Positions 1-64,000 of a stretch of DNA of 64,000 nt are shown here, piece by piece. Location of the stretch: contig NZ_PGFQ01000001.1 in the NCBI RefSeq assembly GCF_029870955.1, positions 124,001 through 188,000 on the forward strand. Reading direction: 5' to 3'. The first letter of the stretch is position 1. Each line of letters starts with the position of its first letter. The translations under genes were made by a program, and so were the position numbers. The notes beneath the pieces are model-generated. The model worked only from the letters and a program-made list of their open reading frames with translations, had not been told where the DNA came from and ran no database searches. Source of the DNA: Sulfitobacter faviae (lineage in GTDB: Bacteria > Pseudomonadota > Alphaproteobacteria > Rhodobacterales > Rhodobacteraceae).

Positions 1-70
1 ATGCGCCCTTGCAGGTGGATGCTTAAATGCGCCCTTGCAGGTGGATGCTTAAATGCGCCCTTGCAGGGCG
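1..70. repeat. 26-bp tandem repeat, about 2.6 copies, cut by window edge
   Basis: The unit at 1-26 is repeated exactly at 27-52, and a third partial copy starts at 53 and diverges after about 15 bases. In the third copy, positions 56-70 form a perfect hairpin (6-bp stem CGCCCT/AGGGCG, loop TGC). The array lies just downstream of the minus-strand TRAP permease gene, so the hairpin could help end that transcript, though no clear T-run follows. More copies may lie before the window start. Confidence 0.8.
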
Positions 71-95
71 ACGCTCCAACGCGCCGCCCTGCGGA

Positions 96-1412
96 TCAAC
101 GGCCCATCAAGCCCGGTAACCAAGTGCCAATGCCCGGCAGCCAGACGACCAGCGCCAGCACGAAGAGCTTGATTAACAAAAAGGGCATCACCGAGGCATA
201 GATTTGCGGCATCCGGATCTCCTCGGGGGCCACGCCCCGCATGACGAAGAGGAGCAGCCCGAAGGGCGGTGTCAGCAAGCCGATTTCCATGGTCAGCAGG
301 TAAACCACGCCGAGGGTCAGCTCATTGATCTCCATCGCGCCCGCTAGGGGTACGAAAACCGGGACCGTCACCATCAACATCGACACTTGATCAATGAAAC
401 ACCCCAGAAAAAGCAGGATCGCAATCATCCCCAAAAGCACCATCAAGGGCGTCGGATCGACCGCGTTGATCGCATTGATCAACCCGTTGGTCGCGCCGGA
501 AAAGCTCAGCACCTGAGCAAAGGTCTGGCTGGCCGCAATGATGAACAGGATCATCACCGACAGTTTCAGCGTCTCCATCAGAGCAAGACCCATCTTCTCC
601 CAACTCAAGGCCCGATAGGCTGCCCCGATGATCACCGCCGTGATACTGCCCAGCGCAGCGCTCTCCGTAGGCGTGGCGATCCCTGCCAGCAGGGAGCCGA
701 TCACCACCGCGAAAAGAACCGTCAGCGGCAAGACGTAGATTGCGAAGGGCGTCCACCGGTCGCGCAGCGGCATATCCTCGTAAACATCGGGCGGCGCGAC
801 CTTTGGGTCCAATATACTGCGCCCCACCACATAGGCCACGAAAAGCACCGCCAGCAGCAGGGCCGGAAGCACCCCCGCGATCAGCAGCCCCGCGATGGAA
901 ATACCGGCAAGCGAACCCACCAGCACCGCCAGCGCCGAGGGCGGGATCAGCATCGCAATCGCGCCCGAAGCCATGATCGGCCCCATGGCCATCGAGGGGT
1001 GGTAGCCGCGTTTCAGCATCCCCGGCAGCAGCGTGCCGCCCAGCATCGCGGTATTGGCGATGGTCGAGCCTGAGAGTGCCGCAAAGATCGTGCCGCCAAA
1101 GATCGTCACCACTGACATGCGGCCCGGGATGCGCGTCACCACCCGCTCAATGGCGTCGATGGCGCGGTGCGCCACCCCGGTCTGGAAGAGGATCTCCCCC
1201 ATCAGGATGAACAGGGGTATCGGGGCAAGCTGGAAATTCGCCACCGACTGCGCCGAGTTGCGCGCCAGTTGCAGAATGCCGCGCTCGCCCCCCAGCACGA
1301 AGTATGCGCCCACGGTGGTCACGGCGATAAAGGCAAAGGCGACTGGCAAGCCGATCAGCAAAAGCACGGCGAGGCTGCCCAGCATGAACGTCAGGATCAA
1401 AGCCCAATCCAT
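96..1412 (-). CDS. dctM: TRAP transporter large permease, DctM family
   Basis: This is the large membrane subunit of a tripartite ATP-independent periplasmic transporter, which imports an organic acid or similar solute using an ion gradient. The protein is almost entirely hydrophobic segments with family-typical stretches such as FILMGEILFQTG, the glycine-rich ALSGSTIANTAMLGG and the C-terminal LTPPFGLLLF. At about 438 residues the length is normal. I place the start at the ATG at 1412, one base after the dctQ stop; a GTG at 1424 in the same frame would add four residues and overlap dctQ. It is the last gene of dctP-dctQ-dctM. The substrate cannot be told from the sequence. Confidence 0.93.
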   Translation of the reverse strand: MDWALILTFMLGSLAVLLLIGLPVAFAFIAVTTVGAYFVLGGERGILQLARNSAQSVANFQLAPIPLFILMGEILFQTGVAHRAIDAIERVVTRIPGRMSVVTIFGGTIFAALSGSTIANTAMLGGTLLPGMLKRGYHPSMAMGPIMASGAIAMLIPPSALAVLVGSLAGISIAGLLIAGVLPALLLAVLFVAYVVGRSILDPKVAPPDVYEDMPLRDRWTPFAIYVLPLTVLFAVVIGSLLAGIATPTESAALGSITAVIIGAAYRALSWEKMGLALMETLKLSVMILFIIAASQTFAQVLSFSGATNGLINAINAVDPTPLMVLLGMIAILLFLGCFIDQVSMLMVTVPVFVPLAGAMEINELTLGVVYLLTMEIGLLTPPFGLLLFVMRGVAPEEIRMPQIYASVMPFLLIKLFVLALVVWLPGIGTWLPGLMGR

Positions 1413-1413
1413 C

Positions 1414-1908
1414 TCAAAGACCACTCAGACTACGCTCGGCCGTTTCCGGATAGAAAAGGCGGCGAATGAAAATAACCGTGCAAAGCGCCAATGACAGCGG
1501 CACAAAGGCCAGCATCCACCATTCCGGGATGACGAATGACGTGCGGATCATCGACCCGCGCGCGGCGGAGGCCAGCACCGCTTGTAACCCGTACCACCCC
1601 AGCACCCCCGCCGTAACAGCGCCGATAGCGCTGGTGAGACGGGTGAGCTGATGGGCCGTGCGTGGCGCAAGATTGCTGGTGATCAGATCGACCTTCACAT
1701 GCCCCCCAATCGACAACACCCATGGCGCGCCTAGGAAAGTGGCGATCATCAGCGCATATTGGATCGCATCCAACGCGCCATAGACCACCGGCAGGCCAAG
1801 ATTGCGCAGCACAACATTGAGAGCGATGAACACCGCGATCACCCCGAGGATACCAGCCGAAAAGACGGCCAGCCCCCGGAGTGTCCGGTCAAACATTCTA
1901 GAGATCAT
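1414..1908 (-). CDS. dctQ: TRAP transporter small permease, DctQ family
   Basis: The 164-residue protein has four hydrophobic segments, as expected for the small membrane subunit that couples the binding protein to DctM in the inner membrane. The central sequence GAPWVLSIGGHVKVDL is characteristic of DctQ proteins, and a basic segment closes the C terminus. It lies between dctP (7 bases upstream of its start) and dctM (one base after its stop), so all three are very probably one transcript. Confidence 0.92.
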   Translation of the reverse strand: MISRMFDRTLRGLAVFSAGILGVIAVFIALNVVLRNLGLPVVYGALDAIQYALMIATFLGAPWVLSIGGHVKVDLITSNLAPRTAHQLTRLTSAIGAVTAGVLGWYGLQAVLASAARGSMIRTSFVIPEWWMLAFVPLSLALCTVIFIRRLFYPETAERSLSGL

Positions 1909-1915
1909 TGGAGGA

Positions 1916-2887
1916 TCACTTGGTCATGCAGGCGCGCATCTGCTGCGCAAGATCGGCATCGACCTCTTCCACCGCGGCCCAACCGGCATCGCGGGCGGCA
2001 GCGATCCAAGTCTCGGCATCGGCCTCGCCAAAGGTGATCGTCTCGATACCCGCCTCGGCCTGCGCCGCATATTCCGAGGCGTTCCGATCCGCGTTGTCGT
2101 TGTTCAGCTCTTCCATCCAAGCGGCACCTTCCGCCAACTTGGCGCGCTGCGCCTCCGTCAGCCCGTTCCAAGTATCAAGGTTCACGAGAACGTTAACATC
2201 GACGTTGTAAAAGCTCGGGTCGACACGGTACTTCGTCTGCTCGTCCCAACCAAGGTCCAGCACCCCCTGCGAGGGCCAGCCGTAGCCGTCAATCGCACCA
2301 CGCTCCAGCGCGCTGTAGACCTCGCCCGGCGCGGTCCGCACGAGGTTGGCACCAAGCTGCGTAAACATCGCTTGGTAAACCGGCGTGGTGCGGATGGTCA
2401 GACCGCTCAGATCCGGCCCCTCGACCGGTTTGGTGAGATAAAGGTGATAGCCGATTCCGTCGCCCGCATGGGCGAGGTATTTCACATTCATCTGCTCTTG
2501 ATGGATACGGTCGACCAGTTCATAGCAGCCGTTGGCGCGCTGGTCCTGAATGGTGTTCTCGGCCAAATGCAGTGCGTCGCCGGTGGGCAGCAGGTTGGGG
2601 TAATAGGCCGTGGTGTTGTTGGCGATGTCGACGACGCCGGACTGCACCGCATTGCCCAGTTCAAATGGCGGCACGGCCTCAGGACCGCCGACCAGATTGA
2701 TCTGCACGACCCCCTTGCCGTTCTCGTTGATCCACTCGACAAAGGACTCGAACTCGCGGCTGAAAGCGGTGCCGAGGGTGAAGGCCGAAACGGCCCGCAG
2801 GGTCACTTCTTCGGCCTGAGCGATGCTGCCGGAGGCAAATGTGCTGACGGCAAAGACCGCCGCGCTAAGCGTGGTTGTTGTTTTCAT
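1916..2887 (-). CDS. dctP: TRAP transporter substrate-binding protein, DctP family
   Basis: Periplasmic solute-binding subunit that delivers its ligand to DctQM. The start is the ATG at 2887, preceded on the minus strand by GGGAGA; an upstream in-frame start would add 27 residues with no signal-peptide character. From this start the protein begins with MKTTTTLSAAVFAVST and continues to an AQA-like cleavage region, a clear Sec signal peptide. The middle contains the family region LSGLTIRTTPVYQAMF and a GAIDGYGWP segment. About 323 residues is normal. The upstream region holds inverted repeats (2941-2969 and 2976-2996), which suggests local repression or activation. The ligand is unknown. Confidence 0.92.
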   Translation of the reverse strand: MKTTTTLSAAVFAVSTFASGSIAQAEEVTLRAVSAFTLGTAFSREFESFVEWINENGKGVVQINLVGGPEAVPPFELGNAVQSGVVDIANNTTAYYPNLLPTGDALHLAENTIQDQRANGCYELVDRIHQEQMNVKYLAHAGDGIGYHLYLTKPVEGPDLSGLTIRTTPVYQAMFTQLGANLVRTAPGEVYSALERGAIDGYGWPSQGVLDLGWDEQTKYRVDPSFYNVDVNVLVNLDTWNGLTEAQRAKLAEGAAWMEELNNDNADRNASEYAAQAEAGIETITFGEADAETWIAAARDAGWAAVEEVDADLAQQMRACMTK

Positions 2888-2940
2888 GGTCGTCTCCCAG
2901 TTGTGATCAAAAGCCCGCGATCTTTGCCCCGGTGCTCTCG

Positions 2941-2969
2941 CATGCAAATGCATAATATGTATCTGCATG
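2941..2969. promoter_or_regulatory. imperfect palindrome upstream of dctP, candidate operator
   Basis: CATGCAAATGCAT at 2941-2953 and ATGTATCTGCATG at 2957-2969 are inverted repeats matching at 11 of 13 positions across a 3-base spacer. The site lies 54-82 bases upstream of the dctP start. TRAP operons are often controlled by a dedicated regulator, but no regulator gene lies beside this one in the window, so the binding protein is unknown. Confidence 0.5.
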
Positions 2970-2975
2970 TAATTG

Positions 2976-2996
2976 GTAGCGACTAGATTTCGCTAC
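2976..2996. promoter_or_regulatory. 7-bp perfect inverted repeat between dctP and the radical SAM gene
   Basis: GTAGCGA at 2976-2982 and TCGCTAC at 2990-2996 pair perfectly around a 7-base AT-rich centre. It sits seven bases beyond the larger palindrome, in the divergent region between dctP and the SOS operon. It could be a second operator half or a small hairpin; nothing in the sequence decides between these. Confidence 0.35.
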
Positions 2997-3097
2997 GTCA
3001 ATTTAATCTCGGCGCCACGGGCCCACCCCACCCCCTCAGCAGCCCCACGCGCAAATTGTCGCGGCATTAAGATAGATTAATGACGCCGCCCCGTTGA

Positions 3098-3112
3098 GAA
3101 CATATATAGAAC
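3098..3112 (+). promoter_or_regulatory. LexA box GAAC-N7-GAAC upstream of the radical SAM-UdgX operon
   Basis: GAAC at 3098-3101 and GAAC at 3109-3112 are separated by exactly seven bases (ATATATA). Alphaproteobacterial LexA binds the direct repeat GTTC-N7-GTTC, which reads as GAAC-N7-GAAC on the other strand. The spacer is itself -10-like, and the box ends two bases before the ATG at 3115, so bound LexA would block transcription. A second site of the same form precedes imuA. Confidence 0.85.
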
Positions 3113-3114
3113 GC

Positions 3115-4349
3115 ATGACCAAACAGACCCTCGATCAGAAACTGGCGATTCTCAGCGACGCGGCGAAATACGACGCCTCCTGCGCCTCCTCGGGCTCCAC
3201 CAAGCGCGACTCGCGCGATGGCAAGGGTCTGGGCTCCAACGAAGGCAGCGGCATCTGCCACGCCTATGCCCCGGACGGGCGGTGCATCAGCCTGCTCAAG
3301 ATCCTGATGACGAATTTCTGCATCTACGATTGCAGCTATTGCATCAACCGCGTCTCCTCGAACGTGGAGCGCGCGCGCTTCAGCGTGGACGAGGTGGTAA
3401 AACTCACCATCGAGTTCTACCGCCGCAATTATATCGAGGGGCTGTTCCTGTCCTCGGGCGTGATCCGCTCACCCGATGCCACGATGTCCGACATGGTGCA
3501 GATCGCCCGCAAGCTGCGCCACGAGGAGAACTTCCGCGGCTACATCCACCTCAAGGCGATCCCCGACGCCTCGCCCGAGTTGATCGAGGAAGCGGGTCGT
3601 CTGGCGGACCGTCTGTCGATCAACGTGGAGCTGCCCACCGACACGGCGGTGCAGCAATATGCGCCCGAGAAAAAGCCCGAGCAGATCCGCCGCGCCATGG
3701 CGAACGTGCGCATGACTAAGGAGGCGAGCAAGGAGAAGTCCTTCTCCGGCAAACGCCCGCCGCGCTTTGCGCCCGCGGGCCAGTCGACGCAGATGATCAT
3801 CGGCGCGGATGGGTCGAACGACGCCACCGTGCTGGGGCAATCGACGCGGCTCTATTCCAGCTACAAGCTGAAGCGGGTCTATTACTCCGCCTTCTCGCCC
3901 ATCCCCGACAGTTCGTCGAAACTGCCGCTGATCCGCCCGCCTCTGCAACGTGAGCACCGGCTTTATCAGGCCGACTGGCTGCTGCGGTTCTACGACTTCC
4001 AACTGGACGAGATCACCTCCGTCACCCGCGACGGCAACCTCGATCTGGAGATCGACCCCAAGCTTGCCTGGGCGTTGGTGCACCGCGAGCACTTCCCGCT
4101 CGACGTCAACCGCGCCAGCCGCGAGATGCTGCTGCGGGTGCCGGGGTTCGGAGTGAAGACGGTAAACCGCATCCTCGCTGCGCGTCGCCATCGCGCGTTG
4201 CGCTACGAAGACCTGACCCGCATGGGCGCCTCGATGAAAAAGGCCCGCGCCTTCGTCACCGCGGGGGCTGGACCCCCGGCGGCCTCACCGACAGCGCCAA
4301 CCTGCGCGCGCGTTTCGCGCCGCCGCCTGAGCAATTGACCCTGTTCTGA
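3115..4349 (+). CDS. putative DNA modification/repair radical SAM protein (frameshifted near the 3' end)
   Basis: This matches the radical SAM family that travels with a uracil-DNA glycosylase (TIGR03916-like). The cluster motif CIYDCSYC (CxxxCxxC) lies at about residues 72-79. A helix-hairpin-helix DNA-binding segment (VPGFGVKTVNRIL) sits near residues 342-354. The reaction is unknown; a role on damaged DNA is inferred. The start is the ATG at 3115, just after a LexA box. Around 4260-4266 one base seems to be missing from a G run. Restoring it gives the expected tail ending LTLF, with a stop at 4347-4349 that overlaps the next gene's ATG (TGATG), so the pair is translationally coupled. Confidence 0.85.
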
Positions 4350-5779
4350 TGCACCGCGTCTCCCTGCCCCCCATCGGCACCGCCAAGGCATGGCGCGAGG
4401 CGGCGCGTGGCTTTCTGGCCGCGGGCGTGCCGCCCGAGCAGATCCTCTGGGGCGATCATGCCGCCGCGCCTGACCTTTTCGGCGCGGAGGCCGCACCGGC
4501 CGCCTCGGGCCGCACCGCAGTGCCGCGCAGCTTCGTGTCGATGGCCGAGACGGCGGTCTGGCACAGCGACCCGGAACGTTTCGCGCGGCTTTATGCCTTC
4601 CTCTGGCGCCTGAAGGACGCGCCGCATCTGATGTCAGACCGCGGCGATGCCGACCTCGCCGTCTTGCGGGGGATGGAGAAGAACGTCCGCCGCTGCCAGC
4701 ACAAGATGAAAGCCTTCGTCCGCTTCCGCGAGATCGGTGATCCGAACGCCCCGCGCCGCAGCTTCGCCGCATGGTTCGAGCCCACGCATCACACGGTGGA
4801 GCCTACGGCGGATTTCTTCGTGCGGCGGTTTTCCGACATGGACTGGCGCATTCTCACGCCCGATGTCTCGGCTATCTTCGAGGGCGGCAAGCTCAGCTTT
4901 CAGGAAGGCCACACCAAGCCCGACCTGCCCGAGGACGCGGGCGAGCAGTTGTGGATCACCTACTTCCAGAACATCTTCAATCCCGCCCGCCTGATGGTGA
5001 AGGCGATGCAATCGGAGATGCCCAAGAAATACTGGAAGAACATGCCTGAGGCCGCTTTCATCCCCCAGATGATCGCCGAGGCCCCGGCCCGCGCCCGCGC
5101 CATGGCCGAAGCCGCCCCGACCCTGCCGCCGGCGCGGATGGACCGGGTGCAGGCGCAGCTTTCGGCCTTTGATTCCGCTTGGGACGGCCCGGCCGAAGAG
5201 CTTCCGTCCGCGATCCGCGCCTGCACCCGCTGCCCGCTGCATTGCCACGCCACGCAGGCCGTGCCGGGCGAAGGGCCACGAGATGCCGATCTGATGGTTG
5301 TGGGCGAACAGCCCGGCGATCAAGAAGACCTCGCGGGCCGCCCCTTCGTCGGACCGGCGGGGCAGATGTTCGACCGCATTGCCGGGGAAGCGGGCCTCGA
5401 CCGAGACGCCGCCTTCGTCACCAATGCGGTTAAACACTTCAAATTCACCGCCCGCGGCAAACGCCGCATCCATCAGCGCCCCGAGACGCCGGAGATCGAC
5501 CAGTGCCGCTGGTGGATGAACGCCGAGGTGGCGCAGGTGCAGCCGAAACTCATCCTCGCCATGGGCGCCACCGCGGCGCAGAGCCTGACCGGCAAGGGCG
5601 CGGGCATCTTGAAACGCCGCGGCACGATAGAGGCGGGGCCGGAGGGCATTCCGGTGTTGATCACCCTGCACCCCTCCTACCTCTTGCGCGTCCCCGACCC
5701 CGCGGCGCGCGAGGAGGCCGAGGCGCAGTTCCGCTCCGACCTCGCGATGGCGGCGCGGATGATGGCCGAGGCGGCTTAA
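4349..5779 (+). CDS. UdgX-type uracil-DNA glycosylase fused to an N-terminal DUF4130/TIGR03915 domain
   Basis: Residues 1 to about 260 match the TIGR03915/DUF4130 domain that partners the radical SAM protein. Residues from about 285 form a family-4-like uracil-DNA glycosylase with cysteines in CTRCPLHC (a probable iron-sulfur ligand set), the active-site loop GEQPGDQED near 317, the UdgX signature KRRIHQ near 371-376 and HPSYLLR near 441. In UdgX the histidine of KRRIHQ forms a covalent bond to the DNA sugar after uracil removal; that histidine is present here. At 476 residues this is the usual fused length. Its start overlaps the radical SAM stop, under a LexA box, and its end overlaps the convergent yedK by four bases. 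Confidence 0.93.
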   Translation: MHRVSLPPIGTAKAWREAARGFLAAGVPPEQILWGDHAAAPDLFGAEAAPAASGRTAVPRSFVSMAETAVWHSDPERFARLYAFLWRLKDAPHLMSDRGDADLAVLRGMEKNVRRCQHKMKAFVRFREIGDPNAPRRSFAAWFEPTHHTVEPTADFFVRRFSDMDWRILTPDVSAIFEGGKLSFQEGHTKPDLPEDAGEQLWITYFQNIFNPARLMVKAMQSEMPKKYWKNMPEAAFIPQMIAEAPARARAMAEAAPTLPPARMDRVQAQLSAFDSAWDGPAEELPSAIRACTRCPLHCHATQAVPGEGPRDADLMVVGEQPGDQEDLAGRPFVGPAGQMFDRIAGEAGLDRDAAFVTNAVKHFKFTARGKRRIHQRPETPEIDQCRWWMNAEVAQVQPKLILAMGATAAQSLTGKGAGILKRRGTIEAGPEGIPVLITLHPSYLLRVPDPAAREEAEAQFRSDLAMAARMMAEAA

Positions 5780-6414
5780 TCCTCGGGGTCAATGACCTGA
5801 AGGGCGCCGTCGGGCAGCGGACGTTGCAGCCTTGGCAGGTCGGCGGTCTCGGCGCTGAGCCACGTCAGCACCTCATCGGGCGTGGTCAGGATCACCGGCA
5901 TCGCCTTGGGGTGCACGGCACCGACCTCGGCATTGGGCTCGGTCGTCAGGAAGCCATAGAGGTTGTCGGTAGTCTCCCCGTCCTTCAGTTTTCGCACGGA
6001 GGTCCACTGCGTCCAGACCCCGGCGAAGAAGGCCAGCGGGCGGTCCTCGCCAAGCGCGAACCAGACCGGGCGCGAGCGTTCGCCGGGGCGGTTCAGCGGC
6101 TCGGAAAAGGCGGTGAAGGGCACGACGCAGCGATGCTCCCGCACCAGCCAGCGCCGCCAATGCGGTGAGGCGATGTTGCGGATGTTGGTGACGCCGCGGT
6201 CAGTCTTCTTGCCCTTGAGCGCAAAGGCCGGGGACGGCATCCCCCACCGCATCATCTCAAGCACCGGGCCGGTGTCGCCGTGGCGCACTACCGGGGCGGG
6301 GTAATCGGGGTAGATGCCAGGCATGGGCGGCAGATTGCCTGCATTGTCCTCGATCCCGTCGAACCAGCCGCGGATCGCGTCCTGCCCTTTGGTGAGGGAG
6401 TAGAGATTGCACAT
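5776..6414 (-). CDS. yedK: SOS response-associated peptidase (SRAP/YedK family)
   Basis: SRAP proteins use the amino group of Cys2 to form a thiazolidine bond with abasic sites in single-stranded DNA, shielding them. Starting at the ATG at 6414 the protein begins MCNLY, placing the catalytic cysteine at position 2 as required. A strong AGGAGG site precedes it, and an upstream in-frame start would destroy that N terminus. The catalytic Glu region (AFSEP) and the His of VHPKAMPVIL are present. About 212 residues is typical. It is divergent from imuA, sharing a 145-bp promoter region that contains a LexA box, and convergent with the UdgX gene. Confidence 0.93.
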   Translation of the reverse strand: MCNLYSLTKGQDAIRGWFDGIEDNAGNLPPMPGIYPDYPAPVVRHGDTGPVLEMMRWGMPSPAFALKGKKTDRGVTNIRNIASPHWRRWLVREHRCVVPFTAFSEPLNRPGERSRPVWFALGEDRPLAFFAGVWTQWTSVRKLKDGETTDNLYGFLTTEPNAEVGAVHPKAMPVILTTPDEVLTWLSAETADLPRLQRPLPDGALQVIDPED

Positions 6415-6530
6415 TTTCGCCTCCTGTCGCCGCCCTTGAGCCCAGTAGATGCGGTTTTTCCGCGCCCCGGCAAGGGCTTCGCGGCGCCGCTCAAATCTTT
6501 GACAGCAGCGCAGTTCATCGTTTATGAATA

Positions 6531-6545
6531 GAACAAAATATGAAC
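6531..6545 (+). promoter_or_regulatory. LexA box GAAC-N7-GAAC upstream of imuA (and divergent yedK)
   Basis: GAAC at 6531-6534 and 6542-6545 are separated by seven bases (AAAATAT). The site is 14 bases before the imuA ATG at 6560 and about 120 bases upstream of the yedK start. It matches the alphaproteobacterial LexA direct repeat and the box at 3098-3112. The imuA-imuB-dnaE2 cassette is a known LexA target in this class. Confidence 0.88.
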
Positions 6546-6559
6546 ATATGGAGTCGTGC

Positions 6560-7294
6560 ATGACAACCGATTCTACATATGGGCAGGTCCTTACCCTGCC
6601 ACGGCGACGGCCGTCGACACCGCCCGAACCGGGGGTTCTGGCCACCCATGCGCCGCTGACGGATGTCTTTCCGCAGGCCTTCGCCAGTGCTTCGGCCAGT
6701 GGCTTCGTCCTGTCGCTCTTGCCGCGCGGCAAGGGGCCGGTGCTTTGGGTGCAGGACTTCCTGTCGCGGCGCGAGAACGGCGCGCCCTATACGCCGAGCC
6801 TTGCAGCCTTCGGGCTGGAGCAGCCGGTGCTTCTGGTCACCGCCAGCCACCCGCGCGACGTGCTTTGGACGATGGAGGAAGGCGCGGCCTGCGCGGGGCT
6901 TTCAGCCGTGGTGGGGGAGGTGCATGGCGGGCCGGAGGTGCTGGATTTCACCGCCACCAAACGGCTGTCGCTGCGGGCCGAGGCTTCGGGCGTGCCGCTC
7001 TACCTCATCCGCAGCGGCGACCCCGGGGGCCTGAGCGCGGCGCGGATGCGCTGGCGCATCGCCTCCCTGCCCGCACAGGCGCATCCCGACGATCCGCAGG
7101 CCCCGGGCGCGGCCCGCTGGGATCTGGAGCTGTTTCGCGCGCGCGGCCATGCGCCGGGGCGTTGGGTGGCCGATCATGAGCCCGACAAACGCCACAGCCC
7201 CCGCGCCGCGGATCGTCTCCGTCTGGTTCCCCGATCTGACGATGGAGCGCTGGCGCCGGGTGATCAGCCAATACCGCAGCGTTCCGGGGGATGA
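6560..7294 (+). CDS. imuA: ImuA, RecA-like accessory protein of the mutagenic translesion cassette
   Basis: ImuA-type proteins are RecA-fold relatives required with ImuB and DnaE2 for damage-induced mutagenesis. Recognisable stretches are LPRGKGPVLWVQDF and the closing APGAARWDLELFRARG. No intact Walker A is visible, as is usual. I choose the ATG at 6560, spaced seven bases from GGAG; ATGs at 6548 and 6524 are in frame but run into the LexA box. The frame continues to 7294 and overlaps imuB by about 119 bases. That is unusually long, so the true 3' end may be shorter if a base is missing near 7180. Confidence 0.82.
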   Translation: MTTDSTYGQVLTLPRRRPSTPPEPGVLATHAPLTDVFPQAFASASASGFVLSLLPRGKGPVLWVQDFLSRRENGAPYTPSLAAFGLEQPVLLVTASHPRDVLWTMEEGAACAGLSAVVGEVHGGPEVLDFTATKRLSLRAEASGVPLYLIRSGDPGGLSAARMRWRIASLPAQAHPDDPQAPGAARWDLELFRARGHAPGRWVADHEPDKRHSPRAADRLRLVPRSDDGALAPGDQPIPQRSGG

Positions 7295-8729
7295 GGTGCC
7301 GGTGGTCCTGTCGTGCGACGGGACGCACGGGCCGGTGGTCCATGGGCTGAGCGCCGCCGCCCGCGCCCGCGGCATCGAGACGGGCGCGCGGGTGGTCGAC
7401 GTGCAGGCGATCCATCCCGATCTGCATGTCGAGCCTGCCGATCTGGAGGGCGACGCCGCGCTGGTCAAACGGCTGGTGCATTGGGCGCGGCGCTGGTGCC
7501 CCTGGACGGCGCGGGACGTCGATCACGGTCTGCTGCTCGATGTGACTGGCTGCACGCATCTGTTTGGCGGCGAGGCGGCGATGCTGCGCGACATCCGCAG
7601 CCGCTTCGCGCTGCAGGGGCTGACCGCGCGCTGCGCCATGGCCCCCACCCCCGGGGCCGCGCAGGCGCTGGCGCGTTTCGGCTCCGGCGCGCAGATCTGC
7701 GGGGCCGAGGACGTGGGCGCCGCCCTCGCCCCCCTGCCCGTCGCCGCCCTGCGGCTGGATACGCAGACCACGCGGCTGCTGGACCGGCTCGGCCTCAAGA
7801 CCATCGGCGCGCTGAGCGATCTGCCCCGCGCCGCACTGATGCGCCGCTTCGCCAGCCTGAAGCCCGAGCGCAACCCGCTGATCCTGCTCGACAAAGCGCT
7901 CGGCAAGGCCGCCGACCCGCTGAACGCCCCGCCCGACCACCGTCACTTCATGGCCCGCAGCCGCCTGGCTGAGCCGGTGCTCGACCCCGCCCCGCATCTG
8001 CCCGCGCTGGTCGAGGACCTCTGCGCGCAACTGGCCCGGGCGGAACTGGGTGCGCGGCGGCTGCGGCTGACGGTCTACCGCATCGACGGCGACTGGCGCG
8101 GCCTCGACACAGCCACCGCCCGCGCCAGCCGGGACGCCGCCCATCTGCGCCGCCTTTTCGACGGCAAGCTCGAGAACATCGACAGCGGCTTTGGCTTCGA
8201 CCTCATGACGCTGGAGGCGCTGGCGAGCGAGCCGCTGCCGCTGATGCAGGACCACCTCGACGGCAAGCGCGACCCTTCGGCGGACGTGGCCGGGCTCTTG
8301 GACCGTCTGGTCGCCAAGCTCGGCCCCGAAAAGGTGAGCTGGCCGCAGTGGCGCGAGACCCACAAGCCCGAGGCGGTGGAAGAACGCGCCCCGGCCCTCC
8401 AGACCAACCCCACCGCCGCGCCATTGCTGCTGCGCGAGCGCCCGCTGCGCCTGCTCACTCCGCCCGAGGAGGTGCGCGTGATCTACGCCGTGCCCGAAGG
8501 CCCGCCCTCGCAGTTCAACTGGCGCCGCGTCACCTACAAGACCACCCGCCACGCCGGGCCCGAGCGCATCGCGCCGGAATGGTGGCGCGACCGCCCCGGC
8601 ACCCGTCTGCGCGATTATTACAAGGTGGAGGTGGCGGGCGGCCAGCGCTTCTGGCTCTACCGCGAAGGCGTGATCCACGACGGCCGCGGGGCCGAGCCGC
8701 GCTGGTTCCTGCACGGGATGTTCGCCTGA
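7176..8729 (+). CDS. imuB: ImuB, Y-family polymerase-like protein
   Basis: ImuB resembles DinB-type Y-family polymerases but lacks the catalytic acidic residues. It acts as the adaptor that brings DnaE2 to the sliding clamp. The protein starts MSPTNATAPAPRIVSVWFPDL, carries the family stretch DHGLLLDVTGCTHLFGGE near residue 115, and ends in the typical RFWLYREG and WFLHGMFA block. At 517 residues the length is normal. The start lies inside imuA and the stop overlaps the dnaE2 ATG (TGATG at 8727-8731), so the genes are coupled within the LexA-controlled operon. Confidence 0.92.
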   Translation: MSPTNATAPAPRIVSVWFPDLTMERWRRVISQYRSVPGDEVPVVLSCDGTHGPVVHGLSAAARARGIETGARVVDVQAIHPDLHVEPADLEGDAALVKRLVHWARRWCPWTARDVDHGLLLDVTGCTHLFGGEAAMLRDIRSRFALQGLTARCAMAPTPGAAQALARFGSGAQICGAEDVGAALAPLPVAALRLDTQTTRLLDRLGLKTIGALSDLPRAALMRRFASLKPERNPLILLDKALGKAADPLNAPPDHRHFMARSRLAEPVLDPAPHLPALVEDLCAQLARAELGARRLRLTVYRIDGDWRGLDTATARASRDAAHLRRLFDGKLENIDSGFGFDLMTLEALASEPLPLMQDHLDGKRDPSADVAGLLDRLVAKLGPEKVSWPQWRETHKPEAVEERAPALQTNPTAAPLLLRERPLRLLTPPEEVRVIYAVPEGPPSQFNWRRVTYKTTRHAGPERIAPEWWRDRPGTRLRDYYKVEVAGGQRFWLYREGVIHDGRGAEPRWFLHGMFA

Positions 8730-11700
8730 TGCCGCAGCAAGAGGGACATAAGCGCCGCACCTTGGGCGAGGACGGGCTCAGCGCCCCACCGCGAGCGGAC
8801 TACGTCGAGTTCGGGCTGGCCAGTTGTTTTTCCTTCCTGCGCGCCGCCTCGGACGCCGTCGATCTGGTCGAGACGGCGCATCACCACGGCTACGACAGCC
8901 TCGGCATCGCGGATCACAACACGCTGGCGGGCGTGGTGCGGCTGCATGTGGAGGCGGAAAAGGCCCATATCCGCCCCTGATCGGCGCGCGTCTGGTGCTG
9001 CTCTGCGGGACCGAGATCCTCGCCTACCCGCAGGACCGCGCCGCCTATGCGCGGCTCTCGACGCTGCTCTCGGCGGGCAAGATGCAATCGGTCGACGGCG
9101 AATGGCAGCAAAAGGGCGAGACCCATCTGACGTTAGAAATGCTGCAAGGCCATGCCGAAGGGCTGCACCTCATCGTCATGCCGCCCGAGAACCTCGACCT
9201 CTTCGCCGCGGGCCTGCCGCGGCTGCTGAAGGCGCTGCCGGGGATGCGCCATATCGGCGCGAGTTTCCTCTACCGGGGCGATGATCGCGCGCGGATCAAC
9301 CGGCTGGATGCGCTGGCCCGCGCCCATGGGCTGAGGCTGCTTGCCACCAACGACGTGCTCTACCACGCCCGCCACCGGCGGCCCTTGCAGGACGTGATGG
9401 TGGCGATCCGCGAAGGCGTGATCGTGCCCAAGGCAGGCTATCTGCTGGCCGCCAATGCCGAGCGACACCTGAAATCCCCCGCGGCGATGATCCGCCTCTT
9501 CGCCGACTGGCCCCATGCCATCGCCGAGACCCGCAAGCTGGCGGATAAGATCACCTTCCGCCTCACCGATCTGGCCTATGAATACCCGCATGAGATCGTC
9601 CCCGAGGGCCGCAGCCCGATGGAGGAACTGGCCCGCCTGACATGGGAGGGCGCGGCCCGGCGCTACCCCGAAGGCGTGCCCGAAGCGGTGAAAAAGACCA
9701 TCGAGAAGGAATTCGCCCTGATCTCCTCCAAGAAGATCGCGCGTTATTTCCTGACCATCTACGACATCGTCCGCTTCGCCCGCGAGGAGGCCGAGCCGCC
9801 GATCCTCTGCCAGGGGCGCGGCTCGGCGGCCAATTCCGCCGTCTGTTTTTGTCTCGGCATCACCTCGGTCGACCCGGCGGTGCATGACCTGCTCTTCGAG
9901 CGGTTCCTCAGCGAGGAACGCGACGAGCCGCCCGACATCGACGTCGATTTCGAGCATGAGCGGCGCGAGGAAGTCATCCAGTACATGTACGGCAAATACG
10001 GCCGCCACCGCGCCGGGCTCTGCGCCACGGTGATCCACTACCGCCCGCGCTCGGCCATTCGCGAGGTCGGCAAGGCGATGGGGATTTCCGAAGACGTGAC
10101 CTCGAAACTCGCCGGCACCGTCTGGGGCAGTTTCGAGGGTGAGATGGACGACGCCCGCGCCCGCGAGGCCGGACTGGACCTCTCGGACCCCTACCTGCGC
10201 ATGGTGCTGAAGCTCGCCTCCCAGATGATCGGCATGCCACGGCACCTGAGCCAGCACGTCGGCGGCTTCATCCTGACCGAACGCCCCCTGACCGAGATCG
10301 TGCCCATCGGCAACGGCGCCATGCCCGAGCGCAGTTTCATCGAGTGGGACAAGGACGACATCGACGCCTTGCAGATCTTCAAGGTCGATATCCTCGCGCT
10401 CGGCATGCTCACCTGCATCGCCAAATGCTTCGACCTGATCGAGGCGCATTACGACCGCCCGCTGGAACTGGCCACGGTGCCGGTGGAAGATCACGAGGAC
10501 GACGCCACCGGGCGGCCCACCTACGACATGCTCTGCCGGGGCGACAGCCTTGGCGTGTTTCAGGTCGAAAGCCGGGCGCAGATGGCGATGCTGCCGAAAC
10601 TGCGGCCCCGCGTCTTCTACGATCTGGTGATCGAGGTCGCCATCGTCCGCCCCGGCCCGATCCAAGGCGACATGGTCCACCCCTACCTGCGCCGCCGTCA
10701 GGGGCTCGAGAGCGTCGTCTACCCCGCCCCCGGCCCGGCCTATCCGCAGGACGAGTTGTTCAGCATCCTCAGCCGGACTTTGGGCGTGCCGATCTTTCAG
10801 GAACAGGCGATGAAGATCTCCATCGACGCGGCGCGCTTCTCGCCCGCCGAGGCCAATGAGCTGCGCAAGGCCATGGCCACCTTCCGCTCGCGCGGGACGA
10901 TTGAGAAGCTGCAGGACAAGATGGTGGGCCGCATGACCAAACGCGGCTACGATCCGGTCTTCGCGCAGCGCTGTTTCGACCAGATCAAGGGCTTTGGCGA
11001 ATACGGTTTCCCCGAAAGCCATGCGGCGAGTTTCGCCAAGCTGGTCTATGTCTCGTCATGGATGAAATGCCACTACCCGGCGGCCTTTGCCTGCGCGCTC
11101 TTGAACTCCCAGCCGATGGGGTTTTACGCGCCGGCGCAGATCGTGCGCGATGCGCGTGAACATCAGGTCGAGGTGCGCGATGTGGATGTGAACCTCTCGG
11201 ACTGGAACTGCACGCTGGAGCCTCGTGGGGACGGTTTCGCCCTGCGGCTGGGGCTGCGCATGGTCGACGGGCTGCAGGAAAAGGCCGGCGCGCGGATCAT
11301 GGACCGGCGCGACGCGCCTTACGCCGATGTCGAAGATCTCAAGTCCCGCGCGGGTCTCGATGCCAAGGCGATCCGCCAGCTCGCCGCCGCCGATACGATG
11401 CGCAGCATGGGGATCGATCGGCGCCAAGCGCTCTGGCAGGCCCAAGGGCTGCGCGACGCGCCCGCCTTGCCGATCTTCGACCATGCCGAGGCTTCGGCCC
11501 GCGGCCCGGAACCGGAGGTGCATCTGCCGGTGATGCCAAAGGCGGAACAGGTCGTGGCCGACTATCAGACGATGCGCCTGTCGCTGAAGGCGCATCCGAT
11601 GTCCTTCTACCGCGGGAGCCTTGCGGCGCAGGGGTTCGCCTCGGCGCGAGACCTTTCGCGCATGGGCCACGGGCGGCGGGTGAAGCTGGCGGGGCTGGTG

Positions 11701-12057
11701 CTGGTGCGCCAGAAACCCGGCAGCGCCAAGGGGGTGTGCTTCATCACGCTGGAGGATGAGTTTGGCGTCGCCAACCTCGTGATCTGGCCAAACATGTTCA
11801 AGCTCTACCGCCCCACGATCATGTCGTCGCGGCTTCTGGTCGTGGAGGGGCGCGTGCAGACCGACGGGCGGGTGATCCATGTGGTGGCCGAGCGGCTCGA
11901 AAACCGCTCCGACCGGCTGGCGGCGCTGTCGGACGCGCCGATGCCCGGCATCACGACGCCGGGCGATCACCCGACCCATCCGCTGCCCGGTCAGGTGGCC
12001 ATGCACGGCCACCCGCGTGATGCCAAGGTGATCCCCAAATCGCGGGATTTTCATTAA
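8729..12057 (+). CDS. dnaE2: error-prone DNA polymerase DnaE2 (one apparent frameshift)
   Basis: DnaE2 is the C-family polymerase that carries out damage-induced translesion synthesis with ImuA and ImuB. The N terminus is a PHP domain (CFSFLRAASDAVDLVE, then GIADHNTLAG). Catalytic aspartates lie in PDIDVDFEHERR near residue 400 and in KVDILALGML. The protein ends in an OB-fold region and the family-typical SRDFH. At 8974-8977 a run of four Cs appears to lack one C: the frame from 8729 stops at about 8980, while the remainder continues in the next frame. Restored length is about 1109 residues, normal for DnaE2. The start overlaps the imuB stop. Confidence 0.9.
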
Positions 12058-12062
12058 CGATT

Positions 12063-12081
12063 CCTCATGCAATGCATGAGG
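12063..12081 (+). terminator. 8-bp perfect stem-loop just after dnaE2
   Basis: CCTCATGC at 12063-12070 and GCATGAGG at 12074-12081 pair perfectly around a 3-base loop. It lies six bases past the dnaE2 stop and before the thi promoter. There is no T-run after it, so its action as an intrinsic terminator is doubtful; it may instead protect the 3' end of the mRNA. Confidence 0.4.
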
Positions 12082-12136
12082 TGCGCACCGCAACTAACTG
12101 ATATAAAACGAAACGCAATAATTAACCGATCCCCTG

Positions 12137-12165
12137 TTGACCCTATGAACGCCCCTCGCTAGCCT
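12137..12165 (+). promoter_or_regulatory. candidate promoter of the thi operon
   Basis: TTGACC at 12137-12142 and TAGCCT at 12160-12165 are separated by 17 bases, a fair match to a housekeeping promoter. The predicted start of transcription, about 12172, falls just before the first stem of the TPP riboswitch. Confidence 0.5.
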
Positions 12166-12173
12166 GCCGGAAA

Positions 12174-12253
12174 TCCGTTGGGGTGCCGCAGGGCTGAGAG
12201 GTGAAAACCGACCCATCGAACCTGATCCGGGTCGTACCGGCGTAGGGAACGGA
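12174..12253 (+). ncRNA. TPP riboswitch (THI element)
   Basis: The conserved TPP aptamer blocks are present in order: GGGGTGCC at about 12180, GGGCTGAGAGG at about 12191, ACCC, GAACCTGATCCGGGT at about 12218 and ACCGGCGTAGGGAA at about 12236. The outer stem is TCCGTT (12174-12179) with AACGGA (12248-12253). It precedes the thiamine operon. It presumably lowers expression when thiamine pyrophosphate is abundant. Confidence 0.96.
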
Positions 12254-12306
12254 AGCAAGCATCAGCCCCATCCGGGCGGTCGTTTACCCCGTATCTCCAT
12301 GCCCTT

Positions 12307-12328
12307 GGCCCATCTAACGAATGGGGCC
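12307..12328 (+). promoter_or_regulatory. hairpin covering the thiD ribosome binding site, likely riboswitch expression platform
   Basis: GGCCCAT at 12307-12313 can pair with ATGGGGCC at 12321-12328 with one bulged G. The right arm contains the G-rich sequence just before the thiD ATG at 12331. The stem would therefore mask the ribosome binding site, which suggests translational control by the riboswitch. No terminator with a T-run is seen between aptamer and gene. Confidence 0.45.
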
Positions 12329-12330
12329 GA

Positions 12331-13133
12331 ATGGCGTTTCAAGCACTGACAATCGCGGGCTCCGACAGCGGCGGCGGGCGGGGATTCAAGCCGATCTCAA
12401 GACCTTTAGCGCGCTCGGCGTCTATGGGGCCAGCGTGCTCACCGCCGTCACCGCGCAGAACACCCGCGCCGTCACCGCGGTCGCCATGATCGCGCCTGCG
12501 ATGATCCGCGCGCAGATGGCGGCGGTCTTTGACGATCTGGCCATCGGCGCGGTCAAGATTGGCATGTTGGGCGACCCGGCCACGATCTCCGCCGTGGCCG
12601 AGGGGCTGGCCGACTGCCCCGCACCCGTTGTGCTCGACCCGGTGATGGTGGCGAAATCCGGCGATGCGCTGCTCTCTGCCGAAGCGGTCAAAACCCTGCG
12701 CGACCGGATGCTGCCCCGCGCCCATGTGCTGACGCCGAACCTGCCCGAGGCCGCACGGCTGCTGGACACAGAAGAAGCCACCGACGAGGCCACCATGCTC
12801 GCGCAGGGCCGCGCGCTGCTGTCGCTCGGCCCCCGCGCGGTGCTGATGAAGGGCGGCCATGGCAAGGGCGAAACCTGCGTCGACCTGCTGATTTCCGAGG
12901 CCGAGACCCTGCGCCTTTCCGCGCCCCGCCAGCAGACGGCGAACACCCATGGCACCGGCTGCACGCTCTCTGCCGCCATTGCCGCCGGTCTGGCGCGGGG
13001 CCAGCCTCTGCCGGGGGCGGTGGAGGCCGCCCATAGCTATCTGCAACGCGCCATTGCCGCGGCGGACGCCCTCAACATCGGCCATGGCCACGGGCCGGTG
13101 CATCATTTCCACGGCGTTTGGCCCCATGAATGA
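12331..13133 (+). CDS. thiD: hydroxymethylpyrimidine/phosphomethylpyrimidine kinase (one apparent frameshift)
   Basis: ThiD phosphorylates hydroxymethylpyrimidine twice to give the pyrimidine half of thiamine. From the ATG at 12331 the protein begins MAFQALTIAGSDSGGG and, after adding one G at 12376-12378, continues AGIQADLKTF, the standard N terminus of the ribokinase-like family. The ATP and catalytic region near the C terminus (NTHGTGCTLSAAIAAGLA) is intact. Restored length is about 267 residues, normal. First gene after the TPP riboswitch; its stop overlaps the thiO start by eight bases. Confidence 0.92.
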
Positions 13134-14104
13134 TGTCACCATCATCGGCGCGGGCGTGGCAGGGCTCTGGGCCGCGCGGGCCTGTCTGGCGCAGGGGCTG
13201 CGGCCCCGGCTCGTTGACCGCAAAGGCCCGCCCGGGCCGCACGGCTGTTCGTGGTGGGCGGGCGGCATGCTCGCCCCCTTTTGCGAAGGCGCGCTGAGCG
13301 AGCCTGCGGTGGTGACCCACGGGCGGCGTGCTGCGACGCTATGGGGGAGGTCACGGAGGTCACCCATAGGGGCACGCTGGTCCTCGCCCCGAGCGGGACC
13401 GCGCGGAATTGCAGCGTTTTGCCGCCCGCACCGAGGGCCACAGCGACTGCGACGCCGAAGCCATCGCGACCTGCGAGCCGGACCTCGCCGGGCGCCATCG
13501 CCGCGGGTTGTTCTTTGCCGAGGAGGCGCATCTGAACCCGCGCCAAGCGCTGCATGATCTATCCCAAACCCTTATCGCCCAAGGGGTAAAGGTCGAGACC
13601 ACGGCCCTCACCCCTTCGGAGGTCACAGGCCCGGTGATCGACTGCCGCGGCATGGTGGCCTGCGACGCTCTGCCCGGTCTGCGTGCCGTGCGCGGGGAGA
13701 TGATCCTGCTGCGCGCGCCCGAGATCACCCTCACCCGCCCGATCCGCCTGCTACACCCGCGCCACCCGCTCTACGTCGTACCGCGCGGGCAAGGCATCTA
13801 CATGCTGGGCGCGACCCAGATCGAAAGCGCCAGCCGCAGCGGCATGACCGCCCGCTCGGCGCTGGAACTGCTCTCAGCCGCCTATGCGCTCGACCCGCGC
13901 TTTGCCGAGGGCGAGATCATCGAGATGGGCGCCGACCTGCGCCCGGCCTTCGCCGACAATCTGCCCGGCATCGTGCAGCGCGGGGCGGTGCTGCATCTGA
14001 ACGGATTGTTCCGGCACGGCTTTCTCATGGCGCCCGCCTTGGCCGAACAGGCTGCGGGCTTTCTGGCAACAGCGATAACGGGGGATTTATTCCGTGAAGA
14101 TTGA
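13126..14104 (+). CDS. thiO: glycine oxidase ThiO, FAD-dependent (two apparent frameshifts)
   Basis: ThiO oxidises glycine to the imine used to build the thiazole ring. The FAD-binding GAGVAGLWAARA motif is at the N terminus, followed by SWWAGGMLAPFCEGA, typical of the alphaproteobacterial enzyme. Two bases seem to be missing: one in the G5 run at 13343-13347 and one in the C4 run at 13387-13390. With both restored the reading continues without interruption through FFAEEAHLNPRQAL to a normal C terminus at about 326 residues. It overlaps thiD upstream and thiS downstream. Confidence 0.88.
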
Positions 14105-14289
14105 AGTGAACGGCGAGACGCGAGAGGTCACCGCCGCGCAGCTTGACGCGGCATTGGCAGAACTGGGCTGGGGCGAAGCGAAAGTCGCCACCGCCCTCAA
14201 CGGCAGTTTCGTTCCCGCAGGCGCGCGGGCGAGACCATGCTGAGCGACGGCGACCGGCTCGAAGTGCTCAGCGCCATGCAGGGGGCTGA
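14094..14289 (+). CDS. thiS: sulfur carrier protein ThiS (two apparent frameshifts)
   Basis: ThiS is the small ubiquitin-like carrier whose C-terminal Gly-Gly is adenylated by ThiF and then thiocarboxylated to supply sulfur for the thiazole. The reading begins at GTG 14094 (KIEVNGETREV) and shows the family stretch VATALNGSFVPAGAR. A missing base near 14227-14231 and another in the G5 run at 14281-14285 break the frame. Restoring both gives about 65 residues ending MQGG, the required tail. The start overlaps thiO, and the stop is three bases from thiG. Confidence 0.8.
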
Positions 14290-14292
14290 GCG

Positions 14293-15054
14293 ATGCGCGA
14301 TTTTTACGGCACCGCCCTGCCCCTGCCGCTGATGCTGGGCACCGCGCGCTACCCCTCGCCCGCAGTGATGGAGGCCGCCTTTCGCCAAAGCGCCGCGCCG
14401 GTCGCCACGGTTTCGCTGCGCCGCGAGCAAGGCGCGGGACAGGCGTTTTGGGACATGGTGCGCGGCTTGGGCGTGCATCTGCTGCCCAACACCGCCGGCT
14501 GCCATTCGGCGCGCGAGGCGATCACCACGGCGCAGATGGCGCGGGAGTATTTTGGCACCAATTGGATCAAGCTGGAGGTCATCGGCCATGCCGACACCTT
14601 GCAACCTGACCCCTTCGGGCTGGTCGAGGCTGCCGAGGCGCTCTGCGCCGATGGGTTCGAGGTCTTCCCCTATACCACCGAGGATCAGGTGCTGGCCGCG
14701 CGGCTGGTCGATGCAGGCTGCCGGGTGCTGATGCCTTGGGGTGCGCCGATCGGCTCGGGGCTGGGGCTGAACAACCTGCACGGGCTGCGCAGTCTGCGGG
14801 CAGCATTTCCCGATGTGGCCATGGTGATCGACGCGGGCCTCGGCCTGCCCAGCCATGCCGCGCAAGCGCTGGAGATGGGGTTCGACGCGGTGCTTTTGAA
14901 CACCGCCGTGGCCGAGGCCCGCGACCCCGCCGCCATGGCCGAAGCCTTTGCGCTGGCCTGCCGCGCGGGCGCGCTTGCAGCCGCTTCCGGCCCCATGGGC
15001 CAGCGCGACATGGCCGTGCCCTCCACCCCCGTCATCGGAAAGGCTTGGCTATGA
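14293..15054 (+). CDS. thiG: thiazole synthase ThiG
   Basis: ThiG condenses deoxyxylulose phosphate, dehydroglycine and ThiS thiocarboxylate to the thiazole phosphate. The 253-residue protein is intact. The Schiff-base lysine lies in NWIKLEVIG at about residue 93. The phosphate-binding region [15 protein letters not shown] and the [19 protein letters not shown] block are typical. The stop TGA overlaps the thiE ATG (ATGA), indicating coupled translation within the operon. Confidence 0.97.
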
Positions 15055-15647
15055 GCTTGCCGCGTTTCTACCCCGTCTTCGATAGTGCCGCATGGGTCGC
15101 GCGGGCCGTGCCCTTGGGTGTGAAGCTGGTGCAACTGCGCATCAAGGACGCGCCGGAAGAGGTGCTGCGCGCCGAGATCACCACCGCGCTCGACCTCTGC
15201 CGCCAGCACGGCGCGCTGCTGGTAGTGAATGACCATTGGCAACTGGCGATTGAACTGGGGGCCGATTGGCTGCATCTGGGGCAAGAGGATTTGGACAGTG
15301 CCGACATCCCCGCGATCCGCGCCGCCGGGCTGAAGCTGGGCCTGTCGACCCATGACCATGCCGAGCTTGACCGCGCGCTGGCCCTCGCCCCTGATTACAT
15401 CGCCCTGGGCCCCGTCTATCCGACCATTCTGAAAAAGATGAAATGGACCGAACAGGGGCTCGACCGGCTGACGGAATGGAAGGCGCGGATCGGGGATATC
15501 CCGCTTTGCGCCATTGGCGGCATGTCTGTCGCCCGCGCGCCGGGGGCCTTTGCCGCCGGGGCCGATACGGTGGCGGCGGTCACGGATATCACGCTGAACG
15601 CAGACCCCGAAGCGCGGATGCGCGAATGGCTTGAGGTGACGGCATGA
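15051..15647 (+). CDS. thiE: thiamine phosphate synthase ThiE
   Basis: ThiE joins the pyrimidine diphosphate and thiazole phosphate into thiamine phosphate. The TIM-barrel protein of 198 residues has [10 protein letters not shown], the [22 protein letters not shown] block that binds the pyrimidine and magnesium, and [15 protein letters not shown] near residue 125. The start overlaps the thiG stop (ATGA), and its own stop overlaps the thiF start by four bases. The gene is intact. Confidence 0.95.
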
Positions 15648-16605
15648 GCCGCTACGCCCGCCAGACGGTTCTGCCGCAGGTCGGTGCCGAGGGGCAAGCG
15701 CGGCTCACGGCGGCGCATGTGCTGGTCGTCGGGGCCGGAGCGCTGGCGGTGCCCGTGCTGCAATATCTCGTCGGGGCCGGTGTCGGGCGGATCACATTGG
15801 TGGACGGCGATCAGGTGGCCTTGAGCAATCTGCACCGCCAACCGCTCTACCGGATGGACGATATCGGCAGGCCCAAGGTCCGTGCTGCCGCCGAGGCGAT
15901 GGCGGCGCTGAACCCCGAGGTGACGCTTGCCCCGCGTGCCGAATGGCTCACCCCCGCCAATGCGCCCGCCCTGCTGGCGGACTGCGATATCGCCCTCGAC
16001 TGCGCCGACACTTTCGCCGCCAGCCTGACCCTGTCGGACGAAGCCCGGGCGCAGGGCAAACCGCTGATTTCAGCCTCGGCCCTTGGGCTTTCCGGCTATG
16101 TCGGCGGTTTCTGCGGGGTGCCCCCTCGCTGCGCGCTGTTTTCCCTGACCTGCCGCAGACAGCAGCGACCTGTGACACGGCGGGCGTCTTGGGGCCCGTG
16201 GTCGGGATGATCGGCGCGGCACAGGCGCAGATGGCGCTCTCGGTCCTGCTGGGTCTCGCGCCCTCCCCGCTGGGGCAACTCATGATCTGGGACGCCGCGC
16301 AATGGCGCATGTCGGGCTTTCGTTTCGACAGCGCGCCCGAACCTGCGCGCGCCGCAGGTTTCATCGCCGAAAGCCAGATCGCCCCGCGCGATATGGTCAT
16401 CGACCTGCGCGCCGAAGCGCCCGCGCCTTTCTCAGCCCAAGCGCGTCATGTCCCGCCCGAGGCGCTGCCGGACCTGCCGTTGCCAGCCGATGCACCGCGC
16501 ATCGTGCTCGCCTGCCGCACCGGCCTGCGCGCGCATCACGCGGCCAAAACCCTCCGCCCCCGCTGGCCGGGCGAGATCGCCCTGCTCGCCCTCCCGGGCG
16601 CCTGA
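15644..16605 (+). CDS. thiF: ThiF/HesA/MoeB-type adenylyltransferase with C-terminal rhodanese-like domain (one apparent frameshift)
   Basis: ThiF adenylates the C-terminal glycine of ThiS. The N terminus has the nucleotide-binding VLVVGAGALAVPVLQYL and the LSNLHRQPLY loop. A missing G at 16114-16117 splits the frame; restored, the protein runs on through TAGVLGPVVGMIG to a rhodanese-like end (RIVLACRTGLRAHHA), giving about 320 residues. Only one of the four zinc-binding cysteines seen in MoeB-type proteins is evident: the usual CxxC pair is replaced by PSLRAVFP. The cysteine of the rhodanese loop is present, so the fused domain may deliver sulfur. Confidence 0.86.
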
Positions 16606-16642
16606 CCCTCTTCCCGCATAAACGATATACTGGAGACCCTTC

Positions 16643-17589
16643 GTGAAAAACATCCTCGCCCCCTTGCCCTGACGCTGATCGCGGCCCCCGCCTTGGCCCA
16701 AGACAAGATGACCGTCATGCTCGACTGGTTCGTGAACCCTGACCACGGGCCGATCATTCTGGCGCAGGAAAAGGGCTATTTCACCGATGCGGGGCTAGAG
16801 GTCGAACTCGTCTCTCCCGCCGACCCGAATGAGCCGCCGCGCATGGTGGCGGCGGGCCGGGTCGATCTTGCGGTCTCTTACCAGCCGGAACTGCATCTCG
16901 CCCAGCGCGAGGGCTTGGACCTGCGTCGCGTGGGCACGCTGGTCGAAACCCCTCTCACCTGCCTCGTCGTCCGCGCCGACGGGCCGGTGCAGGAGATGGC
17001 GGACCTGAAGGGCCGAAAGGTGGGTTTCGCCGTGGCGGGCGTGCAAGAGATGCTGCTGAATGCGATGCTGAGCCACAATGGCGTGGCGCCTGCCGAGGTC
17101 GAGCAAATCAACATCGGTTGGTCGATCTCGCCCGCGCTAATGTCGGGCCAAGTCGACGGGGTGATCGGCGCGTTCCGCAATTTCGAGCTGAACCAGATGC
17201 AAATCGAAGGCCATGAGGGCCGTTGCTTTTACCCCGAAGCCGAGGGCGTGCCCGCCTATGACGAGTTGATCTACGTCGCCCATGCCGAAGAGATGGACCG
17301 CGACATGATCGCCCGCTTCCTGCGTGCCACCGAACGGGCCGCCGCCGATATCGTGAATGATCCGGCCACCAGCGGAGAGGTCTTCTTTGCCTCCGACGCC
17401 GAGCTGCGCAACGAGTTGAACACCCGCGCATGGGAAGACACTTGGCCCCGTTTCGCCACCCGCCCCGCCGCGGTGGACCACGGGCGCTATGACCGGTTCG
17501 AGACCTTCATGCAGGAAAGCGGCGTGGTGGACGCCGTGATCCCCGCCGCCGATCTAGTGGTCGACGTCACAGCGCAGGCGAAACCATGA
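16643..17589 (+). CDS. thiY: ABC transporter substrate-binding protein, NMT1/THI5-like, probable ThiY (one apparent frameshift)
   Basis: The family binds pyrimidine precursors of thiamine (formylaminopyrimidine or HMP) in the periplasm. The body opens MTVMLDWFVNPDHGPIILAQEKGYF, the classic NMT1-like N terminus. A GTG at 16643 after TGGAGA begins a signal peptide (MKNILAP, then LALTLIAAPALAQ), but the C5 run at 16659-16663 seems to lack one C. Restored length is about 315 residues. It sits with tenA, an ATPase gene and a permease gene, so import of a thiamine precursor is inferred from context. Confidence 0.86.
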
Positions 17590-18269
17590 CGGCGCCCGAT
17601 TACGGCAAGGCCTTCGCCGCTTGGCGCGATGGTGCCGGAGAGACATGGCGGGCCTATACCCGCCATGACTTTGTCGAACAGCTGGGCGACGGCAGTCTGC
17701 CACAGGCCAGCTATCTGCATTACCTGCGGCAGGACTATGTTTTCCTGATTCACTTCGCCCGCGCTTGGGCTCTTGCTGCGGCCAAGGCGGAAACGCTGGA
17801 TGAAATGGCCGCCGCGAGTGCCACGGTCCATGCGCTCGTGCATGTGGAGATGCCCCTCCACTTGGAAACCTGCGCAGGCCATGGCATCGACCGCACCTCG
17901 CTTGAGGCCACGGCAGAGGCTCCCGGCAACCTCGCCTATACGCGCTATGTTTTGGAGGCGGGCTATTCCGGGGACTTCCTTGACCTGATGGCCGCCCTCG
18001 CCCCCTGCGTTCTGGGCTATGGTGAGATCGGGTTGGCCCTGCGGGGCAATGACGGCCCCTATGCCGATTGGTGCGCGGTCTATGGCGGCGAGGAGTATCA
18101 AGCATTGTGCCGCGATGTCGGCGCGCTGATCGACGGGGGGCTAGAGCGGCGTCTGGGTGCAAACTGGCAAACCCTGCCACGGACCAAGACCTTGCAAGAG
18201 CGTTTCAACACGGCCACAGCGCTTGAGGTCGGCTTTTGGGACATGGCGCTGTCGCCCGCGGCAGCATGA
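17586..18269 (+). CDS. tenA: TenA-family aminopyrimidine aminohydrolase
   Basis: TenA (thiaminase II family) hydrolyses aminopyrimidine breakdown products of thiamine to HMP, a salvage reaction. The 227-residue helical protein has the expected active-site Cys in APCVLGYGEIG and Glu near the end in ALEVGFWDMAL, with the YLHYLRQDYVFL segment near residue 40. Both ends overlap neighbours by four bases (thiY stop and ABC ATPase start). Together with ThiY and ThiD it forms a route from imported degraded thiamine to HMP pyrophosphate. Confidence 0.93.
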   Translation: MTAPDYGKAFAAWRDGAGETWRAYTRHDFVEQLGDGSLPQASYLHYLRQDYVFLIHFARAWALAAAKAETLDEMAAASATVHALVHVEMPLHLETCAGHGIDRTSLEATAEAPGNLAYTRYVLEAGYSGDFLDLMAALAPCVLGYGEIGLALRGNDGPYADWCAVYGGEEYQALCRDVGALIDGGLERRLGANWQTLPRTKTLQERFNTATALEVGFWDMALSPAAA

Positions 18270-19003
18270 CCGCCCCTACGGTGCATCTATCGGGCGCGCT
18301 TCACGGCGCCGCTGGCCCCTTGATCGACCATTTTGATCTTACCCTCAAGGCCGGGCAATGGAACGTCTTGCTCGGCCCCTCGGGTGTGGGGAAAACTTCG
18401 CTGCTGCGTCTGCTTGCGGGTCTGCCCACTGTGGCCCGGCTGGAGGGCCGTATTGCTACGGATGACGACCGTCCCATCGCCCCACGTGTTGCGATGATGG
18501 CGCAGGACGATCAACTGCTGCCTTGGGCGAATGCGGTTGAGAATGTCACCATCCCCGCCCGGCTGCGCGGAGAACGGACGGACCCTGACCGCGCCGCAGC
18601 ACTTTTGGCCGAGGTCGGGCTTCGTGCGGAGCTGCGCCGCAAACCTGCCCAGCTTTCCGCCGGTCAGCGCCAGCGCGTCACCCTTGCCCGCACGCTTTAC
18701 GAAGACCGCCCCGTGGTCTTGCTGGACGAACCGTTCTCGGCCCTCGATGTGGTGACCCGCCTTAAAATGCAGGATCTAGTGGCGCGGCTGCTTTGCGGGC
18801 GAACCGTTCTGCTGATCACCCATGACCCGGCTGAGGCCCTAAGGCTCGCCGATCACGCTTGGATCGTGAGCCGCCATGGGGTCGCCCCCTGCCCCCTGCC
18901 CAAAGCGCCGCCGCCGCGCCGGATCGACGCCCCCGAGACCCTCGCCGCTCAAGCCGATCTGCTGCGCCGCATGGGGCTGGCCTCGCCCGCGCAGGTCGCC
19001 TGA
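18266..19003 (+). CDS. thiZ: ABC transporter ATP-binding protein, probable ThiZ
   Basis: Cytoplasmic ATPase of the pyrimidine-precursor importer. Walker A is GPSGVGKTS near residue 38, the signature is LSAGQRQRV, and Walker B is VVLLDEPFSALD followed by a switch His in LLITHD. At about 245 residues it is normal for the nitrate/sulfonate/taurine-like ATPase class to which ThiZ belongs. The ATG overlaps the tenA stop (ATGA), and its stop overlaps the permease ATG (TGATG). Confidence 0.9.
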   Translation: MTAPTVHLSGALHGAAGPLIDHFDLTLKAGQWNVLLGPSGVGKTSLLRLLAGLPTVARLEGRIATDDDRPIAPRVAMMAQDDQLLPWANAVENVTIPARLRGERTDPDRAAALLAEVGLRAELRRKPAQLSAGQRQRVTLARTLYEDRPVVLLDEPFSALDVVTRLKMQDLVARLLCGRTVLLITHDPAEALRLADHAWIVSRHGVAPCPLPKAPPPRRIDAPETLAAQADLLRRMGLASPAQVA

Positions 19004-19755
19004 TGGTATCTACGTTGCATAAATTATGGCGTGGCATGGTCTGCTTCGCCCTCGCCGTCGCGATCTGGCAGCTTGTCGTCACCCTCAGCGGCGTGCCGCG
19101 TTTCATCCTGCCGGGGCCTTGGCTTGTCTTGCAAGCGCTGGGCGGGAATGCCGCGCTGCTCTGGCAGAATGCGCTGTGGTCGGCGGGCAATCTTGCGCTG
19201 GGCTTGAGTTTGGGCATTTTCCTCGGCATCGAAACGGCGCTGTTGCTGACGCTCTCGCGCCGCGCGCGCTGGCTGCTGCGCCCGATGCTGGTGGTGGCTC
19301 AGGCCGTGCCTGTCTTCGCCCTCGCCCCGGTCATCACCCTTTGGCTTGGCTACGGGATGCCCTCCAAGATCGTGACCATCGCGCTGGTCACCTATTTTCC
19401 CATCGCCTCGGCCCTCTTCGACCGGCTAATGGCGCTGCCCCCGGGCCTGCGCGATCTGGCGCATCTTTCCGGCGCCAACCGCTGGCGCGAAACACTGCTG
19501 CTGCGCCTGCCCCACGCCGTGCCCGGCCTGATCTCGGGCCTGCGTCTGGCGGTGGTCTATGGCCCCCTCGCGGTACTGATCGGCGAATGGGTCGGCTCCT
19601 CCCGCGGGCTGGGGCATCTGATGCTGATGGCCAATGGCCGCGGCCAAACCGCGCTCATGTTCGCGGCCCTGATCGTGCTCGCGGCGCTGTCGCTGCTGCT
19701 CTGGTCCGCGGTCGAAGCGCTCGCCCGCTGGACGGCACGGCGGTTTTATATGTGA
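19003..19755 (+). CDS. thiX: ABC transporter permease, probable ThiX
   Basis: Membrane subunit of the same importer, about 250 residues with six hydrophobic segments. The ATPase-contact loop typical of BPD permeases is visible: DLAHLSGANRWRETLLLRLPHAVPGL, with the EAA-like GA...LPHA pattern. It is the last of ten genes of the thi operon, coupled to thiZ by TGATG. A minus-strand tRNA gene begins 22 bases after its stop. Confidence 0.9.
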   Translation: MVSTLHKLWRGMVCFALAVAIWQLVVTLSGVPRFILPGPWLVLQALGGNAALLWQNALWSAGNLALGLSLGIFLGIETALLLTLSRRARWLLRPMLVVAQAVPVFALAPVITLWLGYGMPSKIVTIALVTYFPIASALFDRLMALPPGLRDLAHLSGANRWRETLLLRLPHAVPGLISGLRLAVVYGPLAVLIGEWVGSSRGLGHLMLMANGRGQTALMFAALIVLAALSLLLWSAVEALARWTARRFYM

Positions 19756-19776
19756 GGGGCTGGGCGGTGGGTGTGC

Positions 19777-19866
19777 TGGCGGAGGAGGTGGGATTCGAAC
19801 CCACGGTACGCTCTCACGCACGCCGGTTTTCAAGACCGGTGCATTCGACCACTCTGCCACTCCTCC
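19777..19866 (-). tRNA. tRNA-Ser (anticodon UGA)
   Basis: Read on the minus strand, the sequence starts GGAGGAGTGGCAGAGTGG and ends in CTCCTCC, discriminator G and an encoded CCA (19777-19779). The acceptor stem pairs GGAGGAG with CTCCTCC. The anticodon stem is ACCGG/CCGGC-like around the loop CTTGAAA, giving anticodon TGA. A long variable arm is present (about 90 bases in all), as in serine tRNAs, and the T loop GGTTCGAATCC is standard. Confidence 0.96.
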
Positions 19867-20113
19867 GCAGTACGCTCCTCCTAGAGCGCCGGGATCGATT
19901 CGGCAAACGCACATTTTCGCGGCCAGCCCCCCGCACCCCTTTGGGGAAATTCGCCGATCTGCCCTGCGCGGTCTTTTCAAGCGCCGCCCGGTCGGGTTAC
20001 TCTGCGCCAAAGCCCCTTTCAGAGGGGCGCAGGGCGTGCCGATCCAACGGCGCGACATTCTCGCGGGACATGGGTCGCGGCGCGCGACGACAGCAGGCAA
20101 GGACATCAAGGGC

Positions 20114-21007
20114 ATGAGCAGGGACAATCAACCGTTGCGCATCAAGAAAAGCCGCGCGGCGGGCTTGGGCGTGGGCATTCTGGCAGTTGGTTTGCTGGCC
20201 GGTTGCGAGGGTGGCGATTTCAAACTCCCCTTCGGTGCAAACGAAGGTGCCAGCGCGCCGCGCAGCACCTCGACCAAATTGGTGGAGCGTGATGTCGAAG
20301 CGCCCGAGGTTTTCTCAGCCACGGATGAGGGTCTTTGGGACGGGCGCCCCTCGCTCGGCGGGGTCTGGGTGGCGCATCCGGACGTCACCGAACCTGAACG
20401 CGTGATCGTGCGCAATGAGGCGAACGGCAAATTCGTCATCGGTGCCCTGTTCAGGCGCGAGCGGGAGTTGCCCGGACCCAAACTGCAAATCTCTTCGGAT
20501 GCCGCCGCCGCGCTTGGCATTCTGGCGGGCGCCCCGACGCCGCTGAACGTGACCGCCCTGCGCCGCGAGGAAAGCGCCGCCCCGGAAGAGAGCTTTGAGG
20601 CCGAGAATAGCGGTGACGCTGCAGCCACTCTTGCCAGCCCCGCCCCTGTTACCGCCACGGCGCTGGCCCCTGCGCCGACGGCCAGCACCGCTGCCACTGC
20701 CACCGCCAAACCGGCGGCCAAACCGCCCGCCCCCGCGGCCCCGAAACCGGCGCGCCCGGCGGCTGGTGCGAAACTGTCCAAACCCTACGTGCAACTGGGC
20801 ATTTTCAGCGTGGAGGCCAATGCCACCCGCACCGCCAAACAGATGCGCGGCGCGGGCATGGTGCCCACCGTCAAGCAAAGCGCGATCAATAACAAACCCT
20901 TCTGGCGCGTGGTGATCGGCCCCGCCACCAGCAAATCCGAACTCGATACCCTTCTCAAGAAGGTCAAGGCCGAGGGCTTTACCGACGCCTACGCCGTGTC
21001 GAACTGA
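20114..21007 (+). CDS. SPOR-domain lipoprotein
   Basis: SPOR domains bind denuded glycan strands at septal peptidoglycan. From the ATG at 20114 the protein has a short basic N terminus, a hydrophobic stretch and the lipobox LLAGC at about residue 31, so it should be a lipoprotein. A middle region rich in Ala, Pro, Thr and Lys (about residues 160-215) is a flexible linker. The SPOR domain covers the last 80 residues or so (KPYVQLGIFSVEANA to the end). It is followed 22 bases later by a carboxypeptidase gene, consistent with a wall role. Confidence 0.88.
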   Translation: MSRDNQPLRIKKSRAAGLGVGILAVGLLAGCEGGDFKLPFGANEGASAPRSTSTKLVERDVEAPEVFSATDEGLWDGRPSLGGVWVAHPDVTEPERVIVRNEANGKFVIGALFRRERELPGPKLQISSDAAAALGILAGAPTPLNVTALRREESAAPEESFEAENSGDAAATLASPAPVTATALAPAPTASTAATATAKPAAKPPAPAAPKPARPAAGAKLSKPYVQLGIFSVEANATRTAKQMRGAGMVPTVKQSAINNKPFWRVVIGPATSKSELDTLLKKVKAEGFTDAYAVSN

Positions 21008-21029
21008 CAAACCGGAGGAAATGCTTCCT

Positions 21030-22220
21030 ATGATCCGCCTTTTTGCCGCCGCCGTGGCACTGGTGCTGACGCTCCAGCCCGCCGCCGCTTTCGATACCCG
21101 CGCCACCGCCGCCTATGTGTTGGACCAGACCACCGGCACCGTGCTGCTGGCCAAGAACGCGGATGAGCCGCTGCCGCCCGCCTCCATGTCCAAGCTGATG
21201 ACGCTCTACATGGCCTTCGAGGCCGTGGAGCGTGGCAAGCAGAACGGCGGGCTCGATTTGGTTGAGAAACTGCCCGTCTCGGAGCACGCCATGTCCTATG
21301 GCGGCTCGACCATGTTCCTCGACACCACCGACCGTGTCTCGGTCGAAGACCTGATCCGCGGCATCATCGTGCTGTCGGGCAATGACGCCAGCGCCGTGAT
21401 TGCCGAAGCGCTGAGCCCCGATGGCACCGAATACGGCTTTGCCCGGCTGATGACACAGCGCGCGCAGCAGATGGGGATGACCAATTCCACCTTCGCCAAT
21501 TCCAATGGCTGGCCGCAGGCGGGGCATCTGATGTCGGTGCGCGATCTGGGGCTGCTGGCCAACCGGATCATCACCGATTTCCCGCAGTTCTACCCGCTTT
21601 TCGCCGAACGGGAGTTCGCCTTTGATGGCCGCGCGCCGCAGAACAAGACCAACCGCAACCCGCTTTTGGGTCTGGGCATCGGCGCGGATGGCCTGAAAAC
21701 CGGGCACACCAATGAAGCGGGCTATGGGCTTGTCGGTTCGGCCAAACAGGGCGACCGCCGGGTGATCTTTGTGCTTTCCGGCCTCGACAGCGCCGCCGCC
21801 CGCGCGCAGGAGGCTGAATCGGTGGTCAACTGGGCCTTCCGCCAGTTCACGCAGCGTGATCTGGGCGAAGCGGGCACCCGCATTGCCGAAGCCCCCGTGG
21901 CCCTTGGCACGACCCAATCGGTCGGGCTTGAGCTGAAAGACGATCTGTCGATGCTGGTGCCTGTCACCGGCGGGGATGAGATCGAGGCCGAGGTGATCTA
22001 CACCGGCCCGTTCCAAGCGCCGATCAGCAAGGGGGACGAATTGGGCGAACTGGTGGTCGACCGGGGCGATTTGCCCGCGATGCGCGTGCCGCTGGTGGCC
22101 TCAACCTCCATCGCGCCGGGCGGGTTCATGGTCAAGATGACCGCCGCCGCCCTGCATCTGATGAACCGCCTCAACGCAGGCCCGCAGGCGGCCCCCACCG
22201 TGGAAGCGGAAACTTCGTGA
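21030..22220 (+). CDS. dacA: D-alanyl-D-alanine carboxypeptidase, PBP5/6 type (peptidase S11)
   Basis: This periplasmic enzyme trims the terminal D-Ala of peptidoglycan side chains. A signal peptide ([21 protein letters not shown]) starts at the ATG at 21030, ten bases from GGAGG; the ATG at 21021 is too close to that site. The three active-site motifs are SMSK (Ser52), SGN (near 116) and KTG (near 223). A C-terminal PBP5-type domain follows from about residue 270. About 396 residues is normal. Its stop overlaps the GTG start of tmk. Confidence 0.94.
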
Positions 22221-22860
22221 CCAGCGCAGAGAAGGCCCGCGCGCCGGGCCTCTTCGTCACTTTCGAAGGCATTGATGGCTCTGGCAAATCCACCCAAGCG
22301 CGACTTCTGGCGGATCATCTGACGGCACAGGGCCATGACGTGGTGCTGACCCGCGAACCGGGCGGCAGCCCGGGGCCGAGGAAATTCGTGCGCTTGTCTT
22401 GCAGGGTGATCCCGACCGCTGGTCGGCGCAGACGGAAATCCTGCTCTTCACCGCCGCCCGCCGCGATCATCTTGAACGCACCATTCGCCCCGCGCTCGAC
22501 GCCGGGAAGGTCGTAATCTGCGACCGATTTGCCGATAGCACGCGGATGTATCAGGGGCTGTCGCGCGGCGATCTGCGGCAGATGGTCGATGACCTGCACG
22601 CGCTGATGATCGGGGTGGAGCCTGACCTGACCCTCTTGATCGACATGGATCCGGCCCATGGCCTTGAACGCGCCCTCTCGCGCCAGACGGCAGAGGAGCG
22701 GTTCGAGGATTTCGGCGTGGAACTCCAAGCCAAGATGCGCGCCGGTTTTCTGAGCCTTGCCGAGGAGTTCAGCGACCGCTTCCATGTGATCGACGGGGGC
22801 CGCGACATCGACAGCGTGGCTCAAGAGGTGACCGCCTGCGTGACCGCGCGTTTGGGCTGA
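22217..22860 (+). CDS. tmk: thymidylate kinase (one apparent frameshift)
   Basis: Tmk phosphorylates dTMP to dTDP and is essential. The P-loop [20 protein letters not shown] is near residue 15, and REPGGSPG follows. At 22372-22375 a run of four Gs appears to lack one: restoring it reads [11 protein letters not shown] and joins the remaining protein with the [12 protein letters not shown] motif. Restored length is about 214 residues, normal. Start GTG at 22217 overlaps the dacA stop. Since the gene is essential, the break is almost certainly not real. Confidence 0.92.
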
Positions 22861-22912
22861 TCCACGCGCCCTGCCCGCTTCCCTCTGCGGCGAAACATGC
22901 TAGACCGAGGCC

Positions 22913-24024
22913 ATGACAGACGACGCCCCCCAGCCAGACCGTGTGGAAGGTGCCCGCCACCCGCGCGACACGCCGAAACTGATCGGCCAAAGCGCCGCCG
23001 AGGCTGCCTTTCTCGACGCTTTCAACAGCGGAAAATTGCATCACGCATGGATGCTGACCGGCCCGCGCGGTGTGGGCAAGGCGACGCTGGCATGGCGCAT
23101 CGCGCGGTTTCTTCTGGCGACCCCCGACCCCGATGGCGGGATGTTCGACCTGCCCCCGGCCGAGACGCTTGAGATCGACCCCGACCACCCGGTCGCCCGC
23201 CGCGTCGCCGCCGGGGCCGAGGCGGGGCTGAAGTCCGTCACCCGCACGCTGAACCCCGACACCAAGAAGATGCGCAAGCAGATCGTCGTCGATGACATCC
23301 GCGCGCTGAACGGTTTCTTCCAGATGTCCGCCACCGATGGGGGCCGCCGCGTGGTCATCATCGACGACGCGGATGAGATGAACCCCAACGCCGCCAACGC
23401 GCTGCTGAAGATGCTGGAGGAACCGCCGGAGCGCGCCGTTCTGCTGCTGCTCAGCCACCAGCCCTCCAGCCTTTTGCCCACCATCCGCTCGCGCTGCCGC
23501 ACCCTACGCCTCGGCACGCTCGACGCGGCTCAGATGGCCGAGGCGCTGGACGGCTCGGGTGTGGAAGTCGAGGACGATCCCGCCGCGCTGGCCGAGCTTT
23601 CCGGCGGGTCGGTCGGCGGGGCGCTGCGCCTGTCGCTGATGGGCGGGGTGAAAACCTATGCCGATCTCGTCGGGCTGCTCTCTTCGCTGCCGCAACTTGA
23701 CCGGGGCCGCGCCATCAAACTGGCCGAAGCCGCAGCACAGCGCGGGGGGAGGCGAAACTCGACCTGCTCTTTACTCTGCTGGACCTGCTGCTGGTGCGTC
23801 TGGCCCGCACCGGGGCCACCGGTGCGCCGCCCGCGCAGCCCGCCTGCGCCGATGAGATTGCCGTGCTGCAACGCCTTTCGCCCAGCCCCGCACAGGGGCG
23901 CGCATGGGCCGACGCGGCGCAGCAGATATCCGACCGCGCCCGTCACGGGCTGGCGGTGAACCTTGACCCTGCCGCGCTGGTCCTAGATACCCTGCGGCAG
24001 ATAGGCCAGACGGCGCCAAGATAG
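22913..24024 (+). CDS. holB: DNA polymerase III subunit delta prime (one apparent frameshift)
   Basis: HolB is part of the clamp loader. It has the HAWMLTGPRGVGKATLAWRIARFLL nucleotide-binding region near residue 43, VVIIDDADEMNPNAANALLKMLEEPP and the sensor-like SRC motif (TIRSRCRTLRL). A missing G in the G6 run at 23744-23749 splits off the last 90 residues or so; restored, the reading continues EAKLDLLFTLLDLLL to the stop at 24024 (about 370 residues). It lies between tmk and tatD, a common order in alphaproteobacteria. Confidence 0.92.
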
Positions 24025-24037
24025 CCGAAAGGACAGC

Positions 24038-24844
24038 ATGACCGACACGCCCCAGATCACCGACAGCCACTGCCACCTCGATTTCGAGAGCCTGCAAGAA
24101 GACCTGCCCCGCGTCATCGCCCGCGCGGCGGAGGCTGGCGTCACGCGCATGGTCACCATCTGCACCCGGCTAAAGAATGAGCCGAGCGTGCGGGCCATCG
24201 CCGAGGCGCATGAGCCGGTGTTCTACGCCGCAGGCACCCACCCGATGTCTGCCGCGGAAGAGCCGATGGCTTCGGTCGACGAACTTCTCGCCCTGACCCA
24301 GCACCCCAAGATGGTCGGCATCGGTGAGACGGGCCTCGACTACCACTACACCGCAGAGAGCGCCAAGGTGCAAAAGACCTCCCTGCGCATCCATATCGCC
24401 GCGGCGCGGGAAAGTGGCTTACCGCTGATCATCCATGCCCGCGATGCGGATGACGACATGGCCCGCATCCTGCGCGAAGAACATGCGAATGGCGCTTATA
24501 GCTGCGTCATGCATTGCTTCTCCTCCTCCGCTGAACTGGCCCGTGCCGCGCTCGATCTGGGGTTCTACCTGTCGATGTCCGGCATCACCGCCTTCCCCAA
24601 ATCGCAGGCGCTGCGCGATATTTTCGCCGCCGCCCCGCTCGACCGTATTCTGGTGGAAACCGACGCGCCCTATCTCGCCCCGCCGCCGCATCGCGGCAAA
24701 CCGAATGAGCCTGCCTTTACCGCCCATACCGCCCGCCGCGCGGCAGAGACCTTTGGCCTCGACTACGCCGATTTCGCGGCCCGCACGCAGGAGAATTTTG
24801 AGCGTCTCTTCGCGAAAGCCGCCGCTTGGGAGCCTGCGCGCTGA
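24038..24844 (+). CDS. tatD: TatD-family metal-dependent hydrolase/deoxyribonuclease
   Basis: TatD proteins are amidohydrolase-fold metal-dependent DNases. The metal-binding DSHCHLDF motif is at residues 9-16, GIGETGLDYHY near 92, the IIHARDAD histidine near 130, CVMHCF near 155 and VETDAPYLAP near 206. At 268 residues it is intact and of normal length. Its stop overlaps the ATG of the next gene (TGATG), so the two are probably co-translated. Confidence 0.95.
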   Translation: MTDTPQITDSHCHLDFESLQEDLPRVIARAAEAGVTRMVTICTRLKNEPSVRAIAEAHEPVFYAAGTHPMSAAEEPMASVDELLALTQHPKMVGIGETGLDYHYTAESAKVQKTSLRIHIAAARESGLPLIIHARDADDDMARILREEHANGAYSCVMHCFSSSAELARAALDLGFYLSMSGITAFPKSQALRDIFAAAPLDRILVETDAPYLAPPPHRGKPNEPAFTAHTARRAAETFGLDYADFAARTQENFERLFAKAAAWEPAR

Positions 24845-25653
24845 TGACCGACCTGCGGGTGACCATATTGGGCTGCGGCTCCTCCGGCGGGGTTCCGCGG
24901 ATCGGCGGCCACTGGGGCGCTTGCGACCCGAATGAGCCCAAGAACACCCGCCGCCGCTGCTCGATCCTTGTGGAGCGGGTGACGGAGGCAGGCACGACCA
25001 CCGTCTTGATCGACACCTCCCCCGACATGCGCAGCCAGCTGTTGGACGCAGGCATCGGGCGGCTCGATGCGGTGATCTATACCCATTCCCACGCGGATCA
25101 CGTTCACGGACTGGACGATTTGCGCATGGTGGTGATGAACATGCGCGCGCGGCTGCCGGTCTGGGCCGATGCGCCCACCCGGGACGCGCTGATCGAACGG
25201 TTCGGCTATGCCTTCGTGCAGCCGGAATGGTCGAGCTACCCGCCCATCCTCGACATGCATGAGATCACCGGCGAGGTCAGCATCGACGGCCCGGGTGGCA
25301 CGCTGAAATTCAACCCCTTCACCGTCACCCATGGCAATATCGACGCGCTCGGTTTTCGCTTTGATGATATCGTCTATCTGCCCGATGTCTCGGCCATCCC
25401 TGAGGCGTGCTGGCCGATGATGGACAACCTGCGCTGCTGGATCGTCGACGCCCTGCGCCGGGAGCCGCATCCGACCCATAGCCATCTGGCGCAGACCCTT
25501 AGCTGGATCGACCGCGTGGCGCCCGAAACGGCGGTCCTGACCAATATGCACAACGACCTTGATTACCACACCGTCGCCGCAGAGACGCCGGATTACATTC
25601 AACCGGCCTATGACGGGCTGACCCTTCATTTCCCCCTTCCCCATTCAGACTAG
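24844..25653 (+). CDS. metallo-beta-lactamase-fold hydrolase, PhnP-like
   Basis: The protein opens VTILGCGSSGGVPRIGG and has the metal-binding THSHADHVHGLDDLR motif near residue 80, both typical of the PhnP-like branch of the metallo-beta-lactamase superfamily (cyclic phosphate phosphodiesterases). A later DVSAIPE region and TNMHNDLDYH carry further metal ligands. At 269 residues it is intact. No phn genes are nearby, so a phosphonate role is not supported. It is coupled to tatD, an arrangement seen across alphaproteobacteria. Confidence 0.88.
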   Translation: MTDLRVTILGCGSSGGVPRIGGHWGACDPNEPKNTRRRCSILVERVTEAGTTTVLIDTSPDMRSQLLDAGIGRLDAVIYTHSHADHVHGLDDLRMVVMNMRARLPVWADAPTRDALIERFGYAFVQPEWSSYPPILDMHEITGEVSIDGPGGTLKFNPFTVTHGNIDALGFRFDDIVYLPDVSAIPEACWPMMDNLRCWIVDALRREPHPTHSHLAQTLSWIDRVAPETAVLTNMHNDLDYHTVAAETPDYIQPAYDGLTLHFPLPHSD

Positions 25654-25715
25654 GCAGCGCCGGGCGCGGGCCTGAGGGTCGGCGCCCCGCCGCACCCCCA
25701 TAAGGCCCCTATCAA

Positions 25716-26645
25716 GTGCAAACTCTTTTAGACGTCATCCTGCCGGTCTTTCTGGTCATCGGCTTTGGTTATGTTGCGGTCTGGCGTGGGCTCTTCCCCG
25801 TCTCGGGCATCGACGGGGTGATGAAATTCACCCAGAACTTCGCGATCCCCTGTCTGCTGTTCCAAGCCATCGCCCGCATTGATCTGTCGAGCAGCTATGA
25901 CCCGCGCCTTCTGGGCAGTTTCTACGGAGGCGCGGCGCTGTGTTTTGCGCTTGGCATCCTTGGCGCGCGGCTCTTGTTCCGCCGCGACTGGGAAGACAGC
26001 GTGGCGATCGGATTTTGCTGCCTGTTCTCGAATTCGATCCTGCTGGGCCTGCCGATCACCGAACGCGCTTACGGGCCCGAGGCGCTGGCCGGGAACTATG
26101 CGATCCTGTCGTTCCACGCGCCCTTTTGCTACGGTTTGGGCATCACGGTGATGGAATTCGTGCGCAACCGCGGGCAATCGGGCCTGTCGCTGCTGCGCAA
26201 TGTCAGCCGGGCGATGTTTCGCAACGCGCTGGTTCTGGCGATCCTCGGCGGCTTTGCCGTCAACCTCAGCGGTCTGCCGATCCCCGGTGTGGTGGATGAC
26301 GCGCTGTCGCTCATTGTCCGCGCCGCCCTGCCTGCCGCGCTCTTCGCGCTTGGCGGCGTGCTGCTGCAATACAAGCCCGAAGGCGACATGAAGGCGATCC
26401 TCATGGTCTGCGCCATTGCCCTTTTGGTGCATCCCGCGCTGGTCTGGAGCTTTGGCACCATGCTGTCGCTGCCGCAGGCCGGTTTCCGGTCCGGCGTGCT
26501 GACGGCGGCGATGGCACCGGGGTTCAACGCCTATATTTTCGCCAATATGTACGGCCGCGCGCGCCGTGTGGCGGCCAGCTCCGTGCTGATCGCGACGGGC
26601 AGCTCGATCCTGACGGTATGGCTGTGGCTCACGGTGCTGGGCTGA
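25716..26645 (+). CDS. AEC-family (auxin efflux carrier-like) transporter
   Basis: This 309-residue membrane protein has about ten hydrophobic segments in two halves. It begins LLDVILPVFLVIGFGYVAVWRG, standard for the AEC family, which moves organic anions such as malate. The start is a GTG at 25716. The substrate is unknown. It stands alone, 62 bases after the PhnP-like gene and just before a minus-strand tRNA gene. Confidence 0.87.
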   Translation: MQTLLDVILPVFLVIGFGYVAVWRGLFPVSGIDGVMKFTQNFAIPCLLFQAIARIDLSSSYDPRLLGSFYGGAALCFALGILGARLLFRRDWEDSVAIGFCCLFSNSILLGLPITERAYGPEALAGNYAILSFHAPFCYGLGITVMEFVRNRGQSGLSLLRNVSRAMFRNALVLAILGGFAVNLSGLPIPGVVDDALSLIVRAALPAALFALGGVLLQYKPEGDMKAILMVCAIALLVHPALVWSFGTMLSLPQAGFRSGVLTAAMAPGFNAYIFANMYGRARRVAASSVLIATGSSILTVWLWLTVLG

Positions 26646-26694
26646 GCGGGCCGTGCGCGAAAAGCCCGCGATCTCTGTGATTTACCGGGGAAAG

Positions 26695-26778
26695 TGGTGC
26701 GGGTGAAGGGACTCGAACCCCCACGCCAAAGGCGCCAGAACCTAAATCTGGTGCGTCTACCAATTCCGCCACACCCGC
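26695..26778 (-). tRNA. tRNA-Leu (anticodon UAG)
   Basis: On the minus strand the molecule starts GCGGGTGTGGCGGAATTGG and ends CACCCGC, discriminator A and encoded CCA (26695-26697). The acceptor stem GCGGGTG/CACCCGC pairs fully. The anticodon stem CCAGA/TCTGG encloses TTTAGGT, giving anticodon TAG. A long variable arm and the T-arm GGGGGTTCGAGTCCC fit a class II leucine tRNA of about 84 bases. Confidence 0.96.
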
Positions 26779-26879
26779 ACTGCACCAACCGGTGCCCGCG
26801 CTGATTAGCAAACCCGCGCGGCAGATGCGAGAGCAAAAAAGCACAAGACATTAACCGGATGTTTGCATATGGTTGGTGA

Positions 26880-26894
26880 TACCTGAGGCAGGTA
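26880..26894. promoter_or_regulatory. palindrome TACCTG-AGG-CAGGTA upstream of the Hint gene
   Basis: Perfect 6-bp inverted repeat with a 3-base centre, ending 18 bases before the ATG at 26913. The ACCTG/CAGGT arms recall LuxR-type boxes, but the total length (15) is shorter than a normal lux box, so the identity of the binding protein is open. It might also act as a small hairpin in the leader. Confidence 0.4.
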
Positions 26895-26912
26895 CAATAG
26901 AAAGAGACGCCC

Positions 26913-27434
26913 ATGAAACCGAATACGGTCGGGTGCGTAGGCGGCAAAGATCGCCATGGGGGGCAGTTTTCCCCATTCGCTGCGCTGGACACCGGTCTTG
27001 TGCAGGGCGCCCTTATTTTGACGCTGGATGGTGAAATCCCGGTTGAGTATCTCTCGGTCGGGGATCGGGTCATTACGCGTGACAGTGGCTTTGCAAAAAT
27101 CCTTCATATTCAACGCACGACCCGCAGCGTGCGGCGCATCGCGCTGGCGGCGGGATCGCTGGGCCACACGCGGCCCGAGCGCGACGTCGCCCTCGCCGGG
27201 GATCAGATGGTGCTGGTGCGGGATTGGCGCGCGCGGGCGCTTTTCAATTCCGAACGCGCCTTGGTCGCGGCGCGGGCCTTGGTCGACGATGAATTCATCA
27301 CCGATTTGGGGGAGGAAGAGACGACCCTGATCCAGATATTTTGCGACGGCCCGCATGTGATCTACGCCGATGGGCTGGAGCTTGGCACCGCCGATGCCGC
27401 CCGCGCCCGCGGCGCGGTGTTGCACGCGGCCTAA
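26913..27434 (+). CDS. Hint (hedgehog/intein-type) domain protein
   Basis: The 173-residue protein has a Hint-fold start, GALILTLDGEIPVEYLSVGDRVITRDSG (about residues 31-59), closely resembling the splicing domain of inteins and hedgehog proteins. It continues through LAGDQMVLVRDWRARALF. The usual catalytic first Cys or Ser of self-splicing Hint domains is replaced by Ala (QGALIL), so protein splicing is not expected. Such stand-alone Hint proteins are common in Rhodobacteraceae, but I know of no proven function. Its stop overlaps the convergent hydrate dehydratase by four bases. Confidence 0.8.
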   Translation: MKPNTVGCVGGKDRHGGQFSPFAALDTGLVQGALILTLDGEIPVEYLSVGDRVITRDSGFAKILHIQRTTRSVRRIALAAGSLGHTRPERDVALAGDQMVLVRDWRARALFNSERALVAARALVDDEFITDLGEEETTLIQIFCDGPHVIYADGLELGTADAARARGAVLHAA

Positions 27435-28285
27435 ACCCCCAAGTCCCGCAGCACTTGCGGCATCAGATCGGGCAGGTCCTCGGCGATCAGCCCCGGCCCA
27501 TGCAGCAGCGCTGCCTCGGCATGTATCCACGCCGCGGTGGAGGCTGCTTCGACCGGGGCGATCTCCCGCGCGAGCAGCCCGGTGATAAGCCCCGCCAAGA
27601 CATCACCCGCCCCAGCGGTGGCCAGCCAAGGAGTTGCCCGGTCTTGGATCGCGCTATGCCGCCGGACCTCTCCACCGGGCGTGGCGATGATCGTTTCCGG
27701 CCCTTTCAATAAGATCACGCAGCCGAACCGCGCGGCAGCCTCGCGCGCGGCCTGCGCCTTGGCCCCCTCCTCCTCGGCTTTCGTTGCCTCGGCCAGATCT
27801 GGGGCCAGCCGGGCGAACTCCCCCATATGCGGGGTCAAAACGCAGCCTTCATGAAGCGCGTCGCGCAGGTCGGCCTCTTGCGACAGCAGGGTGATCGCAT
27901 CGGCGTCCAACACGACATGCGGCGCGGCGAGGGCTGCTTTGACAAGCCCCGCTGCGCGCGCGCCCAATCCCAAGGCGGGCCCGAGGCAGAGCGCGTTGAT
28001 CCGGCTGTCTTCGAGCGTTTCGGACAGGGCCGCGCCATCCGGTATCCGTTGCAGCATGACCGCCGTGAGTTGCATCGCCGCTTCAAGCTGCGCGACGGGC
28101 GGCACGCCCAAGGTCACGGCCCCTGCCCCGATCCGCAGCGCCCCGCGCGCCGCCATACGCGCGGCCCCGGTCTGGCCCGGCCCGCCAGATAGGACGAGCG
28201 CATGACCGTGGTCATATTTATGCCCCGGCTCTTTGCGCAGTAAATCGACGTTCAGGCTCTCGCGGGTGATCTCGGGAATACGCAT
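27431..28285 (-). CDS. nnrD: ADP-dependent NAD(P)H-hydrate dehydratase (NnrD/YjeF C-terminal domain only)
   Basis: The enzyme repairs hydrated NAD(P)H. The ribokinase-like domain is complete: KYDHGHALVLSGGPGQTGAA near the N terminus, VLDADAITLL, CVLTPHMGEFARL, and the catalytic ATAGAGDVLAGLITG near residue 225. I use the ATG at 28285 (MRIPEITRESLN); a start nine codons upstream is possible. Many bacteria fuse an N-terminal NAD(P)HX epimerase of about 200 residues to this domain. Here there is no room for it before the divergent glnB region, and I see no epimerase motif. The protein is therefore a dehydratase-only form. Confidence 0.86.
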   Translation of the reverse strand: MRIPEITRESLNVDLLRKEPGHKYDHGHALVLSGGPGQTGAARMAARGALRIGAGAVTLGVPPVAQLEAAMQLTAVMLQRIPDGAALSETLEDSRINALCLGPALGLGARAAGLVKAALAAPHVVLDADAITLLSQEADLRDALHEGCVLTPHMGEFARLAPDLAEATKAEEEGAKAQAAREAAARFGCVILLKGPETIIATPGGEVRRHSAIQDRATPWLATAGAGDVLAGLITGLLAREIAPVEAASTAAWIHAEAALLHGPGLIAEDLPDLMPQVLRDLGV

Positions 28286-28469
28286 GCGAAGGGATCTAGC
28301 AACTGCCGCCAAAAGGTACAGCCCGGAGCCGATTCACGAATGCTTATTTTTTAGGCGCGTTGCGCAAATTCTCAGCGACCCTTGGCAAATGCATCCGCCG
28401 CGCCATGTTACCCCCTGCCCGGCGCTGGACGTTACGCGGGCGGGATGCTCTGTCGAAACCAGAGCATAA

Positions 28470-28835
<366 letters not shown>

Positions 28836-28884
28836 CAACGGCCCTCGGGCCCAGACTACGAATAGACCATAAAGGACCTACACG

Positions 28885-30291
28885 ATGGATACCCAGGAAT
28901 TCCTGAGCAAAATCAAAGATGAAGGCATCGAATATGTCGACATCCGCTTTACCGACACCCGCGGCGCCTTGCAGCACGTTACCATCGTGAGCGATCTGGT
29001 CGACGAAGACTTCCTCGAAGAAGGCTTCATGTTCGACGGCTCCTCCATCGCAGGTTGGAAAAGCATCGAAGCCTCCGACATGAAGCTGATGCCCGACGTC
29101 AGCACCGCCTATGTCGACCCCTTCTATGCCGAAACCACGATCTGCATGCACTGCTCCATCGTTGAGCCCGACACCGGCGAAAGCTATGAGCGTGACCCCC
29201 GTGGCACCGCGGAAAAGGCCGAAGCCTATCTGCGTTCCTCGGGCATTGGCGACAACGCCTACTTTGGCCCCGAGGCTGAGTTCTTCCTCTTTGACAACGT
29301 CAAATTCTCGAACGAAGTCAACAAGGTATCTTACGAAGTTGACGCATCCGACGGCTCGTGGAACACCGACACCGACTATGAGATGGGCAACATGGGCCAC
29401 CGCCCGGGCCTCAAAGGCGGCTACTTCCCGGTGAACCCGGTGGACGAAGCGCAAGACCTGCGCGCCGAGATGCTCTCGACCATGAAGCGCCTTGGCATGA
29501 AGGTCGACAAGCATCACCACGAGGTTGCCTCCTGCCAGCACGAGCTGGGTCTGATTTTTGGTGAGCTGACCAAACAGGCGGATGAAATCCAGAAGTACAA
29601 ATACGTGATCCACAACGTGGCCCACGCCTATGGCAAATCGGCGACCTTCATGCCGAAGCCGGTCTTTGGCGACAACGGCTCGGGCATGCACGTGAACATG
29701 TCGATCTGGAAAGACGGCAAGCCGCTGTTTGCGGGCGACAAATACGCCGATCTCAGCCAAGAGGCACTGTGGTTCATCGGCGGCATTCTGGCCCACGCCA
29801 AATCGCTCAATGCCTTCACCAACCCGACGACCAACAGCTACAAGCGTCTGATCCCGGGTTTCGAAGCGCCGGTTCTGCGCGCCTACTCCGCGCGTAACCG
29901 TTCGGGCTGCGTGCGTATCCCGTGGACCGAAAGCCCCAAGGCCAAGCGCGTTGAGGCCCGTTTCCCCGATCCGGCGGCGAACCCCTATCTGGCGTTCTCG
30001 GCCCTCTTGATGGCCGGCCTTGACGGCATCAAGAACAAGATCGACCCGGGCGAGGCGATGGACAAGAACCTCTATGACCTCCCCGCGGAAGAGCTGGCAG
30101 ACATCCCGACAGTGGCCGGTTCGCTGCGCGAAGCGCTGGACGAGCTGTCCAACGACATGGACTATCTGCTGGCCGGTGACGTGTTCACCCGCGACCAGAT
30201 CGAAGGCTATATCGCGCTGAAGACGGAAGAGGTTCTGAAATTCGAACAGACCCCGCACCCCGTTGAATTCGGCATGTACTACAGCTGCTGA
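28885..30291 (+). CDS. glnA: type I glutamine synthetase
   Basis: GlnA makes glutamine from glutamate and ammonia. The 468-residue protein is intact, with [19 protein letters not shown] near residue 50, the magnesium-binding [10 protein letters not shown] near 130, the ATP-binding region [16 protein letters not shown] near 260 and [17 protein letters not shown] near 313. Tyr397 in [10 protein letters not shown] is the adenylylation site. It is the second gene of glnBA and is followed by a strong terminator. Confidence 0.98.
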
Positions 30292-30327
30292 TCAGCCACC
30301 CGCCCCGCGGGGCGCGAGAGAAAGTCG

Positions 30328-30356
30328 AAAGGGCGCGGTTCATTCCGCGCCCTTTT
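30328..30356 (+). terminator. intrinsic terminator of glnBA
   Basis: AAAGGGCGCGG at 30328-30338 pairs with CCGCGCCCTTT at 30345-30355 around a TTCATT loop. The stem ends in a short T-run, and it lies 37 bases past the glnA stop. Confidence 0.88.
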
Positions 30357-30429
30357 GCATGGCACCCCCCGGAACAGAGCCTGCCTTGCCGCGTTGGCTT
30401 GGCAGAGCAGCAAAGAAGGAGTGCGCATC

Positions 30430-31020
30430 ATGGCCGATGATTCAACGGCGCTGACGGATGTTGTCGATGAGTTGAAAGACGCATCCGAGGGGAAAGAGAC
30501 CGTTGAAGTTGGCCAATTAATCGACGCGCTCGACCAGCGCGGCTATGGTCCCGCCCTTGCCGTACTGCCGCTGATGGAGCTTACCCCCCTCGGCGGCATC
30601 CCCGGCTTTCCCACTGCGCTGGCCCTTCTGGTGGGGCTGCTCGCCCTGCGGATGCTACTGGGGTATGAGCATTTCTGGGCCCCGAACTGGCTGCGCAAGC
30701 GCACATTGGATACCGACAAGGTGCTGAAATCCGTCGAATGGCTGCGGCCCGTCTCGCAATGGATCGACGATAAGCTACAGGCCCGGCTGTCGCGCATTGC
30801 AGGCGCCACCGGTCAAAAGGTCGCCTGTGTCGTCATCCTTTGCCTGTGCTTTTCCGTCCCCCCGCTTGAGGTGGTGCCCTTCGCCACCTCCGCGCCGATG
30901 ATCGTGATTTCCATCTTCGGGCTGGCGCTGCTTTATCGCGACGGGCTGCTCATGCTGCTGGGCTTTATCGGCGCCGGGATCGCGGCTTTTGCAGGTGCCT
31001 CCTATTTTCTGGGCGGCTGA
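30430..31020 (+). CDS. ExoD-family membrane protein
   Basis: The 196-residue protein matches the ExoD family, named for a rhizobial gene affecting exopolysaccharide production; its biochemical role is unknown. A polar N terminus of about 45 residues is followed by PLMELTPLGGIPGFPTALALL, the family core, and by a C-terminal hydrophobic half with two or three membrane segments. The start is the ATG at 30430 preceded by GGAG. It stands just after the glnA terminator, 82 bases before a small membrane protein gene. Confidence 0.83.
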   Translation: MADDSTALTDVVDELKDASEGKETVEVGQLIDALDQRGYGPALAVLPLMELTPLGGIPGFPTALALLVGLLALRMLLGYEHFWAPNWLRKRTLDTDKVLKSVEWLRPVSQWIDDKLQARLSRIAGATGQKVACVVILCLCFSVPPLEVVPFATSAPMIVISIFGLALLYRDGLLMLLGFIGAGIAAFAGASYFLGG

Positions 31021-31102
31021 CCGCCCCGCGCCCCACCATCGCCTTAAAAGAGCCACAGCGCTTAAGCACTCTTTACCAAGACCCGGCTAAGGAAGCGGAT
31101 AG

Positions 31103-31333
31103 ATGGCGATTTCTACGACGACCTTTAACGAGCGGCTGCACCGCATTGAACAGCGCGCAAAACAGGCGCGCGGCAGGCAGCGCCGCGCCAAGCGCAGCCG
31201 CAAAGGGCTGGTCTTTCTGGTGACCATCGGCCTGCTCTTTGGTGGAGCAAGCTTCGCCCAAGACAGCGCGCCGCAGGTCAATCTCTGGGCCGGCACCGCC
31301 CTTGAATACATCCGCGCCCTACTGCCCCGCTGA
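31103..31333 (+). CDS. small single-span membrane protein, unknown function
   Basis: This encodes 76 residues: a very basic N-terminal part (RIEQRAKQARGRQRRAKRSRK), then one hydrophobic helix (GLVFLVTIGLLFGGASFA), then a short acidic to neutral tail. The basic side should stay in the cytoplasm. AGGAAG lies ten bases before the ATG. I do not recognise a named family. Codon use looks like that of its neighbours, which supports a real gene. Confidence 0.68.
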   Translation: MAISTTTFNERLHRIEQRAKQARGRQRRAKRSRKGLVFLVTIGLLFGGASFAQDSAPQVNLWAGTALEYIRALLPR

Positions 31334-31429
31334 GGGCCAAAGATTTTCCCTTTCGGTCGCCAAGTGAGTTGAACCGTTGCCCATATGGGCTAACCTTTGC
31401 TCGGCACACAGACGCAGAGGGTCAATCTC

Positions 31430-32229
31430 ATGTTCAGAACACTTTTCACCACCACCGCGGCCATCTGCACCTTCATGGCCGCGCCGACTTTGGCCGCGCA
31501 ATGCGGCAATACGGCCAATGGCTTTGAGGCATGGAAAGGCGCTTTCGCCCAAGAGGCCCGCGCCGCAGGCGTCGGCCAGCGCGGCTTGGACGCATTGGCA
31601 AGCGCGCGCTACGCCAATGGCACCATCGCCGCCGACCGGAACCAGAAATCCTTCAAATACTCCCTGTCCAAGTTCATGCAGGTGCGCGGCGCGGATACGA
31701 TCGTGGCCCAAGGCCGTAAACGCAAAGCGCGCAACGCCGGGCTCTATAGCGCGCTTGAGCAGCGCTATGGCGTGCCTGCGGGGGTCTTGCTGGCGATCCA
31801 CGGGATGGAGACGGGCTTTGGCGGTTTCATGGGCAATAGCGCTGTCGTCTCGGCCATCACCACGCTGGCCTATGATTGCCGCCGCTCCGACTTTTTCGTG
31901 CCCCATGCCATTGGCGCGCTGAAACTGGTCGACCGCGGGGCCATCACCTCTAACACCCAAGGCGCGAAACATGGTGAGTTGGGCCACACGCAATTCCTGC
32001 CCGGCAACGCGCTGCGCTATGGGGTTGACGGCAATGGCGACGGTCGGGTCGATTTCTACAATCAGGTCGACGCACTGGCCTCCACCGCCAATTTCCTGCG
32101 GCAGAAAGGCTGGCAGCCGGGGCGGGCTATCAAGAGGGGCAGCCGAACTTCCGCGTGATCCAAGCTTGGAACGCGGCGGGCGTGTACCAAAAGGCCATCG
32201 CCATCATGGCCAGCCGCATCGACGGCTAA
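31430..32229 (+). CDS. lytic murein transglycosylase, MltB-like (one apparent frameshift)
   Basis: The family cleaves peptidoglycan glycan strands, leaving anhydromuramyl ends. A signal peptide (MFRTLFTTTAAICTFMAAPTLAAQ) starts at the ATG at 31430. The catalytic Glu lies in LLAIHGMETGFGGFMG near residue 125, and the typical QFLPGNALRYGVDGNGDGRVDFYN block follows. One G seems missing from the run at 32119-32122; restored, the protein continues GYQEGQPNFRVIQAWN and ends at 32229 after about 266 residues. A stem-loop with a T-run follows. Confidence 0.88.
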
Positions 32230-32255
32230 CAGCCCATTTATCCTAAGTTAAGCGG

Positions 32256-32285
32256 CGGCGCGTCCCCACCCGGGGCGCGCCGTTT
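32256..32285 (+). terminator. intrinsic terminator after the lytic transglycosylase gene
   Basis: CGGCGCG-T-CCCC at 32256-32267 pairs with GGGG-CGCGCCG at 32272-32282, with one bulged T and an ACCC loop. The stem is followed by TTT. It lies 26 bases after the stop at 32229. Confidence 0.75.
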
Positions 32286-32432
32286 GCATTTGGCGCGCAG
32301 CGCCCCCCGCAGCCCATTTAATTTCGGCCTGCCAAAGGGTTCCTTGCAATCTTTTGCCCCCCGGGGGAACCCCCGCGGCGTCAGTCGTTGGACTGTAGAT
32401 AAGATAATTGCTGCAGACGAATGGAGGGACCC

Positions 32433-32501
32433 ATGCACGGAATTTTCTACCTCATCGGCCTGATCGTGGTCGTTCTCGCGATCCTGAATCTCGTATTTTA
32501 A
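32433..32501 (+). CDS. 22-residue hydrophobic microprotein
   Basis: The frame reads MHGIFYLIGLIVVVLAILNLVF, then TAA. It has its own ribosome binding site (GGAGGG, five bases before the ATG) and the next gene's strong AAGGAGGT begins directly at its stop. The peptide is a single membrane span with almost no soluble part. It is similar in style to the very short membrane proteins found beside stress-induced envelope genes, but I cannot assign a family. Its position at the head of the DUF883/holin-like/DUF3618 set suggests co-expression with them. Confidence 0.65.
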   Translation: MHGIFYLIGLIVVVLAILNLVF

Positions 32502-32512
32502 AGGAGGTCACC

Positions 32513-33130
32513 ATGCCCGACAACAACACCACACAGACCCAAAGCGCCGCCGCCAAAGAGCAGGCGACCGCTGCAAAAGACAAAGCCGCCGCTGCCGCGA
32601 GCAACGCCGCTGAATCCGCCAAGGCGCAGGCCCGCGACGTCGCCGACACCGTGTCCGCCGAAGCGACCAACTATGCCTACCAAGCGCGCGACACCGCCGC
32701 TGACGAGGTCAAAGGCGTGGCCTCTGCCCTGCGCACCGCGGCAGATGAATTGCGCAGCGGCTCTCCGCAGGAGCGTAGCTTTAGCCAGTTGGCCGATGGT
32801 CTCGCCGATGTCTCTGACACCATGCGCGACAAGGATCTGGGCGAGATGATGGGCGACCTGAACGGTTTCGCCAAGCGCAACCCGCTGGTCTTCCTCGGTG
32901 GCGCGGCCCTTCTGGGCTTCGTGGCGACCCGTTTCGCCAAAGCCTCCAGCGATCGGCCTCAGGGCGGCTACGGCGGCACCGGCGTCGAATATGACGACGA
33001 CGACCGCATCGACCGTCCGATGACCGGCACGCCGCCCACCGGTGCTGCCAGCACCGTGCCCGGCCGCACCGCCGCTCAGCCGACAACTCAGCCTGCCGCG
33101 CCCAACGTCGTTACAGGAGATAAAGTATGA
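32513..33130 (+). CDS. DUF883-like membrane-anchored protein
   Basis: The 205-residue protein has a long Ala, Lys, Gln and Glu-rich helical N-terminal part (residues 5 to about 70), a middle region (RTAADELRSGSPQERSFSQLADGL) and a single membrane segment NPLVFLGGAALLGFVATRF near residue 125. A disordered Pro, Thr and Gly-rich tail follows. This layout is that of DUF883/ElaB-like proteins, tail-anchored membrane proteins often induced in stress and stationary phase. Start ATG at 32513 follows AAGGAGGT. The next gene overlaps its stop by four bases. Confidence 0.75.
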   Translation: MPDNNTTQTQSAAAKEQATAAKDKAAAAASNAAESAKAQARDVADTVSAEATNYAYQARDTAADEVKGVASALRTAADELRSGSPQERSFSQLADGLADVSDTMRDKDLGEMMGDLNGFAKRNPLVFLGGAALLGFVATRFAKASSDRPQGGYGGTGVEYDDDDRIDRPMTGTPPTGAASTVPGRTAAQPTTQPAAPNVVTGDKV

Positions 33131-33525
33131 CCACCGAAAGCAATAAATCCGCCGGGAGCCTGCTGACCGAAGCACTCTCCCACGTCAGTTCGCTGATGCG
33201 CAAAGAGGTCGATCTGGCCCGCGCCGAAGTGAATGAGAACCTGAAACATGCGGGCGTGGCCATTGGCCTGATCGTCGGCGCCGTGGTTGTGGCCCTCACC
33301 GCCCTGAACGTGTTGAGCGCCGCCCTCGTGGCCGCCCTGACCGAAGCTGGCATCGCCGCCGGTTGGTCCGCCGTGATCGTGGGCGTTCTTCTGGCCATCG
33401 TCGCCTATGTGATGATCCAGAAAGGCACCAATGATCTGAAGCTCAGCAGCCTTGCACCGAGCCGCACCGCCAAAAACGTCAAGCGTGACGCAGAGACCAT
33501 GAAGGAGGTCTACGATGACAAATGA
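33127..33525 (+). CDS. phage-holin-superfamily-6-like membrane protein
   Basis: The 132-residue protein has an amphipathic N-terminal helix (LLTEALSHVSSLMRKEVDLARAEVNENL), two hydrophobic segments (about residues 42-64 and 75-98) and a charged tail. This matches the putative holin-X family (PF07332-like) that is usually chromosomal and not part of a prophage. No lysis or other phage genes are near, so an envelope role is more likely than lysis. It overlaps the DUF883-like gene by four bases and the DUF3618 gene by eleven. Confidence 0.78.
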   Translation: MTTESNKSAGSLLTEALSHVSSLMRKEVDLARAEVNENLKHAGVAIGLIVGAVVVALTALNVLSAALVAALTEAGIAAGWSAVIVGVLLAIVAYVMIQKGTNDLKLSSLAPSRTAKNVKRDAETMKEVYDDK

Positions 33526-34786
33526 CTCCAGAAACCCCGAAGAAATTGAACGCGAAATCGAGCGGGAGCGTGCCGGTCTGGCCGATACGCTGGACGATCT
33601 GCAAGACCGCTTTTCGGTCGAAGGCATTGCGCGTCAGTTCTCTGACCAGTTCCGCGAGCATGGCGGCGACTGGGGTCGCTCCATCTCTGACGCGGCCAAG
33701 CGCAACCCGGTCGCATTGGCGCTGACAGGAGCGGGCCTTGCGTGGATGATGTTCGGCAGCGGCAACAGCCGTGACCGCCGCGGCTACGAAGGTTTGGACC
33801 GCGACCGCGCACATCCCGTGCCGGTACCGGTGACAAACACCGAAAACCGCCCCGCCGTGCGCGGCGCGCGTCGTTCCTCTGCCCCCGCAAGCGCCTATGC
33901 CACCAGCTATGGCTCCGAACGCGGCGCTGCCGATGATGTGCCCGCATGGGCCCGTGACGTGCATCACGACGACGATGATGGCCGCGGCTTCGGCGATCGT
34001 GCCCGCTCTGCCGCAGGCAGCGTGAAAGGGGCCGCAGGCTCCGCCGCGAGCGGTGTCTCCGGTGCCGCAGGCTCTGCCGCTGGCAGCGTCAAGGGCGCTG
34101 CAAGCTCGGCTGCCGGGCGTGCCCGCTCCGCCGGTTCCTCGGTCGCCAGCGGCGCCCGCTATGCCCGTGACCGCGCGTCCTATGGCACGCGTTCCGCCGT
34201 GGACAGCATCCGCAGCACCGCCAGCGGCGCGGCCCACAGCGTACGCGACAGCGCCAATGCCGCCAATGAGCGCGCCCATGCCCTGCGGGACCGTCTGTCA
34301 GAAGGCACCGAAAACATGACCGCCGAAGCGCGTGAGCGTATCGTGATGGCCCGTGCCCGCGCCGTGGATGCGTGGAACGCCGGCGGTCGCTATGCCCGTC
34401 AGGGCGGTGAGCGTGCCTCGGACATGTTCGAAGAGCATCCGATGGTCGCCGGTGCGCTGGCCCTCGCAGTGGGTGCCGCAATCGGCGCCGCCCTGCCCCG
34501 CAGCCGCACCGAAGACGCCTATATGGGCGAGCACAGCGATGCGCTCTTTAACGAGGCCGAGCGTATCTACGCGGAAGAGCGTGACAAGCTGGGCAAGGTC
34601 GCCAAGGCCGCGACGGATGAGGCAGGCAAGGTCTTGAAAGAGACCAAAGACAATGCCGATGCCGCTGCCGACGAAGAGACCGCCGCCGATGCCGCCGTGA
34701 AAAAGGCAAAGGAAAGCGGTCAGCGCGTCGCGGACGCGGCTAAAAGCGAAGCCGACAAGCAAAAGCTCGGCGACGTGAAGAGCTAA
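33515..34786 (+). CDS. DUF3618 protein with repetitive Ala/Gly/Ser-rich region
   Basis: The N terminus (PEEIEREIERERAGLADTLDDLQDRFSVEGIA) is the DUF3618 motif, followed by a membrane-like segment NPVALALTGAGLAWMMFGS near residue 70. Residues from about 168 to 210 are a low-complexity series of AAGSVKGAAGS-like units. A second hydrophobic segment (HPMVAGALALAVGAAIGAALP) lies near 310, and the C-terminal 80 residues are highly charged and helical. Total 423 residues. The gene is last in the three-gene envelope set and is followed by a terminator. Function unknown. Confidence 0.78.
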   Translation: MTNDSRNPEEIEREIERERAGLADTLDDLQDRFSVEGIARQFSDQFREHGGDWGRSISDAAKRNPVALALTGAGLAWMMFGSGNSRDRRGYEGLDRDRAHPVPVPVTNTENRPAVRGARRSSAPASAYATSYGSERGAADDVPAWARDVHHDDDDGRGFGDRARSAAGSVKGAAGSAASGVSGAAGSAAGSVKGAASSAAGRARSAGSSVASGARYARDRASYGTRSAVDSIRSTASGAAHSVRDSANAANERAHALRDRLSEGTENMTAEARERIVMARARAVDAWNAGGRYARQGGERASDMFEEHPMVAGALALAVGAAIGAALPRSRTEDAYMGEHSDALFNEAERIYAEERDKLGKVAKAATDEAGKVLKETKDNADAAADEETAADAAVKKAKESGQRVADAAKSEADKQKLGDVKS

Positions 34787-34796
34787 GCCAAGCCAC

Positions 34797-34830
34797 GCCC
34801 GCTCCCGACCTCGGGGGCGGGCATATTTTA
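34797..34830 (+). terminator. intrinsic terminator after the DUF3618 gene
   Basis: GCCCGCTCCCGA at 34797-34808 pairs with TCGGGGGCGGGC at 34811-34822 (11 of 12 pairs, short CC loop). It is followed by ATATTTTA, and it starts ten bases past the stop. Confidence 0.82.
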
Positions 34831-34860
34831 CGATACGAAATTAACGTCAAAGGACCAGAT

Positions 34861-35808
34861 ATGGCGCGCGGACGGAAAGCGGAAACGCCGATGGAGATAC
34901 CGGCCCCCGGATGGAAAGACATCCTATTGCGGGTCAAGGATGAGATCGCCGCCGATCATGTGTCGCTTGTCGCCGCCGGTGTCGCCTTTTACGCGCTGCT
35001 GGCGATTTTCCCTGCCGTGACCGCTCTGATGGCGCTCGCCGGATTGGTAATGGAGCCCGCTCAGGTCACCGCGCAGCTTGAATCCCTGACCAACCTCATT
35101 CCCGAAGAAGCCGCCAATATCATCCTCGGCCAAGCCGTCGCCGTGACGGGGTCGGAAGAGACGGGTCTGGGCTGGGCCTTCTTGATCGGTCTGGCCCTCG
35201 CGCTCTACTCCGCGTCCAAGGGCGTGGGCAGTCTGATGGAAGGTCTGAACGTCGCCTATGACGAGGATGAGACCCGTGGTTTTGTCTCCAAACTGATCTG
35301 GACGCTTGGCCTCACCCTCATGTTGATCGGCGTGCTGCTCTTGGGCCTTGCGGCCACGTTGGCTGTGCCTGCTGTGGTCGCCTTTCTCGCCCTGCCCGAT
35401 TGGGTCGAGACGCTGCTCACCTACGGCAGTTGGGTGCTGCTTGCCGCACTTACCGCGCTCGCGCTGGCCGTGCTCTACCGCTACGGCCCTGCCCGTGACG
35501 ATGCGGAGTGGAAATGGCTCACCCCCGGCTCCATCATCGCCTGCATCTTGTGGATCGTCGCCTCTATCGGGTTTTCGATCTACGTCAGCAACTTCGGCAG
35601 CTACAACGAAAGTTTCGGCAGCATGGCCGGGGCGATCATCCTGCTGATGTGGCTTTGGATCTCAGCCTTCATCGTGCTTCTGGGGGCTGAGTTCAACTCC
35701 GAGATGGAGGCCCAGACCCGCAAGGACAGCACCACCGGCCCGGATGAGCCGATGGGCCAACGCGACGCGGTCAAGGCCGATAAGCTGGGCCGCGCGAAGG
35801 GCAAATAG
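34861..35808 (+). CDS. YihY/virulence factor BrkB family membrane protein
   Basis: The 315-residue protein has six hydrophobic segments and the family stretches HVSLVAAGVAFYALLAIFPAVTALMAL near residue 40 and SFGSMAGAIILLMWLWISAFIVLLGAEFN near residue 265. The old name RNase BN for this family is not supported by biochemistry; the function is unknown. AAAGGACC precedes the ATG by a few bases. It is followed ten bases later by the Ku gene, so YihY, Ku and LigD may share a transcript. Confidence 0.88.
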   Translation: MARGRKAETPMEIPAPGWKDILLRVKDEIAADHVSLVAAGVAFYALLAIFPAVTALMALAGLVMEPAQVTAQLESLTNLIPEEAANIILGQAVAVTGSEETGLGWAFLIGLALALYSASKGVGSLMEGLNVAYDEDETRGFVSKLIWTLGLTLMLIGVLLLGLAATLAVPAVVAFLALPDWVETLLTYGSWVLLAALTALALAVLYRYGPARDDAEWKWLTPGSIIACILWIVASIGFSIYVSNFGSYNESFGSMAGAIILLMWLWISAFIVLLGAEFNSEMEAQTRKDSTTGPDEPMGQRDAVKADKLGRAKGK

Positions 35809-35818
35809 GAGAATTCTC

Positions 35819-36657
35819 ATGGCACCGCGCGCACTTTGGAAAGGTCAACTTCGCCTCTCGCTGGTGTCGATTCCGGTCGAGATATTCTCGGCCACCAAGA
35901 CCAGTTCCAAAGTCTCTTTTCGGCAAATTCACAAACCCTCGGGCAAGCGGGTCCGCTATGAGAAATCCGTGCCCGGCATCGGCCCGGTCAAGGCCGAGGA
36001 TATCGTCAAAGGCTATGAGGTCGGCAGCGACGAATATATCCTGCTCGACCCGATGAGGTGGATGAGATCAAGCTAGAGACGAAAAAGACCTTTGAGTTGG
36101 TCCAATTCGTCGATGCCTGCGAAATCTCTCCGCTCTATTTCGACAAACCCTATTACATCACCGCTTCCGACGATCTCGCCCAAGACGCCTACCGCGTGGT
36201 GCGCGATGCGCTGCGCCAGTCTGGCAAGGTTGGTTTGGGGCAGGTCACCATGCGCGGCAAGGAATATCTGGCCTGCGTCAAACCCTGCGGCGACGGGCTG
36301 TTGATGGAGACGCTGCACTATGCCGATGAGCTGCGCGAGGCGGATCAGATCTTCACCGATATCGAGGACGACAAGACCGACAAGGAATTGCTCGATGTCG
36401 CGACTTCGCTCATCGACAAGAAAACCGCGCCCTTCGACGCCTCCGCCTATACCGACAAATATGCCGAGGCGATGCAAAAGCTGTTGGATGCGAAGGTGAA
36501 GAACAAAAAGACCCCGCGCGTGCAGACCGGGGATGACAGCGCCGCCGAGGGCGAGAATGTGATCGACCTTATGGGCGCGCTGAAAGAGAGCCTGAAAGAA
36601 GCGGGCGGCGGAAAATCCAGCGCCAAGAAAAAGGCGCCGCGTAAGAAAGCCTCGTGA
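35819..36657 (+). CDS. ku: non-homologous end joining protein Ku (one apparent frameshift)
   Basis: Bacterial Ku binds double-strand DNA ends and recruits LigD. The protein opens APRALWKGQLRLSLVSIPVEIFSAT, the standard start, after AGGAGA. One C seems to be missing at 36049-36051: restored, it reads LLDPDEVDEIKLETKKTF, a conserved Ku block. The lysine-rich C-terminal tail (SSAKKKAPRKKAS) is typical. Restored length is about 279 residues. The TGA overlaps the LigD ATG (TGATG), consistent with a two-protein repair operon. Confidence 0.93.
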
Positions 36658-39115
36658 TGGCCAAATCCCCGACAGGCTGGCCAGCTACAACGCCAAACGC
36701 GATTTCGAGGCGACAGCCGAGCCGCGCGGCCAGATCGGCAGCGGCGCGGGGCAAAGCTTTGTCGTTCAGAAACACGATGCCACCCGCCTGCACTATGATT
36801 TTCGCCTTGAATGGGAGGGGGTGCTGCTGAGTTGGGCCGTCACCAAAGGCCCCTCCCCCGACCCGTCGGAAAAACGCCTTGCCGTGCGGACCGAGGACCA
36901 TCCGCTTGACTATGGCGGCTTTGAGGGGACGATCCCCAAGGGGCAATATGGCGGCGGTACGGTCATGCTTTGGGACCGGGGCACATGGATGCCGCAGGGC
37001 GATGTGCCAAAGGGGCTGAAAGACGGCAAGCTCAAATTCACGCTGCAAGGCCAGCAGATGCAGGGCGGTTGGACGCTGGTGCGGATGCGGGGCCGGGAAA
37101 AGCGCGAGAACTGGCTGCTGATCAAAGAGCGTGACGACTATGCCCGCGATCTGCCCGATGGGCTGACCAAGGGCACCGCCCGGTCGATCACCACGGGCCG
37201 CACCATGGCCGAGATCGCCAAAGACGCCCCCGCCAAAGAGGTCGCCGACCCACGCCCCAAACGCAAAGGCAAGAACCCCGCTTTCGTCAAACCCCAGCTT
37301 GCCACCCTCGTCGCCGACGCGCCCGAGGGGGACGGTTGGATGCATGAGACCAAGTTCGACGGCTACCGCTGTCTGGTGTCCCTCGGAAAGAACGGCACGC
37401 GGCTTTTCACCCGCTCCGGCAAGGATTGGACCGATAAGTTTGGCGCGCTTGGGGCCGCCTTCGATCCGCTGCCCTGCGACCGGGCGCTGTTGGACGGAGA
37501 GGTCATGGCGGCCAAGATCAACGGCTCGGCCTTCTCTTCGCTGCAAAAGGCGCTGAAAGAGGGGCATCCGCTGGTCTTTTACGCCTTCGATCTGCTGTCG
37601 CTCGACGGGGAGGATTTTCGCGACGCGCCGCAGATGGACCGCCGCGCGCGTCTGGCGCAATTGCTATCCGGCGTGCCCGCAGGCGGGCCGCTGCGGCTGA
37701 GCGAGCATGTCATCGGTCATGGTCCCGAAGTCTTCGACCGCGCCTGCAAAGCCGGGGCTGAGGGGATCATCTCCAAACGCGTTGACGCGCCCTATTCCAG
37801 CAGGCGCAGCAAAAGCTGGCTCAAGGTCAAATGCACCCGGCGGCAGGAATTCGTCATCATCGGCTATTCCCCCTCCGACAAAAAGGGCCGCGCCTTTGCC
37901 TCGCTCCTGCTGGGCAGCCATGAGGGCGGCGAATTGCGCTACAAGGGCCGCGTCGGCACGGGGTTCTCTGAGGAGGTGATGTCCGACCTCGCCCGCGCCA
38001 TGACCGCCCGCAAGACCCCGCCCGCAGCCGATGTGCCCGCGGAGGTGGCGCGAGATGCCAAATGGGTCCGCGCTGATCTGGTGGCCGAGGTCGACTTTGC
38101 CGAGTTTACCGCCGATGGCGTGATCCGGCACGGCAGTTTTCTGGGCCTGCGCGAGGATAAGGCCGCGGGCAGCGTGACCTTGGAGGAACCGCAAGAGGAG
38201 CCTAAGATGGACAGCGACAGCAAGATCGGCGGCGTGCAGATCAGCAATGCCGACCGCAGGGTTTTTCCCGATGCGGGCTGCACCAAAGGCGATGTGGCAC
38301 GGCATTACGAACGTGTCGGGGAGCGGATGATCGACCTCATGGGCCACCGTCCGCTGTCGCTCTTCCGCTGCCCTTCGGGGATCGACGGGCAATGTTTCTT
38401 TCAAAAACACGACAGCGGCGGGATGCCCGACGCGCTGTCACGCGTCTCGATCGAGGAAAGCGATGGCGACGCGGCGGATTACCTCTATGCCACGCGCCCC
38501 GAAAGCCTGATCGCGGCGGCGCAGATGGGCAGTTTGGAGTATCACATCTGGGGCGCGCGGGTGGATCGGTTGGACCGCCCCGATCGGCTGGTCTTTGACC
38601 TCGACCCCGATGAAGGGTTGGACTGGGCCGATGTCCGCGCAGCAGCGTTTGAGCTGCGCGATGCGCTGGCGGCCCTCGGCCTGCAATCGGGGGCCATCGT
38701 CACCGGCGGCAAGGGCGTGCACGTCTGGCTGGCCCTGCGCCGCACGCGCGGTTGGGAGACGGTCAAACTTTTCGCCAAGACCTTTGCCCATGTCATGGCC
38801 GCGCAAGACCCCGACCGCTATGTCGCGACCATGTCCAAGGCCAAGCGCAAGGGCCGGATTTTCATCGACTGGCTGCGCAATGAACGCGGTGCTACGGCCA
38901 TCGCGCCCTACTCCCTTCGCGCGCGCCCCGGTGCGCCGGTTGCCGCGCCGGTGACTTGGGAGGAATTAGAGACGCTCGACAGCGCCAATGGCTTCCACAT
39001 GGGCGATATGGCCGCGCGGCTGGACCAGCCCTGCCCGGCACTGGCGGTGCAGGAGGATCTGCAATCGCTGACCGATGGGGTGATCGACAAGTTGCAGGAA
39101 TGGTCTGAAAGGTGA
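36657..39115 (+). CDS. ligD: multidomain ATP-dependent DNA ligase D (one apparent frameshift)
   Basis: LigD seals and processes ends with Ku. The order is: 3'-phosphoesterase domain (HDATRLHYDFRLEWEG and DHPLDYGGFEGTIPKGQYGGG, residues 35-115), ATP ligase domain with the nucleotidylated lysine in TKFDGYRCLV near 235, then the primase/polymerase domain from about 525 with metal-binding VFDLDPDEGLDW and GKGVHVWLAL. Restored length is about 819 residues. The C4 run at 36667-36670 seems to lack one C: without it the first five residues (MAKSP) are out of frame with the rest (DRLASYNAKRDFEA). It is followed by a strong terminator. Confidence 0.93.
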
Positions 39116-39121
39116 GGCAAG

Positions 39122-39153
39122 ATTGGCCGCGAGGGTGCGCGGCCAATTTCGTT
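39122..39153. terminator. bidirectional terminator between ligD and the convergent trans-sulfuration gene
   Basis: ATTGGCCGCG at 39122-39131 and CGCGGCCAAT at 39138-39147 form a perfect 10-bp stem with an AGGGTG loop. T-rich sequence follows on the plus side. The element separates two convergent genes. Confidence 0.88.
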
Positions 39154-40308
39154 TCACTGCCCGAGCGCTTGGCCCAGATCAGCGCCAAGGTCTTCGACAT
39201 CCTCGATCCCGACCGACAGACGCAACAGCCCCTCGGGGATCCCGGTATGCGGCTCGATCGTGTGCCGATGCTCGACAAGGCTTTCCACCCCGCCGAGCGA
39301 GGTCGCGCGGTGGAACAGTTGCAACCGCCCCGCCGCTTTCAACGCCGCCTCGGCCCCACCTTTGACGACAAAGGACAAGAGCCCGCCATAGCCCCCGCGC
39401 ATCTGCTGCGCGGCCAGCGCATGGCCGGGGTGGTCCGGCAGGCCGGGGTACATCACTTTTTCCACCTGCGGATGATCCGACAGAAATTCAGCCAAGGCCA
39501 TGGCATTGCGAGACATTTCGCGCATCCTGAGCGGCAGGGTCCGCATCCCACGCGCCAATAGCCACGCCTCCATCGGGCCAATCACCGCGCCCGCCTCATT
39601 GCGGTCATCGCGGATCATCTGCCAACGCGGCGTCTCGGCGTCATTGGTGGCGAGCGACCCGGCCAGAACATCGGAATGGCCGTTGATCCCCTTCGTCGCC
39701 GAATGCATCACGATATCCGCGCCATGCTTCAACGGGTGGCTCAGCACCGGCGAGGCTGCGGTGCTGTCGACCACCAGCGTCGCGCCGACCTTATGCGCGG
39801 CGGCAGCGGCCCCGGCGATATCGGTGATCCGCAGCCACGGGTTCGACGGCGTCTCGATCAGGCAGAGGTCAGGCTTTTCAGCGCGGCACAGGGCGGCAAA
39901 GGCGTCAAGATCGCTTGCCTCCACCTCATGCAGCGCGATCTGCCGCCGGGCGCAGAAATCGCGGATCCATTTCGTCGTGCCCCAGTAAATCTGGCTTTGC
40001 ACCACCACGCTCGCCCCATTGGGCACCGTGCGAAAGACCGCCGCGATGGCCGCCATGCCCGAGGGGAAGATCAGCGTCTCGTCGGCCCCTTCGAGCGCGT
40101 TCAGCAGACGCTCCGCCACGCGGGTATTTTCGTTATGCGAGCGCAGATAGACGTTGTTGGGATTGACCAGATCGTAATTCTCGTCCCGCAGATAGGTGGT
40201 GGCGAATTGCACCGGCGGCACCACCCCGCCTGACGCGGGATCGACGGCGCCCGCGGCTTGGGCCGCGATGGTGGCAGGGTGCAGGTTCGGTTTGGGGGGC
40301 TGGGCCAA
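39154..40308 (-). CDS. trans-sulfuration family PLP enzyme (cystathionine gamma-synthase/beta-lyase type)
   Basis: The enzyme belongs to the Cys/Met metabolism PLP family. Visible features are PPVQFATTYLRDENYDL near the N terminus, YLRSHNENTRVAERLLNALEGAD, LCLIETPSNPWLRITDI, and the PLP lysine in MHSATKGINGHSDVLAG near residue 205. The typical C-terminal SLGGVESLVEHRHT is present. Whether it acts as MetB, MetC or on another substrate cannot be told. No ATG is present near the start. A TTG at 40308, ten bases after GGAG, gives a normal N terminus (AQPPKPNLHPAT) and about 384 residues; start choice is moderately sure. Confidence 0.88.
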   Translation of the reverse strand: MAQPPKPNLHPATIAAQAAGAVDPASGGVVPPVQFATTYLRDENYDLVNPNNVYLRSHNENTRVAERLLNALEGADETLIFPSGMAAIAAVFRTVPNGASVVVQSQIYWGTTKWIRDFCARRQIALHEVEASDLDAFAALCRAEKPDLCLIETPSNPWLRITDIAGAAAAAHKVGATLVVDSTAASPVLSHPLKHGADIVMHSATKGINGHSDVLAGSLATNDAETPRWQMIRDDRNEAGAVIGPMEAWLLARGMRTLPLRMREMSRNAMALAEFLSDHPQVEKVMYPGLPDHPGHALAAQQMRGGYGGLLSFVVKGGAEAALKAAGRLQLFHRATSLGGVESLVEHRHTIEPHTGIPEGLLRLSVGIEDVEDLGADLGQALGQ

Positions 40309-40476
40309 GATATGTCTCCGACAGGGGTTTTGCACAAGTCGTATACAAAGCAACAACCGGGGGCAAATGCGATCACGCGCAGTGCTTTCGCGTCACGCTT
40401 GGGTGAGCGCGCGGCCCCGGCCCTTGATCCGCCCGCTAGAGATGTCACCTTTAGCCCAAGCAAATTGGAGAGCCTC

Positions 40477-41688
40477 ATGGCCATCGAACGCATCACCTTT
40501 CCCGGCCTGGGCGGCACGGAACTCTCCGCACGGCTGGACATGCCGGAGGGGCCGCATCTGGCGACCGCGCTTTTCGCGCATTGTTTCACCTGCGGCAAAG
40601 ACAGCCCCGCCGCGCGGCGCATCGCGGGCCGTTTGGCGGCGATGGGGATTGCGGTACTGCGCTTTGACTTCACCGGGCTGGGGCATTCCGAGGGCGATTT
40701 CGAAAAGACGTCGTTCTCGTCCAACGTCAATGATCTGCTCGCCGCTTGCCGCTATCTGTCGGGCCGTGACATGGCCCCCGCGCTTTTGATCGGCCATTCA
40801 CTGGGCGGCGCGGCAGTGCTTAAAGCCGCCGCACAACTGCCCCATGTGAGCGCTGTCGCCACGCTCGGCGCGCCTTTCGATCCGGCCCATGTGACCCATA
40901 ACTTTGCCGAGAGCCTGCCCGAGATTTCGGAAAATGGCAGTGCCGAGGTCAATCTCGGTGGGCGGCTCTTTACCATCAGTCAGGGGTTCATCGACGATCT
41001 GCAGGGGGCCACGCTCGCCCCCGATATCGCGGGGCTGAAAGCCGCGCTGCTTGTGATGCATGCGCCGCGCGATGAGATCGTCAGCATCGACAATGCCGGA
41101 CAGATTTTCATGACCGCGAAACACCCCAAAAGCTTCGTGACCCTCGACGATGCCGACCACCTGATCACCCGCCCACGCGACGCCGAATATGCGGCAGAGA
41201 TCATCGCCACATGGGCGGATCGCTACATGGAGCTGAAATCCCCCGCCCCGCCCCCCGGCGCGCCGGAAGGGATCGTGCGCGTGACCGAAGCGGATGCCGA
41301 CGGGTTCTTGCAAGACGTGAACGCAGGCCCGCATCACCACGCACTGGCGGATGAGCCGCAGGCCTATGGCGGCACCAACCGCGGCATGTCGCCCTATGGG
41401 TTTCTGTCTGCCGGATTGGGGGCTTGCACCTCGATGACCATCCGCATGTATGCCCGGCGCAAGGGCTGGCCACTCGACGGCGTGAGCGTGGATGTCTGCC
41501 ACGACAAGGTGCATGCGCAGGACGCATGCACCGGCGCGGCAGAGAAGATCGACACTTGGCGGCGGCGTATCCGGCTGGAGGGGGATTTGACCGAAGAGCA
41601 GCGTCAACGGCTCTTGGAGATTGCGGATAAATGCCCCGTGCATCGGACGTTGGAGCGGAGTTCGACGGTGGTGACAGAGCTTCTGTGA
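40477..41688 (+). CDS. bifunctional alpha/beta hydrolase-OsmC fusion protein
   Basis: Residues 1 to about 255 are an alpha/beta hydrolase with the nucleophile elbow GHSLGGAAVL near 108 and a late acid/His pair in LDDADHLITRPRD. Residues from about 265 form an OsmC-like domain whose two reactive cysteines are in LGACTSMTIRMYARRKGW and DKCPVHRTLE. OsmC proteins reduce organic peroxides with these cysteines. The fused form is known in proteobacteria, but its substrate is not established. ATG at 40477 follows TTGGAGAG. It is divergent from the trans-sulfuration gene. Confidence 0.9.
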   Translation: MAIERITFPGLGGTELSARLDMPEGPHLATALFAHCFTCGKDSPAARRIAGRLAAMGIAVLRFDFTGLGHSEGDFEKTSFSSNVNDLLAACRYLSGRDMAPALLIGHSLGGAAVLKAAAQLPHVSAVATLGAPFDPAHVTHNFAESLPEISENGSAEVNLGGRLFTISQGFIDDLQGATLAPDIAGLKAALLVMHAPRDEIVSIDNAGQIFMTAKHPKSFVTLDDADHLITRPRDAEYAAEIIATWADRYMELKSPAPPPGAPEGIVRVTEADADGFLQDVNAGPHHHALADEPQAYGGTNRGMSPYGFLSAGLGACTSMTIRMYARRKGWPLDGVSVDVCHDKVHAQDACTGAAEKIDTWRRRIRLEGDLTEEQRQRLLEIADKCPVHRTLERSSTVVTELL

Positions 41689-41732
41689 CGACGGTGACTT
41701 TACCACCCCGGCCCGGAATCACGCCGCAGACG

Positions 41733-41802
41733 CCGGGCCATCGCCTGACCGCCCGCCATACTAAAGGCGTGCCGGTATATCTGGCGCACCTTTGATGCGA
41801 CC
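41733..41802 (+). repeat. dispersed intergenic repeat, copy A
   Basis: The stretch from CCGGGCCATCGCCTG to GCGCACCTTTGATGCGACC closely matches 58179-58251 in the window, including GGGCCATCGCCTG, GGCGTGCC and CGCACCTTTG.TGCGACC. The last part is itself a hairpin (CGCACCTTTGATGCG). Both copies lie between plus-strand genes, just downstream of one gene and upstream of the next. Confidence 0.7.
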
Positions 41803-41897
41803 GGGCAGGTGCTGGCCCTCCCCCCTCAGACTTGTCCTTAACCCCAAGTCAGTCTATGCCGCCCTTGACCCATCCCCTGTCCTAAAAAGGTGCGCGC

Positions 41898-43202
41898 ATG
41901 ATCCCCCGCTACTCCCGTCCCGATATGGTTGCCGTCTGGTCGCCGGAAACGAAATTCCGCATCTGGTTCGAGATCGAGGCCCATGCCTGCGACGCCATGG
42001 CCGATCTGGGCACGATCCCGCGCGAAAACGCCGACGCCGTGTGGAAAGCCAAGGATGTCGAGTTCGACGTGGCCCGCATCGACGAGATCGAAGCCGTGAC
42101 CAAACATGACGTCATCGCCTTCCTCACGCATCTGGCCGAACATGTCGGCAGCGACGAGGCGCGTTTCGTGCATCAGGGGATGACCTCCTCCGACGTGCTC
42201 GACACTTGTTTCAACGTGCAACTGACGCGTGCCGCCGACCTGCTGCTCGACGGTATGGACAAGCTGCTCGCCGCGCTGAAGAAACGCGCGCTTGAGCATA
42301 AAGACACCGTGCGCGTGGGCCGCAGCCACGGCATCCACGCAGAACCCACCACCATGGGCCTCACCTTTGCCCGTTTCTATGCCGAGATGGACCGCAACCG
42401 CGCCCGCCTCGTCGCCGCGCGTGAGGAGATTGCCACCGGTGCGATCTCGGGCGCTGTCGGCACTTTCGCCAATATCGACCCGCGCGTCGAAGAGCATGTC
42501 TGTGAGAAACTGGGCCTCAACCCCGAGCCGATTTCGACCCAAGTCATCCCGCGCGACCGTCATGCGATGTTCTTTGCCACGCTCGGCGTCATCGCCAGCA
42601 GCATCGAAAACGTCGCGATCGAGATTCGCCATATGCAGCGCACCGAGGTGCTGGAAGGGGCGGAATTCTTCTCCATGGGGCAAAAAGGCTCCTCGGCCAT
42701 GCCGCATAAGAAGAACCCGGTTCTGACCGAGAACCTGACCGGTCTGGCCCGCCTCGTGCGCATGTCGGTGATCCCGGCGATGGAGAACGTGGCGCTTTGG
42801 CACGAGCGCGACATCTCGCATTCCTCTGTCGAGCGCGGCATTGGCCCCGATGCCACCGTGACGCTGGACTTCGCCCTGCACCGTCTGGCGGGCGTCGTCG
42901 ACAAAATGCTGATCTTCCCCGATAACATGCTGGAGAACATGAACAAATTCCCCGGCCTTGTGATGAGCCAGCGGGTGCTTCTGGCCCTGACCCAAGCGGG
43001 TGTGAGCCGCGAAGATGCCTATTCCATGGTGCAGCGCAACGCGCTGAAGGTCTGGGAAGAACGGCTCGATTTCCGCGAATTGCTGCTGGCCGATGAAGAG
43101 GTCGTCGCGGCCTTGGGCGAAGACGGCATCAATGAGAAATTCGACATGGGCTACCACACCAAACATGTCGACACGATCTTCAAGCGCGTCTTCGGCGCGT
43201 AA
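41898..43202 (+). CDS. purB: adenylosuccinate lyase
   Basis: PurB acts twice in purine synthesis, releasing fumarate from SAICAR and adenylosuccinate. The 434-residue protein is intact, starting MIPRYSRPDM. The fumarase-superfamily signature SSAMPHKKNP is near residue 263, and the conserved GMTSSDVLDT and GRSHGIHAEPTTMG blocks lie near 95 and 140. It is preceded by the dispersed repeat and followed by a hairpin and a small secreted protein gene. Confidence 0.97.
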   Translation: MIPRYSRPDMVAVWSPETKFRIWFEIEAHACDAMADLGTIPRENADAVWKAKDVEFDVARIDEIEAVTKHDVIAFLTHLAEHVGSDEARFVHQGMTSSDVLDTCFNVQLTRAADLLLDGMDKLLAALKKRALEHKDTVRVGRSHGIHAEPTTMGLTFARFYAEMDRNRARLVAAREEIATGAISGAVGTFANIDPRVEEHVCEKLGLNPEPISTQVIPRDRHAMFFATLGVIASSIENVAIEIRHMQRTEVLEGAEFFSMGQKGSSAMPHKKNPVLTENLTGLARLVRMSVIPAMENVALWHERDISHSSVERGIGPDATVTLDFALHRLAGVVDKMLIFPDNMLENMNKFPGLVMSQRVLLALTQAGVSREDAYSMVQRNALKVWEERLDFRELLLADEEVVAALGEDGINEKFDMGYHTKHVDTIFKRVFGA

Positions 43203-43228
43203 CACGCGGATCGTAACGCTTTGAGATT

Positions 43229-43257
43229 GGCGCGGGTGGGTGTACCCTATCCGCGCC
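43229..43257 (+). terminator. hairpin after purB
   Basis: GGCGCGG at 43229-43235 pairs with CCGCGCC at 43251-43257, and the loop contains a further GGG/CCC pairing. It lies 27 bases past the purB stop and just before the ribosome binding site of the next small gene. The lack of a T-run makes full termination uncertain. Confidence 0.45.
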
Positions 43258-43276
43258 TGTCAAAGGAGCAAACGAC

Positions 43277-43435
43277 ATGAAACTCGCACTGACACTCGGC
43301 GCCCTCATGGCGCTCACGGCCCCCTCCCTCGCCCTTGCTTCGGGCTGCGTTCATGACAAACAGGTCATGACCTGCGCCGAGGGGATGAAACTCGACATCA
43401 GCAGCGGCACCTGCGTGCCGGACGCCACCGCCTAA
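43277..43435 (+). CDS. small secreted four-cysteine protein
   Basis: This 52-residue product has a signal peptide (MKLALTLGALMALTAPSLALA) and a mature part of about 30 residues with three cysteines in SGCVHDKQVMTCAEGM and DISSGTCVPD, plus conserved-looking Gly and Asp. The pattern of C-x(7)-C-x(12)-C resembles short chitin-binding-like modules but is too short to be sure. AAAGGAG lies nine bases before the ATG. It follows purB. Function unknown. The counted mature cysteines are three, so one may be unpaired or bind a partner. Confidence 0.66.
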   Translation: MKLALTLGALMALTAPSLALASGCVHDKQVMTCAEGMKLDISSGTCVPDATA

Positions 43436-43573
43436 GCTTTCCATCGGCGGCAAAGTACAATGCCCCCTGCCCGGGCCTCTGACGGCTGACCCCGGCCTAT
43501 GCCGTCCGGCATGGCTTGTTGCGCGCGTCAGCGCAGGCTATGTCAGGAAAAGTTTAACAGCCTGTCAGAGCCC

Positions 43574-44481
43574 ATGTCGGACCCAGCCACCAAAGCCAAA
43601 AAGCCCTATCCCTTCGGTCGCCGGGCCCGGCATTACCTAAGCAACCTGCTGATCGTCGGCATCATCCGCACGGCTTTGGCCCTGCCCTATAAGACGCGGG
43701 TCGGCTTTGTCGGCGGATTGGTGCAGCATGTTCTGGCCCCCTCGCGGGCTACCGCCGCCGGGCGCTGGACAATCTTGAGCATGTCTGGCCCGAGATGCCG
43801 CTTGCCCGACGTGAGGAGATTGCCACCCGCTGCCTCAACAATCTCGGGCGGTCTTTTATCGAGAATTACTACGCCGAGGACTTTCCCAAACGCATGGCCG
43901 AGATCGCCCCACAGGGGCCGGGCATGGCTGCGCTGGAAGAGGCCAACCGCACGGGCCAGCCGGTGATCCTCGTGACCGGGCATTACGGCAATTACGAAGC
44001 GGCGCGGGCCTCCCTCGTGGCGCGGGGCTATGACATCGGCGGCCTCTACCGCGAGATGAAAAACCCCTATTTCAACGCACATTACGTCAAAACGCTCGAA
44101 GCCTTTGGCGGGCCGGTGTTTCCGCAAGGGCGGCGCGGCACGGCGGGTTTCGTGCGGCATCTGAAACAGGGCGGTCGGCTGGTGCTGCTGTTCGACCAAC
44201 ATGTCATCCGCGCGCCGATCCTCGACTTTATCGGCAAGCCTGCCCGCACCGCCATCTCGGCGGCGGAACTGGCGCTGCGCTATGATGCGCTGCTGATCCC
44301 CTTTTACGGCATTCGTCAGGACGATGGCGTCAGCTTTGACGTGGTGCTCGAAGCGCCGGTGCCGCATAGCGATCCGATGACCATGACGCAGGCGCTGAAC
44401 GACAGTCTGACCGCGCAGGTCACCAAGACGCCGGAACAGTGGTTCTGGGTGCACCGCCGCTGGCGGCCCCACGAAACCTAA
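43574..44481 (+). CDS. lysophospholipid/lauroyl (LpxL-type) acyltransferase (one apparent frameshift)
   Basis: The family adds acyl chains to lipid A or related lipids at the inner membrane. A hydrophobic N-terminal segment (YLSNLLIVGIIRTALALPY) is followed by the catalytic HX4E motif in VTGHYGNYEAAR near residue 138 and by LVLLFDQHVIRAP near 205. At 43737-43741 a C5 run seems to lack one C: restored, the join reads LAGYRRRALDNLEHVWPEMP, typical of the family. Restored length is about 302 residues. It ends ten bases before the convergent DUF1223 gene. Confidence 0.87.
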
Positions 44482-44490
44482 CGCCGCGCC

Positions 44491-45200
44491 TTACTTGGCT
44501 CGCGCGGCGGCAAGGATCGCCCCCGGGCCGCCCTGCTCTTTGCGCTGAACGATGACCACGACGGGCAGATCGCCCTCAGCCTCGGCACGCAGTGACAGCG
44601 GCGCCGCCCCGTCCCAGTCCGCCAAGACCTGCCAGCCCTGCACCACGTTGCTGTGCTCCATGACATGGCCCGCGTTTTCCCCCGGGTGACCTTGGTCCGC
44701 TCCATCGGTGAATAGCGCAGCATGTGGACTTGCATTGGCCCCACGCCTTTGGCCAAAGGGTCTGCCGTGATCTCAACCGCACCGCCTGACCGCGCGACCG
44801 TCAGCGCCACCTGCGGCGCGGCCTCTGCATGACGTTCGACCGCGTCCATCAGTTTCATCGGTTTCGCGCCGACGATATCGGTCTGCCCCTGCACGATCAG
44901 CTCAGGCGTATAAACGCTGCGCCGCCCGCCGACCGCGGCATAGCCGCGCTGACGCTCGGCATGGGCCGGATCGCCAAAGGGATCCTCCCAGCCGATGTAG
45001 TCCCAGTAATCCACATGCAGCGCGAGCGCGATGATATCCTCCCGCTCGGCCAATTCGGCGAGCATCGCATCGGCATCGGGGCAAGAGGAACAGCCCTGAG
45101 AGGTAAAGAGTTCGACCACCACAGGCTGCTCCTGCTGAGCCTGCAACGGCGCGGCCAGCAGCGAAAATGCGGCAAGGACGGGAAAAATCAGGGGCTTCAT
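44491..45200 (-). CDS. DUF1223 thioredoxin-fold periplasmic protein (one apparent frameshift)
   Basis: A signal peptide (MKPLIFPVLAAFSLLAAPLQAQ) leads into VVVELFTSQGCSSCPDADAML, the DUF1223 hallmark with a CSSC pair, then HVDYWDYIGWEDPFG and SVYTPELIVQGQTDIVG. The family has a thioredoxin-like fold, but its reaction is unknown. A missing C at 44679-44683 (G on the coding strand) shifts the last third; restored, the protein reads NAGHVMEHSNVVQGWQ and ends at 44491, about 236 residues. Confidence 0.85.
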
Positions 45201-45452
45201 AAAATTCCAGACGGATCAATATCGCGGTGATGGCTTTGGTCTAACGGCTGGGAGGGTAAAATACCAATCAACCTTTGTTGAAACGGCCGTTAGCGCCCAC
45301 AGCCGCATGCCGCGCATGATGCCCCCTTTAAAGTCGGTACACAATGGTATACAAAATCGCGCGAAACCGCCTGATAACAGTTGAACCGCCGCGCCCGTAG
45401 TGGCATTGAGACGGCAATCTAGCCACCCATCAGACCCCGAAGGGAGCCCGCC

Positions 45453-48226
<2,774 letters not shown>

Positions 48227-48253
48227 GCGCCAAACGCCACTGCGACACAATTC

Positions 48254-48285
48254 AAGGAGCGGCCCCTGCGGGCCGCTCCTTTTTC
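48254..48285 (+). terminator. intrinsic terminator of acnA
   Basis: AAGGAGCGGCC at 48254-48264 pairs with GGCCGCTCCTT at 48271-48281 and is followed by TTTTC. It lies 27 bases past the acnA stop. Confidence 0.92.
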
Positions 48286-48369
48286 TTTGCCTCAGGGCCT
48301 TGAGCGGGAACCTGCCCGCGCATCACGGGTTGCCTTTCTAAGACGATCGCGTTCGAGGAAGGCACAGCA

Positions 48370-49181
48370 ATGATAGCAGGTTACGCGCTAGGCGCTTTGG
48401 GCGCGGTGATCCTTGTTATCGTCCTGCTGGATTTTCTCTATACCGCCATCGGCGCGGCCCCTGTGGCGCCCCTGTCGGAACGGGTGGCGCGGGCGGCGTT
48501 TTCTCTCTTCACCAAACTCATGCCCAAGGGAAACGCCCGGCACCGCCTGTCCGGCCCGGTGGTGATGACGACCATCGCGGTGACTTGGATCGTGCTCGTC
48601 TCCCTCGGCTGGACCTTGGTGTTTCAGATGAGCCGTGAGGCGGTGGTGATGTCGGACAATGCAGAGCCTGCGGGTTTTGTCCGCGACTCCGCCTTTGTCG
48701 GCCATCTGCTTTCGACCCTCGGCGGCGGGCCGCTGCAAACGCAAAGCCCCTTCTGGCTGGCGATGTCGGTGCTTGTCGGGGTCAATGGGATGGTGATCCT
48801 CACCCTTTCGGTCAGTTTCGTGCTGTCGACCACCACCACCGTCGCGCAAGCGCGGGGGCTTTTGAGCAAGGCATCGATGTTCGCGGCGGACAGCGATGAG
48901 ATGAACACGATCATCATGCCCGCCCTCGCCGATCTGGTGTCGAACCTCAATGCGATGCAATTCGCGCTTTACTACAGCGCCGAACACCCCGCCCGTCGGG
49001 TGCCCGCAGGAATGGTAGAACTGGCCGAGCGGGTCGCCCCTACCCCGAACAGATGCGCCGCCTGCGCATCGCGCTTGAGCCGCTGCCCGGTTTCACCGCA
49101 CCCGAGGGCCGCTTGGACCAACTGACCAACGCCCAATTCGTCGACCGCCTGCGCGAATGGGCGCGGCCCTATTCGCTCTGA
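48370..49181 (+). CDS. membrane protein of unknown function, ion-channel-like layout (one apparent frameshift)
   Basis: The N-terminal half has about four hydrophobic segments: [73 protein letters not shown] cytoplasmic-type helical region follows ([21 protein letters not shown]). The layout recalls two-helix ion channels, but I see no clear selectivity filter, so channel activity is a guess. At 49037-49040 one C seems missing; restored, the tail reads [17 protein letters not shown] to a stop at 49179-49181 (about 270 residues). Confidence 0.65.
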
Positions 49182-49243
49182 CCCCGAGGAACAGAAGACC
49201 GGGAATTCCCGTTGATCCGAAGCACCTCGTGAAAGGAGATACC

Positions 49244-49834
49244 ATGAGCCCGAAAATCACCGTTCTGTTCTATTCCACCTATGGGACCAACCACGCCATC
49301 GCTGAGCGAGCCGCCCGTGCCGCCGAAGAGGCAGGCGCCGAGGTCCGACTGCGCCGCTGCGCCGAGACCGCCCCGCAGGCCGTTGTCGATGGCCAAGACG
49401 CGTGGCGTGCCCAATTGGACAAGATGCAAGACATCCCCGAGGCCAAACCCGAGGACATGGAATGGGCCGATGGCTATTTCATCTCGGCCCCCACCCGCTT
49501 TGGCGTCGCCGCCAGCCAATTCCGCGCTTTTATCGACACGCTGGGGCCGCTCTGGCAGTCAGGGGCGCTGGCCAATAAGGCGATCACGGCGACCACTTCG
49601 GCGCAGAACCCGCACGGCGGGCAGGAAACGACGCTTCAGTCGATCTATGTCACCGCGATGCACTGGGGTGCGATTATCGTGCCGCCGGGCTATGCCGATG
49701 GCGTCAAATTCGAGGATGGCGGCAACCCCTACGGATACTCCTGCGAACCCGGCCCGCTGAGTGAGACTGGCAAGAAATCCATCGCCTATCAGGCGAAACG
49801 TTTGGTTGAATACGCTGCCAAAATCAGCGGGTGA
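49244..49834 (+). CDS. NAD(P)H:quinone oxidoreductase, WrbA-type flavodoxin
   Basis: The protein opens [27 protein letters not shown], the FMN phosphate-binding loop of flavodoxin-fold quinone reductases. [30 protein letters not shown] near residue 75 is the WrbA block, and the later [15 protein letters not shown] matches WrbA-type proteins. About 196 residues, intact. Start ATG at 49244 follows AAAGGAG. It ends overlapping ccmG on the other strand by eleven bases. A protective role against redox-cycling quinones is inferred from the family. Confidence 0.9.
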
Positions 49835-50363
49835 TCGCATCCCGCAGCGCCGGGAGGAACCGCTGTTCGTAATCGCTGCCGACCAGCGGCCCGGCAAAGC
49901 GGAACAACACCGTGCCGTCCCCGTCGACGATGAAGGTTTCCGGCGGGGCGGTCACGCCCCAATCAATCGCCACGCGCCCCTGCGGGTCGAAACCGACCCC
50001 GGCAAAGGGGCTTTCTTCGTCTTCGAGATAGGCAGTCGCGTTCTTCTCGGTATCCTTGAAATTGACGCCGATGATGTTCATTCCCTCGGCCTGCATCTCA
50101 AGCAGTTTGGGGTGTTCGGCACGGCAGGGCGGGCACCAGCTGGCCCAGAAGTTCACCAAGCTCACTTGCCCACCTCGCAGCATGTCATCTGTGGCCTGCG
50201 GATAGCCGGGCAGCGTGTCTGCGGGCATGGCAGGCGCCTGTTGCCCCACCAGCGTTGAGGGCAGCCCCTCGGGATCGTCGCGGTACATGCCCACGGCGGC
50301 CAGTGCGACGAAGGCGGCAAAGATCACCGGTGGTGCGATCATCATGGGTGAGAGTTTAGCCAC
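49824..50363 (-). CDS. ccmG: thiol:disulfide interchange protein CcmG/DsbE
   Basis: CcmG keeps apocytochrome c cysteines reduced for heme attachment in the periplasm. An N-terminal membrane anchor is followed by a thioredoxin domain with the active site [13 protein letters not shown] near residue 75 and the cis-Pro region [12 protein letters not shown] near 140. At 179 residues it is intact. It starts at GTG 50363, overlapping the ccmD stop by eight bases, and is last in the minus-strand ccm cluster. Confidence 0.93.
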
Positions 50364-50511
50364 GGCGTCCGGCCTCCTGCTCTGTCTCTTCCAAAGCCCG
50401 GCGCGCCGCGCGGCCGCGCCAGAGGGTCAAGCCGATCAGAGCCGCCAGTAGCAGCAGGGATACGGCATAGGCCGAGAGCACCTCGGCCGCGTATTTTCCA
50501 AGATCCGGCAT
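50356..50511 (-). CDS. ccmD: heme exporter protein CcmD
   Basis: A 51-residue protein with one membrane span: MPDLGKYAAEVLSAYAVSL, LLLAALIGLTLW, then a basic and acidic tail (RGRAARRALEETEQEA). This is the standard CcmD form; it helps release holo-CcmE from the CcmABC complex. Its ATG overlaps the ccmC stop (TGATG), and its stop overlaps the ccmG start, exactly in the usual operon position. Confidence 0.9.
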   Translation of the reverse strand: MPDLGKYAAEVLSAYAVSLLLLAALIGLTLWRGRAARRALEETEQEAGRRG

Positions 50512-51244
50512 CACGCCCCCTGTTCATCCGCGCCCTGAGCGCCGCCGTTCGGCGCAGGCGAATTTCGGTACCCGTGCGGTAGACCACCAGCGCCAGAAAC
50601 AGCAGGCCAAAGCCCAGCATCGCCAGCACCAGCGGGTAAAAGAAAACATCCGCCACGCTGCGGTTGCCCGTGGCCACGGGGATCGAGGTGCCTTGATGCA
50701 ACCCTTGGTTCCAGAATTGCACCGCATAGCGCGACAGCACGGCAAAGACCGATCCGACAAGGCAGAGAACCGAGGTCAGATCGGCAGCGGTGTCCGGATC
50801 CTCCACCGCCTGCCACAGCGCGATATAACCCAGATAGAAGAGGAAAAGGATCAGGAAGGACGTAAGCCTCGGATCCCATGCCCACCATGTCCCCCACATC
50901 GGCTGGCCCCAGATCGCCCCCGTCACCAGCGCGATCAGCGTCATCACCAGCCCCACGGGGGCCGCGGCCTTGGCCGCCAATGCGCTGACGTGGTGACGGC
51001 GGATCAGCCAAATGAGCGAGGCCACCAGCATCATGAACCACGCATTGATCGCCATCAGGGCGGCGGGCACATGCAGGTAGATGATTTTGACCGTGCTGCC
51101 TTGCCGCGCGTCATCAGGCGTGCCGAAGAACCCCCAGAGCAAGCCCACGCTCACGAAGGCCGCCGCCAGCACCCAAAGCGCAGGTTGCACGCGCTGCGAA
51201 AGCGCAAGGAATTTAACCGGGTTTGCGTATTGCCAAAGGGACAT
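50511..51244 (-). CDS. ccmC: heme ABC transporter permease CcmC (apparent frameshift near the 3' end)
   Basis: CcmC delivers heme to CcmE. Six hydrophobic segments are visible, with the tryptophan-rich heme-handling motif WGTWWAWDPRLTSF near residue 120 and a histidine in VKIIYLHVPAALM near 60. The frame as given reads through into ccmD; a missing base near the coding-strand G5 run (50516-50520 on the plus strand) is the likely cause, because restoring it gives a stop overlapping the ccmD ATG. Restored length is about 244 residues. Confidence 0.92.
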
Positions 51245-51296
51245 GCAGACTACCTATCGCGCGGTTGGGTGGTGCTCAATGCACGATTTTTCGGGG

Positions 51297-51951
51297 TCAT
51301 CGCAACCCCATCCGTAGCACGGCGGCTGCGGCAAATGGCATCAAGGCCACCACGGCCAGCGTCAGCCCCGCCAGCATCAAAAGCGGCGTCGTGGCCTCCA
51401 AGCCCGCCGCCCCGCGCCGGGCGACTTCGGCCCGAAAATCAGCGTCGGAATGTAGAGCGGCAGCACGAGTAGCGACAGCAGCAACCCGCCGCGTTTGATC
51501 CCCACCGTCAGCGCCGCGCCGAACATGCCGATGACCGACAGCGCAGGCGTGCCGAGCGCCAGCGAGACCAGCAGCCACAGATGACCGGGCGCCGCGAGTT
51601 GCAGCATCACCCCAGAAAGGGCGCCGCCAGAACCAGCGGCAGCCCGGTGGTCAACCAATGCGCCAAAGCCTTGACCGCCAGCGCCCCTTCCAGCGGCAGC
51701 GGGGCGGTCAGCAGCAGCTCCAACGAGCCGTCTTCGAGATCGAGCGCCAGCAGACGGTCGAGCGACAGAAGACAGGCCAAAAGCGCCCCGAGCCAAAGCA
51801 CACCGGGCGCAATCGCGCGCAGCAGCGTGGCCTCTGGCCCGACGCTGAAGGGCACCAGCATCGTCACGATCAGAAAGAACGCCAAACCAAGGCCAAAGCC
51901 CCCGCCCGCCCGGAGCGCTAAACGCAGGTCTCGCAGCAGCAACGCCTTCAT
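51297..51951 (-). CDS. ccmB: heme exporter protein CcmB (two apparent frameshifts)
   Basis: CcmB is the membrane partner of the CcmA ATPase. The N terminus reads [18 protein letters not shown] and has the [19 protein letters not shown] block typical of CcmB. Two breaks are seen: a missing G (C4 run at 51610-51613), where LAAPFLG should continue VMLQLAAP, and a second at 51431-51433, where IPTLIFG should continue [10 protein letters not shown]. With both fixed the protein is about 218 residues and ends [12 protein letters not shown]. Its start overlaps the ccmA stop by four bases. Confidence 0.9.
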
Positions 51952-52559
51952 AGGAAGGCCGCATCGCTTGCGCCAAGATCGGCATCGGGGGCCGCGCGGT
52001 AGGCGCTGATGTCGAGCATGCGCGCCTCCACCCCCAGATCGATATGCGTGGCCATGAGGGCCGATCCGCCCGCCGCCAAATGCCCGCGCAGGACAGCGCC
52101 GAACAGCGCCACCGCATCCGCGTCGAGCGAGACCGTCGGCTCGTCCAAGACCCAGATCGGCCGCCCCGTCACCAAGAGCCGCGCCAAGCCCAAACGGCGC
52201 TTCTGCCCGGCGGAAAGGGTCGCGGCCAAACGGTCCGCCAAAGGGCGCAGCGCATAGCCATCAAGTGCTGCGGAAATGCCAGTGTTGCCAAAGACCTGCG
52301 CCCAAAAGCTCAGGTTCTCGCGGACGGTTAGCATGGATTTCAGCCCATCCGCATGGGCGGCATAGGCGACCCGGTCCTCCGCCCCCTCGATCTGCCCCGT
52401 GAGCGGCGCTTGCAGCCCGGCGATACAGCGCAGCAGCGTCGTCTTTCCGGCCCCGTTCGGGCCGCGCAGCACCAAGGCCTCCCCCGCCGCCAGCGCGAAG
52501 GACAGGCCCGAGAGCACGGGCACCCCGCCGCGTGCGACGCTAAGGTTGCTGACTTGCAC
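51948..52559 (-). CDS. ccmA: cytochrome c biogenesis ATP-binding protein CcmA
   Basis: ATPase of the heme-handling complex CcmABCD. Walker [13 protein letters not shown] near residue 33, signature [15 protein letters not shown] near 117, and Walker [13 protein letters not shown] are all intact. About 203 residues, normal for CcmA. It is the first ccm gene on the minus strand, beginning 19 bases after the Mth938-like gene stop, and its own stop overlaps ccmB. Confidence 0.95.
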
Positions 52560-52578
52560 TGGCCGCGCCGCTCCGCCC

Positions 52579-52932
52579 TTAGACCGGCAAGAGAGCCAGC
52601 GCGATGCGCCGCCCCTCGCTCAGCAGAATGTTGTAGGTGCGGCAAGCGGCGGGAGAGGACATGACCTCGACCCCCAGCCCGGCCTCTTCCAAGGTCTCAC
52701 GCAGGTCATCGGGGATATGCGCCACCTCCGACCCGGTGCCGAGGAAGACGACATCCACTTTGCCCGCCAGCGCCAGCACTGGCGCGGGATCGGCCAGACC
52801 GCCCCAGCCGGTGATGCCCTCAGGGCCGATCACCTGCGCACCCTCGACAACCTCTCCGTCGATGCGGAAAAAGCCGGGGCCGTAGCCGTCGATCGGTTTG
52901 GCGTCGGTATAGGTGATCTCGTTCAATCGCAT
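52579..52932 (-). CDS. Mth938-like domain protein (DUF498)
   Basis: A 117-residue protein with the Mth938/NDUFAF3-like fold pattern: [26 protein letters not shown] at the N terminus and [39 protein letters not shown] in the second half. Relatives in mitochondria help assemble complex I, but the bacterial role is not established. It lies between the TSUP permease and ccmA, and in alphaproteobacteria it commonly follows secF. Confidence 0.86.
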
Positions 52933-52950
52933 GTCACGTCCCTCACAGGC

Positions 52951-53705
52951 TCAGATACTCCACAGCGGCAGGCCGAGGATAGCCGATGCGGCGATGACGA
53001 TATAGGCCACTGCGCGAAAAAGCCGCTCTCGCTTTGGGTCAAATAGCCGCGCCCCGATGATATTGGCGATAACATTCGGCACCCCGGCCAAGAGGCCCAG
53101 CCACAGCACCGGCCTGACCACCTGCCCCGTCGCCGCCAGCATGGCAAAAAGCATCAGGTCGAGCCCCAGAAGATAGAGCAAAAAATTCGCCCGGATCACC
53201 GCAGCGGGCCTGCGGCTTGCCATATAGAGCAGGATCACCGGCGGCCCGGCGATGCCCGCAAAACCGGTCATAAAGCCACCCAGAGCGCCGGTGGCCGTCA
53301 CCAGCTTCGCGCCAAGTGGGCCGTGATAGCGCCAGCCCGCAAGCAGCTGCGCCAGAAGCCCCAGCACCACGCCCGAGACTATCCAGCCGAACCCTTCGGG
53401 CGAGATCAGCGACAGCCCCAGAGCCCAAGCGGCATCCCGATCAGCACGCCGAGGAGCAGCCGCCCCACTTCGCGGGGCGCGCCTTCGCGCAGGGCATCGG
53501 GGAGGTTTGGCAGGGGGCCGATCAATTCGGCAGCGGTGAGAAACAGAATCGCTTCGACCGGGGAGAGGACAGAGGCCGCGACGGGCATGATGATCATGGC
53601 GGAGCCGAAACCGGCGAAGCCGCGCACCAGCCCCGCCACCATCACGGCCAGCGCAAGCCATGCCACCCCGGGGGTGGCGATGGCCTGCGCCAGCAGGTCA
53701 GGCAT
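52951..53705 (-). CDS. TSUP/TauE-SafE family membrane permease (one apparent frameshift)
   Basis: The family carries sulfite, sulfonates or other small anions out of or into the cell; the substrate here is unknown. The first half has MVAGLVRGFAGFGSAMIIMPVAASVLSP, the family repeat, and the second half repeats it as GALGGFMTGFAGIAGPPVILLYM. At 53424-53426 one base seems missing: restored, GMPLG runs into ALGLSLISPEGF. About 251 residues. The ATG at 53705 overlaps the secF stop by eight bases. Confidence 0.87.
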
Positions 53706-54666
53706 CAATATTGGCGAATTGCGTGCCCGCGCCCGCGTCGGGCTTGGACCAGTCGCGCTTCACGCCAAGGTAGAGCACCACGTTCTTGGCCACATAGACC
53801 GAAGAATAGGTGCCCACGATCACGCCCCATGTGATGGCAAAGACGAAGGCCCGGATCACGTCGCCGCCCAAGATCAGCAACGCGATCAGCGCCAGCAAGG
53901 TGGTGCCCGAGGTCATCAACGTACGGCTCAGCGTCTCGTTCACGCTGAGGTTCATCACATCGCGCAGGGGCCGCTTTTTGTATTTGCGCAGGTTCTCCCG
54001 CAGGCGGTCAAAGATCACCACGGTGTCGTTGATCGAATAGCCGATGATGGTCAGGATCGCCGCCACGACTGGCAGGTCGAAACGGATCTGCAGGAGCGAG
54101 AACAGCCCGATGGTCAGCACCACGTCGTGGAACAGCGCCACCACCGCGCCGACCGAGAATTGCCATTCGAACCGCAGCCAGATGTAGATCAGGATCGCCG
54201 CCAGCGCCCCGCCCACGGCAAGGAAGGCGGTCTGGATCAGCTCACCCGAGACCTTGGGCCCCACGGATTCGACAGAGGTGAACTTGATATCGGGGGCGAC
54301 GCTTTGCAGTGCCGCTTCGATGGTTTCGATCGTGTCGGTGGTCGCCGCCTGCTGCCCTTCTTGGGCCTGCACGCGGATCATCGCCACATGGCGGTCCGCG
54401 CCGAAACCGGGGTCAAAGACCTCGGAGATGGTCACGTCGCCCAGCTCCAGCGGGGCCAACGCATCGCGGTAAGCGCCTACGTCGACGGCTTGGGAGCTTT
54501 CGGTCCGCAGGGTGGTGCCGCCCCGGAAGTCGATGCCGAAGTTCAGACCCATCACGCTCCAAGCGATCAGGGACAGGACCATCAACACCACCGAGGCGCC
54601 AAAGGTGATCTTGGCATAGCCGAAGAAATCGAAGTTCGTATTGTCGGGTACCAGCTTCAGTCGCAT
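53698..54666 (-). CDS. secF: protein translocase subunit SecF
   Basis: SecF works with SecD and YajC to drive late steps of Sec export using the proton gradient. The protein begins MRLKLVPDNTNFDFF; this ATG at 54666 lies just after the secD stop and is preferred to an upstream in-frame start inside secD. The DFRGGT motif is near residue 48, and GYSINDTVVIFDRLRENLR near residue 205 is the RND-like transmembrane block. About 322 residues, intact. Confidence 0.95.
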   Translation of the reverse strand: MRLKLVPDNTNFDFFGYAKITFGASVVLMVLSLIAWSVMGLNFGIDFRGGTTLRTESSQAVDVGAYRDALAPLELGDVTISEVFDPGFGADRHVAMIRVQAQEGQQAATTDTIETIEAALQSVAPDIKFTSVESVGPKVSGELIQTAFLAVGGALAAILIYIWLRFEWQFSVGAVVALFHDVVLTIGLFSLLQIRFDLPVVAAILTIIGYSINDTVVIFDRLRENLRKYKKRPLRDVMNLSVNETLSRTLMTSGTTLLALIALLILGGDVIRAFVFAITWGVIVGTYSSVYVAKNVVLYLGVKRDWSKPDAGAGTQFANIDA

Positions 54667-54667
54667 G

Positions 54668-56317
54668 TCAAACCTCGATTGTCTTGGGACGGCGGCGTTC
54701 AAACCAGATCACCACCAGCAAGCGGGTGACGAAGAAGGCGGTGAAAACCGATGTGACGATGCCCAGCCCCAGCGTGACGGCAAAGCCGCGCACCGGGCCA
54801 GAGCCGAGAGCGAAGAGGATGACCGCCACGATGAAAGTCGTGATATTGGCATCCAGAATGGCGCTGAGCGCGCGCTCATACCCCAGTGAGATTGCCCGCG
54901 CAGCGCCTTTGGCATTGCGTTGCTCCTCGCGGATACGCTCGAAAATCAGCACGTTGGCGTCAACGGCCATGCCGACGGTCAGCACGATCCCGGCGATGCC
55001 CGGCAGCGTCAGCGTGGCCCCGATCAGGCTCAAAAGGCCAAAGATCAGCCCGACGTTGATAAGCAGCGCTATATTGGCGAAAAAGCCGAACAGCCCGTAG
55101 GACGCCCACATGAAGAACAGCACGGCGACGAAGGCGACCATGGTCGCGATCTTGCCTGCGTCGATGCTGTCTTGGCCCAGTTCCGGGCCAATGGTGCGCT
55201 CTTCGACAAAGCTCAGCCCCGCGGGCAGGGCGCCCGCGCGCAGCAGCACGGCAAGGTTGGTGCTTTCCTCAACCGAGAAGCGCCCGGTGATGATGCCCGA
55301 CCCGCCGGGAATATGGCTCTGGATCGTCGGCGCGCTGATGACTTCATCGTCGAGCACGATGGCGAAGGGAGAGCCGATGTTCTCAGCCGTGTAATCGCCG
55401 AACTTGCGTGCGCCGGAGGTGTCAAAACGGAAGGACACGGCAGGCGCGCCGTTCTGGTCAAAGCTTGGCTGCGCGTCGACCAATTGCTCGCCGGTGACGA
55501 CGGGGGCGGTCTCGATTGTGTAGAAGACGCCTTCTTCATCCGCCGCGGGCAGGATGGCGTTGCCAATGCCGGGGTTGTCGTTCTCATTCGAGCCGCGGTT
55601 GACCACCGGGTTGAAGGTCAGCTGCGCCGTGGTGCCGATGATGGCTTTCAACTCGGCCGCTGAGCCGATGCCGGGGACTTGGATCAGGATGCGGTCCGCC
55701 CCCTGACGTTGAATCGTCGGCTCACGGGTGCCGACCTCGTCGATGCGGCGCCGCACGATTTCGAGGCTCTGCTGCATGGTGCGTTCGTCGGTCGCCTGTT
55801 TTTCGGCATCCGACAGGGTGATGGTGATGATGCCATCGGCCCCGCTCACGTCGATGTCGCTGCCGCCTGCGCCGGTCACGGTGGTCACGGGGCGGGCCAG
55901 ATCACGGGTGATCTGCAGCGCCTCGGCCATTTTCGACGGATCGTTCAGACGGACCCGCAACTCCCCCGCTGGCGCCTCTTGCCGGCGCACCGGTGTCAGG
56001 CTGCGCAGAGCGTCGCGCACCTCGGGCCATTGCGCTTCCATGCGCGAGGCATAGACATCGGCCAGTTGCACTTCGGCCAGTAGATGCGCACCGCCGCGCA
56101 GGTCAAGGCCAAGGTTCACCAGCCCCGAGGGCATCCATTCGGGCCAAAGCGCGCGCTGCGCTTCCAGTTCGGGCGTGCTGCCCTGAACCTCGATGGCCGC
56201 AACGGCGTCATTGTGCTTTTCGACAGGAGCGTAAAAGGCATTGGGAAGCGCCAGCCAAAGCCCTGCCAGACAGGTCAGGACAATGACAATCCGCTTCCAC
56301 AGATCAATCTGTAGCAT
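54668..56317 (-). CDS. secD: protein translocase subunit SecD
   Basis: SecD is the large RND-type accessory subunit of the Sec translocase. The protein of 549 residues has an N-terminal membrane helix (WKRIVIVLTCLAGLWLALP), GLDLRGGAHLLAEV near residue 75, a periplasmic P1 region, and the C-terminal domain with MAVDANVLIFERIREE near 460. It is intact, starts 35 bases after yajC and is followed by secF at once, the usual order. Confidence 0.96.
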   Translation of the reverse strand: MLQIDLWKRIVIVLTCLAGLWLALPNAFYAPVEKHNDAVAAIEVQGSTPELEAQRALWPEWMPSGLVNLGLDLRGGAHLLAEVQLADVYASRMEAQWPEVRDALRSLTPVRRQEAPAGELRVRLNDPSKMAEALQITRDLARPVTTVTGAGGSDIDVSGADGIITITLSDAEKQATDERTMQQSLEIVRRRIDEVGTREPTIQRQGADRILIQVPGIGSAAELKAIIGTTAQLTFNPVVNRGSNENDNPGIGNAILPAADEEGVFYTIETAPVVTGEQLVDAQPSFDQNGAPAVSFRFDTSGARKFGDYTAENIGSPFAIVLDDEVISAPTIQSHIPGGSGIITGRFSVEESTNLAVLLRAGALPAGLSFVEERTIGPELGQDSIDAGKIATMVAFVAVLFFMWASYGLFGFFANIALLINVGLIFGLLSLIGATLTLPGIAGIVLTVGMAVDANVLIFERIREEQRNAKGAARAISLGYERALSAILDANITTFIVAVILFALGSGPVRGFAVTLGLGIVTSVFTAFFVTRLLVVIWFERRRPKTIEV

Positions 56318-56352
56318 AGTTCCGCCTTTGGGTTGCGGCCTCGGGGTAGGGT

Positions 56353-56631
56353 TTATTTCGCCGGTTCGGTCTTGGAGACCACGGTGGCGATGGTGGCCTG
56401 CACCACGCGAATTTTCACGCCTTCGGCGATTTCCACCTCAATCTCACCATCGTCTTTGACCTTGGAGACCTTGCCGATGATGCCGCCTTGGGTCACGACC
56501 TGATCGCCCCGGCGCAGACCGGCCACCATGGCCTGATGTTCCTTCGCCTTCTTCTGCTGCGGGCGGATGAGCAGAAAATACATGATCGCGAAGATCAGGA
56601 TCAGCGGCACGAATTGCTGGATGCCTTCCAT
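56353..56631 (-). CDS. yajC: preprotein translocase subunit YajC
   Basis: A 92-residue protein: MEGIQQFVPLILIFAIMYFLLIRPQQKKAKEHQAMV, one membrane helix followed by the family RPQQKK motif, then a soluble domain with GDQVVTQGGIIGKVSKV. It is the first gene of yajC-secD-secF on the minus strand. The start is the ATG at 56631, preceded by AAAAGGACG; long upstream extensions in the same frame carry no support. Confidence 0.94.
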   Translation of the reverse strand: MEGIQQFVPLILIFAIMYFLLIRPQQKKAKEHQAMVAGLRRGDQVVTQGGIIGKVSKVKDDGEIEVEIAEGVKIRVVQATIATVVSKTEPAK

Positions 56632-56848
56632 GGGGGTCGTCCTTTTCGATGGGTATTGGGCCGCAAAATGGGCCTTGAGAATTTGGCCAGAACCTATGCG
56701 CGGTGGCAGCGGGGTGCAAGGTGGAAAGCCGATGCCGCCTGCCCGCCCGCACGGGGCCAATCGCCGCATGGTTGCGGCCCCTACCCCCGCACCGCACATT
56801 AAGGCATAAGGCAGCAAAACCGACTCACCCGATCTTGAGGACAAACCC

Positions 56849-58140
56849 ATGCACGACATCCGCGCCATCCGCGACAATCCCGAGGCTTTTGACGCCGCTC
56901 TTGCCCGCCGGGGCGAGGCGGCGATGTCGCAGGCGGTGCTGTCCCTTGATGCCGCGCGCCGCGCCAAGATCGCCGCCGCCGAGAGCGCCAAGGCCGAGCA
57001 GAACAAGGCCAGCAAGGAAGTCGGCGCCGCCAAAGGCCGTGGGGATGAGGCCGAGTTCGAGCGCCTGCGCGCGCTGGTCAGCGACAAAAAGGCCGAAGTC
57101 GCCGCAATGAACGCCGAGGCGCAGGAGTTGGACGCGAAGCTGACCGACATGCTCGCCCGCATCCCCAACAACCCCGCCGATGACGTGCCTCAAGGCGATG
57201 ATGAGAACGACAATGTCGAGGTGAAAAGCTGGGGCGAGAAGCCCGCCTTCGATTTCAAACCGGTCGAGCATTACGAGATCAAAGGCGTCAAACCCGGCAT
57301 GGATTTCGAGACCGCCGCCAAGACTTCGGGCGCGCGTTTCGTCATGCTGAAAGGTGCCGTGGCGCGGGTGCACCGCGCGCTGGCGCAGTTCATGATTGAC
57401 ACCCATGTCGACGAGAACGGCCTGACAGAGGTGAACTCCCCCGTGCTGGTGCGCGACGAGGCGATGTATGGCACCGACAAACTGCCGAAATTCGGCGAGG
57501 ACAGCTATCAGACCACGGATGGCTGGTGGCTGGTGCCGACCTCTGAAGTGCCGCTGACCTATTCGGTGGGCGGCGACACGCTGGAGCAAAGCGCCCTGCC
57601 GATCCGTCTCACCGCCCATACGCTCTGCTTCCGTTCCGAGGCCGGCAGCGCGGGCCGCGACACCGCTGGGATGCTGCGTCAGCACCAGTTCGAGAAAGTC
57701 GAGATGGTTTCGATCACCCACCCGGATGAGAGCGACGCCGAACAGCAGCGCATGGTGGCTTGCGCCGAGGGCATCCTCGAGAAGCTCGGCGTGCCCTACC
57801 GGACGGTGATCCTCTGCACCGGCGACATGGGGTTCGGCGCGCGGCGGACCTATGACATCGAAGCCTGGGTGCCGGGGCAGGATTGCTACCGCGAGATCTC
57901 CTCGGTCTCCACCACCGGCGATTTTCAGGCGCGGCGCATGAACGCGCGGTTCAAACCCGAGGGCGGCGGCAAGCCGCAGTTCGTGCATACGCTGAATGGC
58001 TCGGGGCTGGCGGTTGGGCGTTGCCTGATTGCGGTGCTGGAAAATGGCCAGCAGGCGGATGGCTCGGTGAAGCTGCCCGAGGCGCTTGCGCCCTATCTGG
58101 GGGGAAGACGACCCTCACTGCGGAAGGTGTGCTCGCCTAA
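56849..58140 (+). CDS. serS: seryl-tRNA synthetase (one apparent frameshift at the end)
   Basis: SerS charges tRNA-Ser; a tRNA-Ser gene lies elsewhere in this window. The N-terminal coiled-coil arm covers about residues 30-110. Class II motif 2 is [27 protein letters not shown] near 255, and motif 3 is [16 protein letters not shown] near 385. At 58099-58104 a G6 run seems to lack one G: restored, the end reads [14 protein letters not shown], with the stop at 58138-58140, giving about 430 residues. Without it the frame runs into unrelated sequence. Confidence 0.94.
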
Positions 58141-58178
58141 GGGTCAGCCACCGCTAGGCCCGATCCGCCCCGCAGGGG

Positions 58179-58251
58179 TCGGGCCATCGCCTGCCCGCCC
58201 CGCCCCGCCGGGGGCGTGCCAGATTATGTTGGACGCACCTTTGGTGCGACC
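58179..58251 (+). repeat. dispersed intergenic repeat, copy B
   Basis: Near copy of 41733-41802: shares GGGCCATCGCCTG, a C/G-rich centre, GGCGTGCC, a TAT.TTGG-like stretch and CGCACCTTTGGTGCGACC, the last forming a small hairpin. It lies between serS and the TspO-like gene, 39 bases past the serS stop. Confidence 0.7.
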
Positions 58252-58320
58252 TTGGTTGCCGTGGCGCGCGGGCGCTCTAGGATCAGCTGTAACGCAACAG
58301 CCAATCCCGCGAGGCCGACC

Positions 58321-59037
58321 TTGCCCAAATCCTCCCGCACTCTGATCGCCGTGCTTGCCCTGCTGCTCAGCATCGCCTTCGCAATCTCGCCCTTTTTCGT
58401 TCCCAGCTTCTCGGGCTTTGATCCGAACCAATTCCCCATTCCGCAGGACAACCCGCCCGCGCAGCCTGCGGGCTATGCCTTTTCCATCTGGGGGGTGATT
58501 TACCTGTGGCTGATCGCGGGCCTTGGCTATGGCCTGCTGCGCGCGCCGCGGGATGGGCAGTGGCACGACATGCGCGTGCCGCTCTGCCTGTCGCTCGCCG
58601 TGGGGACCACATGGCTCGCCGTGGCCACCATGAGCCCGGTCTGGGCCGCGATACTGATCTGGATCATGCTGATCACCGCCCTCGTCGCCCTATTCCTCGC
58701 CCCGGTCGAAGACCCGCTCTGGGCCGCCGCGCCGGTGGGGCTCTACGCGGGCTGGCTATCTGCCGCCTCCTGCGTGTCGCTGGCACTGCTGGCCGCGGGA
58801 TACGGCTATTTGGAAGAGCAGACAGCAGCGGTGGTCTTTGTCGGACTGGCGATTGCAATCGGCGCCATCGTCCAGACCGCTCTGGGGCGGACACCGACCT
58901 ATGGCATCGCGGTGATCTGGGGGCTGGTGGGCGTGGTCGTGACCAATTGGGGCGAGACGCCCTTGGTCGCCTATCTGGCGCTCGGGGGCAGCGTCATCGT
59001 GGCGCTGCCCACCGTCAGGGCGTTTCGGCGCGGCTGA
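58321..59037 (+). CDS. TspO/MBR-like (tryptophan-rich sensory protein-related) membrane protein
   Basis: The start is most likely the TTG at 58321, giving [25 protein letters not shown] as the first membrane segment. [24 protein letters not shown] near residue 47 resembles the TspO-like pattern of the tryptophan-rich sensory protein-related group. Six to seven hydrophobic segments follow in about 238 residues. TspO proper in Rhodobacter is shorter (about 160 residues) and affects pigment gene control; this longer relative has no established role. Confidence 0.72.
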
Positions 59038-59043
59038 GCGCGC

Positions 59044-60524
59044 TTAGTCCTTGCGGCGACCGTCGGTGTGTTTGCGCAGCTTCGACGGTGCCGCTTTCTT
59101 GCGGTTCTTATAGGGGTTGGCGTCGGACTGGCCGCGCATCCACAGACGGATCGGCGTGCCGGGCATATCGAAATCCAACCGCAAGCCGTTGACCAGATAG
59201 CGCGTGTAGCTGTCCGGCACCTTGTCGGGATGGCTGCACATCACCACGAAGCCTGGCGGGCGGGTCTTGGCTTGGGTCATATAGCGCAGCTTGATGCGCT
59301 TGCCCTGCGGCGCGGGGGGCGGATGCGCCTCCATCATGCCCGAGAGCCAGCGGTTCAGCTGCGCGGTGGTCACCCGGCGGTTCCAGACCTCATAGGCGCG
59401 CATGATCGCGGCCTGAAGCCGGTCGAGGCCCCTGCCCGTCTTGGCCGACACGGTGATCAGCGGCGCTCCGCGCAACTGCGGCAAAAGCCGCTCGAAGCTC
59501 TCCTTAAGATCGCGCAGCTTCTCCTGCCGGTTCTCTTCGATGTCCCATTTGTTCACGGCGACGACCACGGCACGGCCCTCACGCTCGGCCAGATCGGCGA
59601 TGCGCAGGTCTTGCTGCTCGAACGGGATTTCGGCGTCGAGCAGAAGCACCACAACCTCGGCGAATTTTACCGCGCGCAGACCGTCACTGACGCTGAGTTT
59701 TTCCAGCTTCTCCTGCACCTTGGCCTTTTTGCGCATGCCCGCGGTGTCGAAAATGCGCATCGGCACAGGCTCACCATCCGGCCCGGCCCATTCGGTGGTC
59801 AGCGAGATCGCATCGCGGGTGATCCCGGCCTCTGGGCCGGTCAGCAGACGGTCCTCACCCAGAATCTGGTTAATCAGCGTGGATTTGCCCGCATTGGGGC
59901 GGCCTACTACGGCGACCTGTAGCGGCTTGGCGCGGGTCGGCATCGGCAGGGATTCGGCTTCGAGATCGGCGTCATCCTCAGGCAGGTCCACATCCGTCTC
60001 GGGCGCGTCTTGGGTGGCACGTTCGGCATATTCATCCGCCAGCGGCATCAGTGCGGTGTAAAGATCGGTCAGCCCCTCACCATGTTCGGCGGACATGCGA
60101 ATAGGCTCACCCAGACCCAGCGAATAGGCCTCGATCATTCCGGCGTCGGCGGCCTTGCCCTCCCCTTGTTGCCCGCGAGAATCACATGGGCGGATTTCTT
60201 GCGCAGGATCTCGGCAAAGACCATGTCAGAGGGGGTCACGCCGACGCGTGCGTCGATCATGAAGAGACAGACATCGGCCATGTCCACCGCACGTTCGGTC
60301 AGGCGGCGCATCCGGCCTTGCAGGCTATCGTCGGTGACCTCTTCCAGCCCCGCGGTGTCGATCACGGTAAAGCGCAGGTCGGCCAGTTTGGCCGCGCCTT
60401 CGCGCAGGTCGCGGGTCACGCCGGGCTGGTCATCGACCAGCGCCAGGCGCTTGCCGACAAGGCGGTTGAACAGCGTGGATTTCCCGACATTGGGACGGCC
60501 CACGATGGCAAGGGTAAAGGACAT
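59044..60524 (-). CDS. der: ribosome-associated GTPase Der (one apparent frameshift)
   Basis: Der (EngA) has two tandem GTPase domains and is needed for 50S assembly. The first P-loop is [12 protein letters not shown] with DTAGLEE, and the second is [13 protein letters not shown] with [12 protein letters not shown]; a KH-like C-terminal domain closes the protein. At 60162-60165 (coding-strand G run) one base seems missing: restored, [20 protein letters not shown] joins the halves. About 493 residues. An essential gene, so the break is probably an artefact. It follows bamB by 60 bases. Confidence 0.94.
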
Positions 60525-60584
60525 AATTCAGGCTCCGGGCCCCGGTTGGGCCAGTTCAGACACGCGCCTTAGCCTATTTGCGGC

Positions 60585-61966
60585 CTAACGGAAAGCGTGC
60601 AATTGCCCCTTGGTGGAGACGACATAAAGCGTGCCGCCCGCCACGACCGGGGCGGTGGTTGCCCCGCCGGGGATTTGGGTGGTGCCCGTCAGCCCGCCGC
60701 TCACGGGGTCAAAGCTGCGCAGCACCCCGTCGTTGGAGGCCACGATCACGCGCCCCCGGCGATGATCGGGCCGTAATGGGCCACCACTTCGGATTGCTTC
60801 TTGGGCTTGTCCTTGACGAAATTCGGCAGCGGCGTGCCCCAGATGCGGCGACCCGTGCTGGCGTCGAGCCGGACCAGTTCGTTCAGGTCCGTGACTGCAA
60901 AGACAGAATCGCCCGCAGGCCAAACCGGCCCAATCGCCCCGTCACGTGCGACCCACTTACGGTCGCCGCTGTTGACATCCAGCGCGGCCAGACGGCCCGA
61001 ATGATTGCCCACATAGACGGTCCCGTTCGAGACCACAGGCGCGCTTGTCACATCGCCCACAAAGCTCAGCGCGCGGCCCGGACGTTTGCCCAGAACGGAG
61101 GTCGACCACCGTTCAAGCCCGCCTTGGCGGAACAGCCCCTGCACCTCGCCCGAGCCGAAGGCAAAGATCGCCAGATCGCTGGTGACGGCGGGCGCAGGCG
61201 CGCCCAGCACATTGCTGAGGCTGGTCACAGCGCCGGTCTGCCACTGGATGCGGCCAGTGGTTTTGTCGAGCGCCCAGCCGGTATCGTCGCCCGCCGTGAG
61301 ATAGACCAGATCGCCCGAGACGGTCGGCGTGCCCGAACCGGTGGCGTCAAGGTCTTGGGTCCAGCGCACGCCGCCGGTTGTCACGTCGAGCGCGGCCAAA
61401 ACGCCAAAGCCCACGGAGACATAGAGCGTTTCCCCATCCACGGCGAGGCCGCCGCCGGTGGCTTGGCCTTCGCGGTCGGATGCGGGGGTGAGGTCACGGG
61501 TCCAGAGCGTTTGGCCCGAGGTCGAGGTCGCGGTGACCTGCGCCCCGGCGTCGAGCGTGAAGACACGCCCGCCCGCCACCACCGGATCGGCGGTAATACG
61601 TTGTTTGCGGCTGTCGCCCGCGCCAATATCGGCGCTCCAGACCGGCTGCAACGCGGTCCGCAGCGCGGGATGGCTGATGCGGGTCGCGGCGGTGCCGATG
61701 CTATGGGTCCAATTGGCGTTGTTCACCGTGCCGCCCAGAGCGATGGCGCGGCTGGCATTCTCTGGCACGGGACCGGTGGCCGCGTCAAAGGCAGGGTCTT
61801 GCACGCCGGGGTTTTGCAACACCGCGCGCACGTCTTCGCGTTTGCCCGGCAGATAGGTTTGCTCATCCGCGCAGGCCGTCAGCAACAGCGCGGCACCGAT
61901 GGCCCCCGCCACGCCCAGACCCCGCAGACCCGCTTGCCCGGGTTCGGTTTCGCGATGCTTCGTCAT
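60585..61966 (-). CDS. bamB: PQQ-binding-like beta-propeller lipoprotein, BamB-like (one apparent frameshift)
   Basis: BamB helps the BAM complex insert outer membrane proteins. From the ATG at 61966 the protein has a basic start and lipobox LLLTAC. Repeated strands such as VYVGNHSGRLAALDVNSGDRKWV and VFAVTDLNELVRLDASTGRRIWG form the propeller. At 60753-60757 one base seems missing; restored, it continues RVIVASNDGVLRSFDPVSGGL to the stop at 60585 (about 460 residues). It lies between a TPR-like protein and der, a widespread order (yfgM-bamB-der). Confidence 0.92.
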
Positions 61967-62033
61967 GGACCTGCTCACTTTCTGTCTTTCCTCAACCTTC
62001 ACGCCCCCGCCATTTTTGGCGGGTGGATATGTG

Positions 62034-62738
62034 TCAGTCACCCGTTGCTTCGGGGATCTCCAGCGCGGCCTCTGCGGCGGCGCCCTCATCACCCGGTTCT
62101 TCACCCAGGGCCACAATCACCTGAAGGGCGCGTTGTTGCAAGTCCGGGGTGGTTTCCGCATCGGAGAGAATGGACTGGTAGCGCGCCACGGCCTTGTCGG
62201 TCTCACCCTCTTGGATGTCGATCAGGGCCAGTTGCTCTTCGGCCAACAGGCGCAGCGGGGCACCGGGCTGGGCCAGCGCTTCGAGCGCTTGACGCCGCTC
62301 GGCCACGGGCACAGATTGGCCCTGAAGGGTCACGATCTTGAAATGCGCCAAGGCCCGGTAGATCGGCGCGAGGTCACCGTCGAGCGCCACGGCATCAAGC
62401 TGCTCCACAGCGGCATCGGTCTCACCCGCTTCGGCCAGCGCATCGGCGCGCATGAAGTTCAGCACGGCGCGGGCACCGGGGCCATCGGCCTCGATCGGGG
62501 CGAGCGCTTCGGCGCGGGCATTGCTGGCATCCGCTTCGAGCGCGGCAAGCATCGCATCCCCCAGAGCTTCGGCCTCGGCCCGCTCCTGTGCTTTGCTGTA
62601 TTCGTTCCACGCGGCACCACCAACGATGGCCACCACGGCCAGCACGGCGATCCAACCGTAGCGGCGCAGGTAGCCGTATAGCCGGTCGCGGCGGACCTCT
62701 TCGTTCACTTCGTCAATAAAACTGTCGGTATCGCTCAT
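62034..62738 (-). CDS. YfgM-like TPR membrane protein
   Basis: The 234-residue protein has one membrane helix near the N terminus (YGWIAVLAVVAIVGGAAW, residues 27-45) and then Ala- and Glu-rich helical repeats, the pattern of the tetratricopeptide-like YfgM/DUF2133 family. In Escherichia coli YfgM sits at the Sec translocon with PpiD. The gene is upstream of bamB and der, the same order as elsewhere in proteobacteria. Start ATG at 62738. Confidence 0.88.
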   Translation of the reverse strand: MSDTDSFIDEVNEEVRRDRLYGYLRRYGWIAVLAVVAIVGGAAWNEYSKAQERAEAEALGDAMLAALEADASNARAEALAPIEADGPGARAVLNFMRADALAEAGETDAAVEQLDAVALDGDLAPIYRALAHFKIVTLQGQSVPVAERRQALEALAQPGAPLRLLAEEQLALIDIQEGETDKAVARYQSILSDAETTPDLQQRALQVIVALGEEPGDEGAAAEAALEIPEATGD

Positions 62739-62889
62739 CGCGCCCTGCCCCCGGCCTGATTTTGCCCCTCTTACCGCGCGTGGCCAGCCAAGCCAAGACC
62801 CAGCGAACCGCAGCGCCTTTTCGCCGACCGCTTGGCCCGGGGGCGCGTCACGCTAGGTCTGGGGCAGAATGCAGCGAAAGGAGACGACG

Positions 62890-63339
62890 ATGAAAGCGAT
62901 TGCACTGGCGGCAGGTGTCGTGATGGCGGCCATGCCCGCATTGGCGCAGGATTTGGTGGCCAAGGTCTCACCCCATGACGTGCCCACGACGATGGACCGG
63001 CTGGAAAGCGCGGTTGAGGCGGCAGGGGCCGAGGTCTTTGCCCGGGTCGATCACGCCGCCGGGGCCGAAAAGGTCGAGATGGAATTGCGCCCGACGCAGC
63101 TTTTGATCTTTGGCAACCCAAAGCTCGGCACCCCCGCGATGCAAGATGCCCAGACCGCCGGGCTGGACCTGCCGATGCGGGTGCTGGTCTACGCCGATGG
63201 CGAGGGGGCCGTGCATGTGACCTATGCCGCGCCTGAAACGCTGGTCACCGCCCACGGCCTGCCCGAAGAGGCGGAATATCTCACCAAGATGACCAAGGCG
63301 CTGGACAATCTCACCGCCAAGGCGATCGGCGAGGAATAA
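62890..63339 (+). CDS. periplasmic DUF302 protein
   Basis: A signal peptide (MKAIALAAGVVMAAMPALAQ) starts at the ATG at 62890, eight bases after AAAGGAG. The body has the DUF302 features MDRLESAVEAAGAEVFARVDHAAGAEKVEM and RPTQLLIFGNPKLGTPAMQ, and a DLPMRVLVYADGEGAVHVTY strand. About 149 residues, intact. The function of DUF302 proteins is unknown. It stands alone between two minus-strand genes. Confidence 0.88.
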   Translation: MKAIALAAGVVMAAMPALAQDLVAKVSPHDVPTTMDRLESAVEAAGAEVFARVDHAAGAEKVEMELRPTQLLIFGNPKLGTPAMQDAQTAGLDLPMRVLVYADGEGAVHVTYAAPETLVTAHGLPEEAEYLTKMTKALDNLTAKAIGEE

Positions 63340-63361
63340 CGCCCTCTCCCCGCCCGGCCTC

Positions 63362-64000
63362 TTAGGATTTGGGCGGGGTGTTCTGCGCCTTGATCAGGTT
63401 TTCCAGATCGGTCAGCCGCGACATGACCTCATCGCGGTAGGTGTTGGTCTGCTCGTTGCTTTCCTCATGATGCGCGTCTTGCATCGAGTTCACGATCAGA
63501 CCGACCAACAGGTTCACCACTGCGAAGGTGGTGACCATGATAAAGGGCACGAAGAACATCCAGGCATAGGGATAGACCTCCATCACCGGGCGCACGATGC
63601 CCATAGACCACGACTCGAGCGTCATGATCTGAAACAGCGAATAGCCCGACTGGCCCAGCGTGCCGAACCACTGCGGGAAATCCGCGCCAAAGAGTTTGGT
63701 GGCCATGACGGAGGCGATGTAAAAGATCACCCCCATCAGCAAAAAGACCGACCCCATGCCGGGCAGCGCGTTGACCAACCCCTCCACCACGCGGCGCAGC
63801 GAGGGCGCGACCGAGACGACGCGCAGCAGCCGCAGGATGCGCAGGGCCCGCAGAACGCTGAGCCCTTGGGTGGCCGGGATCAGCGAGATCGCGACGATGA
63901 CGAAGTCAAAGATGCTCCACCCGCGTTTGAAGAAATCAAACCCGCGCCCGAAAAGCTTGATCGCAATTTCGATGACGAAAATGGCAAGACAAATACGGTC
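63362..64000 (-). CDS. bacterial voltage-gated sodium channel, C-terminal part (cut by window end)
   Basis: The visible 212 residues hold the second half of a single-domain NaChBac/NavAb-type channel. A voltage-sensor S4 helix with arginines at every third place is visible (LSVLRALRILRLLRVVS). The pore has the selectivity filter TLESWSM near residue 123, identical to the TLESWS of NavAb. S6 is FVPFIMVTTFAVVNLLVGLIVNSM, and the C-terminal coiled coil is rich in Glu, Asn and Leu. Such channels are known in marine Rhodobacteraceae. The N-terminal half lies beyond the window end. Confidence 0.92.
   Translation of the reverse strand, partial: DRICLAIFVIEIAIKLFGRGFDFFKRGWSIFDFVIVAISLIPATQGLSVLRALRILRLLRVVSVAPSLRRVVEGLVNALPGMGSVFLLMGVIFYIASVMATKLFGADFPQWFGTLGQSGYSLFQIMTLESWSMGIVRPVMEVYPYAWMFFVPFIMVTTFAVVNLLVGLIVNSMQDAHHEESNEQTNTYRDEVMSRLTDLENLIKAQNTPPKS

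Follow-up and report, generated by a model that had tools for sequence, protein, structure and literature searches.

The locus considered here lies in a window of 64,000 nucleotides (the whole stretch of DNA that was analysed) from a 3.83 Mb genome assembled in five contigs, and comprises a LexA-type box, a radical-SAM gene and a gene for a DUF4130-UdgX fusion protein (Table 1). The closest named relatives at the radical-SAM gene belong to Sulfitobacter (97-95% identity). The locus is a real member of an already known gene pair and carries a conserved SOS-type box. Its surroundings include a convergent SRAP gene, presumably of the HMCES/YedK type, and the genes imuA, imuB and dnaE2. The initial annotation of this DNA missed these neighbours, the DUF4130 part of the fusion and the three extra invariant cysteines of the radical-SAM protein.

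Table 1. Features of the radical-SAM/DUF4130-UdgX locus and of its neighbours; positions are those of the window
Feature	Position	Strand	Basis and remarks
LexA (SOS) box GAACATATATAGAAC	3098..3112	+	pattern match; box ends 2 nt 5' of the start codon
Radical-SAM gene, TIGR03916, as assembled	3115..4338	+	407 aa; profile match; out of the family's frame from about residue 385
Stretch with six family-invariant cysteines (C23, C48, C57, C69-x3-C73-x2-C76)	3172..3342	+	alignment A1, n=49
Out-of-frame rest of the radical-SAM tail, last motif QLTLF	4263..4349	+	three-frame translation; same tail in frame in P0001
DUF4130-UdgX fusion gene	4349..5779	+	476 aa; profile matches
DUF4130 / TIGR03915 part of the fusion	4349..5053	+	profile match; alignment A2
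UdgX / TIGR03914 domain of the fusion	5060..5749	+	profile match
UdgX R-loop KRRIH	5459..5473	+	counterpart of covalent His109 in MsmUdgX
SRAP gene with Cys2	5776..6414	-	PF02586 match on 5776-6408; protein begins MCNL; convergent with the operon
Second LexA-type box GAACAAAATATGAAC	6531..6545	+	2 nt 5' of the imuA start codon
imuA	6548..7294	+	weak NF033429 match on 6551-7294, below cut-off; 5' of imuB and dnaE2
imuB (open frame; real start possibly further in)	7149..8729	+	PF00817
dnaE2	8729..12057	+	1-nt frameshift near 8977 in the assembly

The first protein matches the TIGR03916 profile with 586 bits (cut-off 343.5), and the CxxxCxxC motif of the AdoMet cluster (C69, C73 and C76, residues 69-76) is intact, as had been stated in the initial annotation. 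The helix-hairpin-helix that was also ascribed to this protein can be matched, but the score of HHH_5 (20.3 bits) falls short of the Pfam gathering score of 27; HHH_3 is matched at E <= 1 in all 49 members of alignment A1, which were selected from 76 radical-SAM proteins. In these 49 diverse proteins, six cysteines are invariant rather than three, which is a new observation: C23, C48 and C57 are conserved along with the three residues of the cluster motif, and all six are present in the window's protein. C23, C48 and C57 could be ligands of a second Fe-S cluster or hydrogen donors; the predicted structure is of low confidence over residues 24-47. None of the fold or sequence matches listed points to a substrate, and spore photoproduct lyase (SplB) is absent from the fold matches listed, which excludes nothing.

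The TGATG overlap once proposed between the two genes had to be abandoned: TGA 4347-4349 sits in another frame, and the frame that opens with ATG 3115 stops at 4336-4338, 10 nt 5' of ATG 4349 in the window as assembled. In many relatives, the stop codon of the radical-SAM gene is indeed a TGA that shares bases with the ATG of the following gene. A comparison with three close relatives (L010, L040 and L011) shows that a single base is missing from the window near 4262-4265; the C-terminus of the family, intact in relatives, is disrupted in the window's frame by this shift, and its sequence can still be read in another frame, up to the said TGA. A near-identical protein, P0001, which has one substitution before the shift, possesses the full tail at 411 residues, and the lengths of relatives are mostly 410 or 411 residues, with 403 to 450 in distant members. 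Since the comparison with the same three relatives reveals a second missing base near 8977, in dnaE2, and hence two single-base losses within 5 kb, the frameshift in the radical-SAM gene is likely to be a sequencing or assembly error.

The tail in question ends with a clamp-type motif, a new feature of this family, which in the window is encoded but lost from the frame. The pattern Q[LM]x[LM][FLIW] is found within the last 15 residues of 118 of the 126 distinct radical-SAM proteins (mean in shuffled tails, 0.34), with 34 of the 126 carrying exactly QLSLF; the eight exceptions are the window's own protein and seven looser variants (QLGFGF, QGSLF, QLSLAL, QASLF, QMALAL). This set includes the window's protein and excludes duplicates L144-L165, incomplete frames and proteins shorter than 380 aa. 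In family f13, probably the Sphingomonadaceae, 70 of 77 radical-SAM frames have the strict motif, and two of the remaining seven are broken frames (77 of the 78 loci entered the motif and box counts for f13; one gave no start codon). The consensus given for clamp binding in bacteria is QL[S/D]LF or QxxLF (PMC12309361). The stretch that precedes the motif varies in length among distant members, as would be expected for a short linear motif, and the pLDDT of the last six residues, which is under 50 in the predicted structure, would fit a flexible tail. Judged by this pattern of conservation, the radical-SAM tail is likely to serve as a sliding-clamp tether.

In the second protein, the DUF4130 domain spans about residues 1-235, of which 10-235 match TIGR03915 with 200 bits (cut-off 112.25), and the UdgX domain matches TIGR03914 with 346 bits (cut-off 190). 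Alignment A2, with 49 sequences of which six are stand-alone DUF4130 proteins, shows R115, H118, R125, E144, H147, D196, N211 and R214, among others, to be invariant in DUF4130, a set that appears enzyme-like. The published catalytic motifs of UdgX (GEQPG, TNAV, KRRIH and HPSYLLR) are all intact, including the covalent-histidine loop that was recognized in the initial annotation. The covalent histidine of Mycobacterium smegmatis UdgX (MsmUdgX) is His109 (PMC10359453); its counterpart is conserved in the window, and the same covalent chemistry is predicted for this domain.

The perfect GAAC-N7-GAAC box noted before the first ATG is indeed there. The bare pattern is not enriched in the window (2 seen versus 1.47 expected), and genome-wide it occurs 88 times versus 141 for a reversed control pattern. 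What exceeds chance by far, when relatives are compared, is the position of the box: upstream of the radical-SAM gene, a perfect box lies no more than 60 nt from the start in 113 of 121 distinct alphaproteobacterial-type regions, as compared to a mean of 0.17 in single-base shuffles of the same regions, and the gap between box and start is 2 nt in 81 and 3 nt in 17 of the 121 (2-3 nt in 98). For this count, regions with identical last 60 nt were taken once, and L069 (no upstream sequence), L113 (a fragment), L144-L175 and L181 upward were excluded. Eight alphaproteobacterial-type loci have no perfect box within 60 nt: in L124, L126 and L127, the box is found in the opposite orientation about 97 nt upstream, L077 and L078 have a site with one mismatch, and upstream of the radical-SAM gene of L060, L117 and L135 no box was found. 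The spacer of the box is biased to ATAT, so that a -10-like element would lie inside the box and there would be no space for a Shine-Dalgarno sequence; we infer a leaderless mRNA covered by LexA.

Outside the alphaproteobacterial type, the same gene follows another box, CTGT-N8-ACAG, which we take to be the gammaproteobacterial one. It is perfect in 7 of 11 radical-SAM loci of other classes of the phylum (a count with no chance control; the 11 are the 10 loci set aside from the upstream-region count and L174), and the distance from the first base of the perfect sites to the start codon as assigned ranges from 56 to 8 nt; L177 has the box with one mismatch, and none was found in L131, L176 and L114. 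The site of L180 overlaps the assigned start codon. In the host genome, a GAAC-N7-GAAC box also lies upstream of lexA and recA, at distances of 30 and 56-65 nt from their starts, and the imuA box of the window repeats the 2-nt geometry of the radical-SAM box; a conserved promoter box and genomic lexA and recA, the marks of a LexA regulon, are both present. Because the type of the box switches with the same gene across classes, LexA control is hard to avoid. The SOS control that the initial annotation had proposed for the radical-SAM/DUF4130-UdgX pair is, as a prediction from footprinting and from this change of box type, strongly supported; it had already been predicted in print.

The composition of the pair was addressed in a sample of 249 genomes of the phylum, by using the curated TIGRFAM cut-offs and counting overlaps by hand. 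A control genome, that of Caulobacter vibrioides, gave matches to all three families. To our knowledge, a TIGRFAM remark has these families always paired. The radical-SAM family (TIGR03916) is above cut-off in 39 of the 249 genomes, DUF4130 (TIGR03915) in 41 and UdgX (TIGR03914) in 38. DUF4130 is present in 39/39 radical-SAM genomes, and the radical-SAM gene in 39 of the 41 DUF4130 genomes; UdgX is found in 29/39 radical-SAM genomes, with none above cut-off in the other 10, and the radical-SAM gene is missing from 9 of the 38 UdgX genomes. As a new finding, it is DUF4130 that constantly accompanies the radical-SAM protein, and UdgX is an extension that is common but can be absent. The proposed pairing of genes is borne out for radical-SAM and DUF4130, but not as a constant association with UdgX; since the constant partner is DUF4130, the further suggestion that the radical-SAM enzyme makes or repairs a lesion handled by UdgX cannot be the whole story. 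Among 80 named loci, all have DUF4130 and 74 have a UDG domain. L009, one of the six that lack it, is cut off by the edge of its contig. Two genomes, G257 and G274, have DUF4130-UdgX without a radical-SAM gene, and in both the gene is kept beside imuA-imuB; all 29 A2-invariant positions of DUF4130 are retained in G257, and 5 of the 29 are changed or missing in G274.

In several lineages the radical-SAM/DUF4130-UdgX genes, as in the window, lie beside imuA-imuB-dnaE2, which is likewise new. The 38 other carriers were examined over stretches of up to 19.9 kb centred on their radical-SAM gene (up to about 9.4 kb on either side, some ended by contig edges), and imuA, imuB or dnaE2 was found in six, with a chance expectation of about 0.23 if 27 kb of 4.5 Mb is taken as near and relatedness is ignored. 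Three of the six linked loci belong to family f31, where the two operons diverge from a single SOS box between them, and three to f13. Of the 80 named loci, five have an imu or dnaE2 gene in the flank, namely L010, L011 and L040, which share the arrangement of the window, and two of Tateyamaria (L047 and L051), in which the arrangement is convergent. With the queries used, no such gene was found in the stretches of 32 of the 38 sampled loci or in the flanks of 75 of the 80 named ones; the mutasome is therefore not an absolute requirement.

The linkage was followed further in f13, where 82 of 119 genomes have DUF4130 and the stretch was examined for all 82. In 23 of these carriers, the radical-SAM, DUF4130-UdgX and dnaE2 genes follow in this order on one strand; 18 of the 23 have imuA-imuB ahead of these genes, and another 3 have only imuB there. 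By estimate, dnaE2 starts 1-15 nt downstream of the UdgX stop codon in 18 and 91-137 nt downstream of it in 5. In the other 59 carriers, some 5 to 9 kb were examined on each side and no dnaE2 was found. The SOS box precedes the radical-SAM gene in 23/23 of the dnaE2-linked loci and in 75/77 radical-SAM loci of the family overall. At the level of genomes, and with relatedness uncorrected in all three comparisons, DnaE2 is found in 34/39 with the radical-SAM gene versus 56/210 without it (p 1e-12), within Alphaproteobacteria in 27/28 versus 30/39 (p 0.03) and outside them in 7/11 versus 26/171 (p 7e-4), four matches of about 30% identity having been excluded from the count. The co-occurrence is weaker inside Alphaproteobacteria, and in 5 of the 39 radical-SAM genomes no DnaE2 was found at the threshold used.

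These data, on gene content, on the conservation of box and motifs, and on co-occurrence and linkage, can be arranged into a scenario that we put forward tentatively, giving it somewhat less than an even chance: the operon behind the LexA-type box would provide a radical-SAM protein and a DUF4130-UdgX protein that act together on the damaged template during translesion synthesis by ImuA-ImuB-DnaE2. Upon DNA damage, LexA would leave the box, which extends over the promoter as far as the start codon, and the radical-SAM protein would be brought to stalled forks by the sliding-clamp motif at its C-terminus and by its putative helix-hairpin-helix. There, its 5'-deoxyadenosyl radical would process the damaged base, possibly aided by a second Fe-S centre with C23, C48 and C57 as ligands, with DUF4130 as the constant partner in this processing; where UdgX is present, it would excise uracil and then attach to the abasic site by its histidine, in a way that resembles the capping of such sites in single-stranded DNA by SRAP proteins. 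A bolder version, which we consider possible but rather doubtful, is that the module forms a catalytic arm of the mutasome that has gone unrecognised: a radical enzyme, tethered to the clamp, would rewrite or remove lesions of the template ahead of DnaE2, while UdgX, together with SRAP, would cap the resulting abasic sites, so that SOS mutagenesis would be coupled to radical chemistry on DNA. The conservation of the box, the constancy of DUF4130, the clamp motif and the linkage and co-occurrence with dnaE2 count in favour of the mutasome reading, whereas the 5/39 genomes without DnaE2, the many loci in whose stretches no imu or dnaE2 gene was found, the weaker co-occurrence within Alphaproteobacteria, the lack of UdgX in 10/39, the absence of the clamp motif from the window's frame and the want of a listed match that points to a substrate count against it.

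The dispensability of UdgX in 10/39 genomes would also suit direct reversal, whereby the radical-SAM protein, helped by DUF4130, would repair a pyrimidine lesion much as spore photoproduct lyase does, and UdgX would be an added uracil trap with no shared substrate; 'SplB-like radical SAM photolyases' are indeed named beside DUF4130 and UDG in PMC3765255, and nothing in the data speaks directly against this explanation, and still we regard it as unlikely. The same source suggests that the proteins 'might modify thymines', and UdgX is present in 29/39 radical-SAM genomes, which would speak for an enzyme that demethylates a base or converts it to uracil or the like, for UdgX to remove and bind, as in the 'makes' part of the initial annotation's suggestion; given the 10/39 pairs without UdgX above cut-off and the 9/38 UdgX genomes without the radical-SAM gene, such a role appears quite improbable. 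These exceptions also weigh against the notion that the radical-SAM protein works with DUF4130 to free or resolve the covalent adduct of UdgX, or of SRAP, with DNA: although the operon is shared with a suicide cross-linker and SRAP adjoins it in the window, there are pairs without UdgX and UdgX without the pair, and among the 80 named loci SRAP adjoins the operon in L010, L011 and L040 only, so that we give little credence to this function. In three Limimaricola loci of the same set, a distant SRAP match lies 4-5 kb from the operon. Least of all do we expect a mobile anti-phage or anti-plasmid system that would attack uracil-containing or modified DNA: the radical-SAM gene does occur in 158 of 72,556 plasmid records, but neither protein matches PADLOC, and the LexA-type box and the linkage to the polymerase cassette point to repair.

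If the mutasome reading is true, radical enzymology would enter translesion synthesis, and the suicide chemistry of UdgX would gain a cellular setting. In the open-licence literature, covered mostly as titles and listings, we found no paper on a clamp motif, extra cysteines or a dnaE2 operon of this radical-SAM family, and no report of a reaction for TIGR03916 or DUF4130. The clamp tether and the repeated merger with the DnaE2 cassette appear to be the most useful additions, as they make the role testable: with the clamp motif and the operon with dnaE2, a vague part in DNA repair turns into a specific question that allows a cheap test.

We take COG4277 to be the radical-SAM family of the window (TIGR03916). 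An SOS-regulated COG1573-COG4277 operon, described for Bacteroidetes with Verrucomicrobia and Alphaproteobacteria cited (PMC8565304), is alike in consisting of two genes, a UDG and its partner, predicted to be under LexA; it was, however, termed a putative base excision repair system, and the available part of that account contains no clamp motif, extra cysteines or embedding with imuA-imuB-dnaE2. The gene pair CAC3343-CAC3344 of Clostridium acetobutylicum and its SOS control have been published as well, but with a Gram-positive LexA and, in the accessible portion of the source, with UdgX unmentioned (PMC3828012). The association of DUF4130 with SplB-like radical SAM and UDG proteins, in an SOS context with SRAP and ImuB-C, has been reported in a gene-context study which, in its available text, contains no experiments on this pair and names DUF4130 once, in the legend of Figure 1 (PMC3765255). 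Unlike the Mycobacterium smegmatis UdgX, whose solved chains of about 210 residues correspond to the UDG domain alone (PMC10359453; PDB 6ail), the UdgX of the window is fused to DUF4130 and encoded downstream of a radical-SAM gene. As for the ImuA-ImuB-DnaE2 mutasome, the available portions of the literature do not list the radical-SAM or DUF4130-UdgX proteins among its parts, yet the two modules are alike in the geometry of the box, as seen at imuA in the window, and are physically linked in several lineages.

The surroundings of the radical-SAM/DUF4130-UdgX operon in the window are listed in the table; the three genes upstream of the operon, judged by eye, look like a TRAP-type transporter.

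Features flanking the operon in the window
Feature	Position	Strand	Remark
Three genes, apparently for one periplasmic binding protein and a pair of membrane proteins	96-2968	-	assigned by eye
SRAP gene with Cys2	5776-6414	-	between the operon and imuA
SOS-type (LexA-type) box of imuA	6531-6545		imuA's own box; 2-nt spacing to the ATG, as at the operon

Within the downstream imuA-imuB-dnaE2 cassette, imuB and dnaE2 overlap by TGATG, with the dnaE2 start inside the overlap. Compared with three close relatives, dnaE2 carries a 1-nt frameshift at 8977, the second in this region after the one near 4263 in the radical-SAM gene, and the presence of both suggests either indel errors in the assembly or a strain that may be losing the cassette. 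At three Limimaricola loci (L073, L077 and L080), a distant SRAP match (29-33% identity) is found on the opposite strand, 4-5 kb downstream of the operon.

Elsewhere, the operon is divergent from imuA-imuB, specifically at L203, L205, L206, L232 and L233 (genomes G093, G216, G168, G257 and G274). Two of these genomes, G257 and G274, no longer carry the radical-SAM gene, but G257 still has sequence resembling the stretch before that gene's start codon.

The radical-SAM gene is also found on 158 of 72,556 plasmid records, for example in Phaeobacter and Sulfitobacter pontiacus, 142 of these 158 being predicted as non-mobilizable. On an IMG/VR contig (L192:5001-6239), the gene adjoins phage-like frames and is preceded, 17 nt upstream of its start, by an SOS-type box; this locus is possibly a prophage edge. 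A record titled Nocardioides marinus (L013), probably mislabelled or contaminated, holds a radical-SAM gene with 92% identity to that of the window.

At L166 and L167 (genomes G286 and G298), the radical-SAM and DUF4130-UdgX genes are separated by ~3 kb of other sequence. In five relatives (L062, L064, L065, L066 and L070), DUF4130 is present with no UdgX domain nearby; since the radical-SAM proteins of these relatives are 76-81% identical, UdgX is gained or lost between related genomes.
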